Of a DNA stretch of 64,000 nt, positions 1 to 64,000 are shown piece by piece. Position 1 is the stretch's first letter, and the number at the start of each line of letters is the position of its first letter. Under the pieces are notes generated by a model. The model made no database searches and was not told where the DNA came from. It saw only the letters and a program-made list of their open reading frames with translations. A program made the position numbers and the translations under genes. Source of the stretch: a bacterium (GTDB lineage: Bacteria > Vulcanimicrobiota > Vulcanimicrobiia > Vulcanimicrobiales > Vulcanimicrobiaceae); assembly GCA_021794205.1 (NCBI GenBank), contig JAJYRH010000008.1, positions 1 to 64,000 of the forward strand, in the 5' to 3' direction.

Positions 1-692
1 GCTTGCCGATGGCCCTCTACGTCGATAAGCACGGAGTCTTTCGCATCAATCATCCAGGAGCGACGGTGGATCACGAAACCCATGTCCAGCGGGCTTTGCG
101 CGAGCTTGGCGTTGAGTTGATCTGCGCCAACTCGCCGCAGGCCAAAGGGCGCGTTGAACGCGCCAATCGCACGCTCCAAGACCGGCTGGTCAAAGAGTTT
201 CGTCTTGTCGGCATCAGCAGCATTGCAGAAGCCAATCGTGCGCTTCCGGCTTACCTCAAGGATTTCAACCGCCGCTTCGCGATCCAACCACGCCAGTGCG
301 AGGATGCCCATCGCTCCAGCGAAGGACTGCCGCTGACAAGCATCCTCGCAAAACGCTACGAACGGGTACTCACCAGCAATCTGACCTTTCAGATCCACGA
401 CCGAATCTTCGCGATCGATCCGTCACCGCTGCATCGCCTGCGCAAAGGTATGCGCATCACCGTTGGGATGACCCGTACCGGAGAACCCTTCGTCATTCAC
501 AAACACTCGCGCATCGAGCCGCGGTTCGTCGGTCTACGCCAGCGCACCGCACGCATCGTCGAAACAAAACGCCTCAACGAGCACATCGACCGCCGAGTAC
601 CCAATCCGAAAAAAGCTCACCCACTCGCAAAAAATCACCCTTGGCAAACCTCAATGCAACTCGCCGCAGCCAAAGCCAGGGGACATCTCTGA
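1..692 (+). CDS. ISNCY/IS1202-like transposase, 3' part only
   Basis: C-terminal 230 or so residues of a DDE-type (integrase-fold) transposase whose 5' part lies left of the window. Visible are the LYVDKHGVFR segment, carrying a catalytic Asp, and the GRVERANRTLQ segment, carrying the last catalytic Glu; both are typical of ISNCY/IS1202-group transposases. A C-terminal beta-rich region follows. The frame is open from the window edge, so the true start is outside. It would cut and join element ends in the cytoplasm. Family placement is from remembered motifs; activity cannot be judged from the fragment. Confidence 0.85.
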   Translation, partial: LPMALYVDKHGVFRINHPGATVDHETHVQRALRELGVELICANSPQAKGRVERANRTLQDRLVKEFRLVGISSIAEANRALPAYLKDFNRRFAIQPRQCEDAHRSSEGLPLTSILAKRYERVLTSNLTFQIHDRIFAIDPSPLHRLRKGMRITVGMTRTGEPFVIHKHSRIEPRFVGLRQRTARIVETKRLNEHIDRRVPNPKKAHPLAKNHPWQTSMQLAAAKARGHL

Positions 693-725
693 CGTGCTGG
701 GCGGGGACATCGTGGCCGTGCGCTA
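1..725 (+). mobile_element. right end of an IS1202/ISNCY-like insertion sequence
   Basis: The transposase fragment is followed by two direct copies of GGGGACAT (679-686 and 703-710), 24 bp apart, straddling its stop codon. Repeated short motifs at element ends are common as transposase-binding sites. I cannot see the other end, so the outer boundary (about 710-730) and any target duplication are not determined. Confidence 0.5.
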
Positions 726-855
726 ACAGCCATTGACCCGGGGAGACCGGCAACCCGGAAGCGGGAGCGCGCCTGCGTGCGTGCGAAACATCTTTGTAAA
801 GACTTTTCTCGCTCGCTCGTTCCCCGGTGACGGGGTGCATGTTTTAGGAGGTTTC

Positions 856-3369
856 GTGCGTCGTTTTGCGATGGCAGGTGCGATCGCGCTTGGGCTCTTC
901 GCCGCTTCGGCGGGAGGACCGGCCCGCGCGCAGATGGCCCCTGGTGCCGGGCCACAGCCCGCACCTTACGCGGTCTTTATCAAAGGCGCGAAGGTCGAAC
1001 CGGGGCTCATCCCGCTGATCCGTAAGGCTGGGATGTACTACTTCGTTCTCTCTCCCAAACAAATCGGCCGCTCCTTCGTGGAGACCTCGGTCCCTTCCAC
1101 GGGGCTCGGAGGCTTCGGCCCTGCCGCCGGCGAGCCGTACGTCGCTCCGGCCCGAATTTTCGAATTCGACAAAGCCGACGGGAAGATTGCTCTGCGTTGG
1201 CCCAACCGCATCGCGCAGACGGTGCCGGGAACGCCGCAGGCACTCGCGGCGAAGCAATCGATGCCGGCTTCGGTCGTCGCCGTCGTCCCCATCGTGGCGC
1301 GCGACGCAAAGACCGGCGACGTCGTTGTTTCCGCAGCACCGTTCCTCGGCGACATCGCCAATTACTACGCGGTGTTCTCGCAGGCGATTCACAATCCGAT
1401 GCACGGATATCACCTCGATCCATCGCGTACGTTCTTTAGCGCTGCTAAGGCGTTCCCGAAAAACGATGTGTTGCACGTTCGGCAGACCTGGGCGAGCTTC
1501 GATCCGAATCTCATCGATAACGCGCCCGATGCTCGCAGCATCGAGGTGGGCATGACCTATAATATTCTCCAGGAACCCAACGACGGTTTCGTCCCGCGTA
1601 TCTACGACCCGCGCGTCGGGTTCTTCAGCATCCCGCGCCTGAATTTTGCCAGCGACGATCACGAAACGCGGAACGTCAACTACATTCTTCGTTGGAATTT
1701 CAAGCCGCAGAACCCGGGCAAACCCTCCGTCGCAACGCATCCGCTCGTCTTTTCCATCGGGAACGACGTGCCGGTCGCCTACCGTGCGACCATTCGCAAA
1801 GCGTTGCTGACCTGGAACGATGCATTCCAGAAAATCGGCATTCTCGATGCCGTGAAAGTGCAACAGCTTCCGGCGAATGCCGATCCGGAGAATCTTTCGT
1901 ATAACGTCGTGCGCTGGGTCGACACGACGCAGCCGCAGTACGGTGCGGAAGCCCTCATAATCGGCGATCCCCGGACTGGCGAAGAACTCAATGTCGGTAT
2001 TAACGTCGACGCGGTTGAAGGAACCGCCGGACGTGCCTATCGCTTTCTCATCGCCCCCGCGCGCGGGCTTCCTGATTCAGCAGCCGCCGAGAAGAAGTTC
2101 GTTCTCGAGGCAATTCGCTCGACGGTACTCCATGAATCCGGACACGATTTCGGTCTGCAGCACAATTTCATCAGTGCGATGGCCTATACGGCGAAGGATT
2201 TACAGAGCAAAGCCTTTACCGAAAAATACGGCATTTCGACTTCGGTGATGGCGTACAACCCGATCAATCTTTGGCCGAAGGGAACTCCGCAGGGGGATTA
2301 CGAGCAACTCGTTCTCGGACCGTACGATTACCACGCCATTCGATACGGCTACGGATATATCGGGGCGAAGACGCCGCAGGCAGAGCTCCCGACCCTCGAA
2401 CGGTGGGCTTCAAAATGGGCGAATCCGTACGATCGCTTCGCTTCCGACGAAGATGTCGATTTCGCTGCGGGGCATGCGATCGATCCGCGCGTCTTTCAGT
2501 TTATGCTTACCGACCATCCGTTGCATTGGTGCGAGGGACAGATCGGCATGATGCGTGGACTGATGAACGCAGTGCTCGCGCGCTTTCCTTCGCCGGGGCA
2601 CGCGTACGATGAAGCGCGGCTCGCCTTCACCTATCCCTTCACCGACGATCTGCGCTGTTCGCTCATGGCGGCGCACACGATTGGCGGAGAGTATCTCTCT
2701 CGCTCGCGCCGTACCGATCCGCACGCGACGCTTCCGCTCACGGCGGTGCCGCGCAAACAAGAAGTGCGCGCGTGGAACCTCCTCGCAAGCGAGCTCTTCG
2801 ATAACAACGCATGGAACTTTAACCCAGACGTCTTACGGAGTCTCACGTACTCCGAAGTTAGCTCGTTTACCACTGGTACGTGGGCCTATAACCCGCCGCC
2901 GCGACACGACCTGCCGGTGGTGGAAACCGTTAACGCGGCGCAAAATGCGGCGCTCGACGAGGTGTTCGCCCCGTTGACGCTTCAGCGTATCGCCGATATC
3001 CATACGAAGTATCGCGCGAACTCGACGATGAGTTTGAGCGATCTCTTCACCTGGGCGCAGGCGACGATTTTTGGCGATATCGCCAACGGCCTCGTCGCGC
3101 ACGATGGCGTCATCAAGCGCAATCTCCAGATGGCGTTTGCGAAACGTCTTGCGGCGATGTGGCTGCAGCCGATGCCGGGATCGCCGAGCGACGCACAGGC
3201 ACTCGCTCGGGCCGAGCTGGTCAACCTCCGCGATGCTACGAGCGCCGGGCTCGGGCGTAAGGGGCTCGACGAGATCGTGCGGGCTCATCTCGAGGCGCTA
3301 CGCGCGCTGGCGAATGCCGCACTCCGTGGGCGCTTCGCAGTCGGCGGCGCGCCGACGATGTTCCGCTAG
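856..3369 (+). CDS. secreted zinc-dependent metalloprotease (DUF5117/DUF4953 type)
   Basis: 837-residue exported protein. The GTG at 856 is chosen because AGGAGG at 846-851 sits 4 nt upstream and the protein then begins with a clean signal peptide (RRF, hydrophobic stretch, cleavage near ARAQ). Residues 426-436 read HESGHDFGLQH, an extended HExxHxxGxxH zinc site of the metzincin type. A plausible Met-turn (SVMAY, Met465) lies about 40 residues later. Length and layout match the large bacterial zinc-dependent metalloproteases annotated with DUF5117/DUF4953. Substrate is unknown. The gene stands alone between the insertion sequence and the convergent S1 gene. Family call is confident; biological role is not. 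Confidence 0.88.
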   Translation: MRRFAMAGAIALGLFAASAGGPARAQMAPGAGPQPAPYAVFIKGAKVEPGLIPLIRKAGMYYFVLSPKQIGRSFVETSVPSTGLGGFGPAAGEPYVAPARIFEFDKADGKIALRWPNRIAQTVPGTPQALAAKQSMPASVVAVVPIVARDAKTGDVVVSAAPFLGDIANYYAVFSQAIHNPMHGYHLDPSRTFFSAAKAFPKNDVLHVRQTWASFDPNLIDNAPDARSIEVGMTYNILQEPNDGFVPRIYDPRVGFFSIPRLNFASDDHETRNVNYILRWNFKPQNPGKPSVATHPLVFSIGNDVPVAYRATIRKALLTWNDAFQKIGILDAVKVQQLPANADPENLSYNVVRWVDTTQPQYGAEALIIGDPRTGEELNVGINVDAVEGTAGRAYRFLIAPARGLPDSAAAEKKFVLEAIRSTVLHESGHDFGLQHNFISAMAYTAKDLQSKAFTEKYGISTSVMAYNPINLWPKGTPQGDYEQLVLGPYDYHAIRYGYGYIGAKTPQAELPTLERWASKWANPYDRFASDEDVDFAAGHAIDPRVFQFMLTDHPLHWCEGQIGMMRGLMNAVLARFPSPGHAYDEARLAFTYPFTDDLRCSLMAAHTIGGEYLSRSRRTDPHATLPLTAVPRKQEVRAWNLLASELFDNNAWNFNPDVLRSLTYSEVSSFTTGTWAYNPPPRHDLPVVETVNAAQNAALDEVFAPLTLQRIADIHTKYRANSTMSLSDLFTWAQATIFGDIANGLVAHDGVIKRNLQMAFAKRLAAMWLQPMPGSPSDAQALARAELVNLRDATSAGLGRKGLDEIVRAHLEALRALANAALRGRFAVGGAPTMFR

Positions 3370-3402
3370 CCGCCCTCGATGCGGTCGGCTCGGGAGTTGC
3401 GC

Positions 3403-4491
3403 CTAGCGGCGCAGCTCCTGGCCGAGCGGAGCGAAACCGGTCGAGGTCATCGCCGGCGTTCCGTGGAGAACGCTCAGACGTAGGCGGCGCGCGCGCATAT
3501 CGAGCGAACGGATCGTCACTTCTACCTTTTCACCGATGGCATAGTCTGCCGGGTCGGCTTCACGGTCGGAGATGTTCCCGACGATCCCGGGAGCGACCTC
3601 AACGGAGAGTCGCGGTTCGAGCGCGACGACCGTTCCTTCGACGGTCGCGCCGTTGCGGAGCAACGCGGCGTTGTCGCGCCACGGGTCTGCGAGCATCGCC
3701 TTTCGCGAAGCCGCAATTTTCTTTCCATTGCCCTCGACGCGCAAAATACGAACGCGGAGACGTTCGCCGACGCTCACGACATCGGAGGCTTTCGCCACGC
3801 GTTCGAAATCGAGCTCGCTCATGGGAACCAGGGCGTCGACGCCGCCGCCGAGATCGACGAACGCGCCGAAGTCCGTGAGACGGACGACGGTCGCTTCGCA
3901 TTCTTTTCCGACCTCGAGCGATGCAATTGTCGCGCTGCGGCTTTCGCGGCGCTCTTGCGCGAGCGCGCGGCGCCGCGAAACGACGAGGCGCTTGCGCGTC
4001 TCGTCGACGTCGATCACTTTGACGTGCACCGTCGTGCCGACGAGCGGGTCGAGAGCGGCTCCGCGCTGCTCGCCGCTCTGGCTCGCCGGTAGAAAGGCAC
4101 GGTAGCCGTCGATATCGAGCAGAAGCCCGCCCTTCACCAGCGATTTCACGCGAGCTTCGCGGCTCTCACCGCTCGTATGTGCGGCGACGAGTCGCTCCCA
4201 ACGCTCCTGGGCGCGTTGGCGCGCCGCGAGCTGCTCGGGCGTCGGCCCTTTCGGTGCGGCCGGTTCGACGGCGACGGTTTCGGCAGCGGCCGGTTCGACG
4301 GCGGCGGCTTCGGCAGCGGCCGGCTCCACGGCGGCGGCTTCGGCAGCGGCCGGTTCGACGGCGACGGCTTCGGCAGCGGCCGGCTCCACGGCGGCGGGAT
4401 CTACGACCGGTTCGGCGAGCGCCTCAACGGCTGGAGGGGTTTCGGCAATGAGGTGTTGCGAGGGCGCTTCGAGGGTTGGGTGCTCGTTCAT
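3403..4491 (-). CDS. S1-domain RNA-binding protein with an Ala/Glu repeat N-terminus
   Basis: 362 residues. The start at 4491 (MNEHP) has GGAGAG about 7 nt upstream. Residues of roughly 20-85 form a low-complexity Pro/Ala/Glu/Val region built from 10-residue repeats. Three S1 (OB-fold) domains follow: the first contains GGLLLDIDGYRAFLP, the second is the best match (FGAFVDLGGGVDALVP), and the third is divergent (about residues 280-345). It resembles ribosomal protein S1 or YpfD-type proteins but has three S1 units rather than four to six. It probably binds mRNA on the ribosome or acts in RNA metabolism; whether it is the genuine RpsA is uncertain. A terminator-like hairpin lies in its leader (see 4537-4562). 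Confidence 0.85.
   Translation of the reverse strand: MNEHPTLEAPSQHLIAETPPAVEALAEPVVDPAAVEPAAAEAVAVEPAAAEAAAVEPAAAEAAAVEPAAAETVAVEPAAPKGPTPEQLAARQRAQERWERLVAAHTSGESREARVKSLVKGGLLLDIDGYRAFLPASQSGEQRGAALDPLVGTTVHVKVIDVDETRKRLVVSRRRALAQERRESRSATIASLEVGKECEATVVRLTDFGAFVDLGGGVDALVPMSELDFERVAKASDVVSVGERLRVRILRVEGNGKKIAASRKAMLADPWRDNAALLRNGATVEGTVVALEPRLSVEVAPGIVGNISDREADPADYAIGEKVEVTIRSLDMRARRLRLSVLHGTPAMTSTGFAPLGQELRR
4261..4398. repeat. 30-bp tandem repeat inside the S1-domain gene
   Basis: Four full units (4261-4290, 4291-4320, 4321-4350, 4351-4380) plus a partial fifth, each beginning CGGTTCGACGG or CGGCTCCACGG. In the gene's frame each unit codes ten residues of the type EPAAAEAVAV. Units differ only at a few positions, so copy number probably varies between strains. 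Confidence 0.9.
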
Positions 4492-4536
4492 CGGTAGGCT
4501 CTCCGCCAAGAATGGCCGCATGAGGCGGCTCGGCAT

Positions 4537-4562
4537 AAAAAACGCCCGTATCGCTTCGGGCG
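4537..4562 (-). terminator. intrinsic terminator-like hairpin in the leader of the S1-domain gene
   Basis: On the minus strand, CGCCCG (from 4562) pairs with CGGGCG ending at 4543 across an 8-nt loop, and a T-rich run (TTTTTTAT) follows directly. It points towards the S1-domain gene, whose start is about 45 nt further on. No minus-strand gene lies upstream, so it looks like a premature terminator in the 5' leader rather than the end of another gene. On the plus strand the hairpin has no T-run. Confidence 0.55.
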
Positions 4563-4647
4563 TCGGCAAAGCATCGGCTTTCGCCGCTTGGGTCGCCGGC
4601 CCTCCGTACAAGGCTCCGGCGCGCCGGGCGGGAATCGGAGGCGCCGC

Positions 4648-6171
4648 ATGAAGACGGATGGTACGAGAAGTGTCGCGCGGCGGGCGAAGGCCTTCATGGT
4701 TCTCGGGACGGGCTCAGACGTCGGGAAATCGCTCGTCGTCGCCGCCCTCTGCCGCTATCTCGCTCGGCTCGGCATCGCCGTCGCGCCGTTCAAAGCGCAG
4801 AATATGTCGCTCAATTCCGCCGTCACTCCCGACGGTAAGGAGATCGGTCGGGCTCAGGCGCTTCAGGCCGAGGCCGCGGGGATCGCCCCGAGCGCCGATA
4901 TGAACCCAGTGCTTCTCAAACCCAGTTCGATCGAGGGCGCACAGGTGGTCCTTCAGGGAGAGCGATTCGGAACGGTGCGCGCCTCGGATTATCGTGGACG
5001 GAATCGGGAGCGTTTCTGGCCCGCGGTACTCGAATCGTACGAACGCCTCGCCGAGCGATACGACGCGATCGTGCTCGAAGGGGCCGGCTCGCCTGCGGAG
5101 ATCAATCTTCGCGAAGGCGATATCGTCAACATGGCGATGGCGCACGCTGCCGACGCTCGCTGTATGCTCGTCGGTGATATCGATCGCGGCGGGGTCTTCG
5201 CTTCCATCTTCGGAACGCTCGCGTTGCTCGACGAGCGCGACCGTGCGCGGATCGTGGGGTTTACGATCAATAAATTTCGCGGCGACCGGAGCCTGCTCGA
5301 GCCGGGAATCGTCGAGATCGAACGGCGTTGCGAGCGTCCCTGCTTCGGGGTACTTCCCTATCTGACGGATCTGCAACTTGACGAAGAAGATTCGCTCCCG
5401 CTCGAACGGCGCCGGCTCGGTGCTCCTTGGGGCGCGCGCCGGGAGGACGAGCGCGTGAGAATCGCGGTTATCGCGTTTCCCTACCTTTCGAATTTCACTG
5501 ATTTTGAATCGCTTGCAGCCGAGCCGTCGGTGGAGCTGCGCTATACCGCGCGCCCGGATGACGTGGCGAACGCCGATCTCGCAATCCTCCCGGGTTCGAA
5601 GAATACGATCGCCGATCTGCAATGGCTCCGCGAGCGCGACCTCGACGGCGCGCTGCGACGGGCTCGAAGCACGCTCGGTATCTGCGGCGGCATGCAGATG
5701 CTCGGGCGACGTATCGACGACCCGCATGGGGTGGAGGCCGGCGGAACGCATCTCGGCCTCGCGTTGCTGCCGCTCTCGACGACGATGATGCAGAAGAAGA
5801 AAACCGAGCGCGTGAGCGGCACGCACCTGGAGAGCGGCCTCGCCATTCGCGGCTATGAGATTCACGTCGGCGAAACGCGTTACGACGAGGGTCGCCTCGC
5901 CTTCGCCGAGATTCGCGATGAGGGCGCGGTAGCACGCCTCGACGGCGCGCGCTCCGAAGACGGACGCATCGCAGGTACCTATCTGCACGGGGTTTTCGAC
6001 GACGATCGCTTTCGACACGAGTATCTGCGGCGTCTCCGCGACTCGCTGGGTCTGAGCGCGAGCGCGCGATGGAGCTTCGTCGCGAGGGATCGCGAGCGTT
6101 CGCTCGACCGCCTCGCCGACAGCGTAGCGAGCGAACTCGATCTCGCGGCGTTTTTTCAGCTGCCGACCTGA
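4648..6171 (+). CDS. cobQ: cobyric acid synthase CobQ
   Basis: 507 residues, usual length. It amidates the b, d, e and g carboxylates of adenosylcobyrinic a,c-diamide, using glutamine and ATP, in cobalamin synthesis. The ATG at 4648 is chosen because GGAGG lies 6-7 nt upstream. The N-terminal P-loop-like domain shows GTGSDVGKS near residue 20 and the CobQ-specific PFKAQNMSLN. The C-terminal class I-like glutamine amidotransferase domain has the nucleophile Cys346 in ICGGMQMLG and the His447 region YLHGVF. No other cobalamin genes or cobalamin riboswitch are visible here. The last 16 bp overlap the convergent PAS gene. Confidence 0.95.
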   Translation: MKTDGTRSVARRAKAFMVLGTGSDVGKSLVVAALCRYLARLGIAVAPFKAQNMSLNSAVTPDGKEIGRAQALQAEAAGIAPSADMNPVLLKPSSIEGAQVVLQGERFGTVRASDYRGRNRERFWPAVLESYERLAERYDAIVLEGAGSPAEINLREGDIVNMAMAHAADARCMLVGDIDRGGVFASIFGTLALLDERDRARIVGFTINKFRGDRSLLEPGIVEIERRCERPCFGVLPYLTDLQLDEEDSLPLERRRLGAPWGARREDERVRIAVIAFPYLSNFTDFESLAAEPSVELRYTARPDDVANADLAILPGSKNTIADLQWLRERDLDGALRRARSTLGICGGMQMLGRRIDDPHGVEAGGTHLGLALLPLSTTMMQKKKTERVSGTHLESGLAIRGYEIHVGETRYDEGRLAFAEIRDEGAVARLDGARSEDGRIAGTYLHGVFDDDRFRHEYLRRLRDSLGLSASARWSFVARDRERSLDRLADSVASELDLAAFFQLPT

Positions 6172-8273
6172 ACGCTCCCGATAAAGGTCTCCAGGGCGAG
6201 GCGCATCGTCGTGAGTTCCAATTCGCCAAGCGGAGCCTCCCAGGTTACGAGGGCGCGTTTCGGCGCGTCGGAGAAATAGGACATTGTCGCGCGGTGATGC
6301 TGCGGATCGAAACGTAAACCGTCGTACGGCGAATCGCCACAGGGCTCTACCGTGAGCGACGCGTCGAAGCCTTCGCGAAGCGTGACGCTCAGCGCGCGCA
6401 AGCGCGCCTCCGGGGAAGGGGCGTGGAGAATATTTTGCGTGCCGGCGGTGACGAGCGCGAGCCGCGCGGCGCTCGGGTAGCCTTCCGGGCTGCTCGTAGC
6501 GGTAAGATCCCGTTCGATGGTGATGACTGCGGCGAGGTGATCCGCGCCGTCGAAGAGCGCGCGGATCTCGATATCGATCACCCCGTTCCCGTCGTCATTG
6601 GCGATCATCGTGCGAAGCGGGGAGGCGGCGAATTTTCGGTCGTTCACGAGTTTCCTGACGACACCACCCTCGCGAATGAGTTCGAGAAAAAGGTAGCGGT
6701 TTCGCTCGGCGGAGGCGGCATTTTCGTAGGCGACCTGAAAATCGCTACCCAGGACGGGTTCGTAGATCGTGACGCGTGCGGTGATTTCATCGAGTACCCA
6801 GGTGAGGAGCGCGAGCTGGCTCATCGACTGTTTGCGCAGTGTGATATCGCGCCCCACCGTCAACCAGTAGCCGCCTTCGGCGCTATCGTCGAAGATCGGC
6901 TGCGCTACGCATTCGCACCAAATATCGCGGCCGTCTTTCGTTCGCATCATGAGCTCGAGGCTGACGGTCTTGCGTCGTTCGATGCTCTCGGTTAGCGTCT
7001 TGAGGGCCTGCTTAGTATTATTTGGCGAAATCAGAATGCCCGATGTCTTTCCGATCAACTCGTCAGCCTCATAGCCGACGAGATGCGAGAAGGCAGGATT
7101 GATATATCGAATGTGCGATCCGCCTTCGCTCGGCGGGACGAAATCGCCGATCGCGAAAAAATCGAGCGACTCGTCGATCGCATGGGCGAGCATACGGCGC
7201 TCGCGTTCGGCGGCGATTCGCTCGCCGATGTTTCGTAACGAGAGCGTGAAAAAATCGACGTTCCCGGCTTCGCTATGCAAATATCGGGCATGCACTTCCA
7301 TCGACAGAATCCGTCCGTCGCGATCGCGAACCTGCACTTCGGAGCGTAGTGTGCCGTCGGCCCGTAATGATGCAAAGGTACCTTGAATGAGATTGTCCCC
7401 GTTCGCATTGCAAAGCCAGACCACTCCTCGCGGACTTTCACGGGCGGCAAGGGCGTGAAATGCTTTATTCCCGTACACGAAGGACTCGAGCCTTCGTTCA
7501 GACCTACCGACGCGATAGATGGCAATAGCATCGTCGGAGGCGTCGATGCAGGCGGCAAGCGTCCGCTCCCGTTCGGCGCTAGCGCGACTAAAGGTGATAT
7601 CCGTGGTGAACACCAGCGCGCGAGGAACGCCGCCGCGATCGGGCAGGGGCCGTGCGTGGACGCTAATCCAGTAATACGATCCGTTCGTCGCCTGAAATCG
7701 TTGTTCGATGGGCGAGTTGTCGCCGGCGCGTGCTCGCGCAAGCCACCCGAGCGCCGAGCGCCGATTTTCTGCGCCCTGGAAGAGCCGCCGAGGATTGGCG
7801 AGTAGCTCGGCGGGCGTAGAGCGGAGCCGTTCGGCCGCCGAGCGATTGATGTATTCGATCTCCGGTTCGTCGTCGGGGTACCGAAAGATGGTAATCCCTT
7901 CGGAGAGTTCGTCGGCGTACTCCACAAGGGAATATCTCTCGATTGATTCCGCAAGCGAGGTCGCTAGCAACGCCAATTGTTCTCGCGAACGGTCGGCGAT
8001 CTCGGATTCCGCGATCCCGGGGAGCAGCAACATCCCTCGACCGCTCGTCGTTGCGAATGGAAATGACGAAGCATCGGCGTCGATGCGCCTAACGAGGAGT
8101 TCAAGGGATGGTTCGCTTATCGTGCCGACCAGATCGCCAAGGGGGTCTCCCTCAGGAGCGATCGCTGCCTGGAGATGCGCGGTGCCGAATCGCTCCAGCA
8201 GCAGCGCGGCGCGTTCTCCGCCGGCGAGCGAGGCGGCGAGCCGGAGTGCGGCCTGTGAGTTATCGCCGAGCAT
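6156..8273 (-). CDS. multi-PAS sensory protein without a recognisable output domain
   Basis: 705-residue soluble protein. ATG at 8273 preceded by GGAG (5-nt spacing). An N-terminal region of about 120 residues looks GAF-like. PAS domains follow near residues 120-235, 240-355 and 360-490, each with PAC-type ends such as the WLTVGRDITLRK segment, and a more divergent fourth near 495-600. The C-terminal 100 residues look GAF-like again. I see no histidine-kinase, GGDEF, EAL, HTH or methyl-accepting segment, so output must be by protein contact or by a domain I do not recognise. Ligand unknown. Convergent with cobQ (16-bp overlap). Confidence 0.8.
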   Translation of the reverse strand: MLGDNSQAALRLAASLAGGERAALLLERFGTAHLQAAIAPEGDPLGDLVGTISEPSLELLVRRIDADASSFPFATTSGRGMLLLPGIAESEIADRSREQLALLATSLAESIERYSLVEYADELSEGITIFRYPDDEPEIEYINRSAAERLRSTPAELLANPRRLFQGAENRRSALGWLARARAGDNSPIEQRFQATNGSYYWISVHARPLPDRGGVPRALVFTTDITFSRASAERERTLAACIDASDDAIAIYRVGRSERRLESFVYGNKAFHALAARESPRGVVWLCNANGDNLIQGTFASLRADGTLRSEVQVRDRDGRILSMEVHARYLHSEAGNVDFFTLSLRNIGERIAAERERRMLAHAIDESLDFFAIGDFVPPSEGGSHIRYINPAFSHLVGYEADELIGKTSGILISPNNTKQALKTLTESIERRKTVSLELMMRTKDGRDIWCECVAQPIFDDSAEGGYWLTVGRDITLRKQSMSQLALLTWVLDEITARVTIYEPVLGSDFQVAYENAASAERNRYLFLELIREGGVVRKLVNDRKFAASPLRTMIANDDGNGVIDIEIRALFDGADHLAAVITIERDLTATSSPEGYPSAARLALVTAGTQNILHAPSPEARLRALSVTLREGFDASLTVEPCGDSPYDGLRFDPQHHRATMSYFSDAPKRALVTWEAPLGELELTTMRLALETFIGSVQVGS

Positions 8274-8496
8274 GGTAACTCCAGGCTACCCGCTTGGCTA
8301 AATCACAAATCCTGAATCCGGACATCGCTCGAAACCCCCGATCCGGCGCTCGGGCCGACTTGCTGTTCCCCCAACGTCGCCCGTTCGCTAGCGGCTCCTC
8401 GGGATTCCTCGGTCGCGCAAGCTCGATGAGGTTGAAATGAACGAAATTAACGCGCGCGAGACAAAGGTTAAGCGATGATCTGAAGCGCTTCCTGCC

Positions 8497-9276
8497 CTAG
8501 GTAAAGCGGTACGCGGAGAGCGCCTTGCCGTAGACCGTATCGTGGTAATCGAGGCTCGCTCCGAGATCGGCGGCGCCGGCGGCGACGAAGAGCGGGACGA
8601 GATGATCCTCTTCGGGATGTGCCTCGCGCGCGTACGGTGCGCGCTCCCACTCGACGAAGCGTTCCGTGCGCACCGGTGCGGGTGAGAGCGCGGCCTCGCC
8701 GAGCCATGCATCGAACGCCGCCGCGCCGTCATCGCGGCCATCGAAGATGCGTCCGAGGTTGTGATAACTCATCCCGCTTCCGAGGATGAGCACGCCTTCG
8801 CTGCGCAGCGGCGCGAGCGCCGCGCCGATCGCGAGATGCCGCTGCGGATCGTACCCGCTCTGGAGCGAGAGTTGCACGACGGGAATGCGCGCTTCGGGAT
8901 AGATGACTTTGAGCGGAACGAACGCACCGTGGTCGAGCCCACGCCGCTCGTCGCTCGCCGAGTCGATCCCGGCTGCGGCGAGGAGCTCGCGAACGCGTTG
9001 CGCGAGTTCCGGAGAGCCCGGCGCGTCGTAGCGCAGTTCGTACGTGTGCGCGGGGAAGCCGGTGTAGTCGTAGATGAGCGGCGGTTGCGGGTTCGCCGTG
9101 ACCGTCGGGATTTTGCGCTCCCAATGGGCGGAGATCACGAGAATCGCGCGCGGCTGCTCGGCAAGGGTCGATGGAAGCGTACGAAGGTACGCTTCCATAT
9201 TTTTCCACGGATCACCGGGCCACTCCATAAAGAAGCAAGGTCCGCCGCCATGCGGGATATAGAGTGTCGGTTGCAT
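8497..9276 (-). CDS. DODA-type extradiol ring-opening dioxygenase (LigB family)
   Basis: 259 residues, typical for the YgiD/DODA family of metal-dependent 4,5-extradiol dioxygenases that open catechol rings. Conserved segments include IPHGGGPCFF near the N-terminus, VISAHWE, LDHGAFVPL, and a C-terminal HPEEDHLVPLF, which supply the family's metal-binding and catalytic histidines. The start at 9276 lies 5 nt after the yceI stop, with AGAAG overlapping that stop, so the two genes form one operon. The divergent HxlR regulator suggests redox- or quinone-responsive control. The natural substrate is not evident. Confidence 0.88.
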   Translation of the reverse strand: MQPTLYIPHGGGPCFFMEWPGDPWKNMEAYLRTLPSTLAEQPRAILVISAHWERKIPTVTANPQPPLIYDYTGFPAHTYELRYDAPGSPELAQRVRELLAAAGIDSASDERRGLDHGAFVPLKVIYPEARIPVVQLSLQSGYDPQRHLAIGAALAPLRSEGVLILGSGMSYHNLGRIFDGRDDGAAAFDAWLGEAALSPAPVRTERFVEWERAPYAREAHPEEDHLVPLFVAAGAADLGASLDYHDTVYGKALSAYRFT

Positions 9277-9281
9277 TGCGG

Positions 9282-9818
9282 TTACTTCTGCGCGATCCCC
9301 TCGACGTTGAGCTCGATGCGCACTTCGTCGCCGACGAGGACGCCGCCCGTCTCCAACGCCTGGTTCCAGGTCAGGCCGAAATCTCTCCGGCTGATGGTCG
9401 TATGGGCGGTAAATCCGATGCGGGAGTTCCCCCACGGGTCGGCGGCGCGCCCTTCAAAGGCGGCATCGAGCACGACCGGACGGCTCACCCCGTGAATGGT
9501 GAGGGTGCCGTGGACTTTGAAGTTCTCCCCCGATCCTTCGACCTGCGTGCCCTTGAAGTCGATGCTCGCAAACCGTTCGGCGTCGAGGAAGTCGGCGGAC
9601 TTGAGATGGGTATCGCGCTGCTCTTCACGCGTGTCGATCGACGAGACGCCGATTCGCACGTCGATATCGGCGGGGAGCGTTCCCCCTTCGGGAACCGCGA
9701 AGGATCCGCTCACGTCGGTGAAGCGGCCGCGCACTTTGGCGAGCATCATGTGGCGAACCAGGAGCTCTACTGAGGTATGGCTCGGGTCGATTGCATATTT
9801 TTCAAGGGTGCTGTTCAT
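9282..9818 (-). CDS. YceI family lipocalin-like protein
   Basis: 178 residues with the YceI beta-barrel pattern: opening YAIDPSHTSVELLVRHM, then LTIHGVSRPVVL and the RRDFGLTWN segment near the C-terminus. YceI proteins bind long polyisoprenoid or amphiphilic ligands. There is no signal peptide, so this copy is probably cytoplasmic. The start is well fixed by AAAAGGAGA 5 nt upstream. It heads a two-gene operon with the dioxygenase. Its promoter lies in the 66-bp gap to the divergent HxlR gene, which holds an inverted repeat. Confidence 0.9.
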   Translation of the reverse strand: MNSTLEKYAIDPSHTSVELLVRHMMLAKVRGRFTDVSGSFAVPEGGTLPADIDVRIGVSSIDTREEQRDTHLKSADFLDAERFASIDFKGTQVEGSGENFKVHGTLTIHGVSRPVVLDAAFEGRAADPWGNSRIGFTAHTTISRRDFGLTWNQALETGGVLVGDEVRIELNVEGIAQK

Positions 9819-9833
9819 TTAAATCTCCTTTTG

Positions 9834-9857
9834 TGGTATAGTCACTATTGCATACCA
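9834..9857. promoter_or_regulatory. candidate HxlR operator between yceI and the regulator gene
   Basis: TGGTAT at 9834-9839 is mirrored by ATACCA at 9852-9857. A second small palindrome, AGTCACT, lies off-centre between them. HxlR-family regulators usually bind such GTAT/ATAC dyads next to their own gene. The site sits just upstream of the yceI ribosome-binding site and about 28 bp before the hxlR start, so binding could control both directions. Confidence 0.5.
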
Positions 9858-9884
9858 AGAGCCTGATCTCAAGAAGGCACCCTA

Positions 9885-10274
9885 ATGTTGTATAGGAACC
9901 AAATGGAAACCAAAGGCGAACCCGACGCATTCTCAGGGAACTGCCCGGTGCGCGAGCTGCTCGACCGGATCGCCGATAAGTGGACGACGTTGATCATCGG
10001 CATCCTCGCGCGCTCCGAGGGAGCGGTGCGTTTCGGCGAGCTGCGGCGCTCGGTGACGGGAATTTCGCAGAAGATGCTCACGCAAACGCTGCGCGATCTC
10101 GAACGCGACGGCATCGTGACGCGTACCCTCTATCCGGAGATCCCGCCGCGCGTCGAGTACTCGCTCACGCCGTTGGGGCGAACCCTCGACGAGCCGTTGA
10201 GCGCGCTCGCGCGTTGGGCCGAACGACACATGCCCGAGGTGCGCTCGGCTCAGGTGGCCTTCGACCGAAGATAG
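9885..10274 (+). CDS. HxlR family winged-helix regulator
   Basis: 129 residues, usual length. The core contains GNCPVRELLDRIADKWTTL, then the recognition-helix region GISQKMLTQTLRDLERDGIV and the wing PPRVEYSLTPLG, all HxlR hallmarks. A single Cys (in NCPV) sits where redox-sensing members carry theirs. ATG at 9885 has AAGAAGG about 8 nt upstream; an in-frame ATG at 9903 is the alternative. It is divergent from the yceI-dioxygenase operon and likely controls it and itself. Confidence 0.92.
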   Translation: MLYRNQMETKGEPDAFSGNCPVRELLDRIADKWTTLIIGILARSEGAVRFGELRRSVTGISQKMLTQTLRDLERDGIVTRTLYPEIPPRVEYSLTPLGRTLDEPLSALARWAERHMPEVRSAQVAFDRR

Positions 10275-10354
10275 CCGGAGGAATTCGGTTCACACGGCTT
10301 TCTTCGTTCGTTCACCGCGACGCTCTATGCTGAGCGTAAAGAGGGAGAACGATC

Positions 10355-10855
10355 GTGAACATAAGCAGAGGTGCGTCGATCGCGACGATCGCAACGGCAA
10401 TAGCCGGCGGTATCGCGGCCGACGCCTTTTCATTGGAGATCGGCGAGGCGGCTTCGCCGGCGATGCCGCGTCGGCGTATCGGCACGCTCGAAGAGTTGAA
10501 GAAACGCGGCGCGATCGATTTCACATACCCCGATAAATCCTCGCCGGCGCGCGCGGTTTTACTGCGAAACGGTGAGGTCGTCGCGTTTAGTCTGATCTGC
10601 ACGCATATGGGTTGTGAGGTCGCCTATTCGCGCGAGACGGAGAGTTTTGACTGTCCGTGTCACGGAAGCGTCTTCGATGCGGCGCGCTCCGGTGCAGTCG
10701 AGCGCGGCCCGGCGCCGAGAGCGTTGCCGGAGATTCAAGTGACGAGTACCAAGGACGACGTCCTCTATGCGGTCGGGCTCTCCGCGCCGATTTTCGGAGC
10801 CTCCGAGAGCCTCCGAGAGAACCAGACGATCTACGGAACCGAGGGCGACCGATGA
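10355..10855 (+). CDS. Rieske [2Fe-2S] subunit, arsenite-oxidase small-subunit-like
   Basis: 166 residues. The GTG at 10355 follows GAGGGAG with 7-nt spacing. Residues around 80-105 carry the Rieske motifs CTHMGC and CPCHGS, 16 residues apart, giving two Cys and two His ligands. It would pass electrons from the molybdenum subunit to an acceptor such as a cytochrome. The stop overlaps the next gene's ATG (ATGA). The order Rieske then molybdopterin subunit is that of aioB-aioA and idrB-idrA. Oddly, the hydrophobic N-terminus reads NISRGAS with no twin-arginine, although Rieske partners of this kind are normally Tat-exported. Confidence 0.82.
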   Translation: MNISRGASIATIATAIAGGIAADAFSLEIGEAASPAMPRRRIGTLEELKKRGAIDFTYPDKSSPARAVLLRNGEVVAFSLICTHMGCEVAYSRETESFDCPCHGSVFDAARSGAVERGPAPRALPEIQVTSTKDDVLYAVGLSAPIFGASESLRENQTIYGTEGDR

Positions 10856-12966
10856 AACGCGCGGGCTTGCTCGATCGCCTTCTGGCGACCTCCGATATCG
10901 TCGATCTCCGCACCAGTGCGACGAGCTGTCGATTTTGCAACGTCGGGTGCGGCTACTGCGTGCTTTCCGCTCGCGCATTCAAGTCGACGTTGCCCGACCT
11001 GCCGATCGTTCGCATGGAGAACGGCCGCTACGTTCAGCTCGTTCCCGACGCGAAGTGTCCGGTCAATGCGGGCGACTACTCGGTTCGCGGAGGCTTTCTC
11101 TCCGAGACGCTCTACCGCAGCAACGCGCCGACCCGCGACCGCCTTCGTTACCCGCTCGTGCGCGTCGGGACGCGCATGCTGCGATCGACGTGGCGGAGCG
11201 CGCTCGATCACGTCGCCGAGCGACTCAAAGCCTATCTCGACCGACATGGGCCGGCGAGCATCGGCATCTACCACGCCGACTGGTTCGGCGGCGAAAACGC
11301 CTACGCGTATATGAAACTCGCGTCGGCGCTGAAGGTGACGAATTACGATCTCAACGGGCGGCTCTGCGCCGCAACCGGATCCGCGGGCCTTTCGCGCTCG
11401 TTGGGCAACGGTGCGCACCCGTGGGCGCTCGCCGATATCGAAGCCGCCGAGACGATCGTGCTCGCCGGCGCGAATGCATCGGCGACACTCTCGGTCGTGT
11501 ACGATCGTATCGCCGCGCGGGCGCAAAGCGGCGCAAAACTCATCGTCGTCGACGTTCGCCGCACCGAGGCGGCGCGTGCGGCCGAACGATACGGAACCTT
11601 CGTTCGCATCAACCCCGGCACCGACGTCGCGTTTTACAATGCCGTCGGGCACGTGCTGCTCCAAGAAGGGCTCGATGACGAGGCGTTCGTGCGCGCTCAT
11701 ACCAACGGGATCGACGAATACCGCGAGCTCGTGCTCGCGCGCTACTCACCCGAAAGCGTGGAGAAGCTCGTCGGCGTCTCGGCCGCGACGATCCGCACGG
11801 TCGCAAAGAGCATCGGCGGATCGAAGCGCACGCTCTTTCTTTCCGGCAAAGGGCTCGAACACCAGGCGCACGGGACCGACATGATCTGTTCGTTGATCGA
11901 TCTCGCGTTGCTGACGGGAAACATGGGGCGCGTCGGCGGCTCCTACTCTCCGCTCGGCGGACATCAAGGATCGATCGTGAACCCGCCGATCGTTTCCGGT
12001 TCGCTCGGCCACGTCGGCATTCCGAACAGAACGATCTTCGAACAGCTCGACGCGATCGAGGCGGGCACGCAGAAAGCACTTCTCTGCGCGAGCGTCCAAC
12101 CGCTCGTCACGCTTCCAAACGCTCGCAGAACGCGAAGCATTTTCAGCGAACGGCTCGAATTTCTCGTGGTCACCGACATCTATCCCAACGAAACGACCGC
12201 GCTCGCGCACGTCGTCTTTCCGGCAGCATCGTGGGGCGAGAGCACCTTCGTGTCGACGAATACCGAACGTCGTGCGCGTTTTTACGATGCATTCGCACCA
12301 CCGCCCGGCGAGAGCAAGCCCGATTGGTACGTGCCGGCCGAACTCGGGAAACGGCTCGCCGATCCGAAAGACTTTGCGTGGAGTTCGGCTGAAGAACTCT
12401 TCGATGAGTTCAAAGCCGGTTCGCCGTTCGCCGGCTTGAGTTACGAACGGCTCCGCGCTGCGGGCTCCGCCGGATATCAAATTCCGGTGCCGAACCCGCA
12501 ATCCGAGGGCACCGAGCGGCTCTATACCGACGGCAAATTCCCAACTCCCGATGGGCGCGCGCAAATCTGGGCGCTGGAATACGCGCCGCAGCCCGAACCC
12601 CCCGACGAGCGCTACCCGTACACCTTGGTAACCGGGCGCGAGAACGACCTCTGGCAGAGCGGATATACGTTCCGCCGCATTCCGCAACTCGTCGCGCGCT
12701 CTCCGCGCAACGTGCTCTCGATCCATCCCGAGGATGCTCGCCGCGCCTCGGTTCGCGATGGCGACGAGGTACGCGTGCTTTCGAGGCGCGGTGCCATCGA
12801 TCTCGTCGCGCGGGTGACCGAGGACGTCCCGCCGGGAGTGCTGTTCACGCTCTGGGGGTATCCCGGGAGTTTGGTGAACGAGGTGACGCTCGATGTGCGC
12901 GATCCGATCTCGCAGGAGCCCGGCTTTAAAGCGTGCGCGGTAGCGGTTCGTCCGTCGGTCGGCTAG
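10852..12966 (+). CDS. molybdopterin oxidoreductase, arsenite-oxidase/iodate-reductase-like
   Basis: 704 residues, DMSO-reductase superfamily. ATG at 10852 overlaps the Rieske stop. Cys26, Cys29 and Cys33 (CxxCxxxC) bind the N-terminal FeS cluster; a further Cys36 is nearby. The AioA-like VNAGDYSVRGG segment places Ser rather than Cys at the usual fourth-ligand region, suggesting a 3Fe-4S cluster. GRLCAATGSAGL (Cys172) aligns by eye with the Cys/SeCys molybdenum-ligand loop of formate dehydrogenases, but with Ala where they have His. It is shorter than AioA (about 820). Arsenite, iodate or another substrate are all possible. Convergent with the S10 peptidase (4-bp overlap). Confidence 0.8.
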   Translation: MKRAGLLDRLLATSDIVDLRTSATSCRFCNVGCGYCVLSARAFKSTLPDLPIVRMENGRYVQLVPDAKCPVNAGDYSVRGGFLSETLYRSNAPTRDRLRYPLVRVGTRMLRSTWRSALDHVAERLKAYLDRHGPASIGIYHADWFGGENAYAYMKLASALKVTNYDLNGRLCAATGSAGLSRSLGNGAHPWALADIEAAETIVLAGANASATLSVVYDRIAARAQSGAKLIVVDVRRTEAARAAERYGTFVRINPGTDVAFYNAVGHVLLQEGLDDEAFVRAHTNGIDEYRELVLARYSPESVEKLVGVSAATIRTVAKSIGGSKRTLFLSGKGLEHQAHGTDMICSLIDLALLTGNMGRVGGSYSPLGGHQGSIVNPPIVSGSLGHVGIPNRTIFEQLDAIEAGTQKALLCASVQPLVTLPNARRTRSIFSERLEFLVVTDIYPNETTALAHVVFPAASWGESTFVSTNTERRARFYDAFAPPPGESKPDWYVPAELGKRLADPKDFAWSSAEELFDEFKAGSPFAGLSYERLRAAGSAGYQIPVPNPQSEGTERLYTDGKFPTPDGRAQIWALEYAPQPEPPDERYPYTLVTGRENDLWQSGYTFRRIPQLVARSPRNVLSIHPEDARRASVRDGDEVRVLSRRGAIDLVARVTEDVPPGVLFTLWGYPGSLVNEVTLDVRDPISQEPGFKACAVAVRPSVG

Positions 12967-14519
12967 CGTCGGCGGGCGAGGATACGGCGATACCACCGTT
13001 CGAGTTGCGCGTGGAAATCACCGAACGCCGCAACGTTTAAGTAGATCATGTGCCCCGACGGATAGAACCCGTACGTGATGTGCGATTGGAGTGCGGGGGC
13101 GAGTTGCAGGTGCTCGAGCGTGTAGACCGTTGCGAGCCACGGAGTCACCGAATCGAAGTACCCGTTCGCGGAAAAAACGCGGAGATGGGGATTATAGGTC
13201 ATGGCGCGCGCGAGGTCGGGTGCGGTGTTGAGCGGCAACCAGCCATCGTGCATGAAGTTCCACGGACCGCTCTTTGCGATGGCCGAATACGCGCCCATGC
13301 GATAGCGTAGTGGGGTGACGTAGTGCAAATCGTTGCGCAGGTAGACGTTCGACATCGAATAAAAGGCGGAGTCGATCGAGGCGTCGCTCGCTTCGAGGGC
13401 GGGCTGCATCTCGGCGCGGTCGAGGGTGTAGAGCTGGTACCGTGAGTCGTAGATCCCTTCGGTCTTGCCTTGCGAGCGGCGGAACTCCGCGATATAGCGT
13501 TGCGCGGGAATGCGTAAGTTGGAATGGCGGATATAGGACGCCGGTATCGCCAGGTAGTGCGAGAGCTGGGTCGCCATCGAAGCGTACGCAGCCGGCGCGA
13601 GGCTCGCTCCGCGATTCAGCGCCTCGCGATAGGGGCCCATTGCGAATCGCTTGACCTGCTGCATGTAGGCGTTGAGGTTGGGGTTCGCTCCGGGGACGGC
13701 GTGATAGTACCAGGCCGTCGCCGCCTCGGTTGCAAAATCAAAGACGTACTGCCAGTCGTCGGTGTCGGCGCCGCCGTAGATATCGGTCGCGGCGAGATTG
13801 TAATTGAGAATCGACGACTGCAGGACGATCCCGTCGATCGAGACGGCATGATTCTGCAGGTAATTCACCAGCATCGCGGTCCGCGGCGTGCCGTAGGACT
13901 CTCCGTAGAGAAAACGCGGGGAGTTCCAACGATTGAATTTCGTCAAGTAACGCTCGATAAACTGCGCGAACATTTTGACGTCGTTATCGGAACCAAATAC
14001 TTTTTTCGCATCGGCCCCCGGCCAGATGCGGCCGTAGCCGCTCGCCGGCATATCGACGAAAACCAGGTCGGTCGTATCGAGAAGGGTATCGGGGTTGGAG
14101 ACGAGGTGGTAGGGCGGTGGAGCGGTGATCCCCCCATTCGCGGCGATTGCCGCGCGTATCGGCCCCCACGAGCCCATCCGCAGCCAGATCGTCGAGCTAC
14201 CCGGGCCGCCGTTATAAAGAAAAGTAATCGCTCGTCGATTTGGGTTTTCACCGTTGCGCGTGTATGCGGTGTAAAACATCGTAGCCAGCGGTTTACGCCC
14301 CGCGCCGCGTACGACGATCGTTCCCGCGCGAGCGGTGTAGGCGAGGCGTTTGCCGCCGAGCACAATGCTGTGCTGGGTTACGGCATCGGGAACGCGGGTC
14401 CACGCCGGGGCCGAGACTGCTTTCTTCGGAGCGGCGGCGAGCGCGCTGCCGGAGAGGAGGAGAACGGTTGCGGCCGCGCTTCGGAGCAGAAGGAGGCTGC
14501 GGTTCCAGCGGTTGTGCAT
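12963..14519 (-). CDS. secreted S10 family serine carboxypeptidase (copy 2)
   Basis: 518 residues with an N-terminal signal peptide (RSLLLLRSAAATVLLL, Ala-rich cleavage region). Alpha/beta-hydrolase fold of the S10 family: the oxyanion segment FLYNGGPGSS, nucleophile Ser208 in GESYG, an Asp in the ANGYFDSVTP region, and a C-terminal His in GHMIY. These enzymes release C-terminal residues from peptides at low pH in the periplasm or outside. The start at 14519 shares one base with the stop of the upstream paralogue (TGATG), indicating coupled translation. Similar along its length to that paralogue, so a tandem duplication. Confidence 0.88.
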   Translation of the reverse strand: MHNRWNRSLLLLRSAAATVLLLSGSALAAAPKKAVSAPAWTRVPDAVTQHSIVLGGKRLAYTARAGTIVVRGAGRKPLATMFYTAYTRNGENPNRRAITFLYNGGPGSSTIWLRMGSWGPIRAAIAANGGITAPPPYHLVSNPDTLLDTTDLVFVDMPASGYGRIWPGADAKKVFGSDNDVKMFAQFIERYLTKFNRWNSPRFLYGESYGTPRTAMLVNYLQNHAVSIDGIVLQSSILNYNLAATDIYGGADTDDWQYVFDFATEAATAWYYHAVPGANPNLNAYMQQVKRFAMGPYREALNRGASLAPAAYASMATQLSHYLAIPASYIRHSNLRIPAQRYIAEFRRSQGKTEGIYDSRYQLYTLDRAEMQPALEASDASIDSAFYSMSNVYLRNDLHYVTPLRYRMGAYSAIAKSGPWNFMHDGWLPLNTAPDLARAMTYNPHLRVFSANGYFDSVTPWLATVYTLEHLQLAPALQSHITYGFYPSGHMIYLNVAAFGDFHAQLERWYRRILARRR

Positions 14520-16084
14520 CACGAGCGGTCTCCCAGCGTTGCGGCATACCAACGTTCGAGGTCGGCATGATAGTGAGCGAGTGCTTTGGGCGCGAGATAG
14601 ATCATATGTCCCGATTTATAGAAGCCGTAGGTAATATTGCGGAGCAATGAGGGGCGTACGTCGAGGTGATCGAGCGCGAATTCCGTCTCTAAGAACGGCG
14701 TCGCGAAATCGTAGTAGCCGTTTGCCGAAAATATTTTCAGGTGGGGATCGTAACTCATGGCATCGGCGAGATCCGGAGTGACGTCGGTCGTCGGATTCCC
14801 GCGATGCGTGTTATCCCAGCCACCGTCGGGTATATCGTCGCGTGCGATGATGTTATAAATCTGCGTCCGATATTGAAGCGACGGATCGTACTTGAGGTTG
14901 ACTCGGAGATATTGGTTGATCGCCGTCGTATAGGGATAATCGATTGCGGCATCGGTAGGATCCCATCGCGGTTGGTTTTCGGCCCCGTCGGTCGTATCGG
15001 TAGCGAATCGGCCGTCGAGCCGCCCCGTTTCGAGCCCCTTGTCGCGCAAGAGTTCGCTCTCGAATCGCCAGTAGGGAACGCGGAGATTGTTGTTTCGAAT
15101 GAAGCGTTCCGAGAGCCCGGTATAGGCGTGAAGTTCCTTTACGATCGCGTTGCGGCGGGCGCGCGATAGTTGCGAGCCGCGCGCGAGGGCGTCCAGATAC
15201 GCGCCGGAGGCAAATGCGCTCACTTTAGCGACGAAGGGGCGCAAATGTGCGGGGCGATTGGGGAGCGCGTGGTGGTACCAGGCGGTTGCCGCTTCGGTTG
15301 GAAGATAGAACGCGTAGGCCCAGTCGCTTCCGCCGATCGGAGTCGCGCCGGTGACGTCGAGTCCGAAATTGAGAATCGAGGATTGCAGCACGACGCCGTT
15401 GATGCCGACGCCTTTTTGCTGCAGATAGTGAACCAGCGCCGCCGAGCGCGTGGTTCCGTACGATTCGCCATACAGAAACTTCGGCGAATTCCAGCGTCCG
15501 AACGCGCTGGCGTAGCGTTCGATAAATTGCCCGAAAGCGGCGACGTCTTTATCGACGCCGAAAAACATTTTCGGTGTTCCGACGCCGACGATGCGGCCGA
15601 ATCCACTATCGGGCATATCGATGAATACGAGATCGGTGGTGTCGAGTAAACTATATGTATTGGGAACGATACGGAACGGCGGCCCGCCGGTGATAGTGCC
15701 GTCGCCGACTTCGACGCGAACCGGCCCCCACGAGCCCATATGGAGCCACATCGACGAGCTTCCCGGGCCGCCGTTATAGAGGAACGTGATCGGCCGTCGC
15801 TCGGGGTTCGCCCCGTTCTCCGTGTACGCGACGTAAAACATGCGCAACGTTGGTTGGTGCTTCTCGTTGCGAAGCACGATCGTTCCGGCGCGCGCCGTAT
15901 ACGCGATCGTCTTTCCGCCGAGCACGATGGTGTGCTCGGTGACCGAGTCGGGATAGAAATGCGCGTTCCGCGCGGCGGCGGGTTTGGGATGCGTGGCGGT
16001 CGTTGCGGCGAGCGACGAGATCGGTACGGTAACGGCGATCGCCGCACTCAGCAATGCACTCGGTACGGAGAGCGTGAGTTTCAC
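14519..16084 (-). CDS. secreted S10 family serine carboxypeptidase (copy 1)
   Basis: 521 residues. The GTG start at 16084 is inferred from AGAGGA 6 nt upstream and the signal peptide that follows (KLTLSVPSALLSAAIAV). Conserved features are the same as in its downstream twin: FLYNGGPGSSSMW, GESYGT nucleophile loop, ANGYYDFATP, and GHMIYL. The pair probably digests peptides outside the cytoplasm with slightly different specificities. A longer in-frame reading exists upstream but lacks a signal peptide and runs over the divergent PAP2 gene, so I reject it. Confidence 0.87.
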   Translation of the reverse strand: MKLTLSVPSALLSAAIAVTVPISSLAATTATHPKPAAARNAHFYPDSVTEHTIVLGGKTIAYTARAGTIVLRNEKHQPTLRMFYVAYTENGANPERRPITFLYNGGPGSSSMWLHMGSWGPVRVEVGDGTITGGPPFRIVPNTYSLLDTTDLVFIDMPDSGFGRIVGVGTPKMFFGVDKDVAAFGQFIERYASAFGRWNSPKFLYGESYGTTRSAALVHYLQQKGVGINGVVLQSSILNFGLDVTGATPIGGSDWAYAFYLPTEAATAWYHHALPNRPAHLRPFVAKVSAFASGAYLDALARGSQLSRARRNAIVKELHAYTGLSERFIRNNNLRVPYWRFESELLRDKGLETGRLDGRFATDTTDGAENQPRWDPTDAAIDYPYTTAINQYLRVNLKYDPSLQYRTQIYNIIARDDIPDGGWDNTHRGNPTTDVTPDLADAMSYDPHLKIFSANGYYDFATPFLETEFALDHLDVRPSLLRNITYGFYKSGHMIYLAPKALAHYHADLERWYAATLGDRS

Positions 16085-16204
16085 ATCGATTCCTCTGGCG
16101 TAAAGCGGCTCGAAAGTCTCGTCGACCTTCGAAAGCGATTCACGCGCACCCTTTCCCCTCGCCCGAAGAGGCGCGCGCTTGCTTCGCCGGAGGGAGCGGG
16201 CGCG

Positions 16205-16702
16205 ATGCAGCGAATGGGCCACCCGATGAATGCACCGATCGTTGCGACGGCGATGTGGGGGATCGCGCTCCCGCTGCTCTTCGTGCTCGTCGCGACGCTT
16301 CGGCGTAAAAAATGGCGGCTCGATATCGCGCAAGGTGCGCTCGGAGGGCTGGCGACGATCGCTATCGTCAAAATTGCCGCGGCGTTCTTCTACGAACGGC
16401 GGCCCTTTCTCGTCGAGCATCTCCACCCGCTCGTCGCACATGCGGCCGACAATGCATTCCCCTCCGATCATCTAGCCGCGTGTGGCCTCGCCGTCGGTTA
16501 TCTCTGGCCGCGCTCGAGAACGCTCGCCGTATTGGCGAGCGTCGTCGCGCTCGCGATCGCCATCGCGCGCGTGCTGGCGCGCCTGCACTATCCGCAAGAT
16601 GTGATCGCGGGATTTGCCTTCGGCCTCGTCGGCGCGTTTCTGGGAGCCTCGGCAGCTCGCTCGCTGCCGTTTATTCGAAGCGGAGCGCCTCGATCGGGCT
16701 AA
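16205..16702 (+). CDS. PAP2-family membrane phosphatase (undecaprenyl-PP phosphatase-like)
   Basis: 165 residues, about four membrane segments. The three PAP2 active-site motifs are present: K...ERRPF, PSDH, and the final R..HYPQD region. By family, it would remove phosphate from a lipid such as undecaprenyl pyrophosphate on the outer face of the membrane (BcrC/YbjG type). ATG at 16205 has GGAGGG 8 nt upstream; ATGs at 16214 and 16226 are alternatives. The 3' end overlaps the convergent MacB-like permease by 32 bp. Confidence 0.82.
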   Translation: MQRMGHPMNAPIVATAMWGIALPLLFVLVATLRRKKWRLDIAQGALGGLATIAIVKIAAAFFYERRPFLVEHLHPLVAHAADNAFPSDHLAACGLAVGYLWPRSRTLAVLASVVALAIAIARVLARLHYPQDVIAGFAFGLVGAFLGASAARSLPFIRSGAPRSG

Positions 16703-17888
16703 GGTGCGCGGCCTTTTGGGCCGGGTAATAGCCGAAGAAAATTCCGACCATCGCTGAAAACCCGACGGAGGCAAAGATCCAGCCGGGCGGGATGAGGGTT
16801 GGCCACTTTGCGAGCAGGGCGACGAGGATCGTTCCGAGCACGCCGACGACGACGCCGATCAATCCGCCGATAGTCGAAAGGACGATCGACTCGGTGAGAA
16901 ACTGGTTGAGAATGCTCCGTGCGCGAGCGCCGACCGCCATGCGTAGCCCGATTTCGCGCGTGCGTTCGGTAACGGAGACCATCATGATATTCATGATGCC
17001 GATGCCGCCGACGAGGAGCGAAACGGCGGCGACGCCGGCGAGGAGGAGCTCCATGACCGTACCGGTGGAAGAAGCCGCCTGCGCGAATGCTTGAAGATTG
17101 CGAACCTGGAAATCGTAGGGCTGGGGCGGCGTAATGCGATGGCGACGTGCGAGGAGCGAAACGACCTCGCTCTGGACGGGATTCACCTGCGCTGCCGTCG
17201 CGGCGGAGATCATCAAGAGATTGACGGTGGTGAGCCCGGTGAGTCGCTCCATCGCTGAGGAATATGGGACGAGCACCACGTCATCTTGATCCTGTCCCAT
17301 GCCGCTCTGCCCGAGTACCGTCATCGTTCCGATGACGGTAAACGGCGAGCCTTTAATAATCACGGTTTTTCCGATCGGCGATTCACCGCCGGGGAAGAGT
17401 TGGGTCACCACGGTCTGCCCGAGCACCGCGACTTTTGCGATCGAGGCGACGTCGCTCTCCGATAGAAAACGCCCGCTCGCCAACGCCCACGCTTTGATGA
17501 AGGTGTATGTCGGTGCGACGCCGGTGATCTGCGTCTGCCAATTGTTTCCGCCGGCGACGACTTGGGAGCGGACGCTCACGATCGGCGAGACCGCGGCGAC
17601 ACCCGGGAGTTGGGCGATCGCGAGGCCGTCTTGCGGTGTCAGCGAGGAGGCGCCGCCGAAGCCGGTACGCACGCCGCCCTGAGTGACGCTGCCGGGCTGG
17701 ACGACGATGAGGTTGGAGCCGAGGCTTGCGATACTTTGCTGAACGGAGACGCGAGCCCCCGCTCCGATCGCGACCGTTACGATCACGGCGGCGACGCCGA
17801 TAACGATGCCCAGCATCGTCAGCAGCGAGCGAGCTTTATTGCGAACCAGAGCTTGTATTGCAAGCCGGAGCGTCGCGCGGAGATTCAT
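16671..17888 (-). CDS. MacB-like ABC transporter permease
   Basis: 405 residues. N-terminal membrane segment (SLLTMLGIVIGVAAVIV), a large periplasmic MacB_PCD domain (about 45-270) and a three-helix FtsX-type C-terminal region containing MNIMMVSVTERTREIGLRMA. This is the single-permease half of a mechanotransmission ABC pump. It overlaps the ATPase gene by ATGA and is third in the adaptor-ATPase-permease operon. Likely exports a drug, peptide or lipid to the periplasm or through an outer-membrane channel; no TolC gene is present here. Confidence 0.92.
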   Translation of the reverse strand: MNLRATLRLAIQALVRNKARSLLTMLGIVIGVAAVIVTVAIGAGARVSVQQSIASLGSNLIVVQPGSVTQGGVRTGFGGASSLTPQDGLAIAQLPGVAAVSPIVSVRSQVVAGGNNWQTQITGVAPTYTFIKAWALASGRFLSESDVASIAKVAVLGQTVVTQLFPGGESPIGKTVIIKGSPFTVIGTMTVLGQSGMGQDQDDVVLVPYSSAMERLTGLTTVNLLMISAATAAQVNPVQSEVVSLLARRHRITPPQPYDFQVRNLQAFAQAASSTGTVMELLLAGVAAVSLLVGGIGIMNIMMVSVTERTREIGLRMAVGARARSILNQFLTESIVLSTIGGLIGVVVGVLGTILVALLAKWPTLIPPGWIFASVGFSAMVGIFFGYYPAQKAAHLSPIEALRFE

Positions 17889-18586
17889 GCCGCTCGTTTC
17901 ACATTTGGGACGTCGGAGAGAATGTGCCCGTCGCGGAAGGTGACGATTCGTTTGGCGAATGCCGCAATATCGGGTTCGTGGGTCACCAGCATAATCGTAA
18001 TATCTCGCGTCGCATTCAGATCGGAAAAAATACGCATGACGTCTCTCGAAGTCTTCGTATCGAGCGCGCCGGTCGGCTCGTCGGCGAGGATGAGGGCCGG
18101 GTCGTTTACCAGCGAGCGTGCGATCGCGATCCGCTGTTGCTGTCCGCCGGACATTTGATTCGGCATGTGGTCGGCGAGCGACTTGATGCCGACGATATCC
18201 ATTTTTTCCAGTGCGATATCGAGGCGACGGGCCTCGGGTACCCCCGCATAGACCATCGGCAATTCGACGTTTTCCAGCGCGCTCGTTCTCGGTAAGAGAT
18301 TGTAGGATTGAAAGACGAAGCCGAGGCGCCGGCTGCGAATATCGGCCCGTTCGTCGTCGGTAAGGGCGGCGACGTCGCGCCCCTCGAACGAATAACTGCC
18401 GGAGGTCGCTCGATCGAGCATGCCGACGATCTGCATGAAGGTCGATTTTCCCGAACCCGAAGGGCCCATAACGGCGATGAACTCGCCGCGCTCGATGGAG
18501 AGATCGACGCCGCCGAGTGCGACGACCTCGTCGTCACCCATCGGATAGATCTTGCGTAGATTTCGCACCTCGACGACGCCGCCCAT
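17885..18586 (-). CDS. MacB-like ABC transporter ATP-binding protein
   Basis: 233 residues, a complete LolD/MacB-type ATPase. Walker A GPSGSGKST, Q-loop VFQSYNLLPR, signature MSGGQQQR, Walker B ILADEPTGALD, and the switch His in LVTHE are all visible. It energises the downstream permease. Its ATG shares one base with the adaptor's stop (TAATG), and its own stop overlaps the permease start, so the three genes form a tightly coupled operon. Confidence 0.95.
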   Translation of the reverse strand: MGGVVEVRNLRKIYPMGDDEVVALGGVDLSIERGEFIAVMGPSGSGKSTFMQIVGMLDRATSGSYSFEGRDVAALTDDERADIRSRRLGFVFQSYNLLPRTSALENVELPMVYAGVPEARRLDIALEKMDIVGIKSLADHMPNQMSGGQQQRIAIARSLVNDPALILADEPTGALDTKTSRDVMRIFSDLNATRDITIMLVTHEPDIAAFAKRIVTFRDGHILSDVPNVKRAA

Positions 18587-20112
18587 TAGTGCATCACTCG
18601 CATAGCGCCGCTCACCGGCGAGCGGGCGGCGCCCTTGCGGACGCTCGGCGACGCGCCCGTCGCGGCGGTAATAGCTTCCTCGCCAGCGCGTAAGGTGTTG
18701 GGAGGGAGCGCGGTAACGGCGGCCTCAGTGCTCGTCGCGAGGACAACGTGCACCGCGACGTGCCGCGGCCGTCCGCCGGACAAGATGTAGAGCGAGCCGA
18801 GGGTTCCCGGTGTCGATGCAACGTCGCCGCTCCCGCTCGCGAGCCGGCCCCAGGGCGAGGACCCGTTCGCTGAGGCCGCGCCGGAGCTCGGCTTCCAGGA
18901 GAGAGCGGCGAGCGGAACCACCAACGCATTTTTTGCGCTTGCGATGTCGATGGTGGCGTTTGCCGTCATACCGGGAAGCAACGCTCCGTCGGGGTTGGGA
19001 ACGTCGACGACGACGTCGTAGGTCACCACGTTATCGAGCGTCTGCGGATTGATGCGAACCTGAGCGACGCGACCGTGGAAGGTACGCGATGGATAGGCGA
19101 GGACGGAGAACGCAACGGGGTTGCCGGCACGAACGTTGCCGATATCGGGTTCGCCGACGTTAATGTCGACTTCCATCTTTTTCAAGTTTTGCGCGATGGT
19201 GAAGAGCGTCGGCGTACTAAAGGATGCGGCGACGGTCTGCCCGACCGAGACCGATCGAGCGATGACGGTGCCGTCGACCGGCGACGTAATGACCGTATGC
19301 GAGAGATTCAAGCGGTCTTGTTGCACCGATGCTTGCGCTAATTGTACCGCAGCGGCGGCGGCCTGCGCGTTTGCGTTCTGCCCCTGCGCGGTCGACGAAC
19401 TCAACGCGATGCTGGCGCTACTCGCTTGGGCTTGCGCTCGTGCCTGCGCGAGGGCCGCCTGCCCCGCCGCCAGTGCGGCCTGGTCCTGTGCGGTCGTCGA
19501 GCGATCGGCGTCGAGCTGGCTCTGAGCGAGGTATCCCTGCGCGGAGAGCGAGGCATCGCGCTTCTCTTGCAGTTGCGCGAGGACGAGTGCCGACGCGGAT
19601 TTTGCAATGTTGGCCTGCGCGGCGCCGATCGCGGCATCCTGTGCGGCGTTATTCGCGGTGGCAATCGTTATGCTGCTGAGTCCGCCGGCCGCCGTCGAAC
19701 CCGCCGCCGCGGCCTGCGCCTCGGCCTGTGCGAGGCTCGCTTGTGCCTGGTCGAGTTGCGCCTGAAAGGTGCTCGGATCGATGCGTGCGAGAACTTCGCC
19801 CTTGCGCACCTTGCTATTGAAGTCGACATCGATCGATGCGATCGTTCCCGAAACCTGGGTGCCGACGGAGATGCTGTTCTGCGGATTCACCGTCCCCGAG
19901 GCCGTGACGCTCTGCGTGAGGGTTTGAACGACAACGGGCGCCGTAGCATAGGAAACCGCCGGGTGAGCCCGCTCGATGGCGAAGGCAACGACCAGCGCTA
20001 GAACGAGCAGCGCGGCGGCGCCTCCCAGAAGCAATTGCCGGCGCGGGATCCTCGGAACCCAACGGGCGAGCGCGTCGTACCCCCAGGGATGCGGCAGCGT
20101 GCTAGATGACAT
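18586..20112 (-). CDS. MacA/HlyD-like periplasmic adaptor
   Basis: 508 residues. A single membrane anchor (about residues 27-47) is followed by the biotinyl-lipoyl half GTQVSGTIASI, a long Ala/Gln-rich alpha-hairpin (about 110-275), the second lipoyl half ending near SPVDGTVIARSVSVGQ, and a beta-barrel domain. The alpha-hairpin is long and unusually Ala/Ser-rich. The C-terminal 80 residues form an extra Gly/Ser/Ala-rich extension. GGAGG lies 7 nt before the ATG. First gene of the efflux operon; it would bridge the permease to an outer-membrane channel. Confidence 0.9.
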   Translation of the reverse strand: MSSSTLPHPWGYDALARWVPRIPRRQLLLGGAAALLVLALVVAFAIERAHPAVSYATAPVVVQTLTQSVTASGTVNPQNSISVGTQVSGTIASIDVDFNSKVRKGEVLARIDPSTFQAQLDQAQASLAQAEAQAAAAGSTAAGGLSSITIATANNAAQDAAIGAAQANIAKSASALVLAQLQEKRDASLSAQGYLAQSQLDADRSTTAQDQAALAAGQAALAQARAQAQASSASIALSSSTAQGQNANAQAAAAAVQLAQASVQQDRLNLSHTVITSPVDGTVIARSVSVGQTVAASFSTPTLFTIAQNLKKMEVDINVGEPDIGNVRAGNPVAFSVLAYPSRTFHGRVAQVRINPQTLDNVVTYDVVVDVPNPDGALLPGMTANATIDIASAKNALVVPLAALSWKPSSGAASANGSSPWGRLASGSGDVASTPGTLGSLYILSGGRPRHVAVHVVLATSTEAAVTALPPNTLRAGEEAITAATGASPSVRKGAARSPVSGAMRVMH

Positions 20113-20204
20113 GGTCGATCCTCCATGCTCATTCTGACTGCATCGCCTGGTAAACCGTTGTGAAACCGGTGAGAATTACGTGAAAGGCATTGCGCGCCCG
20201 GCTT

Positions 20205-20777
20205 TTACCTGAGTAGGTGTTTGACCGCTCGCGCGAGCGCGGAGTAGGTTCGCTGACCGCTCTTGAGATAAACGATGTGCTTCGACCGGTCGATCATCGC
20301 GATCGTCGGGTACCCGCCTTGAAGATATAACTTGGAGATCGAAAGGCTCGGATCGTACATCGCAACGGGATAGCGCACGCCAAATCGGTCGATAAAGCCC
20401 TGGACGTCCTCCTGCGATGAGGCTCCCGTGCCGGTAATATCGGTCGTGCTTCCCGGTATGGCGATGAATGCAACCCGCTTGCCGTACCGCGTGTAGAGCC
20501 GATCGAGCACGCCGGTCTCGTACTGGCAGTGCGGGCACCACGTGGCGAAGACCTCGAGGAGTACCGGGCGTTTCACCGTCGCGAGATCGAAATCGCCCTG
20601 CGTCGTGGGCGTCGAGAAGGTCGGTGCGATCGATCCAACGCTGGCGGGCGCGACGATCGGCGCCGTCGATGCATTTTGCAACTGTTGCGTCGGCTGGAGT
20701 TTGACGACCAAGATCGCGACGATGGCGATAAGAACGAGCGCGACGATACTGAAGGTCAGAAGCGTGCGACGATTCAT
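20205..20777 (-). CDS. membrane-anchored TlpA-like thioredoxin
   Basis: 190 residues. N-terminal membrane anchor (about 6-26), then a thioredoxin fold with active-site WCPHC (Cys81, Cys84) and the cis-Pro loop QGGYPTI. Acts outside the cytoplasm as a thiol-disulfide reductase or oxidase. Its ATG overlaps the stop of the MauE/DoxX-like gene (ATGA), and such pairs (MauE-MauD style) handle electron transfer to extracytoplasmic disulfides. Partner proteins are not evident, though several exported Cys-containing proteins are coded in this window. Confidence 0.87.
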   Translation of the reverse strand: MNRRTLLTFSIVALVLIAIVAILVVKLQPTQQLQNASTAPIVAPASVGSIAPTFSTPTTQGDFDLATVKRPVLLEVFATWCPHCQYETGVLDRLYTRYGKRVAFIAIPGSTTDITGTGASSQEDVQGFIDRFGVRYPVAMYDPSLSISKLYLQGGYPTIAMIDRSKHIVYLKSGQRTYSALARAVKHLLR

Positions 20778-21220
20778 TTTGAAGAGATCCTCCGATCGAG
20801 AGCGAGCGAACCGGGTGCATAGATGGCGACGAGCGTCGCGCAAAGCGCGAGCGCGAAATCAAATGCCGCGTGCGGCCAATCGGCGGTAGCGCGATCGTTC
20901 GGACCGAAGCAACCACAATCGGGGGCGAGGCCGCGTAGCACTGCCGAGGCAACAGCAACGCCGTAGAGTGCGAATTGCAACGCCGCGAGAATAGCCGCCC
21001 AACGCGTGAAAAGGCCGATCGTGAGATAGAGGCCAACGAAGATCTCTACGAACGGTAAGGCGACGGCGAGCGGCGCGATGACTGTCGGCGGGAGCAGACG
21101 GAACGAGGCGATCGACGCCGCAAGGTCGAGCGAGTGGCCGACTTTCAGCGCTCCGGCGACGATCAGGAGCACTCCGAGTGCGATGCGAAGGATCGTGACG
21201 ACCGCTATGCGGATGTTCAT
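20774..21220 (-). CDS. MauE/DoxX-like membrane protein
   Basis: 148 residues with four hydrophobic segments. The start at 21220 (MNIRIAVVTILRIALG) gives the expected first helix. The CGCFGP motif in the third loop is the characteristic Cys pair of MauE/DoxX-like redox membrane proteins. It overlaps the thioredoxin gene, and together they would form a membrane-to-periplasm thiol relay similar to MauE-MauD or to CcdA-TlpA. Confidence 0.85.
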   Translation of the reverse strand: MNIRIAVVTILRIALGVLLIVAGALKVGHSLDLAASIASFRLLPPTVIAPLAVALPFVEIFVGLYLTIGLFTRWAAILAALQFALYGVAVASAVLRGLAPDCGCFGPNDRATADWPHAAFDFALALCATLVAIYAPGSLALDRRISSK

Positions 21221-21526
21221 TGTGGCTTTCGTTCGTGCCGTCGCATAAGGCGCCTGTAGCACGCGCGAAATATCTTTGATTCTTCTCAGCTTGCTCGAGA
21301 TATTCTCAAAAACCAGAGCGTTGGCGTGCGATCGGCACGCGAACCGGCGCTGCGCCCGCGACGAACGGTTCGCTCCCGCTCGATTGCGGCGCACCCGACG
21401 AGCGCTTAAGCGAGCGGCGAGGACCCTGACATTGCTTGTCCGAGCCGCGAGCGTCTAGCGAGAAGCGGTGCGGCGCATGTCGAGTGGGAGCGATGTCGGA
21501 CAATGCGCGGGCGCAGCGCTAACGCA
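21221..21526. other. 306-bp intergenic region
   Basis: Between the MauE-like start and the stop of the upstream small secreted protein gene. It should hold the promoter of the MauE-TlpA operon. I see no clear ORF with a ribosome-binding site, no tRNA and no strong terminator. A short dyad (CGCTAACGCATTAGCG) lies across the right-hand boundary and could help end the transcript from the right. Confidence 0.5.
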
Positions 21527-21868
21527 TTAGCGTCGCTGCGGCGAATTCGCGCAGCTGTAATCCAGGGCAACGTTGCAGACGACGAAATCGCGTCGTTGCG
21601 TTCGAGCGGTCAGCGAGATCGTTGCGCGTACCGTCGGTACGCCTTTCCCTCGGACGACGATGGTGTAACGGCCGGGACGCAAATCACGTAACACGTAGCG
21701 TCCGTCGGCATCGGTACGAACGGTCGTTCTCGTCGGGCCGATCGCCGAGACGCGAAGCCCGGCGAGGGACTGACCGGTCGTTTGGTCGGTAATGTGCCCC
21801 ACGAGCACTGCGAGAACCAGCGCCGCGAGCGACGCGAGAAAACGGTGGGGAAACGCACGGGTACTCAT
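21527..21868 (-). CDS. small secreted carboxypeptidase-regulatory-like protein
   Basis: 113 residues. Signal peptide (RFLASLAALVLAVLVGH), then one carboxypeptidase D regulatory-like beta-sandwich: ITDQTTGQSLAGLRV, TDADGRYVLRDLRPGRYTIVV. Such domains bind other proteins or surfaces; no enzyme domain is attached. Start at 21868 lies 10 bp after the LigD polymerase stop, with AGGTAG overlapping that stop, so it may be translated from the same mRNA. C-terminal tail has two Cys that could form a disulfide. Confidence 0.72.
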   Translation of the reverse strand: MSTRAFPHRFLASLAALVLAVLVGHITDQTTGQSLAGLRVSAIGPTRTTVRTDADGRYVLRDLRPGRYTIVVRGKGVPTVRATISLTARTQRRDFVVCNVALDYSCANSPQRR

Positions 21869-21878
21869 CGCCGTACGG

Positions 21879-22901
21879 CTACCTATCGATAATGGGCAAT
21901 TCCTGCGCGTCGCTTTCGAATGCCGCCCAGAGGTCGCCGTGGCGGCCGAGTCGCGCGCGAACGGCAGCGATATTATAACGCGCGAACGTCGCCGAGGGCT
22001 CCCCGCGCAGGCGCATGCCGGCAAACTCTTCTACTTCGCCCCAATAGAGCGGCGTCGAGACCGGTGCGCCGTCGCGCAATCGCACGGAATACGGAAGCAC
22101 GATCGTCTTTCCGCGCCCGATCTGCCGATAGTCGATATAAACCGCGCGTCGATCGCGTTCGTTCAAGGAGCGTTCGAGCGTCACATCCTTCGGGCGCTCG
22201 GCGGCGACGAGGCGCGCGATATCGAAGGTGAGCGATTTGACTGCCGCATAACTGCGCGCGCCCCTGAGAGGAGCGAGAACGTGGAGCCCGGTCGCCCCGG
22301 AGGTTTTCACGAGCGCCGTGAGCCCCGCGCTTTCGAGCTCTTTGCGAAGCGCGAGGGCGACGCGTGCGAGCGTGGCGAGGGAGCAAGTTTCACCGGGATC
22401 GAGATCGAAAAAAGCGAAATCCGGACGCGAGAGGCTGCCGACGCGCGAGATCCATCCGTGAAAGGCGATGGTGCCGAGGTTGACGAGATAGAGCAGCGTA
22501 GCGCGGTTCTCGCAGAGCGGATAGGTGACGCGCTTGCTCCCTCTGAGCGCCGGAAGCGCGATGCGACGCACCCATGCCGGGGAACCGCGGGGCGTCTGCT
22601 TTTCGATAAACCGCTCGCCGTCGATGCCGTCGGGAGCGCGCTCTAAGGTGAGCGGCCGACGCCGTCCGTGTGTGAGAAAATAGTCCGCGACCGTATCGTA
22701 GTAGGCGATCAACGCGCCCTTCGTAATTCCGTCGCGCGGGAAATAGAGCTTGGTGAGGTGCGAGAGCCCGAGCGTGCGATCGTCGACACGAATTTCGATT
22801 GGCGATTGCGTGGTCACGTCGCCCACCGAACGGGAAATTCGAACCTCATCGCGGCTGCCGATCTCCACGCGCGGAGATCGTGCAGAGCGCGCGAAAACCA
22901 T
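21879..22901 (-). CDS. LigD-type polymerase/primase (POL) domain protein
   Basis: Up to 340 residues; a stand-alone NHEJ polymerase of the archaeo-eukaryotic primase fold. Motifs present: LTKLYFPRDGITKG, PLTLERAPDGIDGE, the catalytic FDLDPGE, KTSGATGLHVLAPL, and VLPYSVRLRDGAPVSTPL. It would fill or extend broken DNA ends, usually with Ku and ligase. The start is unsure: ATG 22901 has little ribosome-binding sequence, and GTG codons near 22826 or 22817 are possible. The first 30 or so residues overlap the ligase remnant in another frame. Third in the order PE, ligase remnant, POL. Confidence 0.88.
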   Translation of the reverse strand: MVFARSARSPRVEIGSRDEVRISRSVGDVTTQSPIEIRVDDRTLGLSHLTKLYFPRDGITKGALIAYYDTVADYFLTHGRRRPLTLERAPDGIDGERFIEKQTPRGSPAWVRRIALPALRGSKRVTYPLCENRATLLYLVNLGTIAFHGWISRVGSLSRPDFAFFDLDPGETCSLATLARVALALRKELESAGLTALVKTSGATGLHVLAPLRGARSYAAVKSLTFDIARLVAAERPKDVTLERSLNERDRRAVYIDYRQIGRGKTIVLPYSVRLRDGAPVSTPLYWGEVEEFAGMRLRGEPSATFARYNIAAVRARLGRHGDLWAAFESDAQELPIIDR

Positions 22902-22998
22902 CCCACTTCGTTTCGAAGAGCCAATCGTCGTCGTCGAATGGGGCGTCGATGAGCGTCGCCAACATCGGCGAGCGGATCACCGGAAACGGATCGCTCAT
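22846..22998 (-). pseudogene. collapsed ATP-dependent DNA ligase (LigD LIG domain) remnant
   Basis: A 50-residue reading frame that starts as a LigD ligase domain (PMLATLIDAPFDDDDWLFE then TKWDGFRAL), including the motif I lysine KWDG, and then ends in a stop. Only about 195 bp separate the PE stop from the recognisable POL start, whereas a ligase domain needs about 900 bp. So most of the ligase was deleted, not merely frameshifted. Its ATG still overlaps the PE stop (ATGA), the scar of an intact operon. Confidence 0.7.
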
Positions 22999-23486
22999 AG
23001 CTCGTCGATCCGCCGTCCCGTCTTCACCGATGAGGGAAAATTCGCAGGGTCGAAGCGCGCGTCGGCTGCGTCGTCGCGGTCTTTCATAAGGAGCCAGGGT
23101 TCGTCGCTCTCGTTCGGGCGCCGGTGAATTTTGAGAAGCGTAAAACGACCGTGCAGCTTTTCTCCACGAAGATCGAACGTCAGTTTTCCTTTGGCGATCG
23201 CTTTGCTCGGGTCTTCGCCCGGGGTCGTGCGGTAGGTGCCGCGATCCCATACGATGACGCGCCCGGCGCCGTAATGACCGGCGGGAATGATCCCCTCAAA
23301 ATCGCGATACGAGAGCGGGTGGTTATCCACGTGGACGGCGAGGCGCGGCTTCCCAACGGCGAGCGAGGGGCCCTTGGGAATCGCCCACGAGGCCAATACG
23401 CCGTCGACTTCGAGGCGAAGATCGTAGTGAAGGTGAGATGCCTGATGCATCTGCACCACGAACCGATTTCGTTTGTGATTCGGCAT
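22995..23486 (-). CDS. LigD-type 3'-phosphoesterase (PE) domain protein
   Basis: 163 residues. Stand-alone LigD PE domain: VQMHQASHLHYDLRLE with the active-site histidines, WAIPKGPS, SYRDFEGIIPAGHYGAG and GRFTLLKIH. It trims 3'-phosphate or 3'-ribonucleotide ends before ligation. ATG 23486 is supported by GAGGGGGA 4-6 nt upstream. It begins an operon continuing into the ligase remnant and POL gene. No Ku gene is present in this window. Confidence 0.9.
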   Translation of the reverse strand: MPNHKRNRFVVQMHQASHLHYDLRLEVDGVLASWAIPKGPSLAVGKPRLAVHVDNHPLSYRDFEGIIPAGHYGAGRVIVWDRGTYRTTPGEDPSKAIAKGKLTFDLRGEKLHGRFTLLKIHRRPNESDEPWLLMKDRDDAADARFDPANFPSSVKTGRRIDEL

Positions 23487-23710
23487 CCGTTCCCCCTCAT
23501 GATCTGGACTCTCCGTTGATGCAAAATCGAAAAGAAACCGTGAGGAAGGCGCTTTCACAAGGGGCGCGCCCCTCGCGCATGCGTGGGTCGTGCGAGCCGG
23601 GCCCCCGTGGGCCGGTGCCCGGAATTATGTGGACGCGGCTCGCGGTCGCGCTGCCGTTCGGACTGGTCGGCGCCTATCTCGCTCGGAGATTGATGCCCTA
23701 GCGCCTGAGT

Positions 23711-24160
23711 TTAGGACGGGGTTCCCGCTTGGAGCCATCGCCAGTGCCGCGCGAAGATGATGCCCGCCAGGACGAGCATCGCTAGCGCTATCGTCATTCG
23801 TCGAATCGCCGCGTAGCGCGCGTTTGCAAGCATCGATGCGCGACGAGCGGCCGTAGGGATCGCCGCTTGCGGCATTATTCCGGACCCCATCGCTCCAGCG
23901 TGCATGGTTCCCGCGTGCATGGTTCCCGCGTGCATAGCACCGGTCGGCATCGTTCCGGGGCGTCCTCTCCACATCATGCCGCCGGGGAACGGCCCTCGCT
24001 CGATACGCATGGTGCGCGCCATAAACGGGTGAAACGACATCGGGTGGACGGCGACGAACGCACCGCCGATAAAGGCAGCGGTGCCGGCGAAAAAAACGAC
24101 GACCGCGATCAAGCAGACGGTGTATCCGTAGATGTTCGCGATGATGGGAATGCGTTGCAT
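23711..24160 (-). CDS. small membrane protein with Met/His-rich repeats
   Basis: 149 residues. Two hydrophobic segments (about 8-36 and 122-142) flank an extracytoplasmic loop rich in Met, His and Gly. Its centre repeats AMHAGTM-type pentads, coded by 15-bp DNA repeats (23898-23935). Met/His-rich loops often bind copper or silver ions, but no enzyme motif supports that here. AAAGGAGGG 4 nt before the ATG is a strong ribosome-binding site, so the gene is probably well translated. I do not recognise the family. Confidence 0.75.
   Translation of the reverse strand: MQRIPIIANIYGYTVCLIAVVVFFAGTAAFIGGAFVAVHPMSFHPFMARTMRIERGPFPGGMMWRGRPGTMPTGAMHAGTMHAGTMHAGAMGSGIMPQAAIPTAARRASMLANARYAAIRRMTIALAMLVLAGIIFARHWRWLQAGTPS
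23898..23935. repeat. 15-bp tandem repeat coding the Met/His pentads
   Basis: Units GCGTGCATGGTTCCC at 23898-23912 and 23913-23927, then a partial copy 23928-23935. Because 15 is a multiple of three, copy changes keep the reading frame and only lengthen or shorten the Met/His loop. Confidence 0.85.
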
Positions 24161-24268
24161 GGTGCCCTCCTTTGGAATCGACGGCGATAGCGTACGCTAC
24201 GGCTCTGAGAGCGCGCTGAACGATCTCGGACGAGGGAGGGGCGAGCGAGAGGCGGAAAAAGGCCCACC

Positions 24269-25585
24269 GTGAGCATGCATGTCGCCATCGTCGGCAGCGG
24301 GCCGTCGGGGCTCTATACCGCCGATGCACTAGCGCGCCTTTGGCCCGACGTCGAGATCGACGTCTTCGACCGTTTGCCGACACCCTACGGGCTCGTGCGC
24401 GGCGGCATCGCTCCCGATCACCAGAGTACCAAAGCCGTCGCGCGAGCCTTCGAACGCACACTCTCTCGGAGCGGGACCCGATTTCTCGGAAACGTTGAAA
24501 TCGGACGCGACCTGAGCTACGAGGAATTGAAAGCGGCGTACGATCTGGTCGTGTTCAGTATTGGAGCGGAGATCGATCGGCCGTTGGGAATTCCGGGCGA
24601 ACACCTTCGCGGCGTCTACGGTGCGGCCGCATTCGTGGGTTGGTATAACGGACATCCGCGACATCGAGATCTCGATCCATTGCTCGATGGGAAAGCCCTC
24701 GCCGTGATCGGTAACGGAAACGTCGCACTCGACGTCGTCCGCGTCCTCGCGAAAACGCTCGCCGAACTCGCCGACTCCGATATTTGCGCGCACGCGGCGG
24801 AGCGCATCGGCGCCGCCCACCTGCGAGACCTCTACCTTATCGGTCGTCGCGGTCCGGTCGAAGCGAGTTTTACGCCGATCGAACTCGCCGAACTCGGAGA
24901 GTTACAGCGCTGCGATATTATCGTCGATCCGGCCGCAGTCTCCGCCGAGGTCGGCCCCGAGGTGCCTGAAAAAGAAGTCAAAGTACGGCAACGGAATCTC
25001 GAGATTCTCCGATCGTTTGCAGCGCGCGTCGGCGATCCGAAACCGATGCGCGTTCATATTTTGTTTAATGCCGCGCCGGTTGCGGTGCTCGGCGAAGAGC
25101 GCGTTACCGGGCTGATGTTCGAACGGACGCGCGTCGTCGAAGGACGCGCCGAACCCACGGGCGAGCGTTTCGAACTCCCCGTCGACACCGCGATCGCTGC
25201 GATCGGATACCTCACCGGTCCGCTCCCGGGCGTTCCCTTCGATGAAAAGCGCGGCCGCTTCGCCAACGATGAAGGGGCGATCGAGCCGGGCGTCTACGCC
25301 GCGGGTTGGTGCAAGCACGGTCCGCGCGGCGTCGTCGGAACCAATCGCACCGATGCCGGCGTACTGGTCAAACGCATCGCCGAGGATTTTGCCGCCAATC
25401 CGCCTGCCGGCGGTAAGCCCGGCTCGCGCGAGATCGATCTGCTCCTGCGAAAACGCAACGTTCGCGTGGTGGAGTTTGCGGCGTGGAAGCGCATCGATGC
25501 CGCCGAGATCGCCCGAGCGCTTCCGCCGAAACCCCGCGAGAAATTCGTTACAGCCGAGGAGCTGCTTGCGGCTGCCGGCGATTGA
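24269..25585 (+). CDS. ferredoxin/adrenodoxin-NADP+ reductase (FprA-like)
   Basis: 438 residues. Opens with the FAD-binding VAIVGSGPSGLYTADAL and the family-typical FDRLPTPYGLVRGGIAPDHQ. The NADP-binding GNGNVALDVVRVL lies near residues 150-165. The C-terminal GWCKHGPRGVVGTNRTDA closes the FAD site. Length and motifs match FprA and mitochondrial adrenodoxin reductase, which pass electrons between NADPH and ferredoxin. GTG 24269 has AAGG 6 nt upstream; ATG 24275 is an alternative. No ferredoxin gene is adjacent. 38-bp overlap with the convergent unknown gene. Confidence 0.92.
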   Translation: MSMHVAIVGSGPSGLYTADALARLWPDVEIDVFDRLPTPYGLVRGGIAPDHQSTKAVARAFERTLSRSGTRFLGNVEIGRDLSYEELKAAYDLVVFSIGAEIDRPLGIPGEHLRGVYGAAAFVGWYNGHPRHRDLDPLLDGKALAVIGNGNVALDVVRVLAKTLAELADSDICAHAAERIGAAHLRDLYLIGRRGPVEASFTPIELAELGELQRCDIIVDPAAVSAEVGPEVPEKEVKVRQRNLEILRSFAARVGDPKPMRVHILFNAAPVAVLGEERVTGLMFERTRVVEGRAEPTGERFELPVDTAIAAIGYLTGPLPGVPFDEKRGRFANDEGAIEPGVYAAGWCKHGPRGVVGTNRTDAGVLVKRIAEDFAANPPAGGKPGSREIDLLLRKRNVRVVEFAAWKRIDAAEIARALPPKPREKFVTAEELLAAAGD

Positions 25586-26306
25586 CGACCCACCCGTTGA
25601 CGGCTTGAAGTGCCTGAAGGGCGTCGCGATAGAACGCATCGGCATACTGCGTGTGCCCTAGCGCGTAGGAGCGCTCGACGAGGTTGATTTCAGCGAGAAC
25701 GCGCCGCGCACCGACCGTGGTGGAGATCTCTCGAATGCGCTCGCAGTGCTCGGCGACCTCCTCGCGCACTCCGCGCCGCATCGCCGAACGTAGATCGAGA
25801 AATAGTCGCTGCAATTCGGGCAGCGCTCGATCCTTCACGAAGCCGTAGGCGGCATCGGCATCCCCGCGAAAACGCTCTACGAAGCGATGGATGTCCGCCG
25901 TGAAGAGGCGATGCGGCAGGACGCCGGTAACCGCTTGCGTGCGTTGGTAGGCGGAGGCGGCGCGCGAAATTTGAACGATGTGGCGGTCGATCGAACTTAT
26001 CGCTCGTTGTAACCGGTCCTCGATATCCTGCGCGAGCTCGAGTGCACTCTTCGTGTCTTTCGTATCGTAGAAACGTTTGACGTCGTTGATGAGCGGCGCC
26101 AGCGCCTGCGATCCGAGACTCTTCCCCTCATCCTCGATCGCGCGGCAGAGCGCATGAACGCGCGCTCCTTCGTGCCGGAGAATCGCGCGCTCGAGGTTCG
26201 CGACATCGGCTTTTATGAATGGAAGTTTGCGGTTCCGGGCGTCGACCGCTGCGTTGAGTTCGATCGTTTCGCGCTCGGCCTGGCTCTCGTCGGTCTGCTG
26301 GAACAT
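25548..26306 (-). CDS. uncharacterised mostly helical protein
   Basis: 252 residues, not recognised. Composition suggests an all-alpha soluble protein with charged amphipathic helices (for example the KRFYDTKDTKSALELAQDIE region), no signal peptide and no membrane segment. Start at 26306 (MFQQTDESQ) follows GAGGG; a longer reading would translate the upstream 21-bp repeats into RYAPPLA units and is unlikely. It is divergent from the BTAD regulator across a repeat-bearing intergenic region, which suggests it may be that regulator's target. Confidence 0.65.
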   Translation of the reverse strand: MFQQTDESQAERETIELNAAVDARNRKLPFIKADVANLERAILRHEGARVHALCRAIEDEGKSLGSQALAPLINDVKRFYDTKDTKSALELAQDIEDRLQRAISSIDRHIVQISRAASAYQRTQAVTGVLPHRLFTADIHRFVERFRGDADAAYGFVKDRALPELQRLFLDLRSAMRRGVREEVAEHCERIREISTTVGARRVLAEINLVERSYALGHTQYADAFYRDALQALQAVNGWVVNRRQPQAAPRL

Positions 26307-26364
26307 CACGATGGGTTCCCTCTGGTCGCTATCATGGGCGCACGGCGGATACGCGGGCGATCCG

Positions 26365-26440
26365 GGCGGCGCGTATCTCGCCAGCGGCGGCGCGTATCTC
26401 GCCAGCGGCGGCGCGTATCTCGCCAGTGGCGGCGCGTATC
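26365..26440. repeat. 21-bp tandem repeats in a divergent promoter region
   Basis: Units beginning GGCGGCGCGTATCTCGCCAG start at 26365, 26386 and 26407, with a partial fourth at 26428. The period is exactly 21 bp, two helical turns, so equivalent faces line up. Each unit contains GGCG...CGCC half-sites around CGTATCT. They lie between the start of the unknown gene (26306) and that of the BTAD regulator (26486), the right place for stacked operator sites. Confidence 0.85.
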
Positions 26441-26485
26441 GACCCTTCTGAGTGCTTCTCAAAAACGAGCGAAAGGAGGCGTTGA

Positions 26486-29209
26486 ATGAGCGATAGGGGG
26501 GTACGCTATCGTCGCGAGGGTGCGATGCAGAAACCTAATTCCGCCGCAAGCGAGCTGCGGCGCGAGGATCGTGAAAAAGTCCTCGTCGTGGCAGCACCCG
26601 CCGGGTTTGGAAAGAAGCGATTTGCTCGGGAGCGGGCAACGATCTCGTCACGTTCGCTCCTCCTTCGCTGCGCGCGCGGCGAACGCACCAAAGAGGTCCT
26701 CGCGCAGCTTCAAGAGGGGATTGCGAAGCTGCAGCCGGGCGGAAACTGGACGATCGTCCTCGAGGAAGCCGAACGCCTCGAGGGCGCGGGGCTCGCCGAT
26801 GTGATTCGCGAGGTGCTTCCGCATCTCCATGCGGGAGCGCTCATCGTTACGACCGCACGCGCCTCTCCCGCGGAGTTCTCGGCGTTCGCTCCGACCGAAG
26901 TGCGCGTCCTCCGCCGCTCGCGGCTGGTGGTTCAGGTCGAGGATTTTCCGCTCTTCCCCGCTTTCGCGGGGCTCGATGCGTCGACGCAATTTCGTATCGC
27001 AATGTTCGCGCACGGATGGAGCTACCCGATGAAGATCCTCGCCGAGAAAATCGCGAACGAGACCGCACTGCCCTATCCCGCCGATTTCGGCGACGAGATG
27101 TGGCGCGAGGTCTTTGACTGGCTCGAGGCTGCGGTGCTCGCACCCTTGCCGGAAGATATTCGCTCGACTCTTTTAGCGGCAACGACGTTCGGAGATCTTA
27201 CCGTTCGCGATTTCGGCGACTTCGATGGAAGGTCGTCCGAAACCGTGACGCGCGTATGCCATGAATATCAGCTCGCCGACGACGTTCATGAAAGCGTACA
27301 GGTGTTGCCGCTGCTGCGTCGTCTCTTTCATCGGCGATACGGTGCCGAAATGCGCGAAATTGCAAACAGTACGCTCGGAACGACGGCGTCGCTTCGCGAT
27401 GAATTACGGGCGATTCGCGGATTCATCGCAAGCGAGCAACTGGTCAAAGCGGGAGCGCTCGCCGGCGAGCGACACGTGCCGGATTTATCGGATTACGCAT
27501 ATCCGGGGCTCGTACTCGAAAGCATGGAGGGAGCGACGCCGAATTTCGCTGGCTTTCCGTGGCTTTGGCTCGCCATGGTACCCGCGCGCCGTTCATTTTG
27601 CGCCCCCGAGCAGCTCGCCGCCGAAGGGCTCGCAGTGCTGGAAAACGCCGAGAACGACGCGCGTCTGAACGTCGGCTTGCGGGCGGCGACTGCGGGCCTG
27701 CTCGCCGAATCGGGAAAACTCGATCGATCGTGCGAGCTGCTCGGCGAGATTCCTGAAGGTCGATGGGGCGAAGGCGCGCGCCGATACGTCGAACTCTTTA
27801 TTGCGGTTCACGAAAAGCGCTACGACGATGCCTTGGTGTGGTACCGAAAAGGGAGAGCGTTCTTCGGCCGCTCTCCGGCATGGTTCGCGCATATGCAACG
27901 AATCGTGCTTCGCGCGCAAGAGGGCCGAGCGTTAGTCGGCGGGGAGGATCTGTTACTTGAGGATATGCTCGCATCGGCGCGATCCGGACATCTTCCGTAC
28001 GCGGCGGGTGGGGCGATCGCTCACGCGTATTATCTCGCGTGGTTGCAGGGCAATATCGGCGATGAGGCGGCATACCACGCGGCACTCATGCGACAACTCT
28101 ATTGCGGTGGATCGCCGATGCTCTGGCGCGCCGCTGCCGGAAGCTATGGGATCGAGCTCGACGGCTCGGTAAAAAGCGAACCGATCGATGCGATTTTTGC
28201 GCTGCTGTTTGCAGCGGAACGCTCCGAATCGCAGAGAGATCGATGCGCCCTTATCGATCGGGCGATCGCACTCGCCGGCGAACGAGAGCTCTTTCGGCTG
28301 CAAGCCGCTTCCTATATCGCGCGCGCCCTTTGCGACCCGGAGAGCGCTTCTGGGGCACTCGCCGAGGCCGCACGACTGGCAGAGCGCGAAGGCTTTGAAG
28401 ATCTGCGTCGTGGCATTGCGGTCTTCGCGCACGAGCGATGGGCGGAGCGTCCGCGATATATCCGTACCTTCGTCGAGCGCTTCGCACCGACGAAGCCGAA
28501 GCCGCGCGACGAAACGCGGCTGAACTTCGATATCGTGTCCGGACGACTCGCTTCACCCGACGGCACGACGATTCGAACGGCGGAGGGTACGGCGGCGCTC
28601 TTGGCGTTGCTCGCATCCGAAGGCGGCTCGGTTCGCCGCGAGCGCGCGATCGATTTGCTGTGGCCCGATCTCGATCCAGCAGCGGGATCGAATGCGCTTA
28701 AAGCGTCCTTACACCGGCTCCGTCGGCAACTCGGGGACGCCGGGGCCGTGACGCTGCGAGCGGGTGCGTTGTATCTTGGTGCGAACCTCCACGCGAATTT
28801 CGCGGATATTCTCGATTTGGCGGAATGCCGCGATCCGGCTCGCGATGGCGCGGCGATGGCTGCGACACTCGCGAAAATCTCCGAAGAGTCGTGGTCGTGG
28901 GCGCCGTGGGAGTGGTTTGAAGAACGCGCGCGGCGCATCCGCGACGCGGCGCGAGCGATGGGAACGATGCTGATCGCCGCGCAGAGCGCCGCCAAGGATT
29001 GGAATGCTGTCATGACGACCGCCCACGCGATGGTGAAGATCGAACCCTTCGATGAATTTCCGCACGAAGCGCTCGCCCGAGCGTACCTAGCGACGGGGAA
29101 CGCTCCGCTCGCAGCCGAGGAGGTGCGTGGGTATGAACGGCTCCTAAAAGACGAACTCGGCCTCGAGTTGTCGGCGACTATGCGCGCGCTGCTCCATGCG
29201 GAGGGCTAG
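26486..29209 (+). CDS. BTAD/SARP-type transcriptional regulator with a STAND-like N-terminus
   Basis: 907 residues. AAAGGAGG 7 nt before the ATG fixes the start. The N-terminal third resembles the ATPase part of MalT/LuxR-type STAND proteins (VVAAPAGFGKK, IVLEEAERLE), but the Walker A ends in KK rather than KT/KS. A helical TPR-like middle follows. From about residue 690 there is an OmpR-like winged helix (VRRERAIDLLWPDLDP, ALKASLHRLRRQLG) and then a bacterial transcriptional activation domain (about 780-905). It probably binds DNA repeats and activates transcription in response to an unknown signal; the adjacent 21-bp repeats are natural candidates. Confidence 0.87.
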   Translation: MSDRGVRYRREGAMQKPNSAASELRREDREKVLVVAAPAGFGKKRFARERATISSRSLLLRCARGERTKEVLAQLQEGIAKLQPGGNWTIVLEEAERLEGAGLADVIREVLPHLHAGALIVTTARASPAEFSAFAPTEVRVLRRSRLVVQVEDFPLFPAFAGLDASTQFRIAMFAHGWSYPMKILAEKIANETALPYPADFGDEMWREVFDWLEAAVLAPLPEDIRSTLLAATTFGDLTVRDFGDFDGRSSETVTRVCHEYQLADDVHESVQVLPLLRRLFHRRYGAEMREIANSTLGTTASLRDELRAIRGFIASEQLVKAGALAGERHVPDLSDYAYPGLVLESMEGATPNFAGFPWLWLAMVPARRSFCAPEQLAAEGLAVLENAENDARLNVGLRAATAGLLAESGKLDRSCELLGEIPEGRWGEGARRYVELFIAVHEKRYDDALVWYRKGRAFFGRSPAWFAHMQRIVLRAQEGRALVGGEDLLLEDMLASARSGHLPYAAGGAIAHAYYLAWLQGNIGDEAAYHAALMRQLYCGGSPMLWRAAAGSYGIELDGSVKSEPIDAIFALLFAAERSESQRDRCALIDRAIALAGERELFRLQAASYIARALCDPESASGALAEAARLAEREGFEDLRRGIAVFAHERWAERPRYIRTFVERFAPTKPKPRDETRLNFDIVSGRLASPDGTTIRTAEGTAALLALLASEGGSVRRERAIDLLWPDLDPAAGSNALKASLHRLRRQLGDAGAVTLRAGALYLGANLHANFADILDLAECRDPARDGAAMAATLAKISEESWSWAPWEWFEERARRIRDAARAMGTMLIAAQSAAKDWNAVMTTAHAMVKIEPFDEFPHEALARAYLATGNAPLAAEEVRGYERLLKDELGLELSATMRALLHAEG

Positions 29210-29251
29210 GGAGCGCGAGGAATTTGTTTGGAGAGCTGCAAAGGGAATCGA

Positions 29252-29461
29252 ATGGTTGATTTTCTGTTTAGCGGCACTGCCCGCGTCATTCGCGCCGTCA
29301 TCGGCGCACTGCTGATTTTTTGGGCCTATCACTCGCTCGCGGGAATCGGGCGCGACATCATCGGCATCGTCGGCCTTATTTTCGTTCTCTCCGGGCTCGT
29401 CAATTTTTGCGGACTCGCACCGCTATTCGGGGGTCCGTTCATGAGGCGCGCCTCCAAATAA
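29252..29461 (+). CDS. small two-helix membrane protein (YgaP/DUF2892-like)
   Basis: 69 residues, two hydrophobic segments with the pattern of the YgaP-type transmembrane domain (RVIRAVIGALLIFW, then GLIFVLSGLVNFCGLAPLFG). ATG 29252 has AAAGGGA about 5 nt upstream. Function unknown; full YgaP carries a rhodanese domain that is absent here. The last 39 bp overlap the decayed kinase gene on the other strand. Confidence 0.7.
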   Translation: MVDFLFSGTARVIRAVIGALLIFWAYHSLAGIGRDIIGIVGLIFVLSGLVNFCGLAPLFGGPFMRRASK

Positions 29462-30127
29462 CGGTTCGAGTTTCCTGACGACGACGGCACCGAGCAGCCG
29501 CTCTACCTCGAGCGGATCGCGGAGTTGCGTTCCGTGCGTCATCGCGGTCGCCGCACCATCGGTGCTTCCGAGCCGAAGCCCTTCGGCAAACGGCAGGCCT
29601 TCGTTGAAGGCGATCGCCAGCGCTGCGACCATGGAATCGCCCGAACCGACGGTGCTGCATGCCGCGACCGCCGGTGGGCGCGCCTCCCAGGCTCCCTCGG
29701 CATCGAGGCCGATCGCCCCATCCTCACCGCGCGAGATCACCACGAAAGCCGCGCCGCGTTCTTGAAGTTCGTGTGCGGCAGCGACAACGCTCGCGGTGTC
29801 GGGTAGAGGTCGCCCCAGCAGTTTCTCCGCCTCTTCGAGGCTCGGGTTCACCAGAAGTGGGCGGGCGGCGAGTGCGTGGGCGAGCGGCGTGCCGGAGGTA
29901 TCGACGATCGTGCGCATGTCGTGCGTGTGGAGCCATGCCACGAGTTCGCCGTCGAGTGCCCGAGGCGATGGATCACACGGCTCGCGTTCGCGCCCTTTCC
30001 TCCCGGATCGACGGCATCGAGCGCGCAGCGATTGATGCCGTCGATCCGGGAGGAGCGACTCCGCAGGGATTGCTGCGTCGATTGCCGGGTTTAAAGTGAC
30101 GGTTCGAATGGTCGGGGCGCCGTTCAC
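29423..30127 (-). pseudogene. decayed PfkB-family sugar kinase (1-phosphofructokinase-like)
   Basis: The first residues, TVTLNPAIDAA, and the last half, including the catalytic GSGDSMVAALAIA, are PfkB/FruK-like. In between, the GGKGANASRVIHRLG signature occurs only in another frame, and roughly 100 residues (the substrate lid region) are missing before LDGELVAWLHTHD. The frame as a whole stays open for 234 codons but would give a scrambled N-terminus. A perfect 21-bp inverted repeat (29998-30018 with 30034-30054) lies at the damage site. A functional kinase is unlikely. Confidence 0.75.
29998..30054. repeat. perfect 21-bp inverted repeat in the kinase pseudogene
   Basis: Arm 1 at 29998-30018 and arm 2 at 30034-30054 are exact reverse complements, with a 15-nt loop. 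Arm 2 read on the minus strand codes the VDPGG of the PfkB signature, so arm 1 looks like an inverted copy of coding DNA. No T-run follows on either strand, so it is not an ordinary terminator. Confidence 0.9.
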
Positions 30128-30136
30128 GCGTCGATC

Positions 30137-30586
30137 TCATTCTTCCGAACGCGTCCCCCGATGAGCGTTCCAAGAAGAATCGGCGAATGCTCGGTGCTGT
30201 TTGCTCGGCCAAGTGATCAGCAGTTGAATGCGCGGAGCATCGGGTGCTCGCATAAACGAAATGAGGACGCGTTCGAGGCCCCACGGAAAGCGGAAGCGGT
30301 AATCGAATTCGACGGTTCCATGGCCGCCCGGTGCGGCGAGCTCTGCAAACCGCCCGTGGAACTCCGCATCCTGCGTGCACGGTGCGACGTCGCGAAAGAA
30401 GTTGCGCCCGATCTGTGCTGGGGCGAGGCGTCGCGAATAGCCTGCTTCCGTTCGGTTGTAGCGAAGAATCGTCCCATCGAGATCGAGCGTGATGATCCCA
30501 ACGGGCAGCGCGTCGATCTCCTCGCGCCCCATCTCCTCGATCCGCTCGAGCAGAGCCCGGCGCTCGCTCTCCGATGTGGGAAGCAT
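30137..30586 (-). CDS. photoactive yellow protein (PYP)-like PAS protein
   Basis: 149 residues, a single PAS domain. It aligns without gaps to PYP through its core: Tyr43, Glu47, Ser51, Arg53 and Cys70 match PYP Tyr42, Glu46, Thr50, Arg52 and Cys69. The segment IGRNFFRDVAPCT is almost the same as the PYP chromophore loop. In PYP the Cys carries p-coumaric acid by a thioester and the Tyr/Glu hold its phenolate, giving blue-light sensing. No tyrosine ammonia-lyase or coumaroyl ligase lies in this window. A 20-residue charged tail extends beyond PYP. Cytoplasmic; partner unknown. Confidence 0.82.
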   Translation of the reverse strand: MLPTSESERRALLERIEEMGREEIDALPVGIITLDLDGTILRYNRTEAGYSRRLAPAQIGRNFFRDVAPCTQDAEFHGRFAELAAPGGHGTVEFDYRFRFPWGLERVLISFMRAPDAPRIQLLITWPSKQHRAFADSSWNAHRGTRSEE

Positions 30587-30709
30587 GATGTCGCTCTCTA
30601 TCTGCCTCCGTTCGACGTATTCCTGGATGCAGGGGTTCGCTTAAATTCGAACGCGCTTGGCCTTCACGATCGAAGGACAGGGCGGGGGCGTCCAAGAAGG
30701 CGGCGTGTG

Positions 30710-31666
30710 ATGCGCACGTTAGCGTTGCTGCTGCTCGTCGTCGCCTTTTTCGTTCGAACGGGCGCTCTCTCGCTTGCGGCCTCCGCCGCCCCCGCCCCGC
30801 CGCACCTTTCATGCGCGGCCGTCATCGCTCGCTTGAAGGATCCCCGATTTGCCGCCCAGGCGAAGGGTGCCGGTGACCTTTTATGCATCGACGGCCCGAT
30901 CGCCGATGTAAAGTTCGCGCCGCCACACGGACGCGGTACGAACGCCGGGAACGAGCACTACTTTCTGAACTACGGCGACAGCGTCTCGATCCGAGGATGT
31001 TCGCGTCCCGGGCCTCATCCTGTGGTGACCGTGCTGTCGATCGAGAACGTCCTTGCCGGAAAAGCTCCGGAGCCCAGCGACGAAGTCTCCTGCGCGTCCA
31101 AAACGTTCACCGCCCACAGACCCGAGAGTCCGCCATCGCCCTTCGTGGCTATGTTTAAGCGTTTTGCCGCGGTCATTTTAGGGCTTTTCAACGACCACAC
31201 GCTCTCGCTTACGACCGACGTTTCCCGTGGAGCAGAAGCGGCTCGACTTCGCTCGTCCTCGCTTTCAAATCCACAGTTCATACCTCAAACGCTCGACCGG
31301 ATTTCCATCGGTTGGGCGGGAGGCACGCCGCCCTTTCGGGTCGTTCTTTCCAGCCCTCGTGGAGCCGTCGCTACGCAGGTCGTCACCTCCGGGCGGTCGC
31401 TTATGAATATCCCGGTAGGGCTGTCGGCAAAGCGCATCGAGGTAACGATCGTCGATGGATCGGGTTCTCGCATCGATTGTGCGATCGAACGCTCGAAAGA
31501 GCCGCCGCACGTGCCATGGGCGTCGAGTTCCGAATGGAACGCCGCGTCGCTACTCCGTTATAAAAATCGCCATTGGCGCCTGTATGCATACACCTTAATC
31601 GCGCCCGATCGAGCGACGAATGTCGTGGCATCGCTATTGGCAGGGCGCTTGAGCGGTGAATATTAA
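30710..31666 (+). CDS. uncharacterised secreted protein, first gene of the CHASE2/M48 operon
   Basis: 318 residues, not recognised. N-terminal signal peptide (RTLALLLLVVAFFV, cleavage near the SAAPAPP region). Five or so Cys in the mature N-terminal half (SCAAV, LLCIDG, RGCSRPG, VSCASK) suggest disulfides. A Ser/Pro-rich linker and a hydrophobic patch (AAVILGLF, about residue 155) follow. The C-terminal half has a beta-rich look (TLDRISIGWAGGTPPFRVVLSS). ATG 30710 is chosen, with AAGAAGG upstream. The stop overlaps the CHASE2 gene by 11 bp. Confidence 0.7.
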   Translation: MRTLALLLLVVAFFVRTGALSLAASAAPAPPHLSCAAVIARLKDPRFAAQAKGAGDLLCIDGPIADVKFAPPHGRGTNAGNEHYFLNYGDSVSIRGCSRPGPHPVVTVLSIENVLAGKAPEPSDEVSCASKTFTAHRPESPPSPFVAMFKRFAAVILGLFNDHTLSLTTDVSRGAEAARLRSSSLSNPQFIPQTLDRISIGWAGGTPPFRVVLSSPRGAVATQVVTSGRSLMNIPVGLSAKRIEVTIVDGSGSRIDCAIERSKEPPHVPWASSSEWNAASLLRYKNRHWRLYAYTLIAPDRATNVVASLLAGRLSGEY

Positions 31667-33110
31667 ATCCATAACGGCGGCGCGGAAACGTCTAATCGGT
31701 CGATTGAAAAAAATCGTTACGGCGGCGTCGAAGCGCCTAATCCATCTATTGAAAAAAAAAGCCAGCGCTATTTGGCGCGACGCTCTCGGAATTTTACGCG
31801 ACTTTAAAAAACTGGTCGCAATCCTAGCGATGCTCTTTTTTTTCGCCCTATGGATTTCTCCTTTGCACAACGACGGGCCGTTATACTCGATTACCCAATC
31901 GAATCAAAGCTTCTATGACTCGGCGAGCCAGCAAAATGAATGCAAGCATGTCCGTTTCACGAACGTTCAAAACGACAGGGCGTGCGAATTCAGAAAAACC
32001 ATTTGGGTACGCCTCGATCCAAACTTCTACAAGTACGGCGCGCTCTATCGTCGCTCCGTAGGCCATCGCAGGCTCGCCCGGCTTCTGACGTTATTGGCTC
32101 GAAGAAATCCCAAAGTCGTCATAGTCGATGTTGGCTTAACGATGCCTCGTGGCGGCGGTCGACGCGACGCGGTGCGTTCGTTTTTCGATCGAGTAGCTCG
32201 GACGCCGTGTCGAAAAGGCGTATGCACTAGGTGGATTTTAGCGTCGACCGTTCGGACGAGGGGCAAGCCCGCCCATTCCTGCGTGTGGGGCGCTTCTCCG
32301 CTTAGCGCTGCGACGCTCAGCCGATCGGCGAACAAAATATTTATGGCAAGCTCGGTAGGCGAGGTTGGGGAATCGAGCGGCTACGAACGTTTTGTTGGAA
32401 TTGCGACCACGTGTAAGAACGCACGAAATTCGGGATCGAGTGTTCGATTGAACGCCGCGGTTTTGGCGGCGGAGATTATGGGAACCAACCGTCGAGCGCC
32501 GAATCCAACCGACCCTACAATCATTCGAAACGAGCGGGCGAGGTGGGGCGACAAGCAGCGCATATTTTATCGATGGCGGGAAAAATACGTCTGTCATCAG
32601 AGCGACGCGTGCCTCAGCGCGACCGGAATTCTCGAAATGGGCGCTTCGAGCGCTCCCTACGCGTCCCTGAAAAATGCGGCCGTTTTCGTCGGTCCGGGGC
32701 GCCGGTCGGCGGGTGCCATCAGCGATATTCACATAACTCCGTTAGGACTCATGCCCGGAACCTTGGTGTTAATAAATGCATATCGAACCCTACTGAGGGG
32801 CGGGGTGTACGTGGTGCCGCTTCAAAAAATCCTCATCGTCATTATTGGTCTCGCTATAGCGGTTTCCGCGGAAATGAAGCATTCGGAAAATATTGTGCTG
32901 CTTCTCGGGTGGTTATTTAGCATTTCAATCGCGTTGTCGATCGGGTTTCTATTCGAACATCAAACATATATCGAGTTTGGGTTCCTCTTCGCGACCGTCT
33001 CGATTAGCAGTGCGTTGACCGTATTCATTGGGGCGATGGAACCGCTGTTCCGTGAGCACGTCCCTCGACTTATGGGAAGGAATAAAAGTGCGAATGCGAC
33101 TTCCGACTAG
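31656..33110 (+). CDS. CHASE2-domain membrane protein lacking an output domain
   Basis: 484 residues. Lys/Arg-rich N-terminus, one membrane segment near 50-68, an extracytoplasmic CHASE2-like domain (about 70-395) with VVIVDVGLT near 155 and the closing KNAAVFVGPG...SDIHITPLGLMPGTLV, then three membrane segments (about 395-470). CHASE2 domains sense unknown extracellular signals. Here the chain ends 20 residues after the last helix, with no kinase, cyclase or GGDEF, so signalling must go through partners. GTG start at 31656, 11-bp overlap with the previous gene. AT-richer than surrounding genes. CHASE2 and CHAT genes often neighbour each other. Confidence 0.78.
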   Translation: MNIKSITAARKRLIGRLKKIVTAASKRLIHLLKKKASAIWRDALGILRDFKKLVAILAMLFFFALWISPLHNDGPLYSITQSNQSFYDSASQQNECKHVRFTNVQNDRACEFRKTIWVRLDPNFYKYGALYRRSVGHRRLARLLTLLARRNPKVVIVDVGLTMPRGGGRRDAVRSFFDRVARTPCRKGVCTRWILASTVRTRGKPAHSCVWGASPLSAATLSRSANKIFMASSVGEVGESSGYERFVGIATTCKNARNSGSSVRLNAAVLAAEIMGTNRRAPNPTDPTIIRNERARWGDKQRIFYRWREKYVCHQSDACLSATGILEMGASSAPYASLKNAAVFVGPGRRSAGAISDIHITPLGLMPGTLVLINAYRTLLRGGVYVVPLQKILIVIIGLAIAVSAEMKHSENIVLLLGWLFSISIALSIGFLFEHQTYIEFGFLFATVSISSALTVFIGAMEPLFREHVPRLMGRNKSANATSD

Positions 33111-33945
33111 CTTCCGGTGCCGAGCGTTCGCGCTCGTTCTGCTAGCGCTATCGGCCGGCTCCTCGCGGGCGGCCCTTTCGAAGAACGCTCCCCCGGCGTT
33201 TTCGGCAGAACGCGTGCAAAGCGCCGAGATCTTTCAGGACCTTTTGCTCAAACATCAAGTCGTGATGCACTCTCGGTACTACCCGCTATTGCGACACATA
33301 CGGCAAAAGTTGCTTCGCGCCGCGGACGTGCGCGCGTCGATGGACAAATTCGGTTATACCTTTAATTACGTTATCGTGCGCGACCCGGAGCCGAATGCTT
33401 TCGCCTCTCCCGGAGGCATTATATTCATCACGGATTCTCTCTTGCATCTCTTGCATAACGATCAGGAGTTATACGGAGTGCTGGCCCACGAAACGTCGCA
33501 CGTATTGCTTTCTCATGCGGTCGAGCGTCAACGCGAGCAGAATTTACTGGCGGCTGCGGCGATTACGGCAATGATGTTTGAAAAGTCGAAAGCGTTGCAG
33601 TTTGCGACGGGTATGCTCGGGAGTTATGCGTTTTTAAATTACGATCGGCAGCAGGAACTCGCTGCGGATCACGAAGGAACCAAGATTCTCTCGGAGATCG
33701 GCGTGAACCCCTGGGGGTTGAGTTGGGCCCTCGAAGCGCTGAAGGCAAAGACCGGGGGATTGGGTTTTGAGTCGTACTTAAGCGATCACCCGTCTTTTCG
33801 GCAACGTCAGGAAAAGATAAAGTCGTTTATCGAAGATTCTCCAAAATTACGGAGAGCGAACGAGCGCGAACCGTCCTCCCACGGTCTCCGGACGAATTAT
33901 CCCGGAACTACGTTTCTCGTTATGTTCCCGCCGGGCTCGAATTAA
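33088..33945 (+). CDS. secreted M48-family zinc metalloprotease
   Basis: 285 residues with a signal peptide (AFALVLLALSAGSSRAA). Zinc site H134-E-T-S-H138, and Glu190 in the QELAADHEG helix as third ligand, the usual M48 layout. It resembles periplasmic M48 enzymes such as BepA and LoiP, which degrade misassembled envelope proteins, but has no lipobox Cys and no TPR tail. GTG 33088 has GGGAAGGA 6 nt upstream; the start overlaps the CHASE2 gene by 23 bp. Its 3' end overlaps the convergent CHAT gene by 26 bp. Likely a working protease within the island's system. Confidence 0.88.
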   Translation: MRMRLPTSFRCRAFALVLLALSAGSSRAALSKNAPPAFSAERVQSAEIFQDLLLKHQVVMHSRYYPLLRHIRQKLLRAADVRASMDKFGYTFNYVIVRDPEPNAFASPGGIIFITDSLLHLLHNDQELYGVLAHETSHVLLSHAVERQREQNLLAAAAITAMMFEKSKALQFATGMLGSYAFLNYDRQQELAADHEGTKILSEIGVNPWGLSWALEALKAKTGGLGFESYLSDHPSFRQRQEKIKSFIEDSPKLRRANEREPSSHGLRTNYPGTTFLVMFPPGSN

Positions 33946-36900
33946 ATCCATCGCCGAACACGATATACGGCCCCCAGTTCACGGGGTTCGAGGCGATCGC
34001 CGCGCTTCCGCCATTGGGGTCGCCGCGTCGAGGGTGGCTGATCATTTCGATTTGGGTGCGACGAAGCGCAACTGCGGGCGGCTCTCCCTTGGCCAAGCGG
34101 CGAAATAGCAATCCCGATGCGACGCTTCCGCGAAGATCGGTAATTTGCCAGAGCGTGAGAGCTACCGAACGAGCTCCCGCCCCCATAAATGCACGTCCGA
34201 ATTCGGCCTCTCCCTCGTGGGCGCTCGTGTACGAAAACCCGCTGTCGCAGGTGGAGAGCATGACCATTCGCGCGTTGAGGCGGAGCTTCATGACGTCGCT
34301 CACTCCGAGAAGCCCGGATCCCGTGCTGAGGTTCGGATGAGAGAGCACGATATATGGGCGCGGGCCCCGGTTCGGTCTCGCCGCCACCACGCCGTGGGTG
34401 GCAAATAATATATAACGGTATCGTGCGAGTAAGCCATCCTCGTTTAAATGCATAAGAGATGCGTCGCTTGCTTTGGCTCGCGATAAAATCCGAAAATTCC
34501 CTCGAGAGGGGAAATAGTGCGCCGCGCGGCGGGCCTCAATTGCCGTATCCGGAAGGGGTGGCAGCCGAAGGGTTAGGGCGTTGCCGCTTCGGGTTGGGTC
34601 GTTCGTGCGCCCGGACGCCGAAAGAAGCGGATCGGCGAACGCGACGAACCAGGATCGATCCCGCTTGGCCTTTTCGGCGAGCTCCGCTCGCCGTATGAGG
34701 GGAAGGAGAGAAGGGGAAGAGAGATAGGCCAGATCGATGCTCTGCGCGAGGTACCGATGTCGCCAACGTAGCGTCGCATAACTGATACGATAGAGAAAAC
34801 CCGTTGGAATTACGAAGACGTGGCGATACCGCGCGAGCGAGCCGGCAATCGACGGCGGCAATAGGAGCCGCGCGAGCGCTTGCGCCGCTTCGTCGTAACC
34901 GGCGCGCTCCTTCGCCTCGACCCGACGGCGGGCTCGCCCGGAGCGTTCGATGCGACGTACGATGGTATTTATCGCATCTACCCGGCGACGGAGGGTTGGA
35001 ACGATATCGGTCATCCGTACGCCGCGTATTGACCTTGGAGTGATGATCCACACGTTTAGGGAGTTTCCCGATATATCGTCGACGAGCATCGCTTCGTCCG
35101 ACGTTAAGCTTCGTTGCCAACTGCCTGGATGGGAAAACGCTTGGGGGAGCATTATTGCCGAAAGCTGAGGAAATCGAACCGAGAGCGCGCTCTCCTCGCG
35201 ATGCAGCTGCACCCGCACGGCGGCAGCGTCGACGGCATTTTTCGCGTTAATATATCGTTCGGCGAGCGAGCGCAAACGATCGAGCGTCGTATTGGGGACC
35301 CCCGCAATGTGGAGGGCTCCGCTCCGCGATATGGCATCGAACGCACGCCGTCCCACATTGTCGTTGAATAATTGGACGGCGAGTCGCTCGAAATCGGGAT
35401 CCGCACGGTGGCCGATCATGAGCTGAGATTCGCAGTCGGAATAAATGGCGTTCAAGCTCGAGACCCCAAGGTCGATCGAATCGATTCGTAACTGTGGGTT
35501 CCACCGCGCATAAAATGCGGCTCGAGAGCGCTCTTTTTCTAAGCGAAGCAGCGAAGAGGCACAGGTGCGTGCTGCCGCGACGGGAGAATCAGCGGCCTCG
35601 TCGGCGAGGACTTCGACGCGCGCGGCGATCCAGCGCGATCTCCAATCGATGTTTGCCGCCCAGCGCACGGCGCTCCTCGCATCCCGAAGCGCTCCACGAA
35701 CGTCGCGACGAGCCAGGCGTTCGCGGGCTCCTTCGGTAAAGGAAACGACAGCCGCCTGGAGATCGCCGTTACGTGCCTCTCGGAGGGCGGCACGCTCGAA
35801 ACGCGAGGCGCGACGATCCGCTCTCCCCCCGCGATCGACTTGTGCGTCGAGAAGCGCCGCGCTGTCGAATGCATCGACCGAGGCCAATAACCGTCGGTAA
35901 CGGCGCACCTTCGTGAAATTCAGCAACTTCCATTGAGTTAATGCACTGCGATAGTAGCCCCTCGCGCAACGCGGCATGTTGCCGCATAAAAGCGGTCGTA
36001 CCGTGCGTGCGGTCACGTAGGCGGTAAAGTATCCGAGGGCCCTCCAAAACGGCGTTACCGAGCGGCCTTTCAATTGAAAGAGTGCTTGGCGGCTTGCGGA
36101 GGCCGCCCCAATTCCATCGCCGGTGTCGAGCGAGGCCATGGCCGTGAGATAATCCAGCCAGATGCGTTCGTCCGTCGGTAATCCGCTTCGGGCCGATTGC
36201 AGGCTGGTGAAGATCGCCGCAGAGGCGCGAGCGTGTCCGCCTTCAAGTAATGCCTCGCCGGCATCCAAATTGCAAAGGCGACGAACGGAAGTTCGTGACG
36301 CTTGACGACAATCGGCGAGAGTCGTTAAGGCGGCGGTGGCGCGGCGGAGTTGAAGGTTCGCATCGCCGGAGGCATAGGCCAAGCGTTCGACGACCGAAGA
36401 TTCTTCGAGACGGTCGACCGGGCGCACCCGAAAGCGCGGATTCTTCAGTACCCCGTAGGCCTGGGAGAACGTCGACAGAGCCGACACGTAGTGATGAAAG
36501 CCCCACGCGACTTCCCCCGAATTTTCCAAAACGGAGAGTTCGGCGACGTTCAATTGGGGGTCTTTGAGGATCATTGCCGCCGCCGTCGCTGCGTGCGGGG
36601 CGGCCTTGGAGTACTCGTGCAGGTCGAGAAATGCGCGAGCGATGCCGTTCTGCAAGCGGCCCTGCCAGTAATAATCTATGGCGTGCCCATTACCGGAGAC
36701 GAACGAGAGGCCCCTGGTAAATATGCCGACGGCTTCTTTCGCGCGGCCGGCCCGGAGCAGCGTCGCTCCGGCCCCGTAGGAGATCGAAGCCGCGGAAATA
36801 TCGGGCGTCCCCGATGAAAGGAGAGCGAGGGCGCGCACGGCATACGGAACGGCGTCGGCGATGCGTCGGCCGGCGATCTCGACCCGGGCCATGCCGATAT

Positions 36901-37135
36901 CGCAGCGAGCCTCGTCCAAACGGTCGTTTTGTCCGTCGGCGTCCCGAATGCAGGAGCGAAAGCCGGTCGCGGCACGCTGCAGGTGATTGTCGGAATAGGC
37001 GGCCAGCGCGGCGAGTCGCTCGGCTCGCGGCGACCCCAAGAGGGTAGCGTCGTCGAGCGGAATCGGTTGGGCAGATCGCGTCAATAAGAAAATAGCGAGG
37101 CACGTTGCAGCGACTGCTACAAACCGACGGTGCAT
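33920..37135 (-). CDS. exported TPR-CHAT (caspase-like) protease
   Basis: 1071 residues. N-terminal signal or anchor (RFVAVAATCLAIFLLT), then a long helical TPR-like array to about residue 620, and a CHAT domain at about 690-1065. The catalytic dyad is present: His914 in LFATHGV and Cys963 in STCDSG. CHAT domains are relatives of caspases and separase, usually activated through partners bound by their repeats. Export is the odd part, since well-studied CHAT effectors such as TPR-CHAT (Csx29) work in the cytoplasm. Start shares one base with the preceding gene's stop (TAATG). Confidence 0.85.
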   Translation of the reverse strand: MHRRFVAVAATCLAIFLLTRSAQPIPLDDATLLGSPRAERLAALAAYSDNHLQRAATGFRSCIRDADGQNDRLDEARCDIGMARVEIAGRRIADAVPYAVRALALLSSGTPDISAASISYGAGATLLRAGRAKEAVGIFTRGLSFVSGNGHAIDYYWQGRLQNGIARAFLDLHEYSKAAPHAATAAAMILKDPQLNVAELSVLENSGEVAWGFHHYVSALSTFSQAYGVLKNPRFRVRPVDRLEESSVVERLAYASGDANLQLRRATAALTTLADCRQASRTSVRRLCNLDAGEALLEGGHARASAAIFTSLQSARSGLPTDERIWLDYLTAMASLDTGDGIGAASASRQALFQLKGRSVTPFWRALGYFTAYVTARTVRPLLCGNMPRCARGYYRSALTQWKLLNFTKVRRYRRLLASVDAFDSAALLDAQVDRGGRADRRASRFERAALREARNGDLQAAVVSFTEGARERLARRDVRGALRDARSAVRWAANIDWRSRWIAARVEVLADEAADSPVAAARTCASSLLRLEKERSRAAFYARWNPQLRIDSIDLGVSSLNAIYSDCESQLMIGHRADPDFERLAVQLFNDNVGRRAFDAISRSGALHIAGVPNTTLDRLRSLAERYINAKNAVDAAAVRVQLHREESALSVRFPQLSAIMLPQAFSHPGSWQRSLTSDEAMLVDDISGNSLNVWIITPRSIRGVRMTDIVPTLRRRVDAINTIVRRIERSGRARRRVEAKERAGYDEAAQALARLLLPPSIAGSLARYRHVFVIPTGFLYRISYATLRWRHRYLAQSIDLAYLSSPSLLPLIRRAELAEKAKRDRSWFVAFADPLLSASGRTNDPTRSGNALTLRLPPLPDTAIEARRAAHYFPSRGNFRILSRAKASDASLMHLNEDGLLARYRYILFATHGVVAARPNRGPRPYIVLSHPNLSTGSGLLGVSDVMKLRLNARMVMLSTCDSGFSYTSAHEGEAEFGRAFMGAGARSVALTLWQITDLRGSVASGLLFRRLAKGEPPAVALRRTQIEMISHPRRGDPNGGSAAIASNPVNWGPYIVFGDGFNSSPAGT

Positions 37136-38301
37136 TACGTTTTAATAATTTTCGTCGATGATGCCTTGATGGGAAGGCAGGGGTGATCCGCCGCATCGTT
37201 CCAAATGAGGTTGCCGATGGTAGGGGTATAGTGCACGAAGGGAAGTAGCGGGAACGTGATTACCCAAATATATTTCGCTCCCGGCCCGGCCGGAAGACCG
37301 GTAATATAGTTTAATCCAAGATCTTCCGACCGGCTCACGGAGGATACGTCCGTTCGTTTGCCGGTAAAATCGCGAACGTCCGGTGCTTCGGCATCGATAC
37401 CGGATTCATCGACGAATCCACCTCGTCTATATGAGAGGTGAACGAGAAATTGATCGGGGCGGATCGCGATCGGCCGGCGAACGGATATCAAGAGACGTAC
37501 GTGCAAATACGGCTGGTAATTGACGGTTTCGCCGGTCCCCGTCATCCACGTTCGTTCAATTCTACAAACCAATGGGAAAACGTGTCGATCGTTCCGGTTC
37601 GGCCAGACCTCGACGGCGCCGCCGCGGGCTTCCGGGCCCGCGTACGCGGCAAAACGCTGCATGACGGCGGCGACGGCATCGCTCCGAAAATTGAGTCGTT
37701 CCGGCTTTACGATCGCGCGAATGGTGACGAGCCGCGCGTCGCCCATTCTTTTTGCGACGGCAGCCGCGCGATCGCGCGCGACGGGCAGAAGCGAGAGCGT
37801 TCCGGTGTTGTCGATATAAATGGTTGCCGACTTCGGTAACGCCGAGTCTCGCCAATTCGGAACGCCGCAATTCGGCCAGGGCGCCCCGCCCGTAATATCT
37901 CCCGTCGTGAGGGAGTAGACGCTCTGGTGGGAGAGCGATGCAACGGCCATCGCAAATGGGAACCCGCCTTGTTGCGGATCGTACGACAGGGCTGGAATAG
38001 TGAACGTTATCGTCAACCTGCGACGCTGTTCGGTTGCGGCCTGACGTTCGAGCTCGCGACGCCATTGGGCGATAAATCGATCCGCATGCCGTTTTTGATA
38101 TTTCGAGCGACAGAACATTAAAAGTCCGTAATCGCGCACGAAGCGGTCGTCCTGAAGGATGAGTGGAAGTTGTCGGACCTCCAAACTGACGTAGGTCGCA
38201 TACGTTTGCCGCAAGGTCTGCGCGTCGGCCACCTGCGCGCTCGAAGTTGCGCTCGCGGCGAGCATTAAAAGTAGCGATAACGTTAATGTTTTGGCAAGCA
38301 C
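37135..38301 (-). CDS. secreted protein of unknown family, paralogue B
   Basis: 388 residues, not recognised. Signal peptide (TLTLSLLLMLAASATSSAQ). It shares spaced motifs with the upstream gene: PWPNCGVPNW, TIYIDN, a VTIRAIVKPE-like strand, a PLVCRIE segment and a C-terminal HPCLP. The conserved Cys suggest shared disulfides in a beta-rich fold. Translation is coupled to the CHAT gene. By position it is a likely partner, substrate or inhibitor of that protease, but nothing in the sequence says which. Confidence 0.72.
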   Translation of the reverse strand: MLAKTLTLSLLLMLAASATSSAQVADAQTLRQTYATYVSLEVRQLPLILQDDRFVRDYGLLMFCRSKYQKRHADRFIAQWRRELERQAATEQRRRLTITFTIPALSYDPQQGGFPFAMAVASLSHQSVYSLTTGDITGGAPWPNCGVPNWRDSALPKSATIYIDNTGTLSLLPVARDRAAAVAKRMGDARLVTIRAIVKPERLNFRSDAVAAVMQRFAAYAGPEARGGAVEVWPNRNDRHVFPLVCRIERTWMTGTGETVNYQPYLHVRLLISVRRPIAIRPDQFLVHLSYRRGGFVDESGIDAEAPDVRDFTGKRTDVSSVSRSEDLGLNYITGLPAGPGAKYIWVITFPLLPFVHYTPTIGNLIWNDAADHPCLPIKASSTKIIKT

Positions 38302-39443
38302 GTTGTAAAGTTACCCCAGCGTAGCGTTAAAAGGTGGGCGCTTCGGTGAACTCCATGAACTTGGAATGAAATAATCCAGCGAGCGCTCTGACCTTTGTCT
38401 AGTTCGATCAACTGAACGAAGCCGAAGTCCTGTCCGAGTTTGATCTGTGGAATCGAGGTTGTGCTTTGGCCTGGATCGTTGGGGGTGAGCGACTGAAGGG
38501 CTGCGTCGATGGCATCGCGACCGCTCATAAGGTCGTGGCCGAGATTATCGTAAAATGGAAGCAGTTTCGAATATCCGAAGGAGGTAAATGTGGCTTTGTT
38601 CGTATGAATAATTGCGTCGAACTCCTCGGGATCGAGGAGCAGTCGTTCGTTCGCCGTCATGACGATGCGCGCGTGCACGTACGAGTTCCCATCTAAGGCG
38701 ACCGGAGTCAGCCATGGGGCTCCCTTTATGAAGCACGTTAACGGTGAGGATTTGGCGACGGCAAAAGCCCCGGATGCGGTCCAATGTTGGAGCGCGACGG
38801 TGTGTCGATTCCCACCGAGGACGGTAAAGGCGTCGAGCATGGCGTGCGCCACGACGTCCTGGGGGTCGGATGCATCGACGGAGACGATCTTTGCGCGAAT
38901 GCGAAGCTGCGTGTTCTTTGCGAGTCGGGCTTTGCTTATAGGCACGTTGACGGCGCGCAGCGACTGAGGGTTGTCGACGACGAGGGTCACGTCTTGCGGG
39001 AACGCTCCGTCTTTCCAATCGATCGGTCCGCACGTGTGCCACGGAGTTTTTTCGTCGAGGCCGCTGAGGTCGGTGCCGAGCAGAACCGAGGACTCGTCGT
39101 AGGCGAGGGTCGGCCCCACGGTCAGGCGATTCCCCTCTCGCTCCAGATGGATGTTCCGCGAATACGTGACGAATGAGGGGGCTCTTTTTAGGGTTTCGAC
39201 GAGCGCAGCGGGGGATGTCGTTTTGGCGGATGGGTTTGCGGGCGTTGCCTTCGAGCAGCCGAAGAGCGAGGCGTAGTCCGCGGTGAAGGTTTTATTCGAA
39301 GCGATATTTGGGTTTTCGGAAAGCTCGGCGGCGACGATCCGGTGGTAGAACCGTTGTGGATCGAAGGACACACGAGAATGCGCGGTTACGTCAGTCGTAG
39401 TCGCGAACACGGCGATAAGAAGGCAAAGCACAACCTTTCGCAC
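38283..39443 (-). CDS. secreted protein of unknown family, paralogue A
   Basis: 386 residues with a signal peptide (KVVLCLLIAVFATTTDV). Divergent paralogue of the next gene: PWHTCGPIDWKD, TLVVDNPQSL, LRIRAKIV, PLTCFIK and the C-terminal TTCLPKH fall at matching places. Overlaps paralogue B by 19 bp and begins the CHAT operon. I know of no named family with this pattern. The promoter should lie within 39444-39509. Confidence 0.72.
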   Translation of the reverse strand: MRKVVLCLLIAVFATTTDVTAHSRVSFDPQRFYHRIVAAELSENPNIASNKTFTADYASLFGCSKATPANPSAKTTSPAALVETLKRAPSFVTYSRNIHLEREGNRLTVGPTLAYDESSVLLGTDLSGLDEKTPWHTCGPIDWKDGAFPQDVTLVVDNPQSLRAVNVPISKARLAKNTQLRIRAKIVSVDASDPQDVVAHAMLDAFTVLGGNRHTVALQHWTASGAFAVAKSSPLTCFIKGAPWLTPVALDGNSYVHARIVMTANERLLLDPEEFDAIIHTNKATFTSFGYSKLLPFYDNLGHDLMSGRDAIDAALQSLTPNDPGQSTTSIPQIKLGQDFGFVQLIELDKGQSARWIISFQVHGVHRSAHLLTLRWGNFTTCLPKH

Positions 39444-39509
39444 CGCGAAATAGTACCCGCGCCGCGATTTATTTTCCTCTAACCGTCGGCACCATAGTAT
39501 TAGGGGCGC

Positions 39510-41060
39510 CTACGACGGATATCCGGTAATGCGTCGGATAGCGCGATAGAGCGGCGCTAAACGACCGTATAAGCGTCGGTAGACGCTCTCGTAGAGCTCG
39601 TTGTAGAGTTCGTGCGTTTTCCGATCCGGCTCGAACGTGCGCGCGCTGCGGGTCATCGTTGCCGCCGCCGTCGCAAAATCGGCGTGCCAGCCAAGGGCAA
39701 CGGAGGCGTCGATCGCCGCCCCGAGTCCCGACGTTTCGTAGAGATGCGGGCGGGACGTAGGAAGCCCGAAGACGTCGGCGGTGAGTTGTAGCGCGGCATC
39801 GCTCTGGGAGCCGCCGCCCGCGACGCGCAGGCTCGTAACCGATACGCCGCTCCGGCGTTCGATACGTTCGAGCCCGTCGCGTAACGCGAATGCGAGCCCT
39901 TCGAGAATCGCGCGATAGAGGTGCGCCCGTGTGTGCACGTCGCCGAAGCCGACGATCGCGCCCTTCGCTTCGGGCATGCGAATGCCGGGGGTCCAATAGG
40001 GCTGGAGCATCAGGCCCATCGAGCCGGGCGGAACCGACTCCACTAGTGCATCGAAATAACTCTCGACTGGAGCCCCGCTCTCAGCTGCCGCTCGTTGTTC
40101 GAGATGGCCGAACTGTTCTTTAAACCAGTTCACCATCCAATAACCGCGAAAAATTTGCACTTCGGTTGTATACGCGTGCGGTACCGCCGCCGGATAGGGT
40201 GGAACGAACGGCGTGGCCTCAAGATAGCGGTGCGAGAGCGTATTGATCGTTGCGGTGGTTCCATAACTGAGCGCGCCGAGCGTCGGCACGTTACAACCCG
40301 CACCGAGCACTTCGCAGGCCTTATCGGCGGCGGCCATAACGACCGGCGTTCCGCGCGGAATTCCGGTTGCGGCGGAGGCCGCATCGTGAATCGCTCCGCC
40401 GATCGCTCCGGGCTCGAGCAATTGCGGCAACATCGACGGGCGTATCGGCATCGCGTTCCATTTCCAATCGCTCGGCTTCGCCCACGTGAGCGCGCGAAAA
40501 TCAAAGGGCAGATAGCCGACTTGCGAACCGACGGAATCGATGAATTCGCCGGTGAGCCGATAGAGCAGGTAGCCGGAGAGGAGAAGATATTTATCGGTCC
40601 GTTCCCAAATCTCCGGTTCGCACTGTGCGATCCAGTTCGCCTCGGCTTCGCGTTGAAAATACCGCACCGTGTCGCCGACGCCCGCGAGCCCGAATGCAAT
40701 GCGCCAATGCAGCGGTAGCGCCGGTATCTGCGGGCTCTTCCGTTGATCGAGCCAGGTGATCGCCGGGCGCAGCGGCCGCCCGGAACGATCGAGATTCACC
40801 ACGGTGCCGCGCTGCGTCGTCACGGCGACGGCGGCGATACGCTGCGCGAATGAAGCTTGCTCGGCGAGCAGTTCCCGGCACGCTTGCGAGAGGCTCTCCC
40901 AAAATGCGTTGGGATCGTGTTCGTGCCACCCGGGCGCCGAGATCGTGTAATCGTCGAGCGGTACGCGCGCCTTGGCGACGAGCGTACCGCGCGCGTCGAA
41001 AAGTAACGCACGCACGCTCTGCGTGCCGTTATCGATCGCGAGAACGAGATCGCGATTCAT
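39510..41060 (-). CDS. FGGY-family carbohydrate kinase
   Basis: 516 residues, complete. N-terminal phosphate loop LAIDNGTQSVRALLFD, middle TWLDQR, and the C-terminal family signature region (RVAGGGSQSDAALQLTADV). FGGY kinases phosphorylate glycerol, gluconate, xylulose and similar. Sugar specificity is not readable, but its overlap (ATGA) with glpD makes glycerol or a glycerol-like polyol a fair guess. Third gene of an AGPS-like, GlpD, kinase operon. Confidence 0.87.
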   Translation of the reverse strand: MNRDLVLAIDNGTQSVRALLFDARGTLVAKARVPLDDYTISAPGWHEHDPNAFWESLSQACRELLAEQASFAQRIAAVAVTTQRGTVVNLDRSGRPLRPAITWLDQRKSPQIPALPLHWRIAFGLAGVGDTVRYFQREAEANWIAQCEPEIWERTDKYLLLSGYLLYRLTGEFIDSVGSQVGYLPFDFRALTWAKPSDWKWNAMPIRPSMLPQLLEPGAIGGAIHDAASAATGIPRGTPVVMAAADKACEVLGAGCNVPTLGALSYGTTATINTLSHRYLEATPFVPPYPAAVPHAYTTEVQIFRGYWMVNWFKEQFGHLEQRAAAESGAPVESYFDALVESVPPGSMGLMLQPYWTPGIRMPEAKGAIVGFGDVHTRAHLYRAILEGLAFALRDGLERIERRSGVSVTSLRVAGGGSQSDAALQLTADVFGLPTSRPHLYETSGLGAAIDASVALGWHADFATAAATMTRSARTFEPDRKTHELYNELYESVYRRLYGRLAPLYRAIRRITGYPS

Positions 41061-42622
41061 GCCGGCGCTCCGTAATAGGCGGCGTGGAGGGCTCGGTAGG
41101 CGTGCGTTTCACGTTCGAAGCGCGCGTCGTCCCAGCCGAGTTCTTGCATGCAGAGGTTGCGAAGACGCGCCGACCACCGTTGCTCGCAATGTGGGGCGAC
41201 GAGCCCGAGCCGCGTGCGCCGCAGCAGCAGGTCATCGAGATGCTCCACGCTTTCATTGCGGGCGGCCCATCGCAGTTCGGCCCAGAGCGTCGAGGTGCCG
41301 TCGATACTTTCGCGATCTCCCTGCGGAGCGAAATCCAGCAGAGACTGCGCCGCATTACCGTAGCAGCCGGCGAGCCGTCGCCGCTGGGCGAGCGAGAGCT
41401 CGGGCGCGTGCGGGAACTCGCAGCGTTCGAACGCCGGGCGCATGGCGAGATCGAAGGAGTCGAGCCGGTCGGCAACCGCGCGTAGTGCCGCGAGTGCCAT
41501 TGGCCGGAAGGTGGTGAGTTTGCCGCCCGTGACGGTGAGGAGGCCGCGTTCGCTCCAAATCGCACTATCGCGAGGCTCTTTCGACGGATCGCGCTCTCCG
41601 CTATGAATGACGGGGCGCACGCCTGCGAACGTCGCGATCGCGTCTTCGCGTTGGATGGCGCTGTGGGGAAACTGATAGGCGAGTGCTTCGAGAAGATAGC
41701 GCGTTTCGTCCTCGGAGATCGAGGGTTCGCTGCCTCGATCGGTGGTATGGTCGACATCGGTCGTGCCGACGAGCGTTACGCCGAGCCACGGATAGGCGAA
41801 AACGGGGCGACGGTCGCGGGGATGCGCGAACGCGATCGCCTGCGCGAGCGGCAAACGCCAATCGGGGAGAATGAGATGGCTACCGCGGAGCGGGCGCAAT
41901 TTCGCCGCGACCCCCAACGTCGATCGTAGCGCATCGGCGTTCGCGCCCCCGGCATTGATCACTGCGCGCGCGCGCACCTCCGCGCTTCCGCCGCCGATCG
42001 TGTCGGTCGCGCGCACGCCGACCGCGCGTCCGTCGCGTTCGAGCAGCTCGCGTGCGTCGATATAATTGAGCGCCGTCGCGCCGGCGGCACGCGCTTCCTG
42101 AATGAGTCGGAGCACGAGGCGCGCGTCGTCGGTGGTCGCGTCGAGATAGTCATGTGCTCCGAGCAGCCCGGCGCTCTCGATCGTCGGAGCGAGAAACAGC
42201 GTTTCGGCGGCATCGAGTCGGCGGTGCGTTTTTCGCCCGGCGAAGAGATCGTAGAGCGCGAGCCCGAGGCCCAAGGTTCGCGGGCTCGGCGTGCCGCCGG
42301 GGTAGTGCGGCATGAGAAAGTGCATCGGGTCGACGAGGCCGGGCGCATCACGCAGCAACGCTTCCCGTTCGCGCACCGATTCACGCGTGAGCGCGAATTT
42401 GCCCTCTTTGAGATAGCGCAATCCGCCGTGCACGAGTTTTGAAGAACGACTCGATGCACCCGAAGCGAAGTCGCTGCGCTCGAGAAGGACGGCGCGGAGC
42501 CCGCGCCGCGCGGCTTCGAAGAGAATGGCGGCGCCGGTAATGCCGCCGCCGATGACGAGGATGTCCCACGGTTCGTCGAGCCGCGCGATCGCGGCGGCGC
42601 GCGCGCTTGTGGGCGTTAACAC
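41057..42622 (-). CDS. glpD: glycerol-3-phosphate dehydrogenase (FAD, GlpD-type)
   Basis: 521 residues. FAD-binding ILVIGGGITGAAILFEAARRG, then LLERSDFASGASSRSSKLVH and GGLRYLKEGKFALTRES, all highly typical of GlpD; the C-terminal alpha domain is present. It oxidises glycerol-3-phosphate to dihydroxyacetone phosphate and feeds quinones at the membrane. Start: GTG at 42622, overlapping the preceding gene's stop by 7 nt, since longer frames run into that gene. Ends overlapping the kinase start (ATGA). Confidence 0.92.
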   Translation of the reverse strand: MLTPTSARAAAIARLDEPWDILVIGGGITGAAILFEAARRGLRAVLLERSDFASGASSRSSKLVHGGLRYLKEGKFALTRESVREREALLRDAPGLVDPMHFLMPHYPGGTPSPRTLGLGLALYDLFAGRKTHRRLDAAETLFLAPTIESAGLLGAHDYLDATTDDARLVLRLIQEARAAGATALNYIDARELLERDGRAVGVRATDTIGGGSAEVRARAVINAGGANADALRSTLGVAAKLRPLRGSHLILPDWRLPLAQAIAFAHPRDRRPVFAYPWLGVTLVGTTDVDHTTDRGSEPSISEDETRYLLEALAYQFPHSAIQREDAIATFAGVRPVIHSGERDPSKEPRDSAIWSERGLLTVTGGKLTTFRPMALAALRAVADRLDSFDLAMRPAFERCEFPHAPELSLAQRRRLAGCYGNAAQSLLDFAPQGDRESIDGTSTLWAELRWAARNESVEHLDDLLLRRTRLGLVAPHCEQRWSARLRNLCMQELGWDDARFERETHAYRALHAAYYGAPA

Positions 42623-44259
42623 AATTTTCCCGGATTCATGATCGCTTCGGGATCGAAATCGCGAAAGAGCGCGCGCATCGCAGCGATGCCGAGCGGTCCC
42701 TTCTCCGCAACGAGGTAGGGACGATGGTCGGTGCCGACGCCGTGTTGGTGGCTGATCGTGCCGCCGTTGGCGACGATCGCTTCGCTGACCGCCGCCTTTA
42801 GCCGTTGCCAGCGCTGCAGGTTCTCTTCGTATGTCGGCGCGATGCGAAAAATAAAGGTGCTGTACACGCTCGATCCTTGAGCGTAGACGTGCGAGAGATG
42901 CGTGTAGCCGTGCATCGCTTCTCCCCCGAACGAGGACGAGGCCGCGCCCTCGATCGCGGCGACCATCGCCCGAACGCGCGGCCAGTCGACCGCGGTCTCG
43001 ACGGTATCGACCGCGTAGCCGCGCTCCCATAAGGCATTGCGAAGGTAGACGCCGCGAAAACGATTCTTTTGCCAACGCCTTCCGAGTTGCGTGCCGAAAT
43101 AGAGGCCGCCGCAATCGCCGGCGATATCGCGCGCCGCGGCGAGCGCGGAGCGGGCGCCGTCGGGATCTCCGGTAACGCCGACGATGAGCAGCGTGCGTTC
43201 GTCGCCGTAGCCGCGGAGCTTCAAATAGCGCTCCAGCAGCGCGAGCGCGGCGCCGCCGTTTGCGAGCCGCAAGGTGGTGAGCGTCTCTGCGGCGTTGGCG
43301 AGACGGATCATCGAGAGCGCGAGCCCCGCACGTGCAAGCGAGCGTGCTGCCGCTTCGGCGCGCTCCCATTGCGGAAAGAACCAGCCGTGAAAGGATTCGG
43401 ATTTCGGAAGCGGGCGCACGCGGACGCTCGCCTCGGTGAGGATGCCGATGCGACCTTCGGAGCCGAGAACGAGTTCGCGCAGATCGATACCGGCAGCGGA
43501 GGCGGGAACGGTGGGAATCGCGAGCGTGCCGCTCGGCGTTTCGATGCGCCCACCCGCGAAGAGTTGCTCGATCCGGCCATAGCCGAGCGACTGTTGCCCG
43601 GAGGATCGCGTGACCACCCAGCCTCCGAGCGTCGAGTATTCGAAGGACTGCGGAAAATGCCCGAGCGTGTAGCCGCGGACCCGGAGCTGCGCCTCGAGGT
43701 CGGGGCCGGCGACGCCGGCACCGAAGGTGGCGAGCCGACTCTCCTCGTCGAGATCGAGCAATCGGCGCATGTGCGCCAGCGAAACGGTCAGGACCGGACG
43801 ATCCGTGCGCTCCGGAGGATTGATATGGCCGACGACGCTCGTTCCACCGCCGTAGGGAATGACGCACGCACCGGCATGGCGCGCGTAGTCGAGGAGCTCG
43901 CGGACGTCGTGCGACGATTCCGGAAAGGCGACGCCGTCGGGAAGCCGGTCGATGCGCCCGAAGCGAAGCGCGAGCCAATCGGGGAGGCTCTGGCCGCGCG
44001 CGTGGAGGACGCGCGTCGCCGCCGAGCTATCGATCGCTGGGTGCGGCGGCAAACGCGAGGGCTCGGCGTTTGCGACGAGATGTTCGAAGTGCGCGTCGCG
44101 CGGAGGCACGCCCTCGCCGAGGCGCTCGCGGAGATACGCAAGCGCGCTCTCGGGAAGATCCAGGCGGACGGCCTCGTCACCCCACCCGTTCCATCGACGC
44201 ACGCTCGCAGTATCGGCGTTTATCCTCGGCGAGACCTGCCGTTCGAGGACGAAATGCAT
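42616..44259 (-). CDS. FAD-binding oxidase, alkylglycerone-phosphate synthase (AGPS)-like
   Basis: 547 residues of the VAO/PCMH flavoprotein family. N-terminal RRWNGWGDEAVRLDLP, FAD-binding VIPYGGGTSVVGH and STLGGWVVTRSSGQQS, and a C-terminal HQHGVGTDHRPY match AGPS-type enzymes better than lactate or glycolate oxidases. AGPS makes ether-linked alkyl-DHAP; bacterial homologues are few. Whether this one makes ether lipids is an inference. First gene of an operon with glpD and an FGGY kinase, all on C3-phosphate chemistry. ATG 44259 has only a weak ribosome-binding site. Confidence 0.82.
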   Translation of the reverse strand: MHFVLERQVSPRINADTASVRRWNGWGDEAVRLDLPESALAYLRERLGEGVPPRDAHFEHLVANAEPSRLPPHPAIDSSAATRVLHARGQSLPDWLALRFGRIDRLPDGVAFPESSHDVRELLDYARHAGACVIPYGGGTSVVGHINPPERTDRPVLTVSLAHMRRLLDLDEESRLATFGAGVAGPDLEAQLRVRGYTLGHFPQSFEYSTLGGWVVTRSSGQQSLGYGRIEQLFAGGRIETPSGTLAIPTVPASAAGIDLRELVLGSEGRIGILTEASVRVRPLPKSESFHGWFFPQWERAEAAARSLARAGLALSMIRLANAAETLTTLRLANGGAALALLERYLKLRGYGDERTLLIVGVTGDPDGARSALAAARDIAGDCGGLYFGTQLGRRWQKNRFRGVYLRNALWERGYAVDTVETAVDWPRVRAMVAAIEGAASSSFGGEAMHGYTHLSHVYAQGSSVYSTFIFRIAPTYEENLQRWQRLKAAVSEAIVANGGTISHQHGVGTDHRPYLVAEKGPLGIAAMRALFRDFDPEAIMNPGKLC

Positions 44260-44289
44260 GCTTGCCGTGGAAAGGGGAATGCTTGAAGC

Positions 44290-44475
44290 ATGAACCTTCT
44301 TATTAACGTTGTGGTGGAACTCGTCGTCATCGGCGTCATTTTATGGCTGATCAATCGATTTTTGCCGATGGCGTCATCGATTCGGTCGATTCTCAATTTC
44401 GTCGTCGTGATCGCCGTGATCGTTTGGTTGCTTCGCGTTTTTGGTATTTGGAACGTTTCGAGTCTTCATCTCTAG
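44290..44475 (+). CDS. small two-helix membrane protein (Thivi_2564 family-like)
   Basis: 61 residues, almost entirely two membrane helices (NLLINVVVELVVIGVILW and LNFVVVIAVIVWLLRVF) joined by FLPMASSIRS. The pattern matches small proteins annotated as the Thivi_2564 family, function unknown. ATG 44290 with a GAAAGGGGAATG-type ribosome-binding sequence upstream. Confidence 0.75.
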   Translation: MNLLINVVVELVVIGVILWLINRFLPMASSIRSILNFVVVIAVIVWLLRVFGIWNVSSLHL

Positions 44476-44484
44476 AAACGTCCC

Positions 44485-44673
44485 CTATTGGATCGCGGGA
44501 CGCGCCGCCGAGCGAACCGAGCCACGGGGGCTCGCCGATGCTGCTATGCGCGAGCCCCAAGGGTGCCACGCAAAGAGCGAGATCACCGCAACCACCAGCG
44601 CGAGAAACGCCATCCGAAGCATCGAACGATCTTCACGGGTGCTGTCGGAGGGAGAGGGGCTGCGACCGTTCAT
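44485..44673 (-). CDS. small single-helix membrane protein
   Basis: 62 residues: a polar N-terminus (NGRSPSPSDSTRED), one hydrophobic helix (LRMAFLALVVAVISLFAW) and a basic tail. AGGAG about 8 nt before the ATG at 44673 supports translation. A longer upstream reading lacks such support. Not recognised. Confidence 0.5.
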   Translation of the reverse strand: MNGRSPSPSDSTREDRSMLRMAFLALVVAVISLFAWHPWGSRIAASASPRGSVRSAARPAIQ

Positions 44674-44790
44674 GTGCGGCGCTCCTAGTTGCGCATGAAC
44701 GGAGCGTTCCCAAATCGACCGATTCCAAAACAATGTGGAACGCTGTTTGCTCGATGCGCGCTCTGGTAGAATCGTCCGGGAGTAAAGAGT

Positions 44791-44976
44791 ATGAACGATC
44801 GTAACGCAGGGGACGAGATGGTCTCCGAATTGGGGATCGACCCCGCCCTTGATATCGATACCGATCAGCGCGCGGAGTTGCTCCGCCGTTGGCACGAGGA
44901 GGACGCGCGGGGCGCGGAGGAGAGCGATAAGGATGGATCGGAGAAGCACGATCGCGATTCGCCCCGCAAGGGGTAA
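44791..44976 (+). CDS. small acidic hypothetical protein
   Basis: 61 residues, very hydrophilic with a charged tail (EESDKDGSEKHDRDSPRKG). GGAG sits 8 nt before the ATG. Its 3' end overlaps the following acetyltransferase start by 44 bp, which suggests coupling. Not recognised; probably disordered in part. Confidence 0.55.
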   Translation: MNDRNAGDEMVSELGIDPALDIDTDQRAELLRRWHEEDARGAEESDKDGSEKHDRDSPRKG

Positions 44977-45439
44977 GGATATCGACGGGGTGCTCGCGCT
45001 CTTCGAAGCGGTAGCCGCCGAAGGCCGATGGATCGGAACCGAGCCGGGTTTCGATAAGGATCGCTACCGGCGCAGCTGGGAGGAGCGAATCGCGTCGGGC
45101 TCCGATGCGCTCATCGTCGCAGCCGATGCCGACGATATCGTCGGCGCAATCGATCTTCGCGAAGGTGAACGCGGCCTCTGGAGTTTCGGGATGCTCGTCG
45201 CGCCCGAGCGGCGCCGACAGGGTGTTGGAACGGCCTTGCTCGACGCGGCCATCGTTTGGGCTCGTAAACGCGGCGTTCGTGCGTTAACGCTCGGCGTCTT
45301 TCCGCATAACGAAGCGGCGATACGGCTCTACGAAAATAACGAATTCGTTCGTACCGAAGTCGTCGAGAGATCGCCACGACGACAGAACGGAGAAATCTGG
45401 GATATCGTGATTATGGAGCGCCGTATCGAAACGAGATGA
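44933..45439 (+). CDS. GNAT family N-acetyltransferase
   Basis: 168 residues. The acetyl-CoA-binding motif A, VAPERRRQGVGTALLD, and the later LGVFPHNEAAIRLYENNEF are typical of GNAT enzymes. Start at ATG 44933 with GGAGGA upstream; it lies inside the end of the preceding small gene. Acceptor substrate unknown. Confidence 0.88.
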   Translation: MDRRSTIAIRPARGKDIDGVLALFEAVAAEGRWIGTEPGFDKDRYRRSWEERIASGSDALIVAADADDIVGAIDLREGERGLWSFGMLVAPERRRQGVGTALLDAAIVWARKRGVRALTLGVFPHNEAAIRLYENNEFVRTEVVERSPRRQNGEIWDIVIMERRIETR

Positions 45440-45479
45440 AAAAAGAGAGATCGGCGGGAAGCGCGATCTCTACAAGTAG

Positions 45480-45555
45480 TGGTAGCCCCAGCGGGATTCG
45501 AACCCGCGTTACCGCCGTGAGAGGGCGGCGTCCTAGGCCTCTAGACGATAGGGCC
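45480..45555 (-). tRNA. tRNA-Glu (CTC)
   Basis: 76-nt cloverleaf on the minus strand, with acceptor GGCCCTA paired to TGGGGCT, anticodon arm CCGCC-CTCTCAC-GGCGG giving anticodon CTC (reads GAG), T-arm GCGGG-TTCGAAT-CCCGC and an encoded 3' CCA. The first acceptor pair is a G-T wobble. Confidence 0.93.
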
Positions 45556-45556
45556 G

Positions 45557-45630
45557 TGGCTCCCGGTCATGGACTCGAACCACGAATACCTGGTTCAGAG
45601 CCAGGCGTGATACCATTTCACCAACCGGGA
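45557..45630 (-). tRNA. tRNA-Gln (CTG)
   Basis: 74-nt cloverleaf, minus strand. Acceptor TCCCGGT pairs fully with ACCGGGA, discriminator G and encoded CCA. Anticodon arm CCTGG-CTCTGAA-CCAGG gives CTG (reads CAG). One base separates it from tRNA-Glu, so they are one transcript. Confidence 0.94.
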
Positions 45631-45648
45631 ACGGCAGCGACCGATATA

Positions 45649-46053
45649 CTACACGACCCCTGGAGAACCTGGCAAGGATTTCCGTGTTTTCGCGTTGCGC
45701 CCGCCAAAAGTAGGCAGGAGGCGATTGTCGCTATTATTCCCGTTGATGTGGTCGATCTGCGTGGATAAACTTCTCCCTCGCCACTCACGTAATCCGCACT
45801 CGTAGCACTCATTCCGAAGGAGGCCTTCTACGAGGAGGCGGCGCTTGAGGTTCGTGCGCGACGTACTCGATGCAAGCATTTGTTGGATCGGCTTTCCTCG
45901 CGAGCGAGCGTGTAGCTCGCCTCGATCGACCGCCTTCGTCCATGCCCCGGCTGAAAAGCCGAAAAATGAACGGCATGCGCGGTAGGAGTTCCCGGCGTCG
46001 TAATAGCTCTGGATCGCCGCCCAGTCGTAGCGTCTATTCGCCATAGGCTTCAT
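45649..46053 (-). pseudogene. HNH endonuclease with its second metal half deleted
   Basis: 134 codons. An N-terminal HTH-like segment (YDWAAIQSYYDAGNSYRACRSFFG) is followed by the first HNH half: ECYECG and IDHINGNNSDNRL. The expected ENLRxLCPNCHxQ stretch, with the second Cys pair and final His, is missing in frame; the chain jumps to LPTFGGRNAKT, the usual tail. About 13 residues are lost, so nuclease activity is unlikely. It lies 18 bp upstream of the tRNA pair. Start at ATG 46053 or 46044 is uncertain. Confidence 0.65.
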
Positions 46054-46164
46054 TCTACGCGAACGAGCGTTCGATGGCGATGCTGCTCTCGTGCTCGCCC
46101 GCAACCCTTAACCTGTTCGTCGCGGGGATGAACCTCGCACCTCAACCGCCAACCACAATCAGCG

Positions 46165-47244
46165 ATGCAAGCAATCGTTCTCGTCGGCGGCGAAGGCACG
46201 CGCCTGCGCCCGCTTACCTACGGTACCCCCAAACCGATGGTCCCGATCCTCGGCGTGCCCTTCCTCGCGCGCACCGTCGAGCGGCTCTATAAGGCTGGCA
46301 TCCGCGACGTCATCTTTCCGGCGGGCTATCTGCCCCAGCCCATTTTGGACTATTTCGGGGATGGCTCGCGTTTCGATATGCGTTTTACCTACGTGATCGA
46401 AGAGTCGCCGCTCGGCACCGCAGGGGCGCTCAAGAACGTCGAACGCTACATCACCGGGGCCTTTTTCGTCCTCAACGGCGACATTCTCACCAGCCTCGAC
46501 CTGCGCGCGATGCTCGCCGCCCATCAGGCGCGCGGCGGCATCGGTACGCTCCATCTGATCCACGTCGCCGATCCCTCGGCGTTCGGCTGCGTCGCCCACG
46601 ATGCGAACGGACGCATCGAAGCCTTTATCGAAAAGCCGGCCCCGGGTACCGCACCGACCGATGAGATCAACGCCGGAACCTATTTGCTCGAGCCCGAGGT
46701 GCTCGCGGCGATCCCCGCCGGGCGCCCGGTCTCCATCGAGCGCGAGACCTTCCCGGCGCTCATCTCAGGGGAGCGCCCGCTCTATGCGTTCACGACCTCC
46801 GACTACTGGCTCGATCTCGGGCGCCCGGAGGCCTATCTCGCCGCCCATCGGGATATCCTCGCCGGTACGATGCCGCTCGTCCTCGAGCCGGGGATCAGCG
46901 GGGCCGGCTCCGCCGCCCTGCGCGGCCATCCCGGGGTCGCCCAGCCCGTCCACGCCGACGAGGGCGTCGTCGTCGCGCCGACCGCCCGGATCGGTCCCAA
47001 TGTCGTGCTCGGCGCCGGTACCCACGTCGGCGAGCGAGCGCTCATTCGCGACTCCGTGCTCTGGGATGGGGTTATAGTGGGGGATGACGTACGAATCGAA
47101 GAGTCCATCGTTGCGAGTCGCACGCGTATCGGGGCGCGCGCTACCGTTGGGAGCGGTAGCGTGATCGGCCACGACGTCGTGATTGAATCGGGTCGCACGC
47201 TCGAGCCGGGCGCCCGCGTCGGCGCGCAGACGGCGATGCGGTAG
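46165..47244 (+). CDS. NDP-sugar pyrophosphorylase (mannose-1-phosphate guanylyltransferase-like)
   Basis: 359 residues. Signature VGGEGTRLRPLTYGTPKPMVP at the N-terminus, the metal-site GDIL near residue 111, and a C-terminal left-handed beta-helix of hexapeptide repeats (IGPNVVLGAGTHVGERALI). Makes an activated sugar, most likely GDP-mannose. Sugar specificity cannot be read. Followed at 6 bp by a glycosyltransferase, so a glycoconjugate operon. Confidence 0.88.
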   Translation: MQAIVLVGGEGTRLRPLTYGTPKPMVPILGVPFLARTVERLYKAGIRDVIFPAGYLPQPILDYFGDGSRFDMRFTYVIEESPLGTAGALKNVERYITGAFFVLNGDILTSLDLRAMLAAHQARGGIGTLHLIHVADPSAFGCVAHDANGRIEAFIEKPAPGTAPTDEINAGTYLLEPEVLAAIPAGRPVSIERETFPALISGERPLYAFTTSDYWLDLGRPEAYLAAHRDILAGTMPLVLEPGISGAGSAALRGHPGVAQPVHADEGVVVAPTARIGPNVVLGAGTHVGERALIRDSVLWDGVIVGDDVRIEESIVASRTRIGARATVGSGSVIGHDVVIESGRTLEPGARVGAQTAMR

Positions 47245-47250
47245 AACGCC

Positions 47251-48417
47251 GTGCCGAGCGTTCTCTTCCTCAGTTCCTTTCCGCCGCGCGAGTGCGGCAT
47301 CGCGACCTTTACCTCCGATCTGGTGAGTGCGATCGATCGCGAAGAAGGCACGAGCAGCGAGGTGATCGCGGTGAACGAACCGGGCGGGGATCTCCGCCGG
47401 TATCCGGCGCGCGTCTACGCGCGCTTCGACGAGCGCGATCGGCAGGCGTACTCCGAGATCGCCGCGCGTATCGACGCGCACCCCGCGACGATTCTCAATA
47501 TCCAGCACGAATACGGCCTCTTCGGCGGCGAGCGCGGCGAGTGGCTCGTCGATCTCGTGCGTCAAGTCGCGAAGCCGACCGTCATCACGATGCACACCGT
47601 GTTGCCGGAGCCCGATCCGGTGATGCTGCGCGTCGCGCGATCGCTCTGCGATTTCGCGAGTGCCGTCGTCTCGCTCTCCGATACCGGGCGCGATCTGCTC
47701 GAGCACGTCTACGGCGTCAATCCGGTAAAGCTGCACGTCATTCCGCACGGCGTTCCCGACGTGCCCTTCCGCGATACCGCTGCGGCGAAAGCGAGTTTCG
47801 GCATCGGGCAGCGCACCGTGATCTCGACGTTCGGCCTGATCAATCGCGGTAAAGGGCTCGAATACGCCATCGATGCGATGGCTGCGGTGGTGCGCCGCCA
47901 TCCCGAAGCGCTCTATCTCATTCTCGGCGAGACGCACCCGGTCGTCCGAAGGCAAGAAGGCGAATCGTATCGCGAATCGCTCCAAGATCTCGTCGTCGCC
48001 AAGGGGCTGCGCAATAACGTACAACTCATCGATAAATACCTCACCATGTCCGAATTGCTCGCCTATCTCGAAGCGACCGATATCTATCTCACGCCCTATC
48101 TCAACCTCACGCAAATCGTCTCCGGGACGCTCGCGTACGCGCTGGGATGCGGCAAAGCGATCGTATCGACGCCCTATCTCTACGCGCAAGAATTGCTGGC
48201 GTTCGGGCGCGGGAGGCTCGCGGAGGTACGCGATGCCTCGTCGATCGCCGCGCAGCTCACCGCACTCCTCGACGATCCAAGCCTGCGCCGAGCGACCGAG
48301 CGCCGAGCGTATCGGTACGCCCGCGCGATGACGTGGCACGCCGTCGCCACCGCCTACGAACGGCTCTTCAGCGAACTCACCGAGCCTCGCCCGGCGACGC
48401 TGGCACACACCGCCTAA
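47251..48417 (+). CDS. GT4-type glycosyltransferase
   Basis: 388 residues, GT-B fold. N-terminal VLFLSSFPPRECGIATF is common to GT4 enzymes; the acceptor half is followed by a C-terminal nucleotide-sugar domain with STFGLINRGKGLEYAI. GTG start at 47251, 6 bp after the previous stop. Likely uses the GDP- or ADP-sugar made upstream to build an oligosaccharide; product unknown. Confidence 0.87.
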   Translation: MPSVLFLSSFPPRECGIATFTSDLVSAIDREEGTSSEVIAVNEPGGDLRRYPARVYARFDERDRQAYSEIAARIDAHPATILNIQHEYGLFGGERGEWLVDLVRQVAKPTVITMHTVLPEPDPVMLRVARSLCDFASAVVSLSDTGRDLLEHVYGVNPVKLHVIPHGVPDVPFRDTAAAKASFGIGQRTVISTFGLINRGKGLEYAIDAMAAVVRRHPEALYLILGETHPVVRRQEGESYRESLQDLVVAKGLRNNVQLIDKYLTMSELLAYLEATDIYLTPYLNLTQIVSGTLAYALGCGKAIVSTPYLYAQELLAFGRGRLAEVRDASSIAAQLTALLDDPSLRRATERRAYRYARAMTWHAVATAYERLFSELTEPRPATLAHTA

Positions 48418-48421
48418 GCGC

Positions 48422-49414
48422 ATGTTCCCATCGCTCGCCCATCTCGCATCGCTCACCGACGATGTCGGCACCATCCAACACGCCTTCGGAACGCTGCCCA
48501 ATCGCGCGACCGGATACTGCACCGACGATCTCGCGCGCTCGTCGATCGTTGCGATCCAGCACCAAGCCCTCGATCCGTCGAGCGCCGACGCCGAACGCAT
48601 CGCTCATACCGCGCTCGCGTTTCTTCTCCACGCGCAACTGCCCGACGGTCGTTTCCATAACTTCATGAGTTACGGCCGCGAGTGGCTCGACGACGTCGGC
48701 ACCGAAGATAGCTGCGGCCGGGCGATCTGGGCACTCGGCCACGCCAGCGCGCACGCGCGTCGCGACGATTGGCGCGATCGCAGCGCCGCGGCGTTCGAGC
48801 GTGCGCTTCCTACGATCGAGGCGTTTACGTTTCTGCGCCCGCTCGCGTACGCCGCGCTCGGGCTCTCCGCAGCGGGCGAACGCGGTGCGGTCGCCGTCGC
48901 GATTTTGGGGCGGCTCCGAGCGGCGTTCGCCGAAAATTCCGTCGGCGATTGGCACTGGTACGAATCGCGCATGACCTACGATAACGCGCGGCTACCGCAG
49001 GCCCAATTGCTCCTCGCCGATCTTCTCGGCGACGCCGAGGCTCGCGATGAGGCGCTGCGCGCCCTCGCTTTTTATCGCACGCAGAATCTCGAAGGAGCGC
49101 TCTTTTCCCCGGTCGGCAACCGCGGTTGGCTCTCACGCGGCGGCGAAAAAGCGCGTTTCGACCAGCAACCCCTCGAAGCGGCGGCGGCGGTCGACGCGTT
49201 TCTAGCGGCCGATCGGGCCGGGCTGCGGGGCGCTCGCGCCGATGCCGAGCGGGCTCTGCAATGGTTTTACGGGCAAAACGTGCTGGGAATTCCGCTGGTC
49301 GACGAGCGCGGCGGTTGCTCCGACGGCGTCGATGCCGACGGACTCAACGCCAACCGCGGCGCCGAATCGACGCTGGCATACCTCATGGCGGCTCAAGCCT
49401 GGGAATTATCGTAA
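48422..49414 (+). CDS. alpha/alpha-barrel glycoside-hydrolase-like protein
   Basis: 330 residues, all-helical, repeated W/H/F motifs typical of (alpha/alpha)6 barrels. The opening GTIQHAFGTLPNRATGYCTDDLAR is found in proteins coded beside GT4 transferases. Catalytic residues are not assigned. Starts 5 bp after the glycosyltransferase stop; the trio is one operon. Confidence 0.7.
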   Translation: MFPSLAHLASLTDDVGTIQHAFGTLPNRATGYCTDDLARSSIVAIQHQALDPSSADAERIAHTALAFLLHAQLPDGRFHNFMSYGREWLDDVGTEDSCGRAIWALGHASAHARRDDWRDRSAAAFERALPTIEAFTFLRPLAYAALGLSAAGERGAVAVAILGRLRAAFAENSVGDWHWYESRMTYDNARLPQAQLLLADLLGDAEARDEALRALAFYRTQNLEGALFSPVGNRGWLSRGGEKARFDQQPLEAAAAVDAFLAADRAGLRGARADAERALQWFYGQNVLGIPLVDERGGCSDGVDADGLNANRGAESTLAYLMAAQAWELS

Positions 49415-49464
49415 AAATCGCTCCACACCGAGGCCTTTTGCTCGCAGGCGTCGAAACCAGAACA

Positions 49465-51627
49465 ATGCTCCAACAACGTGATGCTCTCAACGCCGTGCAA
49501 ACGGCGGCTGTATCGCACGGGGACGGCCCGTGTTTGATCTTCGCCGGCGCCGGGAGCGGCAAAACCCGCGTTCTGACGCACCGTATCGCCTATCTGCTTG
49601 AAGAGCATGGTGTGGCGCCGGATTCTATTTTAGCGGTCACATTCACCAACAAAGCTGCCGGCGAGATGAAAACTCGCCTCGAGCGCATGATCGGTGCGAC
49701 CGCTCGCGAGCTTTGGGTCGGCACGTTCCACGCGATGTGCGTGCGCATTCTGCGCCGCGACGGCTCGAAAATAGGCATCGAGAGCAATTTTGCGATCGTC
49801 GACGACGGCGACCAACGGTCGCTGGTCAAAGAGATTCTCGACGAACTCGATTACGACGAACGTCAGCTCGGTACCGGGTTCTGCCTCAGCGAAATTTCGA
49901 AGGCGAAGAACGCGTTGGTGTGGCCAGATGCGTTTGCGAAAAAGCAAAAGAATGCGCTCGGCGAGCGCCTCGCAAACGTGTATCGCGAATACGATCGCAA
50001 GCTGCGTGAAGCGAACTCGCTCGATTTCGACGATCTCATCGTGCGCGCCATCGATCTCTTGCAGCGCGACGAAAAAACGCTTGCGAAATACCGCGCGCGT
50101 TTCTCGTATATCCTGGTCGACGAGTACCAAGATGTCAACATGGCGCAGTATACGCTCGTCTCGATGCTCGCCGGAGAACATCGCAATATCACCGTCGTCG
50201 GCGACGACGACCAGTCGATCTATTCGTGGCGCGGCAGCGACCACCGAATGATCTTGCGTTTCGAGGAAGATTTTCCGGGCGCGAAAGTGTTCAAGCTCGA
50301 AGAAAACTATCGCAGCACGCAGCACATTCTCGAAGCGGCCAATGCTTTGGTCGCCAACAATAAGACGCGGGCGAAGAAGAAGCTCTTCACCAAGCGGGCC
50401 GAGGGCGAGCCGGTCGTTGCGTACCGCGCGCCGACCGAGCGCGACGAAGGCCGCTTCGTCGTCGAAAAAGTGAAAGAACTCGTGCGCGACGGGCTCGCCT
50501 ATCGCGATTTTCTCGTGCTCTATCGCACGAACGCGCAGTCGCGCATTTTCGAAGAAGCCCTGATCGCGGAGGGCATTCCCTATCGCGTCGTCGGCGGCGT
50601 CGGCTTCTACGCGCGTTCGGAGATTAAAGACGCGGTTGCCTATTTACGGTACCTCGCCAACCCGCGCGATTCGATTGCGTTCAAGCGCATTATTAACGTG
50701 CCGCGTCGCGGGATCGGTTCGCAGACGCTCGGCGCGTTAGTTGCCGAAGCGACGCGAGCAAAAGTCGCCGTCGGCGAAGGGCTCTTCGATGCGGCGCTGC
50801 TCAAGCGCGCGGTACCGAAGAAACTCAAGGAGATGGAGCGCTTCGCCGATCTCATGCGCTCGCTCATCGAAAAGCAACGTACGCTCGGCATCGCCGATCT
50901 GTTGTTGGCCGTGCTCGAAGATTCCGGTTACGCCCGGGAGCTGCAGAGCGAAGAGACCAACGATGCGCGCGCGCGCCTCGATAACCTGCGCGAACTCGTC
51001 GGCGTCGCTCGCGAGTACGAAGAACGTGAAGAAGAGCCGTCGCTCGACGGTTTCCTTGCGAATATTGCGCTCATCAGCGATCTCGACGCTCTCGATCCCG
51101 AATCGTCATACGTGACGCTGATGACGCTCCACGGAGCGAAGGGCCTGGAATTCCCGGTCGTCTTTCTGACCGGCCTGGAAGAAGGCGTCTTCCCGCATAC
51201 CCGCGCGCTGAGCGATACCGGCGAGCTCGAAGAAGAGCGGCGTCTCGCCTACGTCGGCGTCACCCGCGCGATGGATCGCCTCTATCTCACGCACGCACAA
51301 CGGCGCATGATCTACGGCAACACCTACTCCTACCCGAAATCGCGTTTTCTCGAAGAGATTCCCAATCTCGAAACGATCGACGGTGAGGGTGCGGTCGCTC
51401 CCCGGCCCGCCGGTGGGCGTTGGCGTGAGGTGGCGATTCACGAGACCGCGGGCGCGGGCTTGGAACTCAATCTCGGGCCCGGCGATAAGGTTCGTCATCC
51501 CAAGTGGGGCGAGGGAACGATCCGGGATCTCGTCGGCGCCGGCGGCGACGGCTTGGTCACGATCGATTTTCCGAACGTCGGCGAAAAGATGCTGATGCTC
51601 AAATACGCTCCGCTCGAACGTGTCTGA
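49465..51627 (+). CDS. pcrA: PcrA/UvrD DNA helicase
   Basis: 720 residues, superfamily 1A. Walker A AGAGSGKT, motif Ia FTNKAA, DEYQD (motif II), motif III GDDDQSIYSWRG, and motif VI VGVTRA. C-terminal Tudor-like GDKVRHPKWGEGTI matches the PcrA RNA-polymerase-binding tail. Unwinds DNA in repair and removes stalled complexes. ATG 49465 is chosen from the usual family length; its ribosome-binding site is weak. Overlaps dapB by 8 bp. Confidence 0.94.
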   Translation: MLQQRDALNAVQTAAVSHGDGPCLIFAGAGSGKTRVLTHRIAYLLEEHGVAPDSILAVTFTNKAAGEMKTRLERMIGATARELWVGTFHAMCVRILRRDGSKIGIESNFAIVDDGDQRSLVKEILDELDYDERQLGTGFCLSEISKAKNALVWPDAFAKKQKNALGERLANVYREYDRKLREANSLDFDDLIVRAIDLLQRDEKTLAKYRARFSYILVDEYQDVNMAQYTLVSMLAGEHRNITVVGDDDQSIYSWRGSDHRMILRFEEDFPGAKVFKLEENYRSTQHILEAANALVANNKTRAKKKLFTKRAEGEPVVAYRAPTERDEGRFVVEKVKELVRDGLAYRDFLVLYRTNAQSRIFEEALIAEGIPYRVVGGVGFYARSEIKDAVAYLRYLANPRDSIAFKRIINVPRRGIGSQTLGALVAEATRAKVAVGEGLFDAALLKRAVPKKLKEMERFADLMRSLIEKQRTLGIADLLLAVLEDSGYARELQSEETNDARARLDNLRELVGVAREYEEREEEPSLDGFLANIALISDLDALDPESSYVTLMTLHGAKGLEFPVVFLTGLEEGVFPHTRALSDTGELEEERRLAYVGVTRAMDRLYLTHAQRRMIYGNTYSYPKSRFLEEIPNLETIDGEGAVAPRPAGGRWREVAIHETAGAGLELNLGPGDKVRHPKWGEGTIRDLVGAGGDGLVTIDFPNVGEKMLMLKYAPLERV

Positions 51628-52339
51628 GGCACGGGCGCCGCTGCGCGTCGGCATCGCGGGCATCGCCGGCCGGCTCGGCCGCATCGCCGCCGACGCCGTC
51701 CGCGAGACCGACGCGCTCGAACTCGTTGGTGGTGTGGTAAGCGAACGGACGGCGCTCGATGAAGCGGCCTACGTTCGCTCGCTCGACGATTTACTCGCGC
51801 GGGGATCGATCGACGTTCTCCTCGACGTCGCAACCCAACCGGGCAGCGAGCGTTGGACGCGTGAAGCCGTTTCGCACGGCATTCCCGTGGTCAGCGGCAG
51901 CAGCGGCTGGAACGAGGCGACGCTCGACGAGATCGGCGGGATCGCCGCCGAAAAACGCGTCCCTGCGCTCTTTGTGCCGAACTTTGCTATCGGTGCGGTT
52001 GTGATGATGCGCGTCGCGGCAGAGATCGCGCGGACGTTCCCGCACGCCGAAATCGTCGAGATGCATCACGATACCAAACGCGACGCGCCCTCCGGAACGG
52101 CGAAGGTGACGGCGAAGAGAATGGAGGCGGCCGGAGCGGCGCCGGTCGTCATTCACAGCGTGCGCCTTCCCGGACTCGTCGCCCATCAGGAGGTTATTTT
52201 CGGGAGTCGCGGCGAGGTGCTGACGGTGCGTCACGATTCGCTCTCGCGGGAATCTTTCGCCGATGGTATCGTCGCGGCGTTGCGCGGCGTGCGCCGTCTT
52301 CCGCCGGGGCTGCACGTCGGCCTCGAACTGGTCCTGTGA
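51620..52339 (+). CDS. dapB: 4-hydroxy-tetrahydrodipicolinate reductase
   Basis: 239 residues. NAD(P)-binding VGIAGIAGRLG and the catalytic segment EMHHDTKRDAPSGTA, with the conserved HH and Lys. Reduces hydroxytetrahydrodipicolinate in lysine/diaminopimelate synthesis. GTG at 51620; 3' overlap GTGA with asd. First of four adjacent DAP-pathway genes. Confidence 0.95.
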   Translation: MSEARAPLRVGIAGIAGRLGRIAADAVRETDALELVGGVVSERTALDEAAYVRSLDDLLARGSIDVLLDVATQPGSERWTREAVSHGIPVVSGSSGWNEATLDEIGGIAAEKRVPALFVPNFAIGAVVMMRVAAEIARTFPHAEIVEMHHDTKRDAPSGTAKVTAKRMEAAGAAPVVIHSVRLPGLVAHQEVIFGSRGEVLTVRHDSLSRESFADGIVAALRGVRRLPPGLHVGLELVL

Positions 52340-53340
52340 GCGCGCTTCGCGTCGGCATCGTCGGTGCGACCGGCGCGGTCGGCGAGACCTTGTTGCGGGT
52401 GCTCGAAGAGCGGCGTCTGCCGCTCGCGCACGTCGCGGCATTCGGCTCGCGCGAGCGCAGTGCGGCGGTTCGTTACGCCGGCGATTTGCTCGACGTGCGT
52501 GCGACCACCGGTGAAGCGCTCGCCGATCGCGACGTCGTGTTCTTCGCCGGGGGCGAATCGCTCGGCGAGGCATTCGTCGCCGATCTCGCTGCGCGCGGCA
52601 TCTATTGTATCGACAATAACGCGACGTTTCGCCTGCACGACGATATTCCGTTGATCGTTCCCGAGATCAACGCCGCAGCCCTCGAGCGTCGGCACCATAT
52701 CCTACCCGTCGGCAATTGCACCGCAATCTTGCTCGCGCTCGCACTCGCACCGATTCGCGACGTTGCCGGGCTGCGCGAGGTAATCGTCTCGACCTACCAG
52801 GCCGCGAGCGGCGCGGGGCGCGCCGGTCTCGACGAACTCGATGCCGCGCAGCGCGCGCTCGCCCTTGGCGAGCCCGAAACGCCCGCGCTCGTTTTCCCGG
52901 CGCCGCTCGCGCGCAACGTGGTTCCGCAGATCGGAACGTTCGACGCCGACGGGTGGAGCGGTGAGGAACGGAAGGTCGCCGCCGAGACGCGCAAGATGCT
53001 CGGATTGCCGGATTTGCACGTGAGCGCGACCTGCGTGCGCGTTCCGGTCCGTACCGCGCATGCCGAGTCGATCGTCGTACGCACGGAGCGCCCGACCGAT
53101 ATCTCCGCGCTCCGCGCCGCCTTCGAACGCGCGCCGGGGCTGCGGTTTCATGCCGAGGGGATCGTGACGCCGCGCGAGGTGGAAGGGGGCGACGCGGTTC
53201 ACGTCGCGCGGCTCCGTGCCGACGGCGCGGAAGGCACGCGATTCGCGCTCTGGTGCGTCGGCGATCAACTCCGCAAGGGTGCGGCGACGAACGCCGTGCA
53301 GTTGTTAGAACTTTTGCTCGCGCGAGGATTTCTTGGATGA
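52336..53340 (+). CDS. asd: aspartate-semialdehyde dehydrogenase
   Basis: 334 residues. VGIVGATGAVGETLL binds NADP; the catalytic Cys lies in VGNCTAIL, near residue 131. Converts aspartyl phosphate to aspartate semialdehyde, the branch point for lysine and threonine/methionine. GTG start overlaps dapB; its TGA overlaps the lysC ATG (ATGA). Confidence 0.95.
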   Translation: MSALRVGIVGATGAVGETLLRVLEERRLPLAHVAAFGSRERSAAVRYAGDLLDVRATTGEALADRDVVFFAGGESLGEAFVADLAARGIYCIDNNATFRLHDDIPLIVPEINAAALERRHHILPVGNCTAILLALALAPIRDVAGLREVIVSTYQAASGAGRAGLDELDAAQRALALGEPETPALVFPAPLARNVVPQIGTFDADGWSGEERKVAAETRKMLGLPDLHVSATCVRVPVRTAHAESIVVRTERPTDISALRAAFERAPGLRFHAEGIVTPREVEGGDAVHVARLRADGAEGTRFALWCVGDQLRKGAATNAVQLLELLLARGFLG

Positions 53341-54572
53341 GTGCCGCTCCGCGCATCGCCGTCATGAAGTTCGGCGGCACCTCGGTCGCAACGTCCGAAC
53401 AACGCGCGCACGTGGTGGAGCGCGTTCGCGATGCATTGTCGGCGAACTTCGCTCCCGTGCTGGTGGTTTCGGCGATGGGACGCGCACCCGCGCCCTACTC
53501 CACCGACGCGCTGCTCGCGCTGCTCGACGGCGAGAGCGCGACGCCCGAAAGCGATCTGCTGCTTTCGTGCGGTGAAAATATCGCCGCCGCGGTGGTGGCG
53601 AAGCATCTTCGCGACAACGGCATCGTCGCGCGAGCGTTCACCGGGCGCGAAGCGGGGATCCTCACCGACGCACGTTACGGGAACGCACGCATCGGTGCGG
53701 TCGATCCGACCGCGCTCCTCGGAGCGATCGCGGCGGGATACGTGCCCGTCGTCACCGGGTTTCAAGGCGCGAGCGCGGACGGTTCGACGACGACGCTCGG
53801 GCGCGGGGGGAGCGACCTGACCGCCGTAGCGATCGGCGACGCACTCGATGCCGAACGAATCGATATCTACACCGACGTCAGCGGCGCGATGACCGCAGAT
53901 CCTCGCCGCATCGAGCGCGCGCGCACGATCGCTCGCGCTTCGCTGGAAGAGATGGCCGAGCTCGCGACCCACGGAGCGAAAGTGATGCACGCGGTCGCCG
54001 CCGAGTACGCGCGGGAGCGGGAGCGCACCTATGCCATCAAAGGCCTTACCAGCGATCGAGGAACCCTCGTCGTCGAAAGCCTGCGTCACGACGCGCCGGT
54101 GACCGGCGTTGCGGTGAGCGACCGGCTGACGTGGGTGCGCGTCATTCGCGGTGATATCGAATCGCCGAAACGGCGCATGCAGGTCGAACTCGAAATGTTT
54201 GCTCGCGTCGCGGATGCCGGTATTTCGATCGATCAGGTCGCGATCAATCAATCGGGCGTCTCGTTCGTCGTCGAAGGTGACCGCGGAAGCGAATTGCGGG
54301 CGTTGCTCGGCGATCTCAACCTCGCCGTTCGCGTGCGCGAGGGCTGCGCCAAACTCTCCATCGTCGGTGCGGGCATGCGCGAACTGCCCGGAGTCGTTTT
54401 GCGGGTCGTCGAAGCTTTGAGCGCCGAAAACGTCGAGGTCATTCACCTCACCGACAGCAACGTCACGATTTCGGTCCTCGTTCCGGCGTCGGACGCGGCA
54501 CGTGCCGAACGCGCGGTCTTCGATGCATTCGAGCTCGCAGAGCAGAAAGTGATGAGCGGTGAAACTCGGTAG
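53337..54572 (+). CDS. lysC: aspartate kinase
   Basis: 411 residues. Kinase domain with VMKFGGTSVA and the TTLGRGGSD loop, then two ACT regulatory domains (about 275-400), so it is probably inhibited by lysine or threonine. The correct start is ATG 53337, overlapping asd. The end overlaps dapA by 14 bp. Phosphorylates aspartate, the first pathway step. Confidence 0.95.
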   Translation: MSAAPRIAVMKFGGTSVATSEQRAHVVERVRDALSANFAPVLVVSAMGRAPAPYSTDALLALLDGESATPESDLLLSCGENIAAAVVAKHLRDNGIVARAFTGREAGILTDARYGNARIGAVDPTALLGAIAAGYVPVVTGFQGASADGSTTTLGRGGSDLTAVAIGDALDAERIDIYTDVSGAMTADPRRIERARTIARASLEEMAELATHGAKVMHAVAAEYARERERTYAIKGLTSDRGTLVVESLRHDAPVTGVAVSDRLTWVRVIRGDIESPKRRMQVELEMFARVADAGISIDQVAINQSGVSFVVEGDRGSELRALLGDLNLAVRVREGCAKLSIVGAGMRELPGVVLRVVEALSAENVEVIHLTDSNVTISVLVPASDAARAERAVFDAFELAEQKVMSGETR

Positions 54573-55437
54573 CATACTCACGGCGATGATCACGCCGTTC
54601 GATAGTAGCGGCGCGCTCGACGTCGCGGAAGCGAAGCGTTTGGCGCGCTGGCTCGTCGATCGTGGAAACGACGGATTGGTCGTTGCGGGATCGACCGGCG
54701 AAGGGATGGCGCTCGACGAAGGCGAGCGCTTGGAACTCGTCGCCGCCGTGAAAGAGAGCGTCGGAAACGATGCCTGCGTCATCGCCAATGCCGGCACGAA
54801 CGAAACCCGCGGATCGGTCGAGGCGGCGCGCGGCATGCAGGCGGCGGGAGCCGATGCGTTACTCGCCGTCGTTCCCTATTACAACAAGCCGACGCAGAGC
54901 GGTTTGCTCGCGCATTTCGGTGCGATCGCCGAGGCGACCGATCTTCCGATTGCGATCTATAATATTCCCGGCCGTACGGCGACCAATATGCTTCCGGCCA
55001 CGCTCGTCGAACTCGCGCGCCGACACGCCAACATCGTCGGCGTGAAAGAGTCGAGCGGCGATCTCAAACAATTCGCGACGATCCTCCGCGACCGCCCCGA
55101 GGGCTTCCAGTTTCTCGTCGGCGACGATCACCTCTATCTGCCGGGGCTCGCGCTCGGGGCCGACGGCATCGTCGGCGTGGCGACGCACCTGTGCTCGCGC
55201 GAATTTCGCGCGATGCGCGATGCATTTCGCGCGGGCCGGGTTGAAGAAGCCGCGCGCATTCACACCTCGCTGCTCGAACTCTTCGAGTTGCTCTTCACGG
55301 TGAGCAATCCGATTCCGGTGAAATGGGCGATGGGCGAACTCGGCTTTGCCGTCGGATCCTGCCGCCTCCCGCTCGATGCGATGCCCGCGGATCTCGCACG
55401 GCGCCTGAAGCCGTTGCTCGCCGCATACGCCGCGTGA
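54559..55437 (+). CDS. dapA: 4-hydroxy-tetrahydrodipicolinate synthase
   Basis: 292 residues, TIM barrel. GSTGE, the YNIPGRT loop with its catalytic Tyr, and GVKESSG with the Schiff-base Lys are present. Condenses pyruvate and aspartate semialdehyde. GTG start within lysC. Its stop overlaps the next start (GTGA), tying lysine genes to a glycosyltransferase. Confidence 0.96.
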   Translation: MKLGSILTAMITPFDSSGALDVAEAKRLARWLVDRGNDGLVVAGSTGEGMALDEGERLELVAAVKESVGNDACVIANAGTNETRGSVEAARGMQAAGADALLAVVPYYNKPTQSGLLAHFGAIAEATDLPIAIYNIPGRTATNMLPATLVELARRHANIVGVKESSGDLKQFATILRDRPEGFQFLVGDDHLYLPGLALGADGIVGVATHLCSREFRAMRDAFRAGRVEEAARIHTSLLELFELLFTVSNPIPVKWAMGELGFAVGSCRLPLDAMPADLARRLKPLLAAYAA

Positions 55438-56198
55438 CGGGGGCCCTCGCATCGGTCGAGGTGCTCGGGTGTCGCCTCGATTGCGTCGATATCGATGAGG
55501 CGACCGCGCGTATCCTCGCGTTCGCGCACGGCGATCGCCCCGCGCAGGTCGTCACGCTCGGAACCGAGATGGTCGTCGCGGCGCAACGCGATGCGCGTTT
55601 TCGGGCGACGCTCGGCGCGAGCGCGCTCAACGTCTGCGACACGGTCGGCGTGCTCGCCGCCGCTCGTCGGCGCGGCGCACGCATTTCGGCGCGCGTGACC
55701 GGCGTCGAACTGCTCGAACGCCTCTGTGCCGCAGCAGCAAACGAGGCGCTTCCGATCTATCTCCTCGGCGGGGCGCCCGGCGTCGCGATCGAGGCGGCAC
55801 AACGGTTGGCGGAGCGCTTTCCGGGTCTGCGCGTCGCCGGCGCCGCCGATGGATATTTTCCCGTCGATCGCTCCGCAGCGGTCGCCGAAGCGATCGCGCG
55901 AAGCGGCGCGCGGCTGCTCTTCGTCGGGTTGGGCTCGCCGCGCCAAGAGCTCTGGCTCGCCGATTACCTCGCCGCAAGCGGCGCCGGGGCGGGGATCGGA
56001 GTCGGCGGGGCCTTCGACGCCATCGTCGGGCGGGTACCGCGCGCGCCGGAGCGCTGGCAGCGCCTCAATTTCGAATGGCTCTATCGCCTGCTTCGAGAAC
56101 CCCATCGGTGGCGGCGCCAGCTCGCGCTGCCGCAATTTCTCGCTCTCGTTCTCATCGACGAAGTGCGTGCATCATTAGGAGGACGGCGAAGACCATGA
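55434..56198 (+). CDS. WecG/TagA/CpsF-family glycosyltransferase
   Basis: 254 residues. The family pattern is clear: a GVELLERL segment, YLLGGAPGV, and the closing VGLGSPRQELW then GVGGAFDAIVGRVPRAPERWQ. These transferases add N-acetylmannosaminuronate or N-acetylmannosamine to lipid-linked intermediates. GTG 55434 overlaps dapA; the stop overlaps the nucleotidyltransferase ATG. Confidence 0.92.
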   Translation: MTGALASVEVLGCRLDCVDIDEATARILAFAHGDRPAQVVTLGTEMVVAAQRDARFRATLGASALNVCDTVGVLAAARRRGARISARVTGVELLERLCAAAANEALPIYLLGGAPGVAIEAAQRLAERFPGLRVAGAADGYFPVDRSAAVAEAIARSGARLLFVGLGSPRQELWLADYLAASGAGAGIGVGGAFDAIVGRVPRAPERWQRLNFEWLYRLLREPHRWRRQLALPQFLALVLIDEVRASLGGRRRP

Positions 56199-57214
56199 AG
56201 GCGATGATTCTCGCGGGCGGGCTCTCGACGCGGCTCTATCCGCTCACCCGCCAGGTCCCCAAACCCTTGGTTCCCGTCGCCGGCGAACCGAACGCCGCGC
56301 ATGTGATTCGGTATCTCAAGCGCTACGGTTTTAATGAAATTGCGATCAATATTTTCTATCTTCCCGATGCGATCCGCGAAGCGCTCGGTGATGGCTCGCG
56401 ATTCGGCGTCCATCTGGAGTACCTGCACGAACGCGAGCTGATGGGGAGTGCTGGCGCGCTCAAGCAGATGGAGTCCTATTTTTCCGATAGCGATGATTTT
56501 ATTGTCGTCGGCTGCGACGACCTCACCGATCTTCCCCTCGACGCGTTGCTCGCGCGGCACCGCGCAAACCGAGCGATCGCCACGATTGGCCTCGTACCGC
56601 GCGAACGTGTCGATCAGTACGGCGTCGTCGTGCTCGACGACGACGAACGCATCGTCGGCTTTCAGGAAAAGCCCGCGCTCGGAACCGAGCGTAGCCGGCT
56701 GGTCAACACCGGAATCTACGCCTTTTCACGGTCGATCTTCAATGAGATTCCGGCGGCGACGTTCTACGATTTCGGCAAGCAAGTCTTCCCGGCGCTGGAG
56801 GCCGCGCGCGCGGCATTCTTTGGTTTTCGCGCGCCCGAAGCGTATTGGTCGGATATCGGTACGCCCGAGGAATATCGGCGCGCGACCTACGACGTGCTCG
56901 AAGGGCGTTTCGTGCCCATCGGCGCGCGCCCCGTCGGCGTCGCCGAGGATGCCGAGATCGCCACGGGGGCGCGTATCGAGGGGAAGGTGTGGATCGGTGC
57001 TGGAGCGCGGATCGAGCGCGGTGCGCACGTCGTCGGCCCGAGCGTCGTCGGGGTCGGCGCGAGCGTCGGGCGCGATGCGCTCGTCGAACGCAGCGTGCTC
57101 TGGGATCGCGCCGAGATCGGCGCCGGTTCGCGGCTGCGCGACGCGCTCGTCGGGCTCGACTATCGCGTCGAAGCGGGTAGCGAGCTGATCGCGTGTTCGG
57201 TCGCAAATGAATGA
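56195..57214 (+). CDS. NDP-sugar nucleotidyltransferase (second copy)
   Basis: 339 residues. LAGGLSTRLYPLTRQVPKPLVP at the N-terminus, a VVGCDDL metal site, and C-terminal hexapeptide repeats (GARIEGKVWIGAGARIERGA). Related to but divergent from the copy at 46165. It probably supplies sugar nucleotide for the adjacent WecG-type enzyme. ATG 56195 overlaps that gene's stop. Confidence 0.88.
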   Translation: MKAMILAGGLSTRLYPLTRQVPKPLVPVAGEPNAAHVIRYLKRYGFNEIAINIFYLPDAIREALGDGSRFGVHLEYLHERELMGSAGALKQMESYFSDSDDFIVVGCDDLTDLPLDALLARHRANRAIATIGLVPRERVDQYGVVVLDDDERIVGFQEKPALGTERSRLVNTGIYAFSRSIFNEIPAATFYDFGKQVFPALEAARAAFFGFRAPEAYWSDIGTPEEYRRATYDVLEGRFVPIGARPVGVAEDAEIATGARIEGKVWIGAGARIERGAHVVGPSVVGVGASVGRDALVERSVLWDRAEIGAGSRLRDALVGLDYRVEAGSELIACSVANE

Positions 57215-57259
57215 TCGGCACGCCCTTGACGCGTTCGTGCGAGCGCGTGAAGGACGGGT

Positions 57260-57871
57260 ATGTTCGACCGCGCCCTCGATCTGCTCTTTCCGCCGCGTTG
57301 CCTTCTCTGTGGGCGAATCGGCGAAGCGCTCTGCATGGACTGCGCGCCGAATCGCGCGCCGTTGCGCCGCACGCTCGGTGATATCGAGGTTCGCGCGCTC
57401 GGTCCGTACGACGGCGCGTGGAGGCGAGCGGTGCTTGCATTGAAGGAAGGGCGCCGCGATCTCGCCGCAGTCCTCGGCGCGCGTTTGGGCGCCGCGCTCG
57501 CTAGCGACGACGTCCATTTGGTCGGCATTCCTACCAGCGCATCGCGCCGCATGCGCCGCGGTTTCGATGGCGGGGAGTGCCTTGCGTCGCTTGCGGCCCA
57601 CGCCGACGGACGGATGGCGAGCCGCGCATTGATCTTCGCCGCGCGCGATCGGCAGCGCGGCCGCTCGCGCGCCGAACGGCTCGAAGCGCGCGGCCGCTTT
57701 CGTGCGAGCGAGATGCTCGCAGCGGGAACGCGCGTGACCCTGATCGACGACGTCTGTACCACCGGGGCGACGCTCGCAGATGCCGCATTCGCGCTGCGCG
57801 CTCGGGGTGCGATCGTCGAACGCGCCGTGGTCGTCGCACTTACCGATGCGAGCCGAAAGCGCCCGCGATGA
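57260..57871 (+). CDS. ComF family phosphoribosyltransferase-like protein
   Basis: 203 residues. N-terminal zinc-type Cys pairs (CLLCG and CMDC) and a PRTase fold with the PRPP loop LIDDVCTTGAT. ComF proteins assist DNA uptake during transformation. Located 45 bp after the nucleotidyltransferase; stop overlaps the next ATG. Other competence genes are not in the window. Confidence 0.9.
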   Translation: MFDRALDLLFPPRCLLCGRIGEALCMDCAPNRAPLRRTLGDIEVRALGPYDGAWRRAVLALKEGRRDLAAVLGARLGAALASDDVHLVGIPTSASRRMRRGFDGGECLASLAAHADGRMASRALIFAARDRQRGRSRAERLEARGRFRASEMLAAGTRVTLIDDVCTTGATLADAAFALRARGAIVERAVVVALTDASRKRPR

Positions 57872-58509
57872 AAGCGATCGCCCTCTCCGCTGCGATATCC
57901 CTCGACGGCTTTCTCGATGACGATCGTACGGAGCGGCTCGTACTCTCGAGCCCGGAAGATTTTGCGGAAGTGCGGAGCCTCCGCTCGGAGCACGATGCCA
58001 TTTTGGTGGGGGCGGAGACGATCCGCCGCGACGATCCATCCTTGCGGGGGAGCGGCGTGCAACCGCGCCGCGTGACCCTAACGCGCAGCGGTGCGATTCC
58101 GCAGGAGGCGCGCTTCTTCGCTGCCGAGGGTGGCGATCGCAGCATCGTGCTCGCGCCGCGCGATGCGTTCGCCGCGGTGCGCGAACGGATCGGCGAACGC
58201 GCGGAGGTGATCTCCCTCGAACGCGAGGATGCGCGGGGTATCGTTGCGGCGCTGGAACGCCGAGGTATCTCGAGCCTCTTCGTCGAGGGCGGGACGCGCG
58301 TGTTGACGATGTTTCTCTCGGCGGGGCTCTTCACGCGCCTGCGCCTTTCGATCGCGCCGTTCTTTCTCGGCGCGCATGGCCGGGCGCACTTCGTCGAGCC
58401 GGCGAGCTTTCCGCACGACAAAGATCGTCGTCTGCATCTGCTCGCGGTGCGTACTCTGGGGAACTGTGCCGTCCTCGACTTTGAGAATACTGACGATGTC
58501 CTCCGTTGA
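57868..58509 (+). CDS. RibD C-terminal-type reductase (separate gene)
   Basis: 213 residues. RibD_C / DHFR-like fold: SAAISLDGFLDD at the start, ILVGAETIRRDDPSL, and SSLFVEGGTRVL, as in the reductase half of RibD. Reduces the ribosyl group of the pyrimidine intermediate in riboflavin synthesis. Here it is separate from and upstream of the deaminase, the reverse of the usual RibD fusion order. Confidence 0.88.
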   Translation: MKAIALSAAISLDGFLDDDRTERLVLSSPEDFAEVRSLRSEHDAILVGAETIRRDDPSLRGSGVQPRRVTLTRSGAIPQEARFFAAEGGDRSIVLAPRDAFAAVRERIGERAEVISLEREDARGIVAALERRGISSLFVEGGTRVLTMFLSAGLFTRLRLSIAPFFLGAHGRAHFVEPASFPHDKDRRLHLLAVRTLGNCAVLDFENTDDVLR

Positions 58510-58987
58510 GGCGCGCGACCGCGCGTGGTTACGCGAGGCGGTCGAGCTATCGCGCTCCGCGCCGCCGTCGGACCGTGCATTCTCCGTCGGATGTGCGATC
58601 GTCGACGCCGAAGGCCGTTGCGTCGCGACGGGGTACAGCCGCGAGAACGACGATCTCGTCCACGCAGAAGAAGTGGCGATCGAGAAAGCCGAAGCGGCGG
58701 GCGTCGACCTGCGCGCCTGCACGCTCTATAGTTCGCTCGAACCCTGCGGTGCGCGTCTCTCGCCGCGCCGTTCGTGCGTGACGCGGATTCTCGAGGTCGG
58801 TATTCCGCGCGTCGTCTTTGCTTTCGCCGAACCCGCGCTCTTCGTTGAAGCGCACGGCGAACGGCTGCTCCGTGCGGCGGGCGTCGAGGTACGCGCGTTT
58901 CCGGAACTCGCCGACGAGGTCGTCGCGATCAACGCGCATCTGCTCGGCCCGGTCGCTACGCGTAGGAACGGAAGCGAGCATGTTTAG
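58496..58987 (+). CDS. RibD deaminase-type protein (separate gene)
   Basis: 163 residues. Cytidine-deaminase-like zinc site: HAEEVAI and SSLEPCGARLSPRRSC, with His, Glu and two Cys in place. Matches the N-terminal half of RibD (diaminohydroxyphosphoribosylaminopyrimidine deaminase). The gene starts 14 bp inside the reductase gene and its end overlaps ribE by 8 bp. Confidence 0.9.
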   Translation: MSSVEARDRAWLREAVELSRSAPPSDRAFSVGCAIVDAEGRCVATGYSRENDDLVHAEEVAIEKAEAAGVDLRACTLYSSLEPCGARLSPRRSCVTRILEVGIPRVVFAFAEPALFVEAHGERLLRAAGVEVRAFPELADEVVAINAHLLGPVATRRNGSEHV

Positions 58988-59579
58988 CGGACTCGTCGCC
59001 TACGGCGGCCGCATCGTCGAGATCGAGCGCGACGAACGCGGGGGCATGCGTCTCGTCGTTGCGTGCGAGGGCGTCGAGCAAGAGCGGCCCGAGGTGAAGG
59101 ATTCGATCGCCATCGACGGCGTCTGCCTCACGGCGACCGAGCTCTCCGGGGAGCGCATCACCTTCGACGTGATTCCCGAGACGATCGAACGGAGTACCCT
59201 GGGTGCTCGCACCCAGGGAGAGCGCGTCAACGTCGAATATAGCCTGCGCGTCGGCGACCGCATGGGCGGTCATTTTGTTTACGCACACGTGGATGCGCGG
59301 GCGCGCGTGATCGCACGGACGCCCGAAGGGCAAGGAGAACGCATGCGCATCGAGCGTCCGGCACGAATTGCCGAAGGCATCGTCGAGAAGGGCTACGTCG
59401 CGGTCGACGGCGTCAGTCTCACCGTTGCCGCGACCGGGCCGGATTGGTTCGAACTCGCCCTCATTCCCGAAACCATCCGGCGGACGACGCTCGGGGCGCG
59501 CCCCGTCGGCAGCGAAGTCAACCTCGAGATCGACCCGCTCGCGCGCTACGTCGCGGCCGCGCTCGGTACGCGCCGATGA
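58980..59579 (+). CDS. ribE: riboflavin synthase (alpha chain)
   Basis: 199 residues, two tandem lumazine-binding repeats (MFSGLVAYGGRIVEI and the second from about 98, with VEKGYVAVDGVSLTV). Each repeat carries the SLT or CLT motif. Dismutates two dimethylribityllumazines into riboflavin. ATG 58980 overlaps the deaminase gene; stop overlaps the thioesterase ATG. Confidence 0.95.
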   Translation: MFSGLVAYGGRIVEIERDERGGMRLVVACEGVEQERPEVKDSIAIDGVCLTATELSGERITFDVIPETIERSTLGARTQGERVNVEYSLRVGDRMGGHFVYAHVDARARVIARTPEGQGERMRIERPARIAEGIVEKGYVAVDGVSLTVAATGPDWFELALIPETIRRTTLGARPVGSEVNLEIDPLARYVAAALGTRR

Positions 59580-60031
59580 GTCGTTTTATCGACACGCGTC
59601 CGCCCGGCGCAAGGCTTTTTCGCACGCGCGTTCGCGTTCAGTGGGCCGATATCGACGCCGCCGGTATCATGTATTTTGCCGCCTACTGGCGCTACATCGA
59701 GCGTGCCGAGATGGAATTTTTTCGCGATCTTGGATTTGCGTACGAGAAAATATTCGAGGAATACGATTTCTGGTTGCCGCGCGTGAAGACCGATGCCGAA
59801 TATTTCGGCCCCGCATTGATGGACGATTGGCTGGAGCTACAGACCTCGATCGAACACGTCGGTACCGCGAGCATCCGTTGGCAGACCGTCGTGATGAACG
59901 AGCGACTCGGAGAGCCCGGGGCGCGGTTCACGCTGACCTGCGCGTGCATGGATCGCGTGAAACGCACGAGCAAGCCGCTCGCTCCAGCCTTGCGCGACGC
60001 GCTGCGCTCCGCCCTCGCGCCGGAGCGGTAA
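59576..60031 (+). CDS. hotdog-fold acyl-CoA thioesterase (YbgC/FadM-like)
   Basis: 151 residues. The YbgC motif VQWADIDAAGIMYFAAYWRY includes the catalytic Asp. Hydrolyses acyl-CoA thioesters; chain preference unknown. Overlaps ribE (ATGA), so it is co-transcribed with riboflavin genes although it has no known link to them. Confidence 0.9.
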   Translation: MSRFIDTRPPGARLFRTRVRVQWADIDAAGIMYFAAYWRYIERAEMEFFRDLGFAYEKIFEEYDFWLPRVKTDAEYFGPALMDDWLELQTSIEHVGTASIRWQTVVMNERLGEPGARFTLTCACMDRVKRTSKPLAPALRDALRSALAPER

Positions 60032-60034
60032 CCG

Positions 60035-61054
60035 GTGCGCGTCGCGATGTTGGTGGCGCCGCGCAACATCGAATTGCGCGAGGTCGCGATGCCCGATCCG
60101 CCGCCGGGTGGAGCGGTCGTCGCCGTGCGCGCCGCGTTGACCGACGGCACCGATTTGAAGGCCTATCGTCGCGGGCACCCGCAGATGCCCTTTCCGACGT
60201 CGTTCGGGCATGAATTTTCCGGCGAGATTCTCGCGCTCGGCTCGGGCGTGAGCGATTGGCGCGTCGGTGAGGCGATCGCCTGCGTGCACTCGGCCCCCTG
60301 TGGGAGGTGCTACTGGTGTGCCGCCGGAGAAGAAGAGCTCTGCGAGAGCGTGATGGAGCGGAAAATTCTCGGCGCCTACGCCGATGCCATCGTGGTGCCT
60401 CAGCACATTCTCGCGCGCAACGCCTTCCATAAGCCCGAGGCGATGACGTTTGCCGAGGCCGCGTTCCTCGAGCCGCTCTCGTGCGTGGTGCATTCGCGCA
60501 ACGTGCTCGCTCCGCGCCCTCGCAGCAGCGTCGCGGTCTTTGGCGACGGCGGCTTCGGCATGCTCCACGCCTTGCTGTTCGCACGCGACGGGCACGAGTG
60601 CGTGCTCGTCGGGCGTCGCCCCGAACGGCTCGCGCTCGCCGCCTCGCTCGGGCTCGCGACGATCGACGCGAGCGCGAACGACGTCGGCGCGTCCTTGCGC
60701 GAGCGAACCGGCGGGCGTGGCGCCGACGCGCTGGTCGAATGTACCGGCACGGCCGAGGTGTGGGAACTCGCTCCATCGTTGGTGCGTCGCGGCGGCACCG
60801 TGTCGTTCTTCGGCGGGTTGCCCGCCGATGCAATCGTTTCGTTTCGCGCGGCGCGACTTCATTACGATGAAGTGCGCCTGATTTCGCCGTTTCACTTTAC
60901 GCCGCGCGCGGTCGCCGAAGCGTTCGCATTATTGCGCGAGCGCGCGTTCGATTGCACGCGCCTGATCTCGCACCGCTATCCGCTCGAGCGCATCGTCGAC
61001 GCCTTCACCGCGCTCGATTCCGGGCTCGGGCTCAAAGCGGCGATCGAGACGTAA
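60035..61054 (+). CDS. zinc-type MDR dehydrogenase with Asp at the catalytic Cys position
   Basis: 339 residues, medium-chain dehydrogenase/reductase. GHEFSG and the EPLS segment supply two catalytic-zinc ligands; structural-zinc Cys quartet CGRCYWC...C is intact. The usual CGTD motif reads DGTD, so the catalytic zinc would have Asp. Similar changes are known in haloarchaeal glucose dehydrogenase. Substrate unknown. GTG start 60035, GGAG 9 nt upstream. Tandem with a related gene 1 bp later. Confidence 0.87.
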   Translation: MRVAMLVAPRNIELREVAMPDPPPGGAVVAVRAALTDGTDLKAYRRGHPQMPFPTSFGHEFSGEILALGSGVSDWRVGEAIACVHSAPCGRCYWCAAGEEELCESVMERKILGAYADAIVVPQHILARNAFHKPEAMTFAEAAFLEPLSCVVHSRNVLAPRPRSSVAVFGDGGFGMLHALLFARDGHECVLVGRRPERLALAASLGLATIDASANDVGASLRERTGGRGADALVECTGTAEVWELAPSLVRRGGTVSFFGGLPADAIVSFRAARLHYDEVRLISPFHFTPRAVAEAFALLRERAFDCTRLISHRYPLERIVDAFTALDSGLGLKAAIET

Positions 61055-61055
61055 C

Positions 61056-62117
61056 GTGGCAACGTATCCCGAGCGCATGCGCGCGGCGATGCTGCGCAGC
61101 GTCGACGATATCGCGATCGAACGCGTCGCCGTGCCCGAACTCGCCGAAGGTGAACTGCTCGTGCGCACGCGCGCTGCGGGGATCTGCAGTGGCGATATTA
61201 TGGCCTGGTACGTCGCGCGCAAGGCCCCGATGGTGCTCGGGCACGAGCCCGCCGGAGAGATCGCGGCGGTCGGCCCGGGAACACCACCCTGCGACGACGA
61301 CGGGCGCCCGTTTGCGCCCGGGGATCGCGTCTTCGTTCACCACCACGCGCCGTGTTTCGCGTGTGCGGCCTGCGCGCGCGGCGACTACGTGCAGTGCGCG
61401 ACCTGGCGTGCGACGCGCATCGACCCCGGTGCGATCGCCGAATACTTTCGCGTTCCGCGCGAAAACGTGCGTGATACGTTACGGATTCCCGACGGCATGT
61501 CGTACGTCGACGCCTCGCTCGCCGAACCGTTCGCCTGCGTCGTGAAATCGCTGCGACGCGGCGCGCTGCAATCGCGCGACCGCGTGCTCTGCATCGGTTT
61601 AGGGGTGATGGGGCTCATGCACGTCGCGCTCGCGCGCCATCGCGGTGCCGAGGTGCTCGGGAGCGACCCGCTTCCGCAACGCCGAGAAGCTGCGCGGGGG
61701 CTCGGGGCGCGCGCCGTCGCTCCCGAGGAGCTTGGGGCGGCGCTCGCGGCCTGGGGCGATGGAACCGGCGCCGATCTCGCGATCTGCGGGCCCGGGCATC
61801 CCGCGGCGCTGCGCGCGGCGCTCGATGCCTGCGCACCCGGGGGGCGCGTCGTCATGTTCACGCCGCTCGAACCTGGGGCCGCGATCGACCTCGATCCGGC
61901 GGCGTTCTACTTCGGAGATCGACGGCTCATCGCCAGCTATTCATGCGGCCCCGACGATACCCGCGAGGCGCTCGCCTTGCTCGCCGCCGGAGTCGCGAGC
62001 GCCGATCTGCTCGGCGCCACCGTACGCCCCTTCGAGGAGGTCGGCGCCGCCTACGCCGATCTCCGCGCGGCGCGGTGCATCAAGCCGATCCTGACGTTTG
62101 GTGAGGGGCGCGGCTAG
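61056..62117 (+). CDS. zinc-type MDR dehydrogenase (tandem partner)
   Basis: 353 residues. Catalytic zinc residues are conventional: Cys in GICSGD, His in LGHEPAG, and AEPFAC. The structural-zinc Cys region PCFACAAC...C is present. A Rossmann domain follows (CIGLGVMGLMHVALAR). Paralogue of the preceding enzyme, likely working on the same pathway or as a heterodimer. GTG 61056; ATG 61077 is the alternative. Confidence 0.86.
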   Translation: MATYPERMRAAMLRSVDDIAIERVAVPELAEGELLVRTRAAGICSGDIMAWYVARKAPMVLGHEPAGEIAAVGPGTPPCDDDGRPFAPGDRVFVHHHAPCFACAACARGDYVQCATWRATRIDPGAIAEYFRVPRENVRDTLRIPDGMSYVDASLAEPFACVVKSLRRGALQSRDRVLCIGLGVMGLMHVALARHRGAEVLGSDPLPQRREAARGLGARAVAPEELGAALAAWGDGTGADLAICGPGHPAALRAALDACAPGGRVVMFTPLEPGAAIDLDPAAFYFGDRRLIASYSCGPDDTREALALLAAGVASADLLGATVRPFEEVGAAYADLRAARCIKPILTFGEGRG

Positions 62118-62263
62118 GCCTTGCCCATAAACTCGACGTGATTTCCTAGCGCAGGGGATAACGCCGGGTGTTGTGGGCATGCGATCGGGGAGCTAAAAGC
62201 GGGAGGCCAGGGATTGCTCCCCGGCCTCACCTGCTTGCTTGATACGCGGCCCGATTGTAGCAC

Positions 62264-62290
62264 AAGAGGCTCGCCTTCGCGAGCCTCTTT
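62264..62290. terminator. hairpin terminator between the dehydrogenase operon and the tRNA-like gene
   Basis: Perfect 11-bp stem AAGAGGCTCGC / GCGAGCCTCTT (62264-62274 with 62279-62289) around CTTC, followed on the plus strand by a short T-run. It could end transcripts arriving from either side. Confidence 0.6.
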
Positions 62291-62298
62291 GCGGAAGT

Positions 62299-62371
62299 TG
62301 GAGGCGGTGGGATTCGAACCCACGTCTCGGCATATATCAAGCAGGCATCTTTACCGCTAGACCACGCCCCC
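62299..62371 (-). tRNA. tRNA-like gene, anticodon GAT by position, anticodon stem unpaired
   Basis: 73 nt with proper acceptor stem (GGGGGCG with CGCCTCC), a D-arm (GTCT/AGAT) and a perfect T-arm GTGGG-TTCGAAT-CCCAC, but no encoded CCA. By standard numbering the loop TTGATAT gives GAT (Ile), yet the stem CCTGC/ATGCC does not pair (only two wobble pairs). Either a pseudogene, an unusual tRNA or a substituted anticodon arm. Confidence 0.6.
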
Positions 62372-62479
62372 GGCGTTGGCCGGGCTTCAAATGAGCGTAT
62401 CGCGATAGAGTGCCGCCTGCATGGCATAGCGTTGAATCCGTTCTTCGGCATTTGGTATGTCGGAGCACTCCAAAGTCGC

Positions 62480-62508
62480 TTGACAACTGAAAAGACTGGG
62501 CGTAGCGT
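62480..62508 (+). promoter_or_regulatory. candidate sigma-70-type promoter of ribBA
   Basis: TTGACA at 62480-62485 and TAGCGT at 62503-62508, spaced 17 bp. The -10 is weak. Initiation 6-7 bp further would fall on the ribBA ATG, and no Shine-Dalgarno is visible, so the message may be leaderless. Confidence 0.4.
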
Positions 62509-62514
62509 TCGCTC

Positions 62515-63936
62515 ATGCCGAGCTTTGCCGAACGGCTGAATGCCGCCCTCGAGAAAAGCCGTTTGACCGCCGCCGAGCTCGCCGCGCGCTCCGGGGTGAC
62601 CGAATCGGCGATCTCGCTCCTGCGCGCCGGACGGCGCCAGCCCTCCTATCAAACCTTCGAACGTCTCTCGAGCGTGCTCCCCGAGCTCGCCGCTCCCAAG
62701 ATCGAGCGTGCGTCGGTAACCGACCCCATCGAGGAGGCGATCGCCGATATTCGCGCCGGGAAGATGGTGGTCGTCCTCGACGACGAGGACCGCGAGAATG
62801 AGGGCGATCTCGTCATGGCTGCCGAGAAAGTCGATGCCGAAGCGATCAATTTCATGCGTCGCGAGGCGGGCGGATTGATCTGTATCGCGATGACCGGTGC
62901 GCGGCTCGACGAGCTCGAGATTCCCATGATGGTGAGCGATAATACGGCGGTACACGAGACCGCATTCACCGTCTCGGTCGAAGCGCGCGGGGTGACGACG
63001 ACGGGGATCTCCGCACACGACCGCGCCGCGACGATTCAAAAGTTGCTCGATCCTCAGGCGACGCCCGCGGATTTTCTGCGGCCGGGACATATGTTTCCGT
63101 TGCGCGCGCGCGAGGGCGGCGTCTTGGTACGGGCGGGGCAGACCGAGGCGTCGGTCGATCTCGCGCGCCTCGCCGGACTCGCTCCGGCCGGCGTCATCTG
63201 CGAGATCATGGCCGAAGATGGAACGATGGAGCGGCGCGACGGGTTACGAGCTTTTGCCGATCACCACGGCATGAAACTCGTCACCGTCAGGGAGCTGATC
63301 GCTTACCGTATGAAAACCGAACAACTCGTCACGCGCGTCGCGGAATTTTCGCTTCCGACGACCTACGGTCTCTGGAGCGGTATCGCTTACGAGACCTCCG
63401 TCGATGAGAACACGCACGTCGCACTGGTTATGGGAGAGATCGGCGACGGCAAAGATCTTCTCGTCCGCGTGCACAGCGAGTGCCTCACCGGGGATGCCCT
63501 GCATTCGATTCGCTGCGACTGCGCGGCGCAACGCGACGGCGCGATGCGCATGATCGCCGACGCGGGGCGCGGCGTCCTCCTTTACTTGCGCCAAGAAGGG
63601 CGCGGAATCGGACTAGCCAACAAATTGCGCGCCTATGAACTCCAGGATAACGGCGCCGACACCGTCGAGGCGAATCTCGCCCTCGGCCTCCCCGTCGACA
63701 AGCGCGATTACGGCATCGGTTCGCAGATTCTCGTCGATCTCGGTATTAAAGAGCTCAAACTCATTACCAATAATCCGCGCAAGATCTTCGGCCTCGAGGG
63801 CTACGGGTTGAAGATCGTCGAGCGCGTTCCGATGGAGACGACCCCGACGCCGTTCAATCGACGCTACATGGGCACCAAGCGCTCGAAGCTCGGCCATCTC
63901 TTCGACGAATCGGTACAGAACGCACCCGCGTCGTGA
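62515..63936 (+). CDS. ribBA: HTH (XRE)-RibBA fusion: 3,4-DHBP synthase / GTP cyclohydrolase II
   Basis: 473 residues. Residues 1-62 form an XRE/Cro-type HTH (AERLNAALEKSRLTAAELAARS then GVTESAISLLRAGRRQPS). The RibB domain follows (about 68-265; DDEDRENEGDLVMAAEKV, DRAATI). The RibA domain is next (about 268-460), with SECLTGDALHSIRCDC (zinc Cys) and LRQEGRGIGL. It makes both riboflavin precursors, from ribulose-5-phosphate and GTP. A DNA-binding domain in front of RibBA is unusual; it may let the enzyme regulate its own gene. Confidence 0.95.
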   Translation: MPSFAERLNAALEKSRLTAAELAARSGVTESAISLLRAGRRQPSYQTFERLSSVLPELAAPKIERASVTDPIEEAIADIRAGKMVVVLDDEDRENEGDLVMAAEKVDAEAINFMRREAGGLICIAMTGARLDELEIPMMVSDNTAVHETAFTVSVEARGVTTTGISAHDRAATIQKLLDPQATPADFLRPGHMFPLRAREGGVLVRAGQTEASVDLARLAGLAPAGVICEIMAEDGTMERRDGLRAFADHHGMKLVTVRELIAYRMKTEQLVTRVAEFSLPTTYGLWSGIAYETSVDENTHVALVMGEIGDGKDLLVRVHSECLTGDALHSIRCDCAAQRDGAMRMIADAGRGVLLYLRQEGRGIGLANKLRAYELQDNGADTVEANLALGLPVDKRDYGIGSQILVDLGIKELKLITNNPRKIFGLEGYGLKIVERVPMETTPTPFNRRYMGTKRSKLGHLFDESVQNAPAS

Positions 63937-64000
63937 AGCCAACCGATCGCTCCGCCAAGCGCCGTTTGCCCGTGCCTTCGTGCGCGGGCAAACGTTTTGC
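63933..64000 (+). CDS. 5' end of a downstream gene, probably ribH
   Basis: GTG 63933 overlaps the ribBA stop (GTGA) and the frame stays open to the window edge. The last visible residues, AGKRFA, resemble the beginning of lumazine synthase, where a similar stretch precedes IVVSRFN. Too short to be certain. The hairpin at 63963-63998 (10-bp stem and TTTT) lies within this frame, so it may be coding DNA rather than a real terminator, or the frame may be false. Confidence 0.4.
   Translation, partial: MKPTDRSAKRRLPVPSCAGKRF

Follow-up and report, generated by a model that had tools for sequence, protein, structure and literature searches.

The reading frame studied here raises the question of whether a small protein of an Eremiobacterota genome is a photoactive yellow protein (PYP) capable of binding p-coumarate and, if so, where the chromophore would come from. 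The window, the whole stretch of DNA analysed, spans 64,000 nucleotides of a 2.2-Mb draft genome that is about 90% complete; the nearest named relatives of this genome are Eremiobacterota metagenome assemblies. A first-pass annotation of the window had proposed a PYP-like protein keeping the chromophore cysteine. The coordinates it gave are exact, and the gene, whose strand it left unstated, is on the minus strand:

30137..30586, minus strand: pyp (PYP-B, the window copy), a 149-aa single-domain PYP-family PAS domain

The frame matches the TIGR02373 photo_yellow profile with E=6.7e-25 (87.6 bits), and all 33 of its PDB sequence matches are PYPs or PYP-derived tags, led by the Ppr PYP domain (1mzu, E=1.2e-19). 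In the tree it is nested among Cys69-bearing PYPs from Myxococcota and Eremiobacterota. An AlphaFold model (alignment input of 35 Eremiobacterota homologues) has a mean pLDDT of 85, with low confidence in the C-terminal ~20 aa. Its top Foldseek match is again 1mzu (TM 0.91 by target, 1.6 Å); ranks 1–40 are PYP or PYP-derived entries, and other PAS domains appear only after these. An ordinary PAS domain resembling PYP by chance could also produce the match to Pfam PAS (8e-7, 29 bits), but the general PAS S-box model scores just E=0.1 against 6.7e-25 for the PYP model, and both tree and fold place the protein with PYPs. We consider chance resemblance extremely improbable, and the ordinary-PAS reading was rejected on profile scores, PDB matches, tree and Foldseek.

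The TIGR02373 equivalog has a curated cut-off of 143 bits, which the window protein at 87.6 bits does not reach, so we assign it to the wider PYP family only. Myxococcal homologues with an intact Cys69 likewise score under this cut-off, the Halorhodospira halophila and Caballeronia PYPs score above it, and the profile is matched by 35/35 aligned Eremiobacterota homologues. Membership of the PYP family has been defined by homology to PYP rather than to other PAS domains, together with Cys69 accompanied by Tyr42, Glu46 or both (PMC9664959, Xing et al. 2022). Profiles, PDB matches, tree and fold all relate the window protein to PYP and not to other PAS domains, and all three residues are there. 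Taken with the model, these comparisons leave us highly confident that the frame is homologous to PYP, and sequence, tree and predicted fold support the proposed chromophore cysteine and pocket.

Pocket positions are numbered here after H. halophila PYP. The pairs that the first-pass annotation had aligned by eye (Tyr43/42, Glu47/46, Ser51/50, Arg53/52 and Cys70/69) are all correct in a 66-row alignment, and Phe62, Phe63, Val66, Ala67, Pro68, Phe92, Tyr94 and Phe96 are also conserved. The broader statement that every main pocket residue is present stands for Tyr42, Glu46, Arg52 and Cys69, with Ser at position 50, but not for Met100, which is Trp, or Trp119, which is Gln. Across 38 Eremiobacterota homologues Tyr42 is found in 38/38, position 46 holds Glu 37 times and Gln once, and Cys69 is found in 37. 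Position 100 in the same set is Trp in 26, Phe in 5, His in 4 and Lys/Arg in 3; Met is found in 0/38, and Trp100 is therefore a lineage trait. Replacement of Met100 and loss of Trp119 are both habits of the lineage. A structure prediction moving Cys70 away from the pocket had been named as a refutation; because Foldseek ranks 1–40 are all PYP or PYP-derived, the predicted fold gives no hint of such a displacement. One PYP homologue (G077, L068 8851-9249) carries Trp in place of Cys69 and is a natural chromophore-less relative.

The closest match in both sequence and fold is the Ppr PYP domain of Rhodospirillum centenum (1mzu), which shares Tyr42, Glu46, Ser50, Arg52, Cys69 and Phe96 with the window protein. 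Ppr differs in carrying phytochrome and histidine kinase modules on the same polypeptide and in having Met100, whereas the window protein is free-standing with Trp100. H. halophila PYP (1nwz/2phy) shares the fold, Tyr42, Glu46, Arg52, Cys69 and the Cys loop VAPCT; from it to the window protein Thr50 becomes Ser, Met100 Trp, Trp119 Gln and Phe28 Val, and the window pyp is without pCL or TAL in its operon. The idea that the Thr-to-Ser change may shift the absorption agrees with measured Ser50 PYPs, those of R. centenum Ppr and S. ruber, which absorb at 432–434 nm and so point to a blue shift to about 432–434 nm (PMC12826048). Such a shift is already documented: among 12 measured PYPs, Ser50 proteins absorb at 432–434 nm and Ala50 proteins at a mean of 451 nm, although exceptions exist (PMC12826048). 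With these maxima published, the spectral suggestion is an application of known data.

The reported lack of chromophore genes in the window is correct and applies to the genome as well, at its estimated completeness of about 90%. The suggested genome search for tyrosine ammonia-lyase (TAL) and coumaroyl-CoA ligase was negative, with neither TAL nor a PYP-type ligase (pCL) found. The only aromatic lyase is a histidine ammonia-lyase (HAL; hutH 662 bits, cut-off 539) that adjoins hutU and hutI and has a Ser-His selectivity pair, which we take to separate HAL from TAL. The TAL candidate on contig C32 was rejected as this hut-cluster enzyme. Nothing in the genome exceeds the TIGR02372 pCL cut-off, and the pCL candidates were rejected as generic or benzoate/anthranilate-type ligases. 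Two aryl-CoA-ligase-like enzymes encoded on contigs C31 and C5, one anthranilate/benzoate-CoA-ligase-like and one MbcS-like, are possible chromophore activators. With neither TAL nor PYP-type pCL, the chromophore would need an outside source.

The same pattern recurs among the 22 PYP genomes checked: nearly all have HAL-type lyases only, G089 has none, and 0 of 22 has a PYP-type p-coumarate ligase over cut-off. A second lyase in G085 (L109) was rejected as a TAL for its altered MIO motif; it is a secreted-looking aromatic-lyase homologue whose motif reads GEG. G117 has six PYP-like genes, a sole aromatic lyase of HAL type and a PYP-type pCL-like gene (L111 1501-2661; 302 versus a cut-off of 334.7 bits). 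In G118 (L053 6581-8820) a further PYP gene follows immediately after genes for an acyl-CoA ligase and an MFS transporter, possibly a route by which a PYP chromophore is taken up and activated.

A cell that cannot make p-coumarate might instead fill the pocket with a free ligand or with a different thioester, aryl or cinnamoyl. The hut-cluster HAL as sole aromatic lyase, the absence of a TIGR02372 pCL over cut-off and the character of the candidate ligases all lean this way. We nevertheless regard a different ligand as unlikely: the phenolate-binding Tyr42 and Glu46 are conserved throughout, the genome is incomplete, and absence of these genes nearby is normal, since just 5% of pyp operons include TAL and 32% include pCL (PMC12826048). 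Given these frequencies, missing TAL and pCL make a weak argument against p-coumarate.

PYPs have already been reported in Eremiobacterota (PMC12826048), and WPS_26150 is the PYP of Vulcanimicrobium, an organism phototactic to 470 nm light (PMC9758169). The new parts are therefore the unusual gene neighbourhood and the absent pigment-synthesis gene. The window protein shares phylum and family with these reported PYPs; it differs as a paralogue present in 6 genomes belonging to a single genus, with a seventh genome retaining a remnant, and in its glycerol-3-phosphate/kinase operon context. PYP-like genes are present in 23/149 Eremiobacterota genomes, with up to 6 matches per genome. A light-harvesting gene search of the host genome did not find a type II reaction centre.

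The neighbourhood of pyp comprises the following features:

29423..30127, minus strand: pfkB-type sugar kinase starting 9 bp past the pyp stop, probably a pseudogene
30587..39509: 8.9-kb block that separates pyp from the FGGY kinase and contains, among others, genes for CHASE2, M48 protease and CHAT-domain proteins
39510..41060, minus strand: FGGY carbohydrate kinase resembling glycerol kinase/xylulokinase; in four sister genomes it immediately precedes pyp
41057..42610, minus strand: GlpD-like glycerol-3-phosphate dehydrogenase/oxidase, inside a longer open frame (41057-43978)
42616..44259, minus strand: FAD-linked oxidase (AGPS-like), closest solved relative alkyl-DHAP synthase

The order FAD-linked oxidase, GlpD-like, FGGY kinase, pyp is found in G069, G062, G066 and G067, and an intact pfkB lies 3' of pyp in G069, G066, G067 and G070; pfkB was not seen in G062. 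The stop codon of FGGY and the start of pyp share nucleotides in G066 and G067, which suggests that the two genes are translationally coupled there. Comparison of these gene orders indicates an ancestral short operon of AGPS-like oxidase, GlpD, FGGY kinase, pyp and pfkB. The FGGY gene occurs without an adjoining pyp in other genera, so pyp joined an older operon. Against the intact G069 copy, the window pfkB has gained 4 bp and lost about 280 bp, changes that jointly restore the frame; its open frame is thus misleading, and the sequence is probably that of a pseudogene for a dead enzyme. The 4-bp insertion also completes a perfect 21-bp inverted repeat within pfkB (29996-30049, minus strand; TCCTCCCGGATCGACGGCATC / GATGCCGTCGATCCGGGAGGA), which fits either a quasi-palindrome (templated) mutation or an artefact of assembly.

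Genes of the 8.9-kb block are absent between FGGY and pyp in G069, G062, G066 and G067. G070 has genes from both ends of the block, located at the matching junctions of two contigs. Presence in the window genome and apparently in G070, and not in the closest relatives, would imply repeated insertion or repeated loss; no convincing direct repeats were found at the block ends. No histidine kinase, GGDEF/EAL or MCP gene, none of which is strictly required, is among the annotated pyp neighbours. A 907-aa BTAD-domain regulator (26486-29209, plus strand), which converges on the pyp operon and is retained in the sister genomes, is a possible partner.

The host genome carries a second PYP:

Contig C5, about 235014-235385: second PYP, with Ala50, Leu52 and Trp100

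It is about 54% identical to the window protein, with the same triad and Trp100, and differs in Ala50 and Leu52 as against Ser50 and Arg52; in the alignment Ser50 marks the window copy and Ala50 the C5 copy. The C5 copy's neighbours thiC, DUF190, crcB and two sortilin/BNR-repeat-type proteins are kept in genera g1, g7, g19, g24 and g31. The window copy is found in six genomes of one genus and forms a fully supported clade; in a seventh genome, G064, it is cut down to codons 117-149, a C-terminal remnant. dN/dS is about 0.18 for the window copy (versus G069) and about 0.04 for the C5 copy, which evolves about four times more slowly. The C5 copy is the older, syntenic one, the window copy genus-specific and faster-evolving, and both are under purifying selection.

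The faster evolution of the window copy, the disrupted operon and the near loss of pyp in G064 would also suit a PYP-derived redox or electrophile sensor acting through Cys70, or a decaying gene nearing loss, with photochemistry absent in either case. Purifying selection argues against this, as does a dN that reveals no acceleration in the gene's own lineage (G000-G062 0.120 versus G069-G062 0.114). The pocket residues are retained, and the window protein lacks the second cysteine of Methylobacterium Ppr, a proposed redox type (PMC9664959). We judge sensing without light, or decay, to be very unlikely.

From sequence and model, the window protein is probably a working single-domain p-coumarate photoreceptor, the main doubt being its chromophore. 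Counted against this reading are the TIGR02373 score, the lack of TAL, PYP-type pCL and an adjoining signalling partner of known type, and the broken operon with its gutted pfkB and the G064 remnant. p-Coumarate would be taken up, activated by an aryl-CoA ligase and attached as a thioester to Cys70, its phenolate hydrogen-bonded by Tyr43 and Glu47. On absorbing blue light the chromophore would isomerise from trans to cis and take up a proton from Glu47, and the protein would partly unfold into a signalling state to be read by a partner; Ser50 would set a blue-shifted maximum, predicted near 433 nm, with that of the Ala50 copy further to the red. In H. halophila mutants, loss of Met100 slows recovery. 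With Trp at this position, recovery would be changed and probably slower, in keeping with the role proposed for Met100 (PMC9664959).

We infer a functional link between pyp and the glycerol-3-phosphate/sugar-kinase operon, for which adjacency alone is insufficient as proof. This context was not found among the pyp operon partners listed in PMC12826048 and PMC9664959, and a literature search for PYP, glycerol kinase and operon, its scope excluding subscription papers, found nothing. Each cell may hold two PYPs of differing colour, with light sensing tied to glycerol-3-phosphate/ether-lipid metabolism through a scavenged chromophore. This proposal, which leans on Ser50 versus Ala50 (both with Trp100) and on FGGY-pyp translational coupling in relatives, is distinctly unlikely as a whole.

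These results add, in Eremiobacterota, a PYP lineage that is both deep and multi-copy, one copy being inherited with conserved neighbours in five genera. Synteny of the C5 copy implies more vertical inheritance than the published view of a Myxococcota origin with scattered horizontal transfer suggests. Photocycle tuning and PYP-based tags would benefit from natural Trp100 PYPs, and chromophore acquisition by PYP becomes a directly testable question in carriers that lack TAL or pCL.
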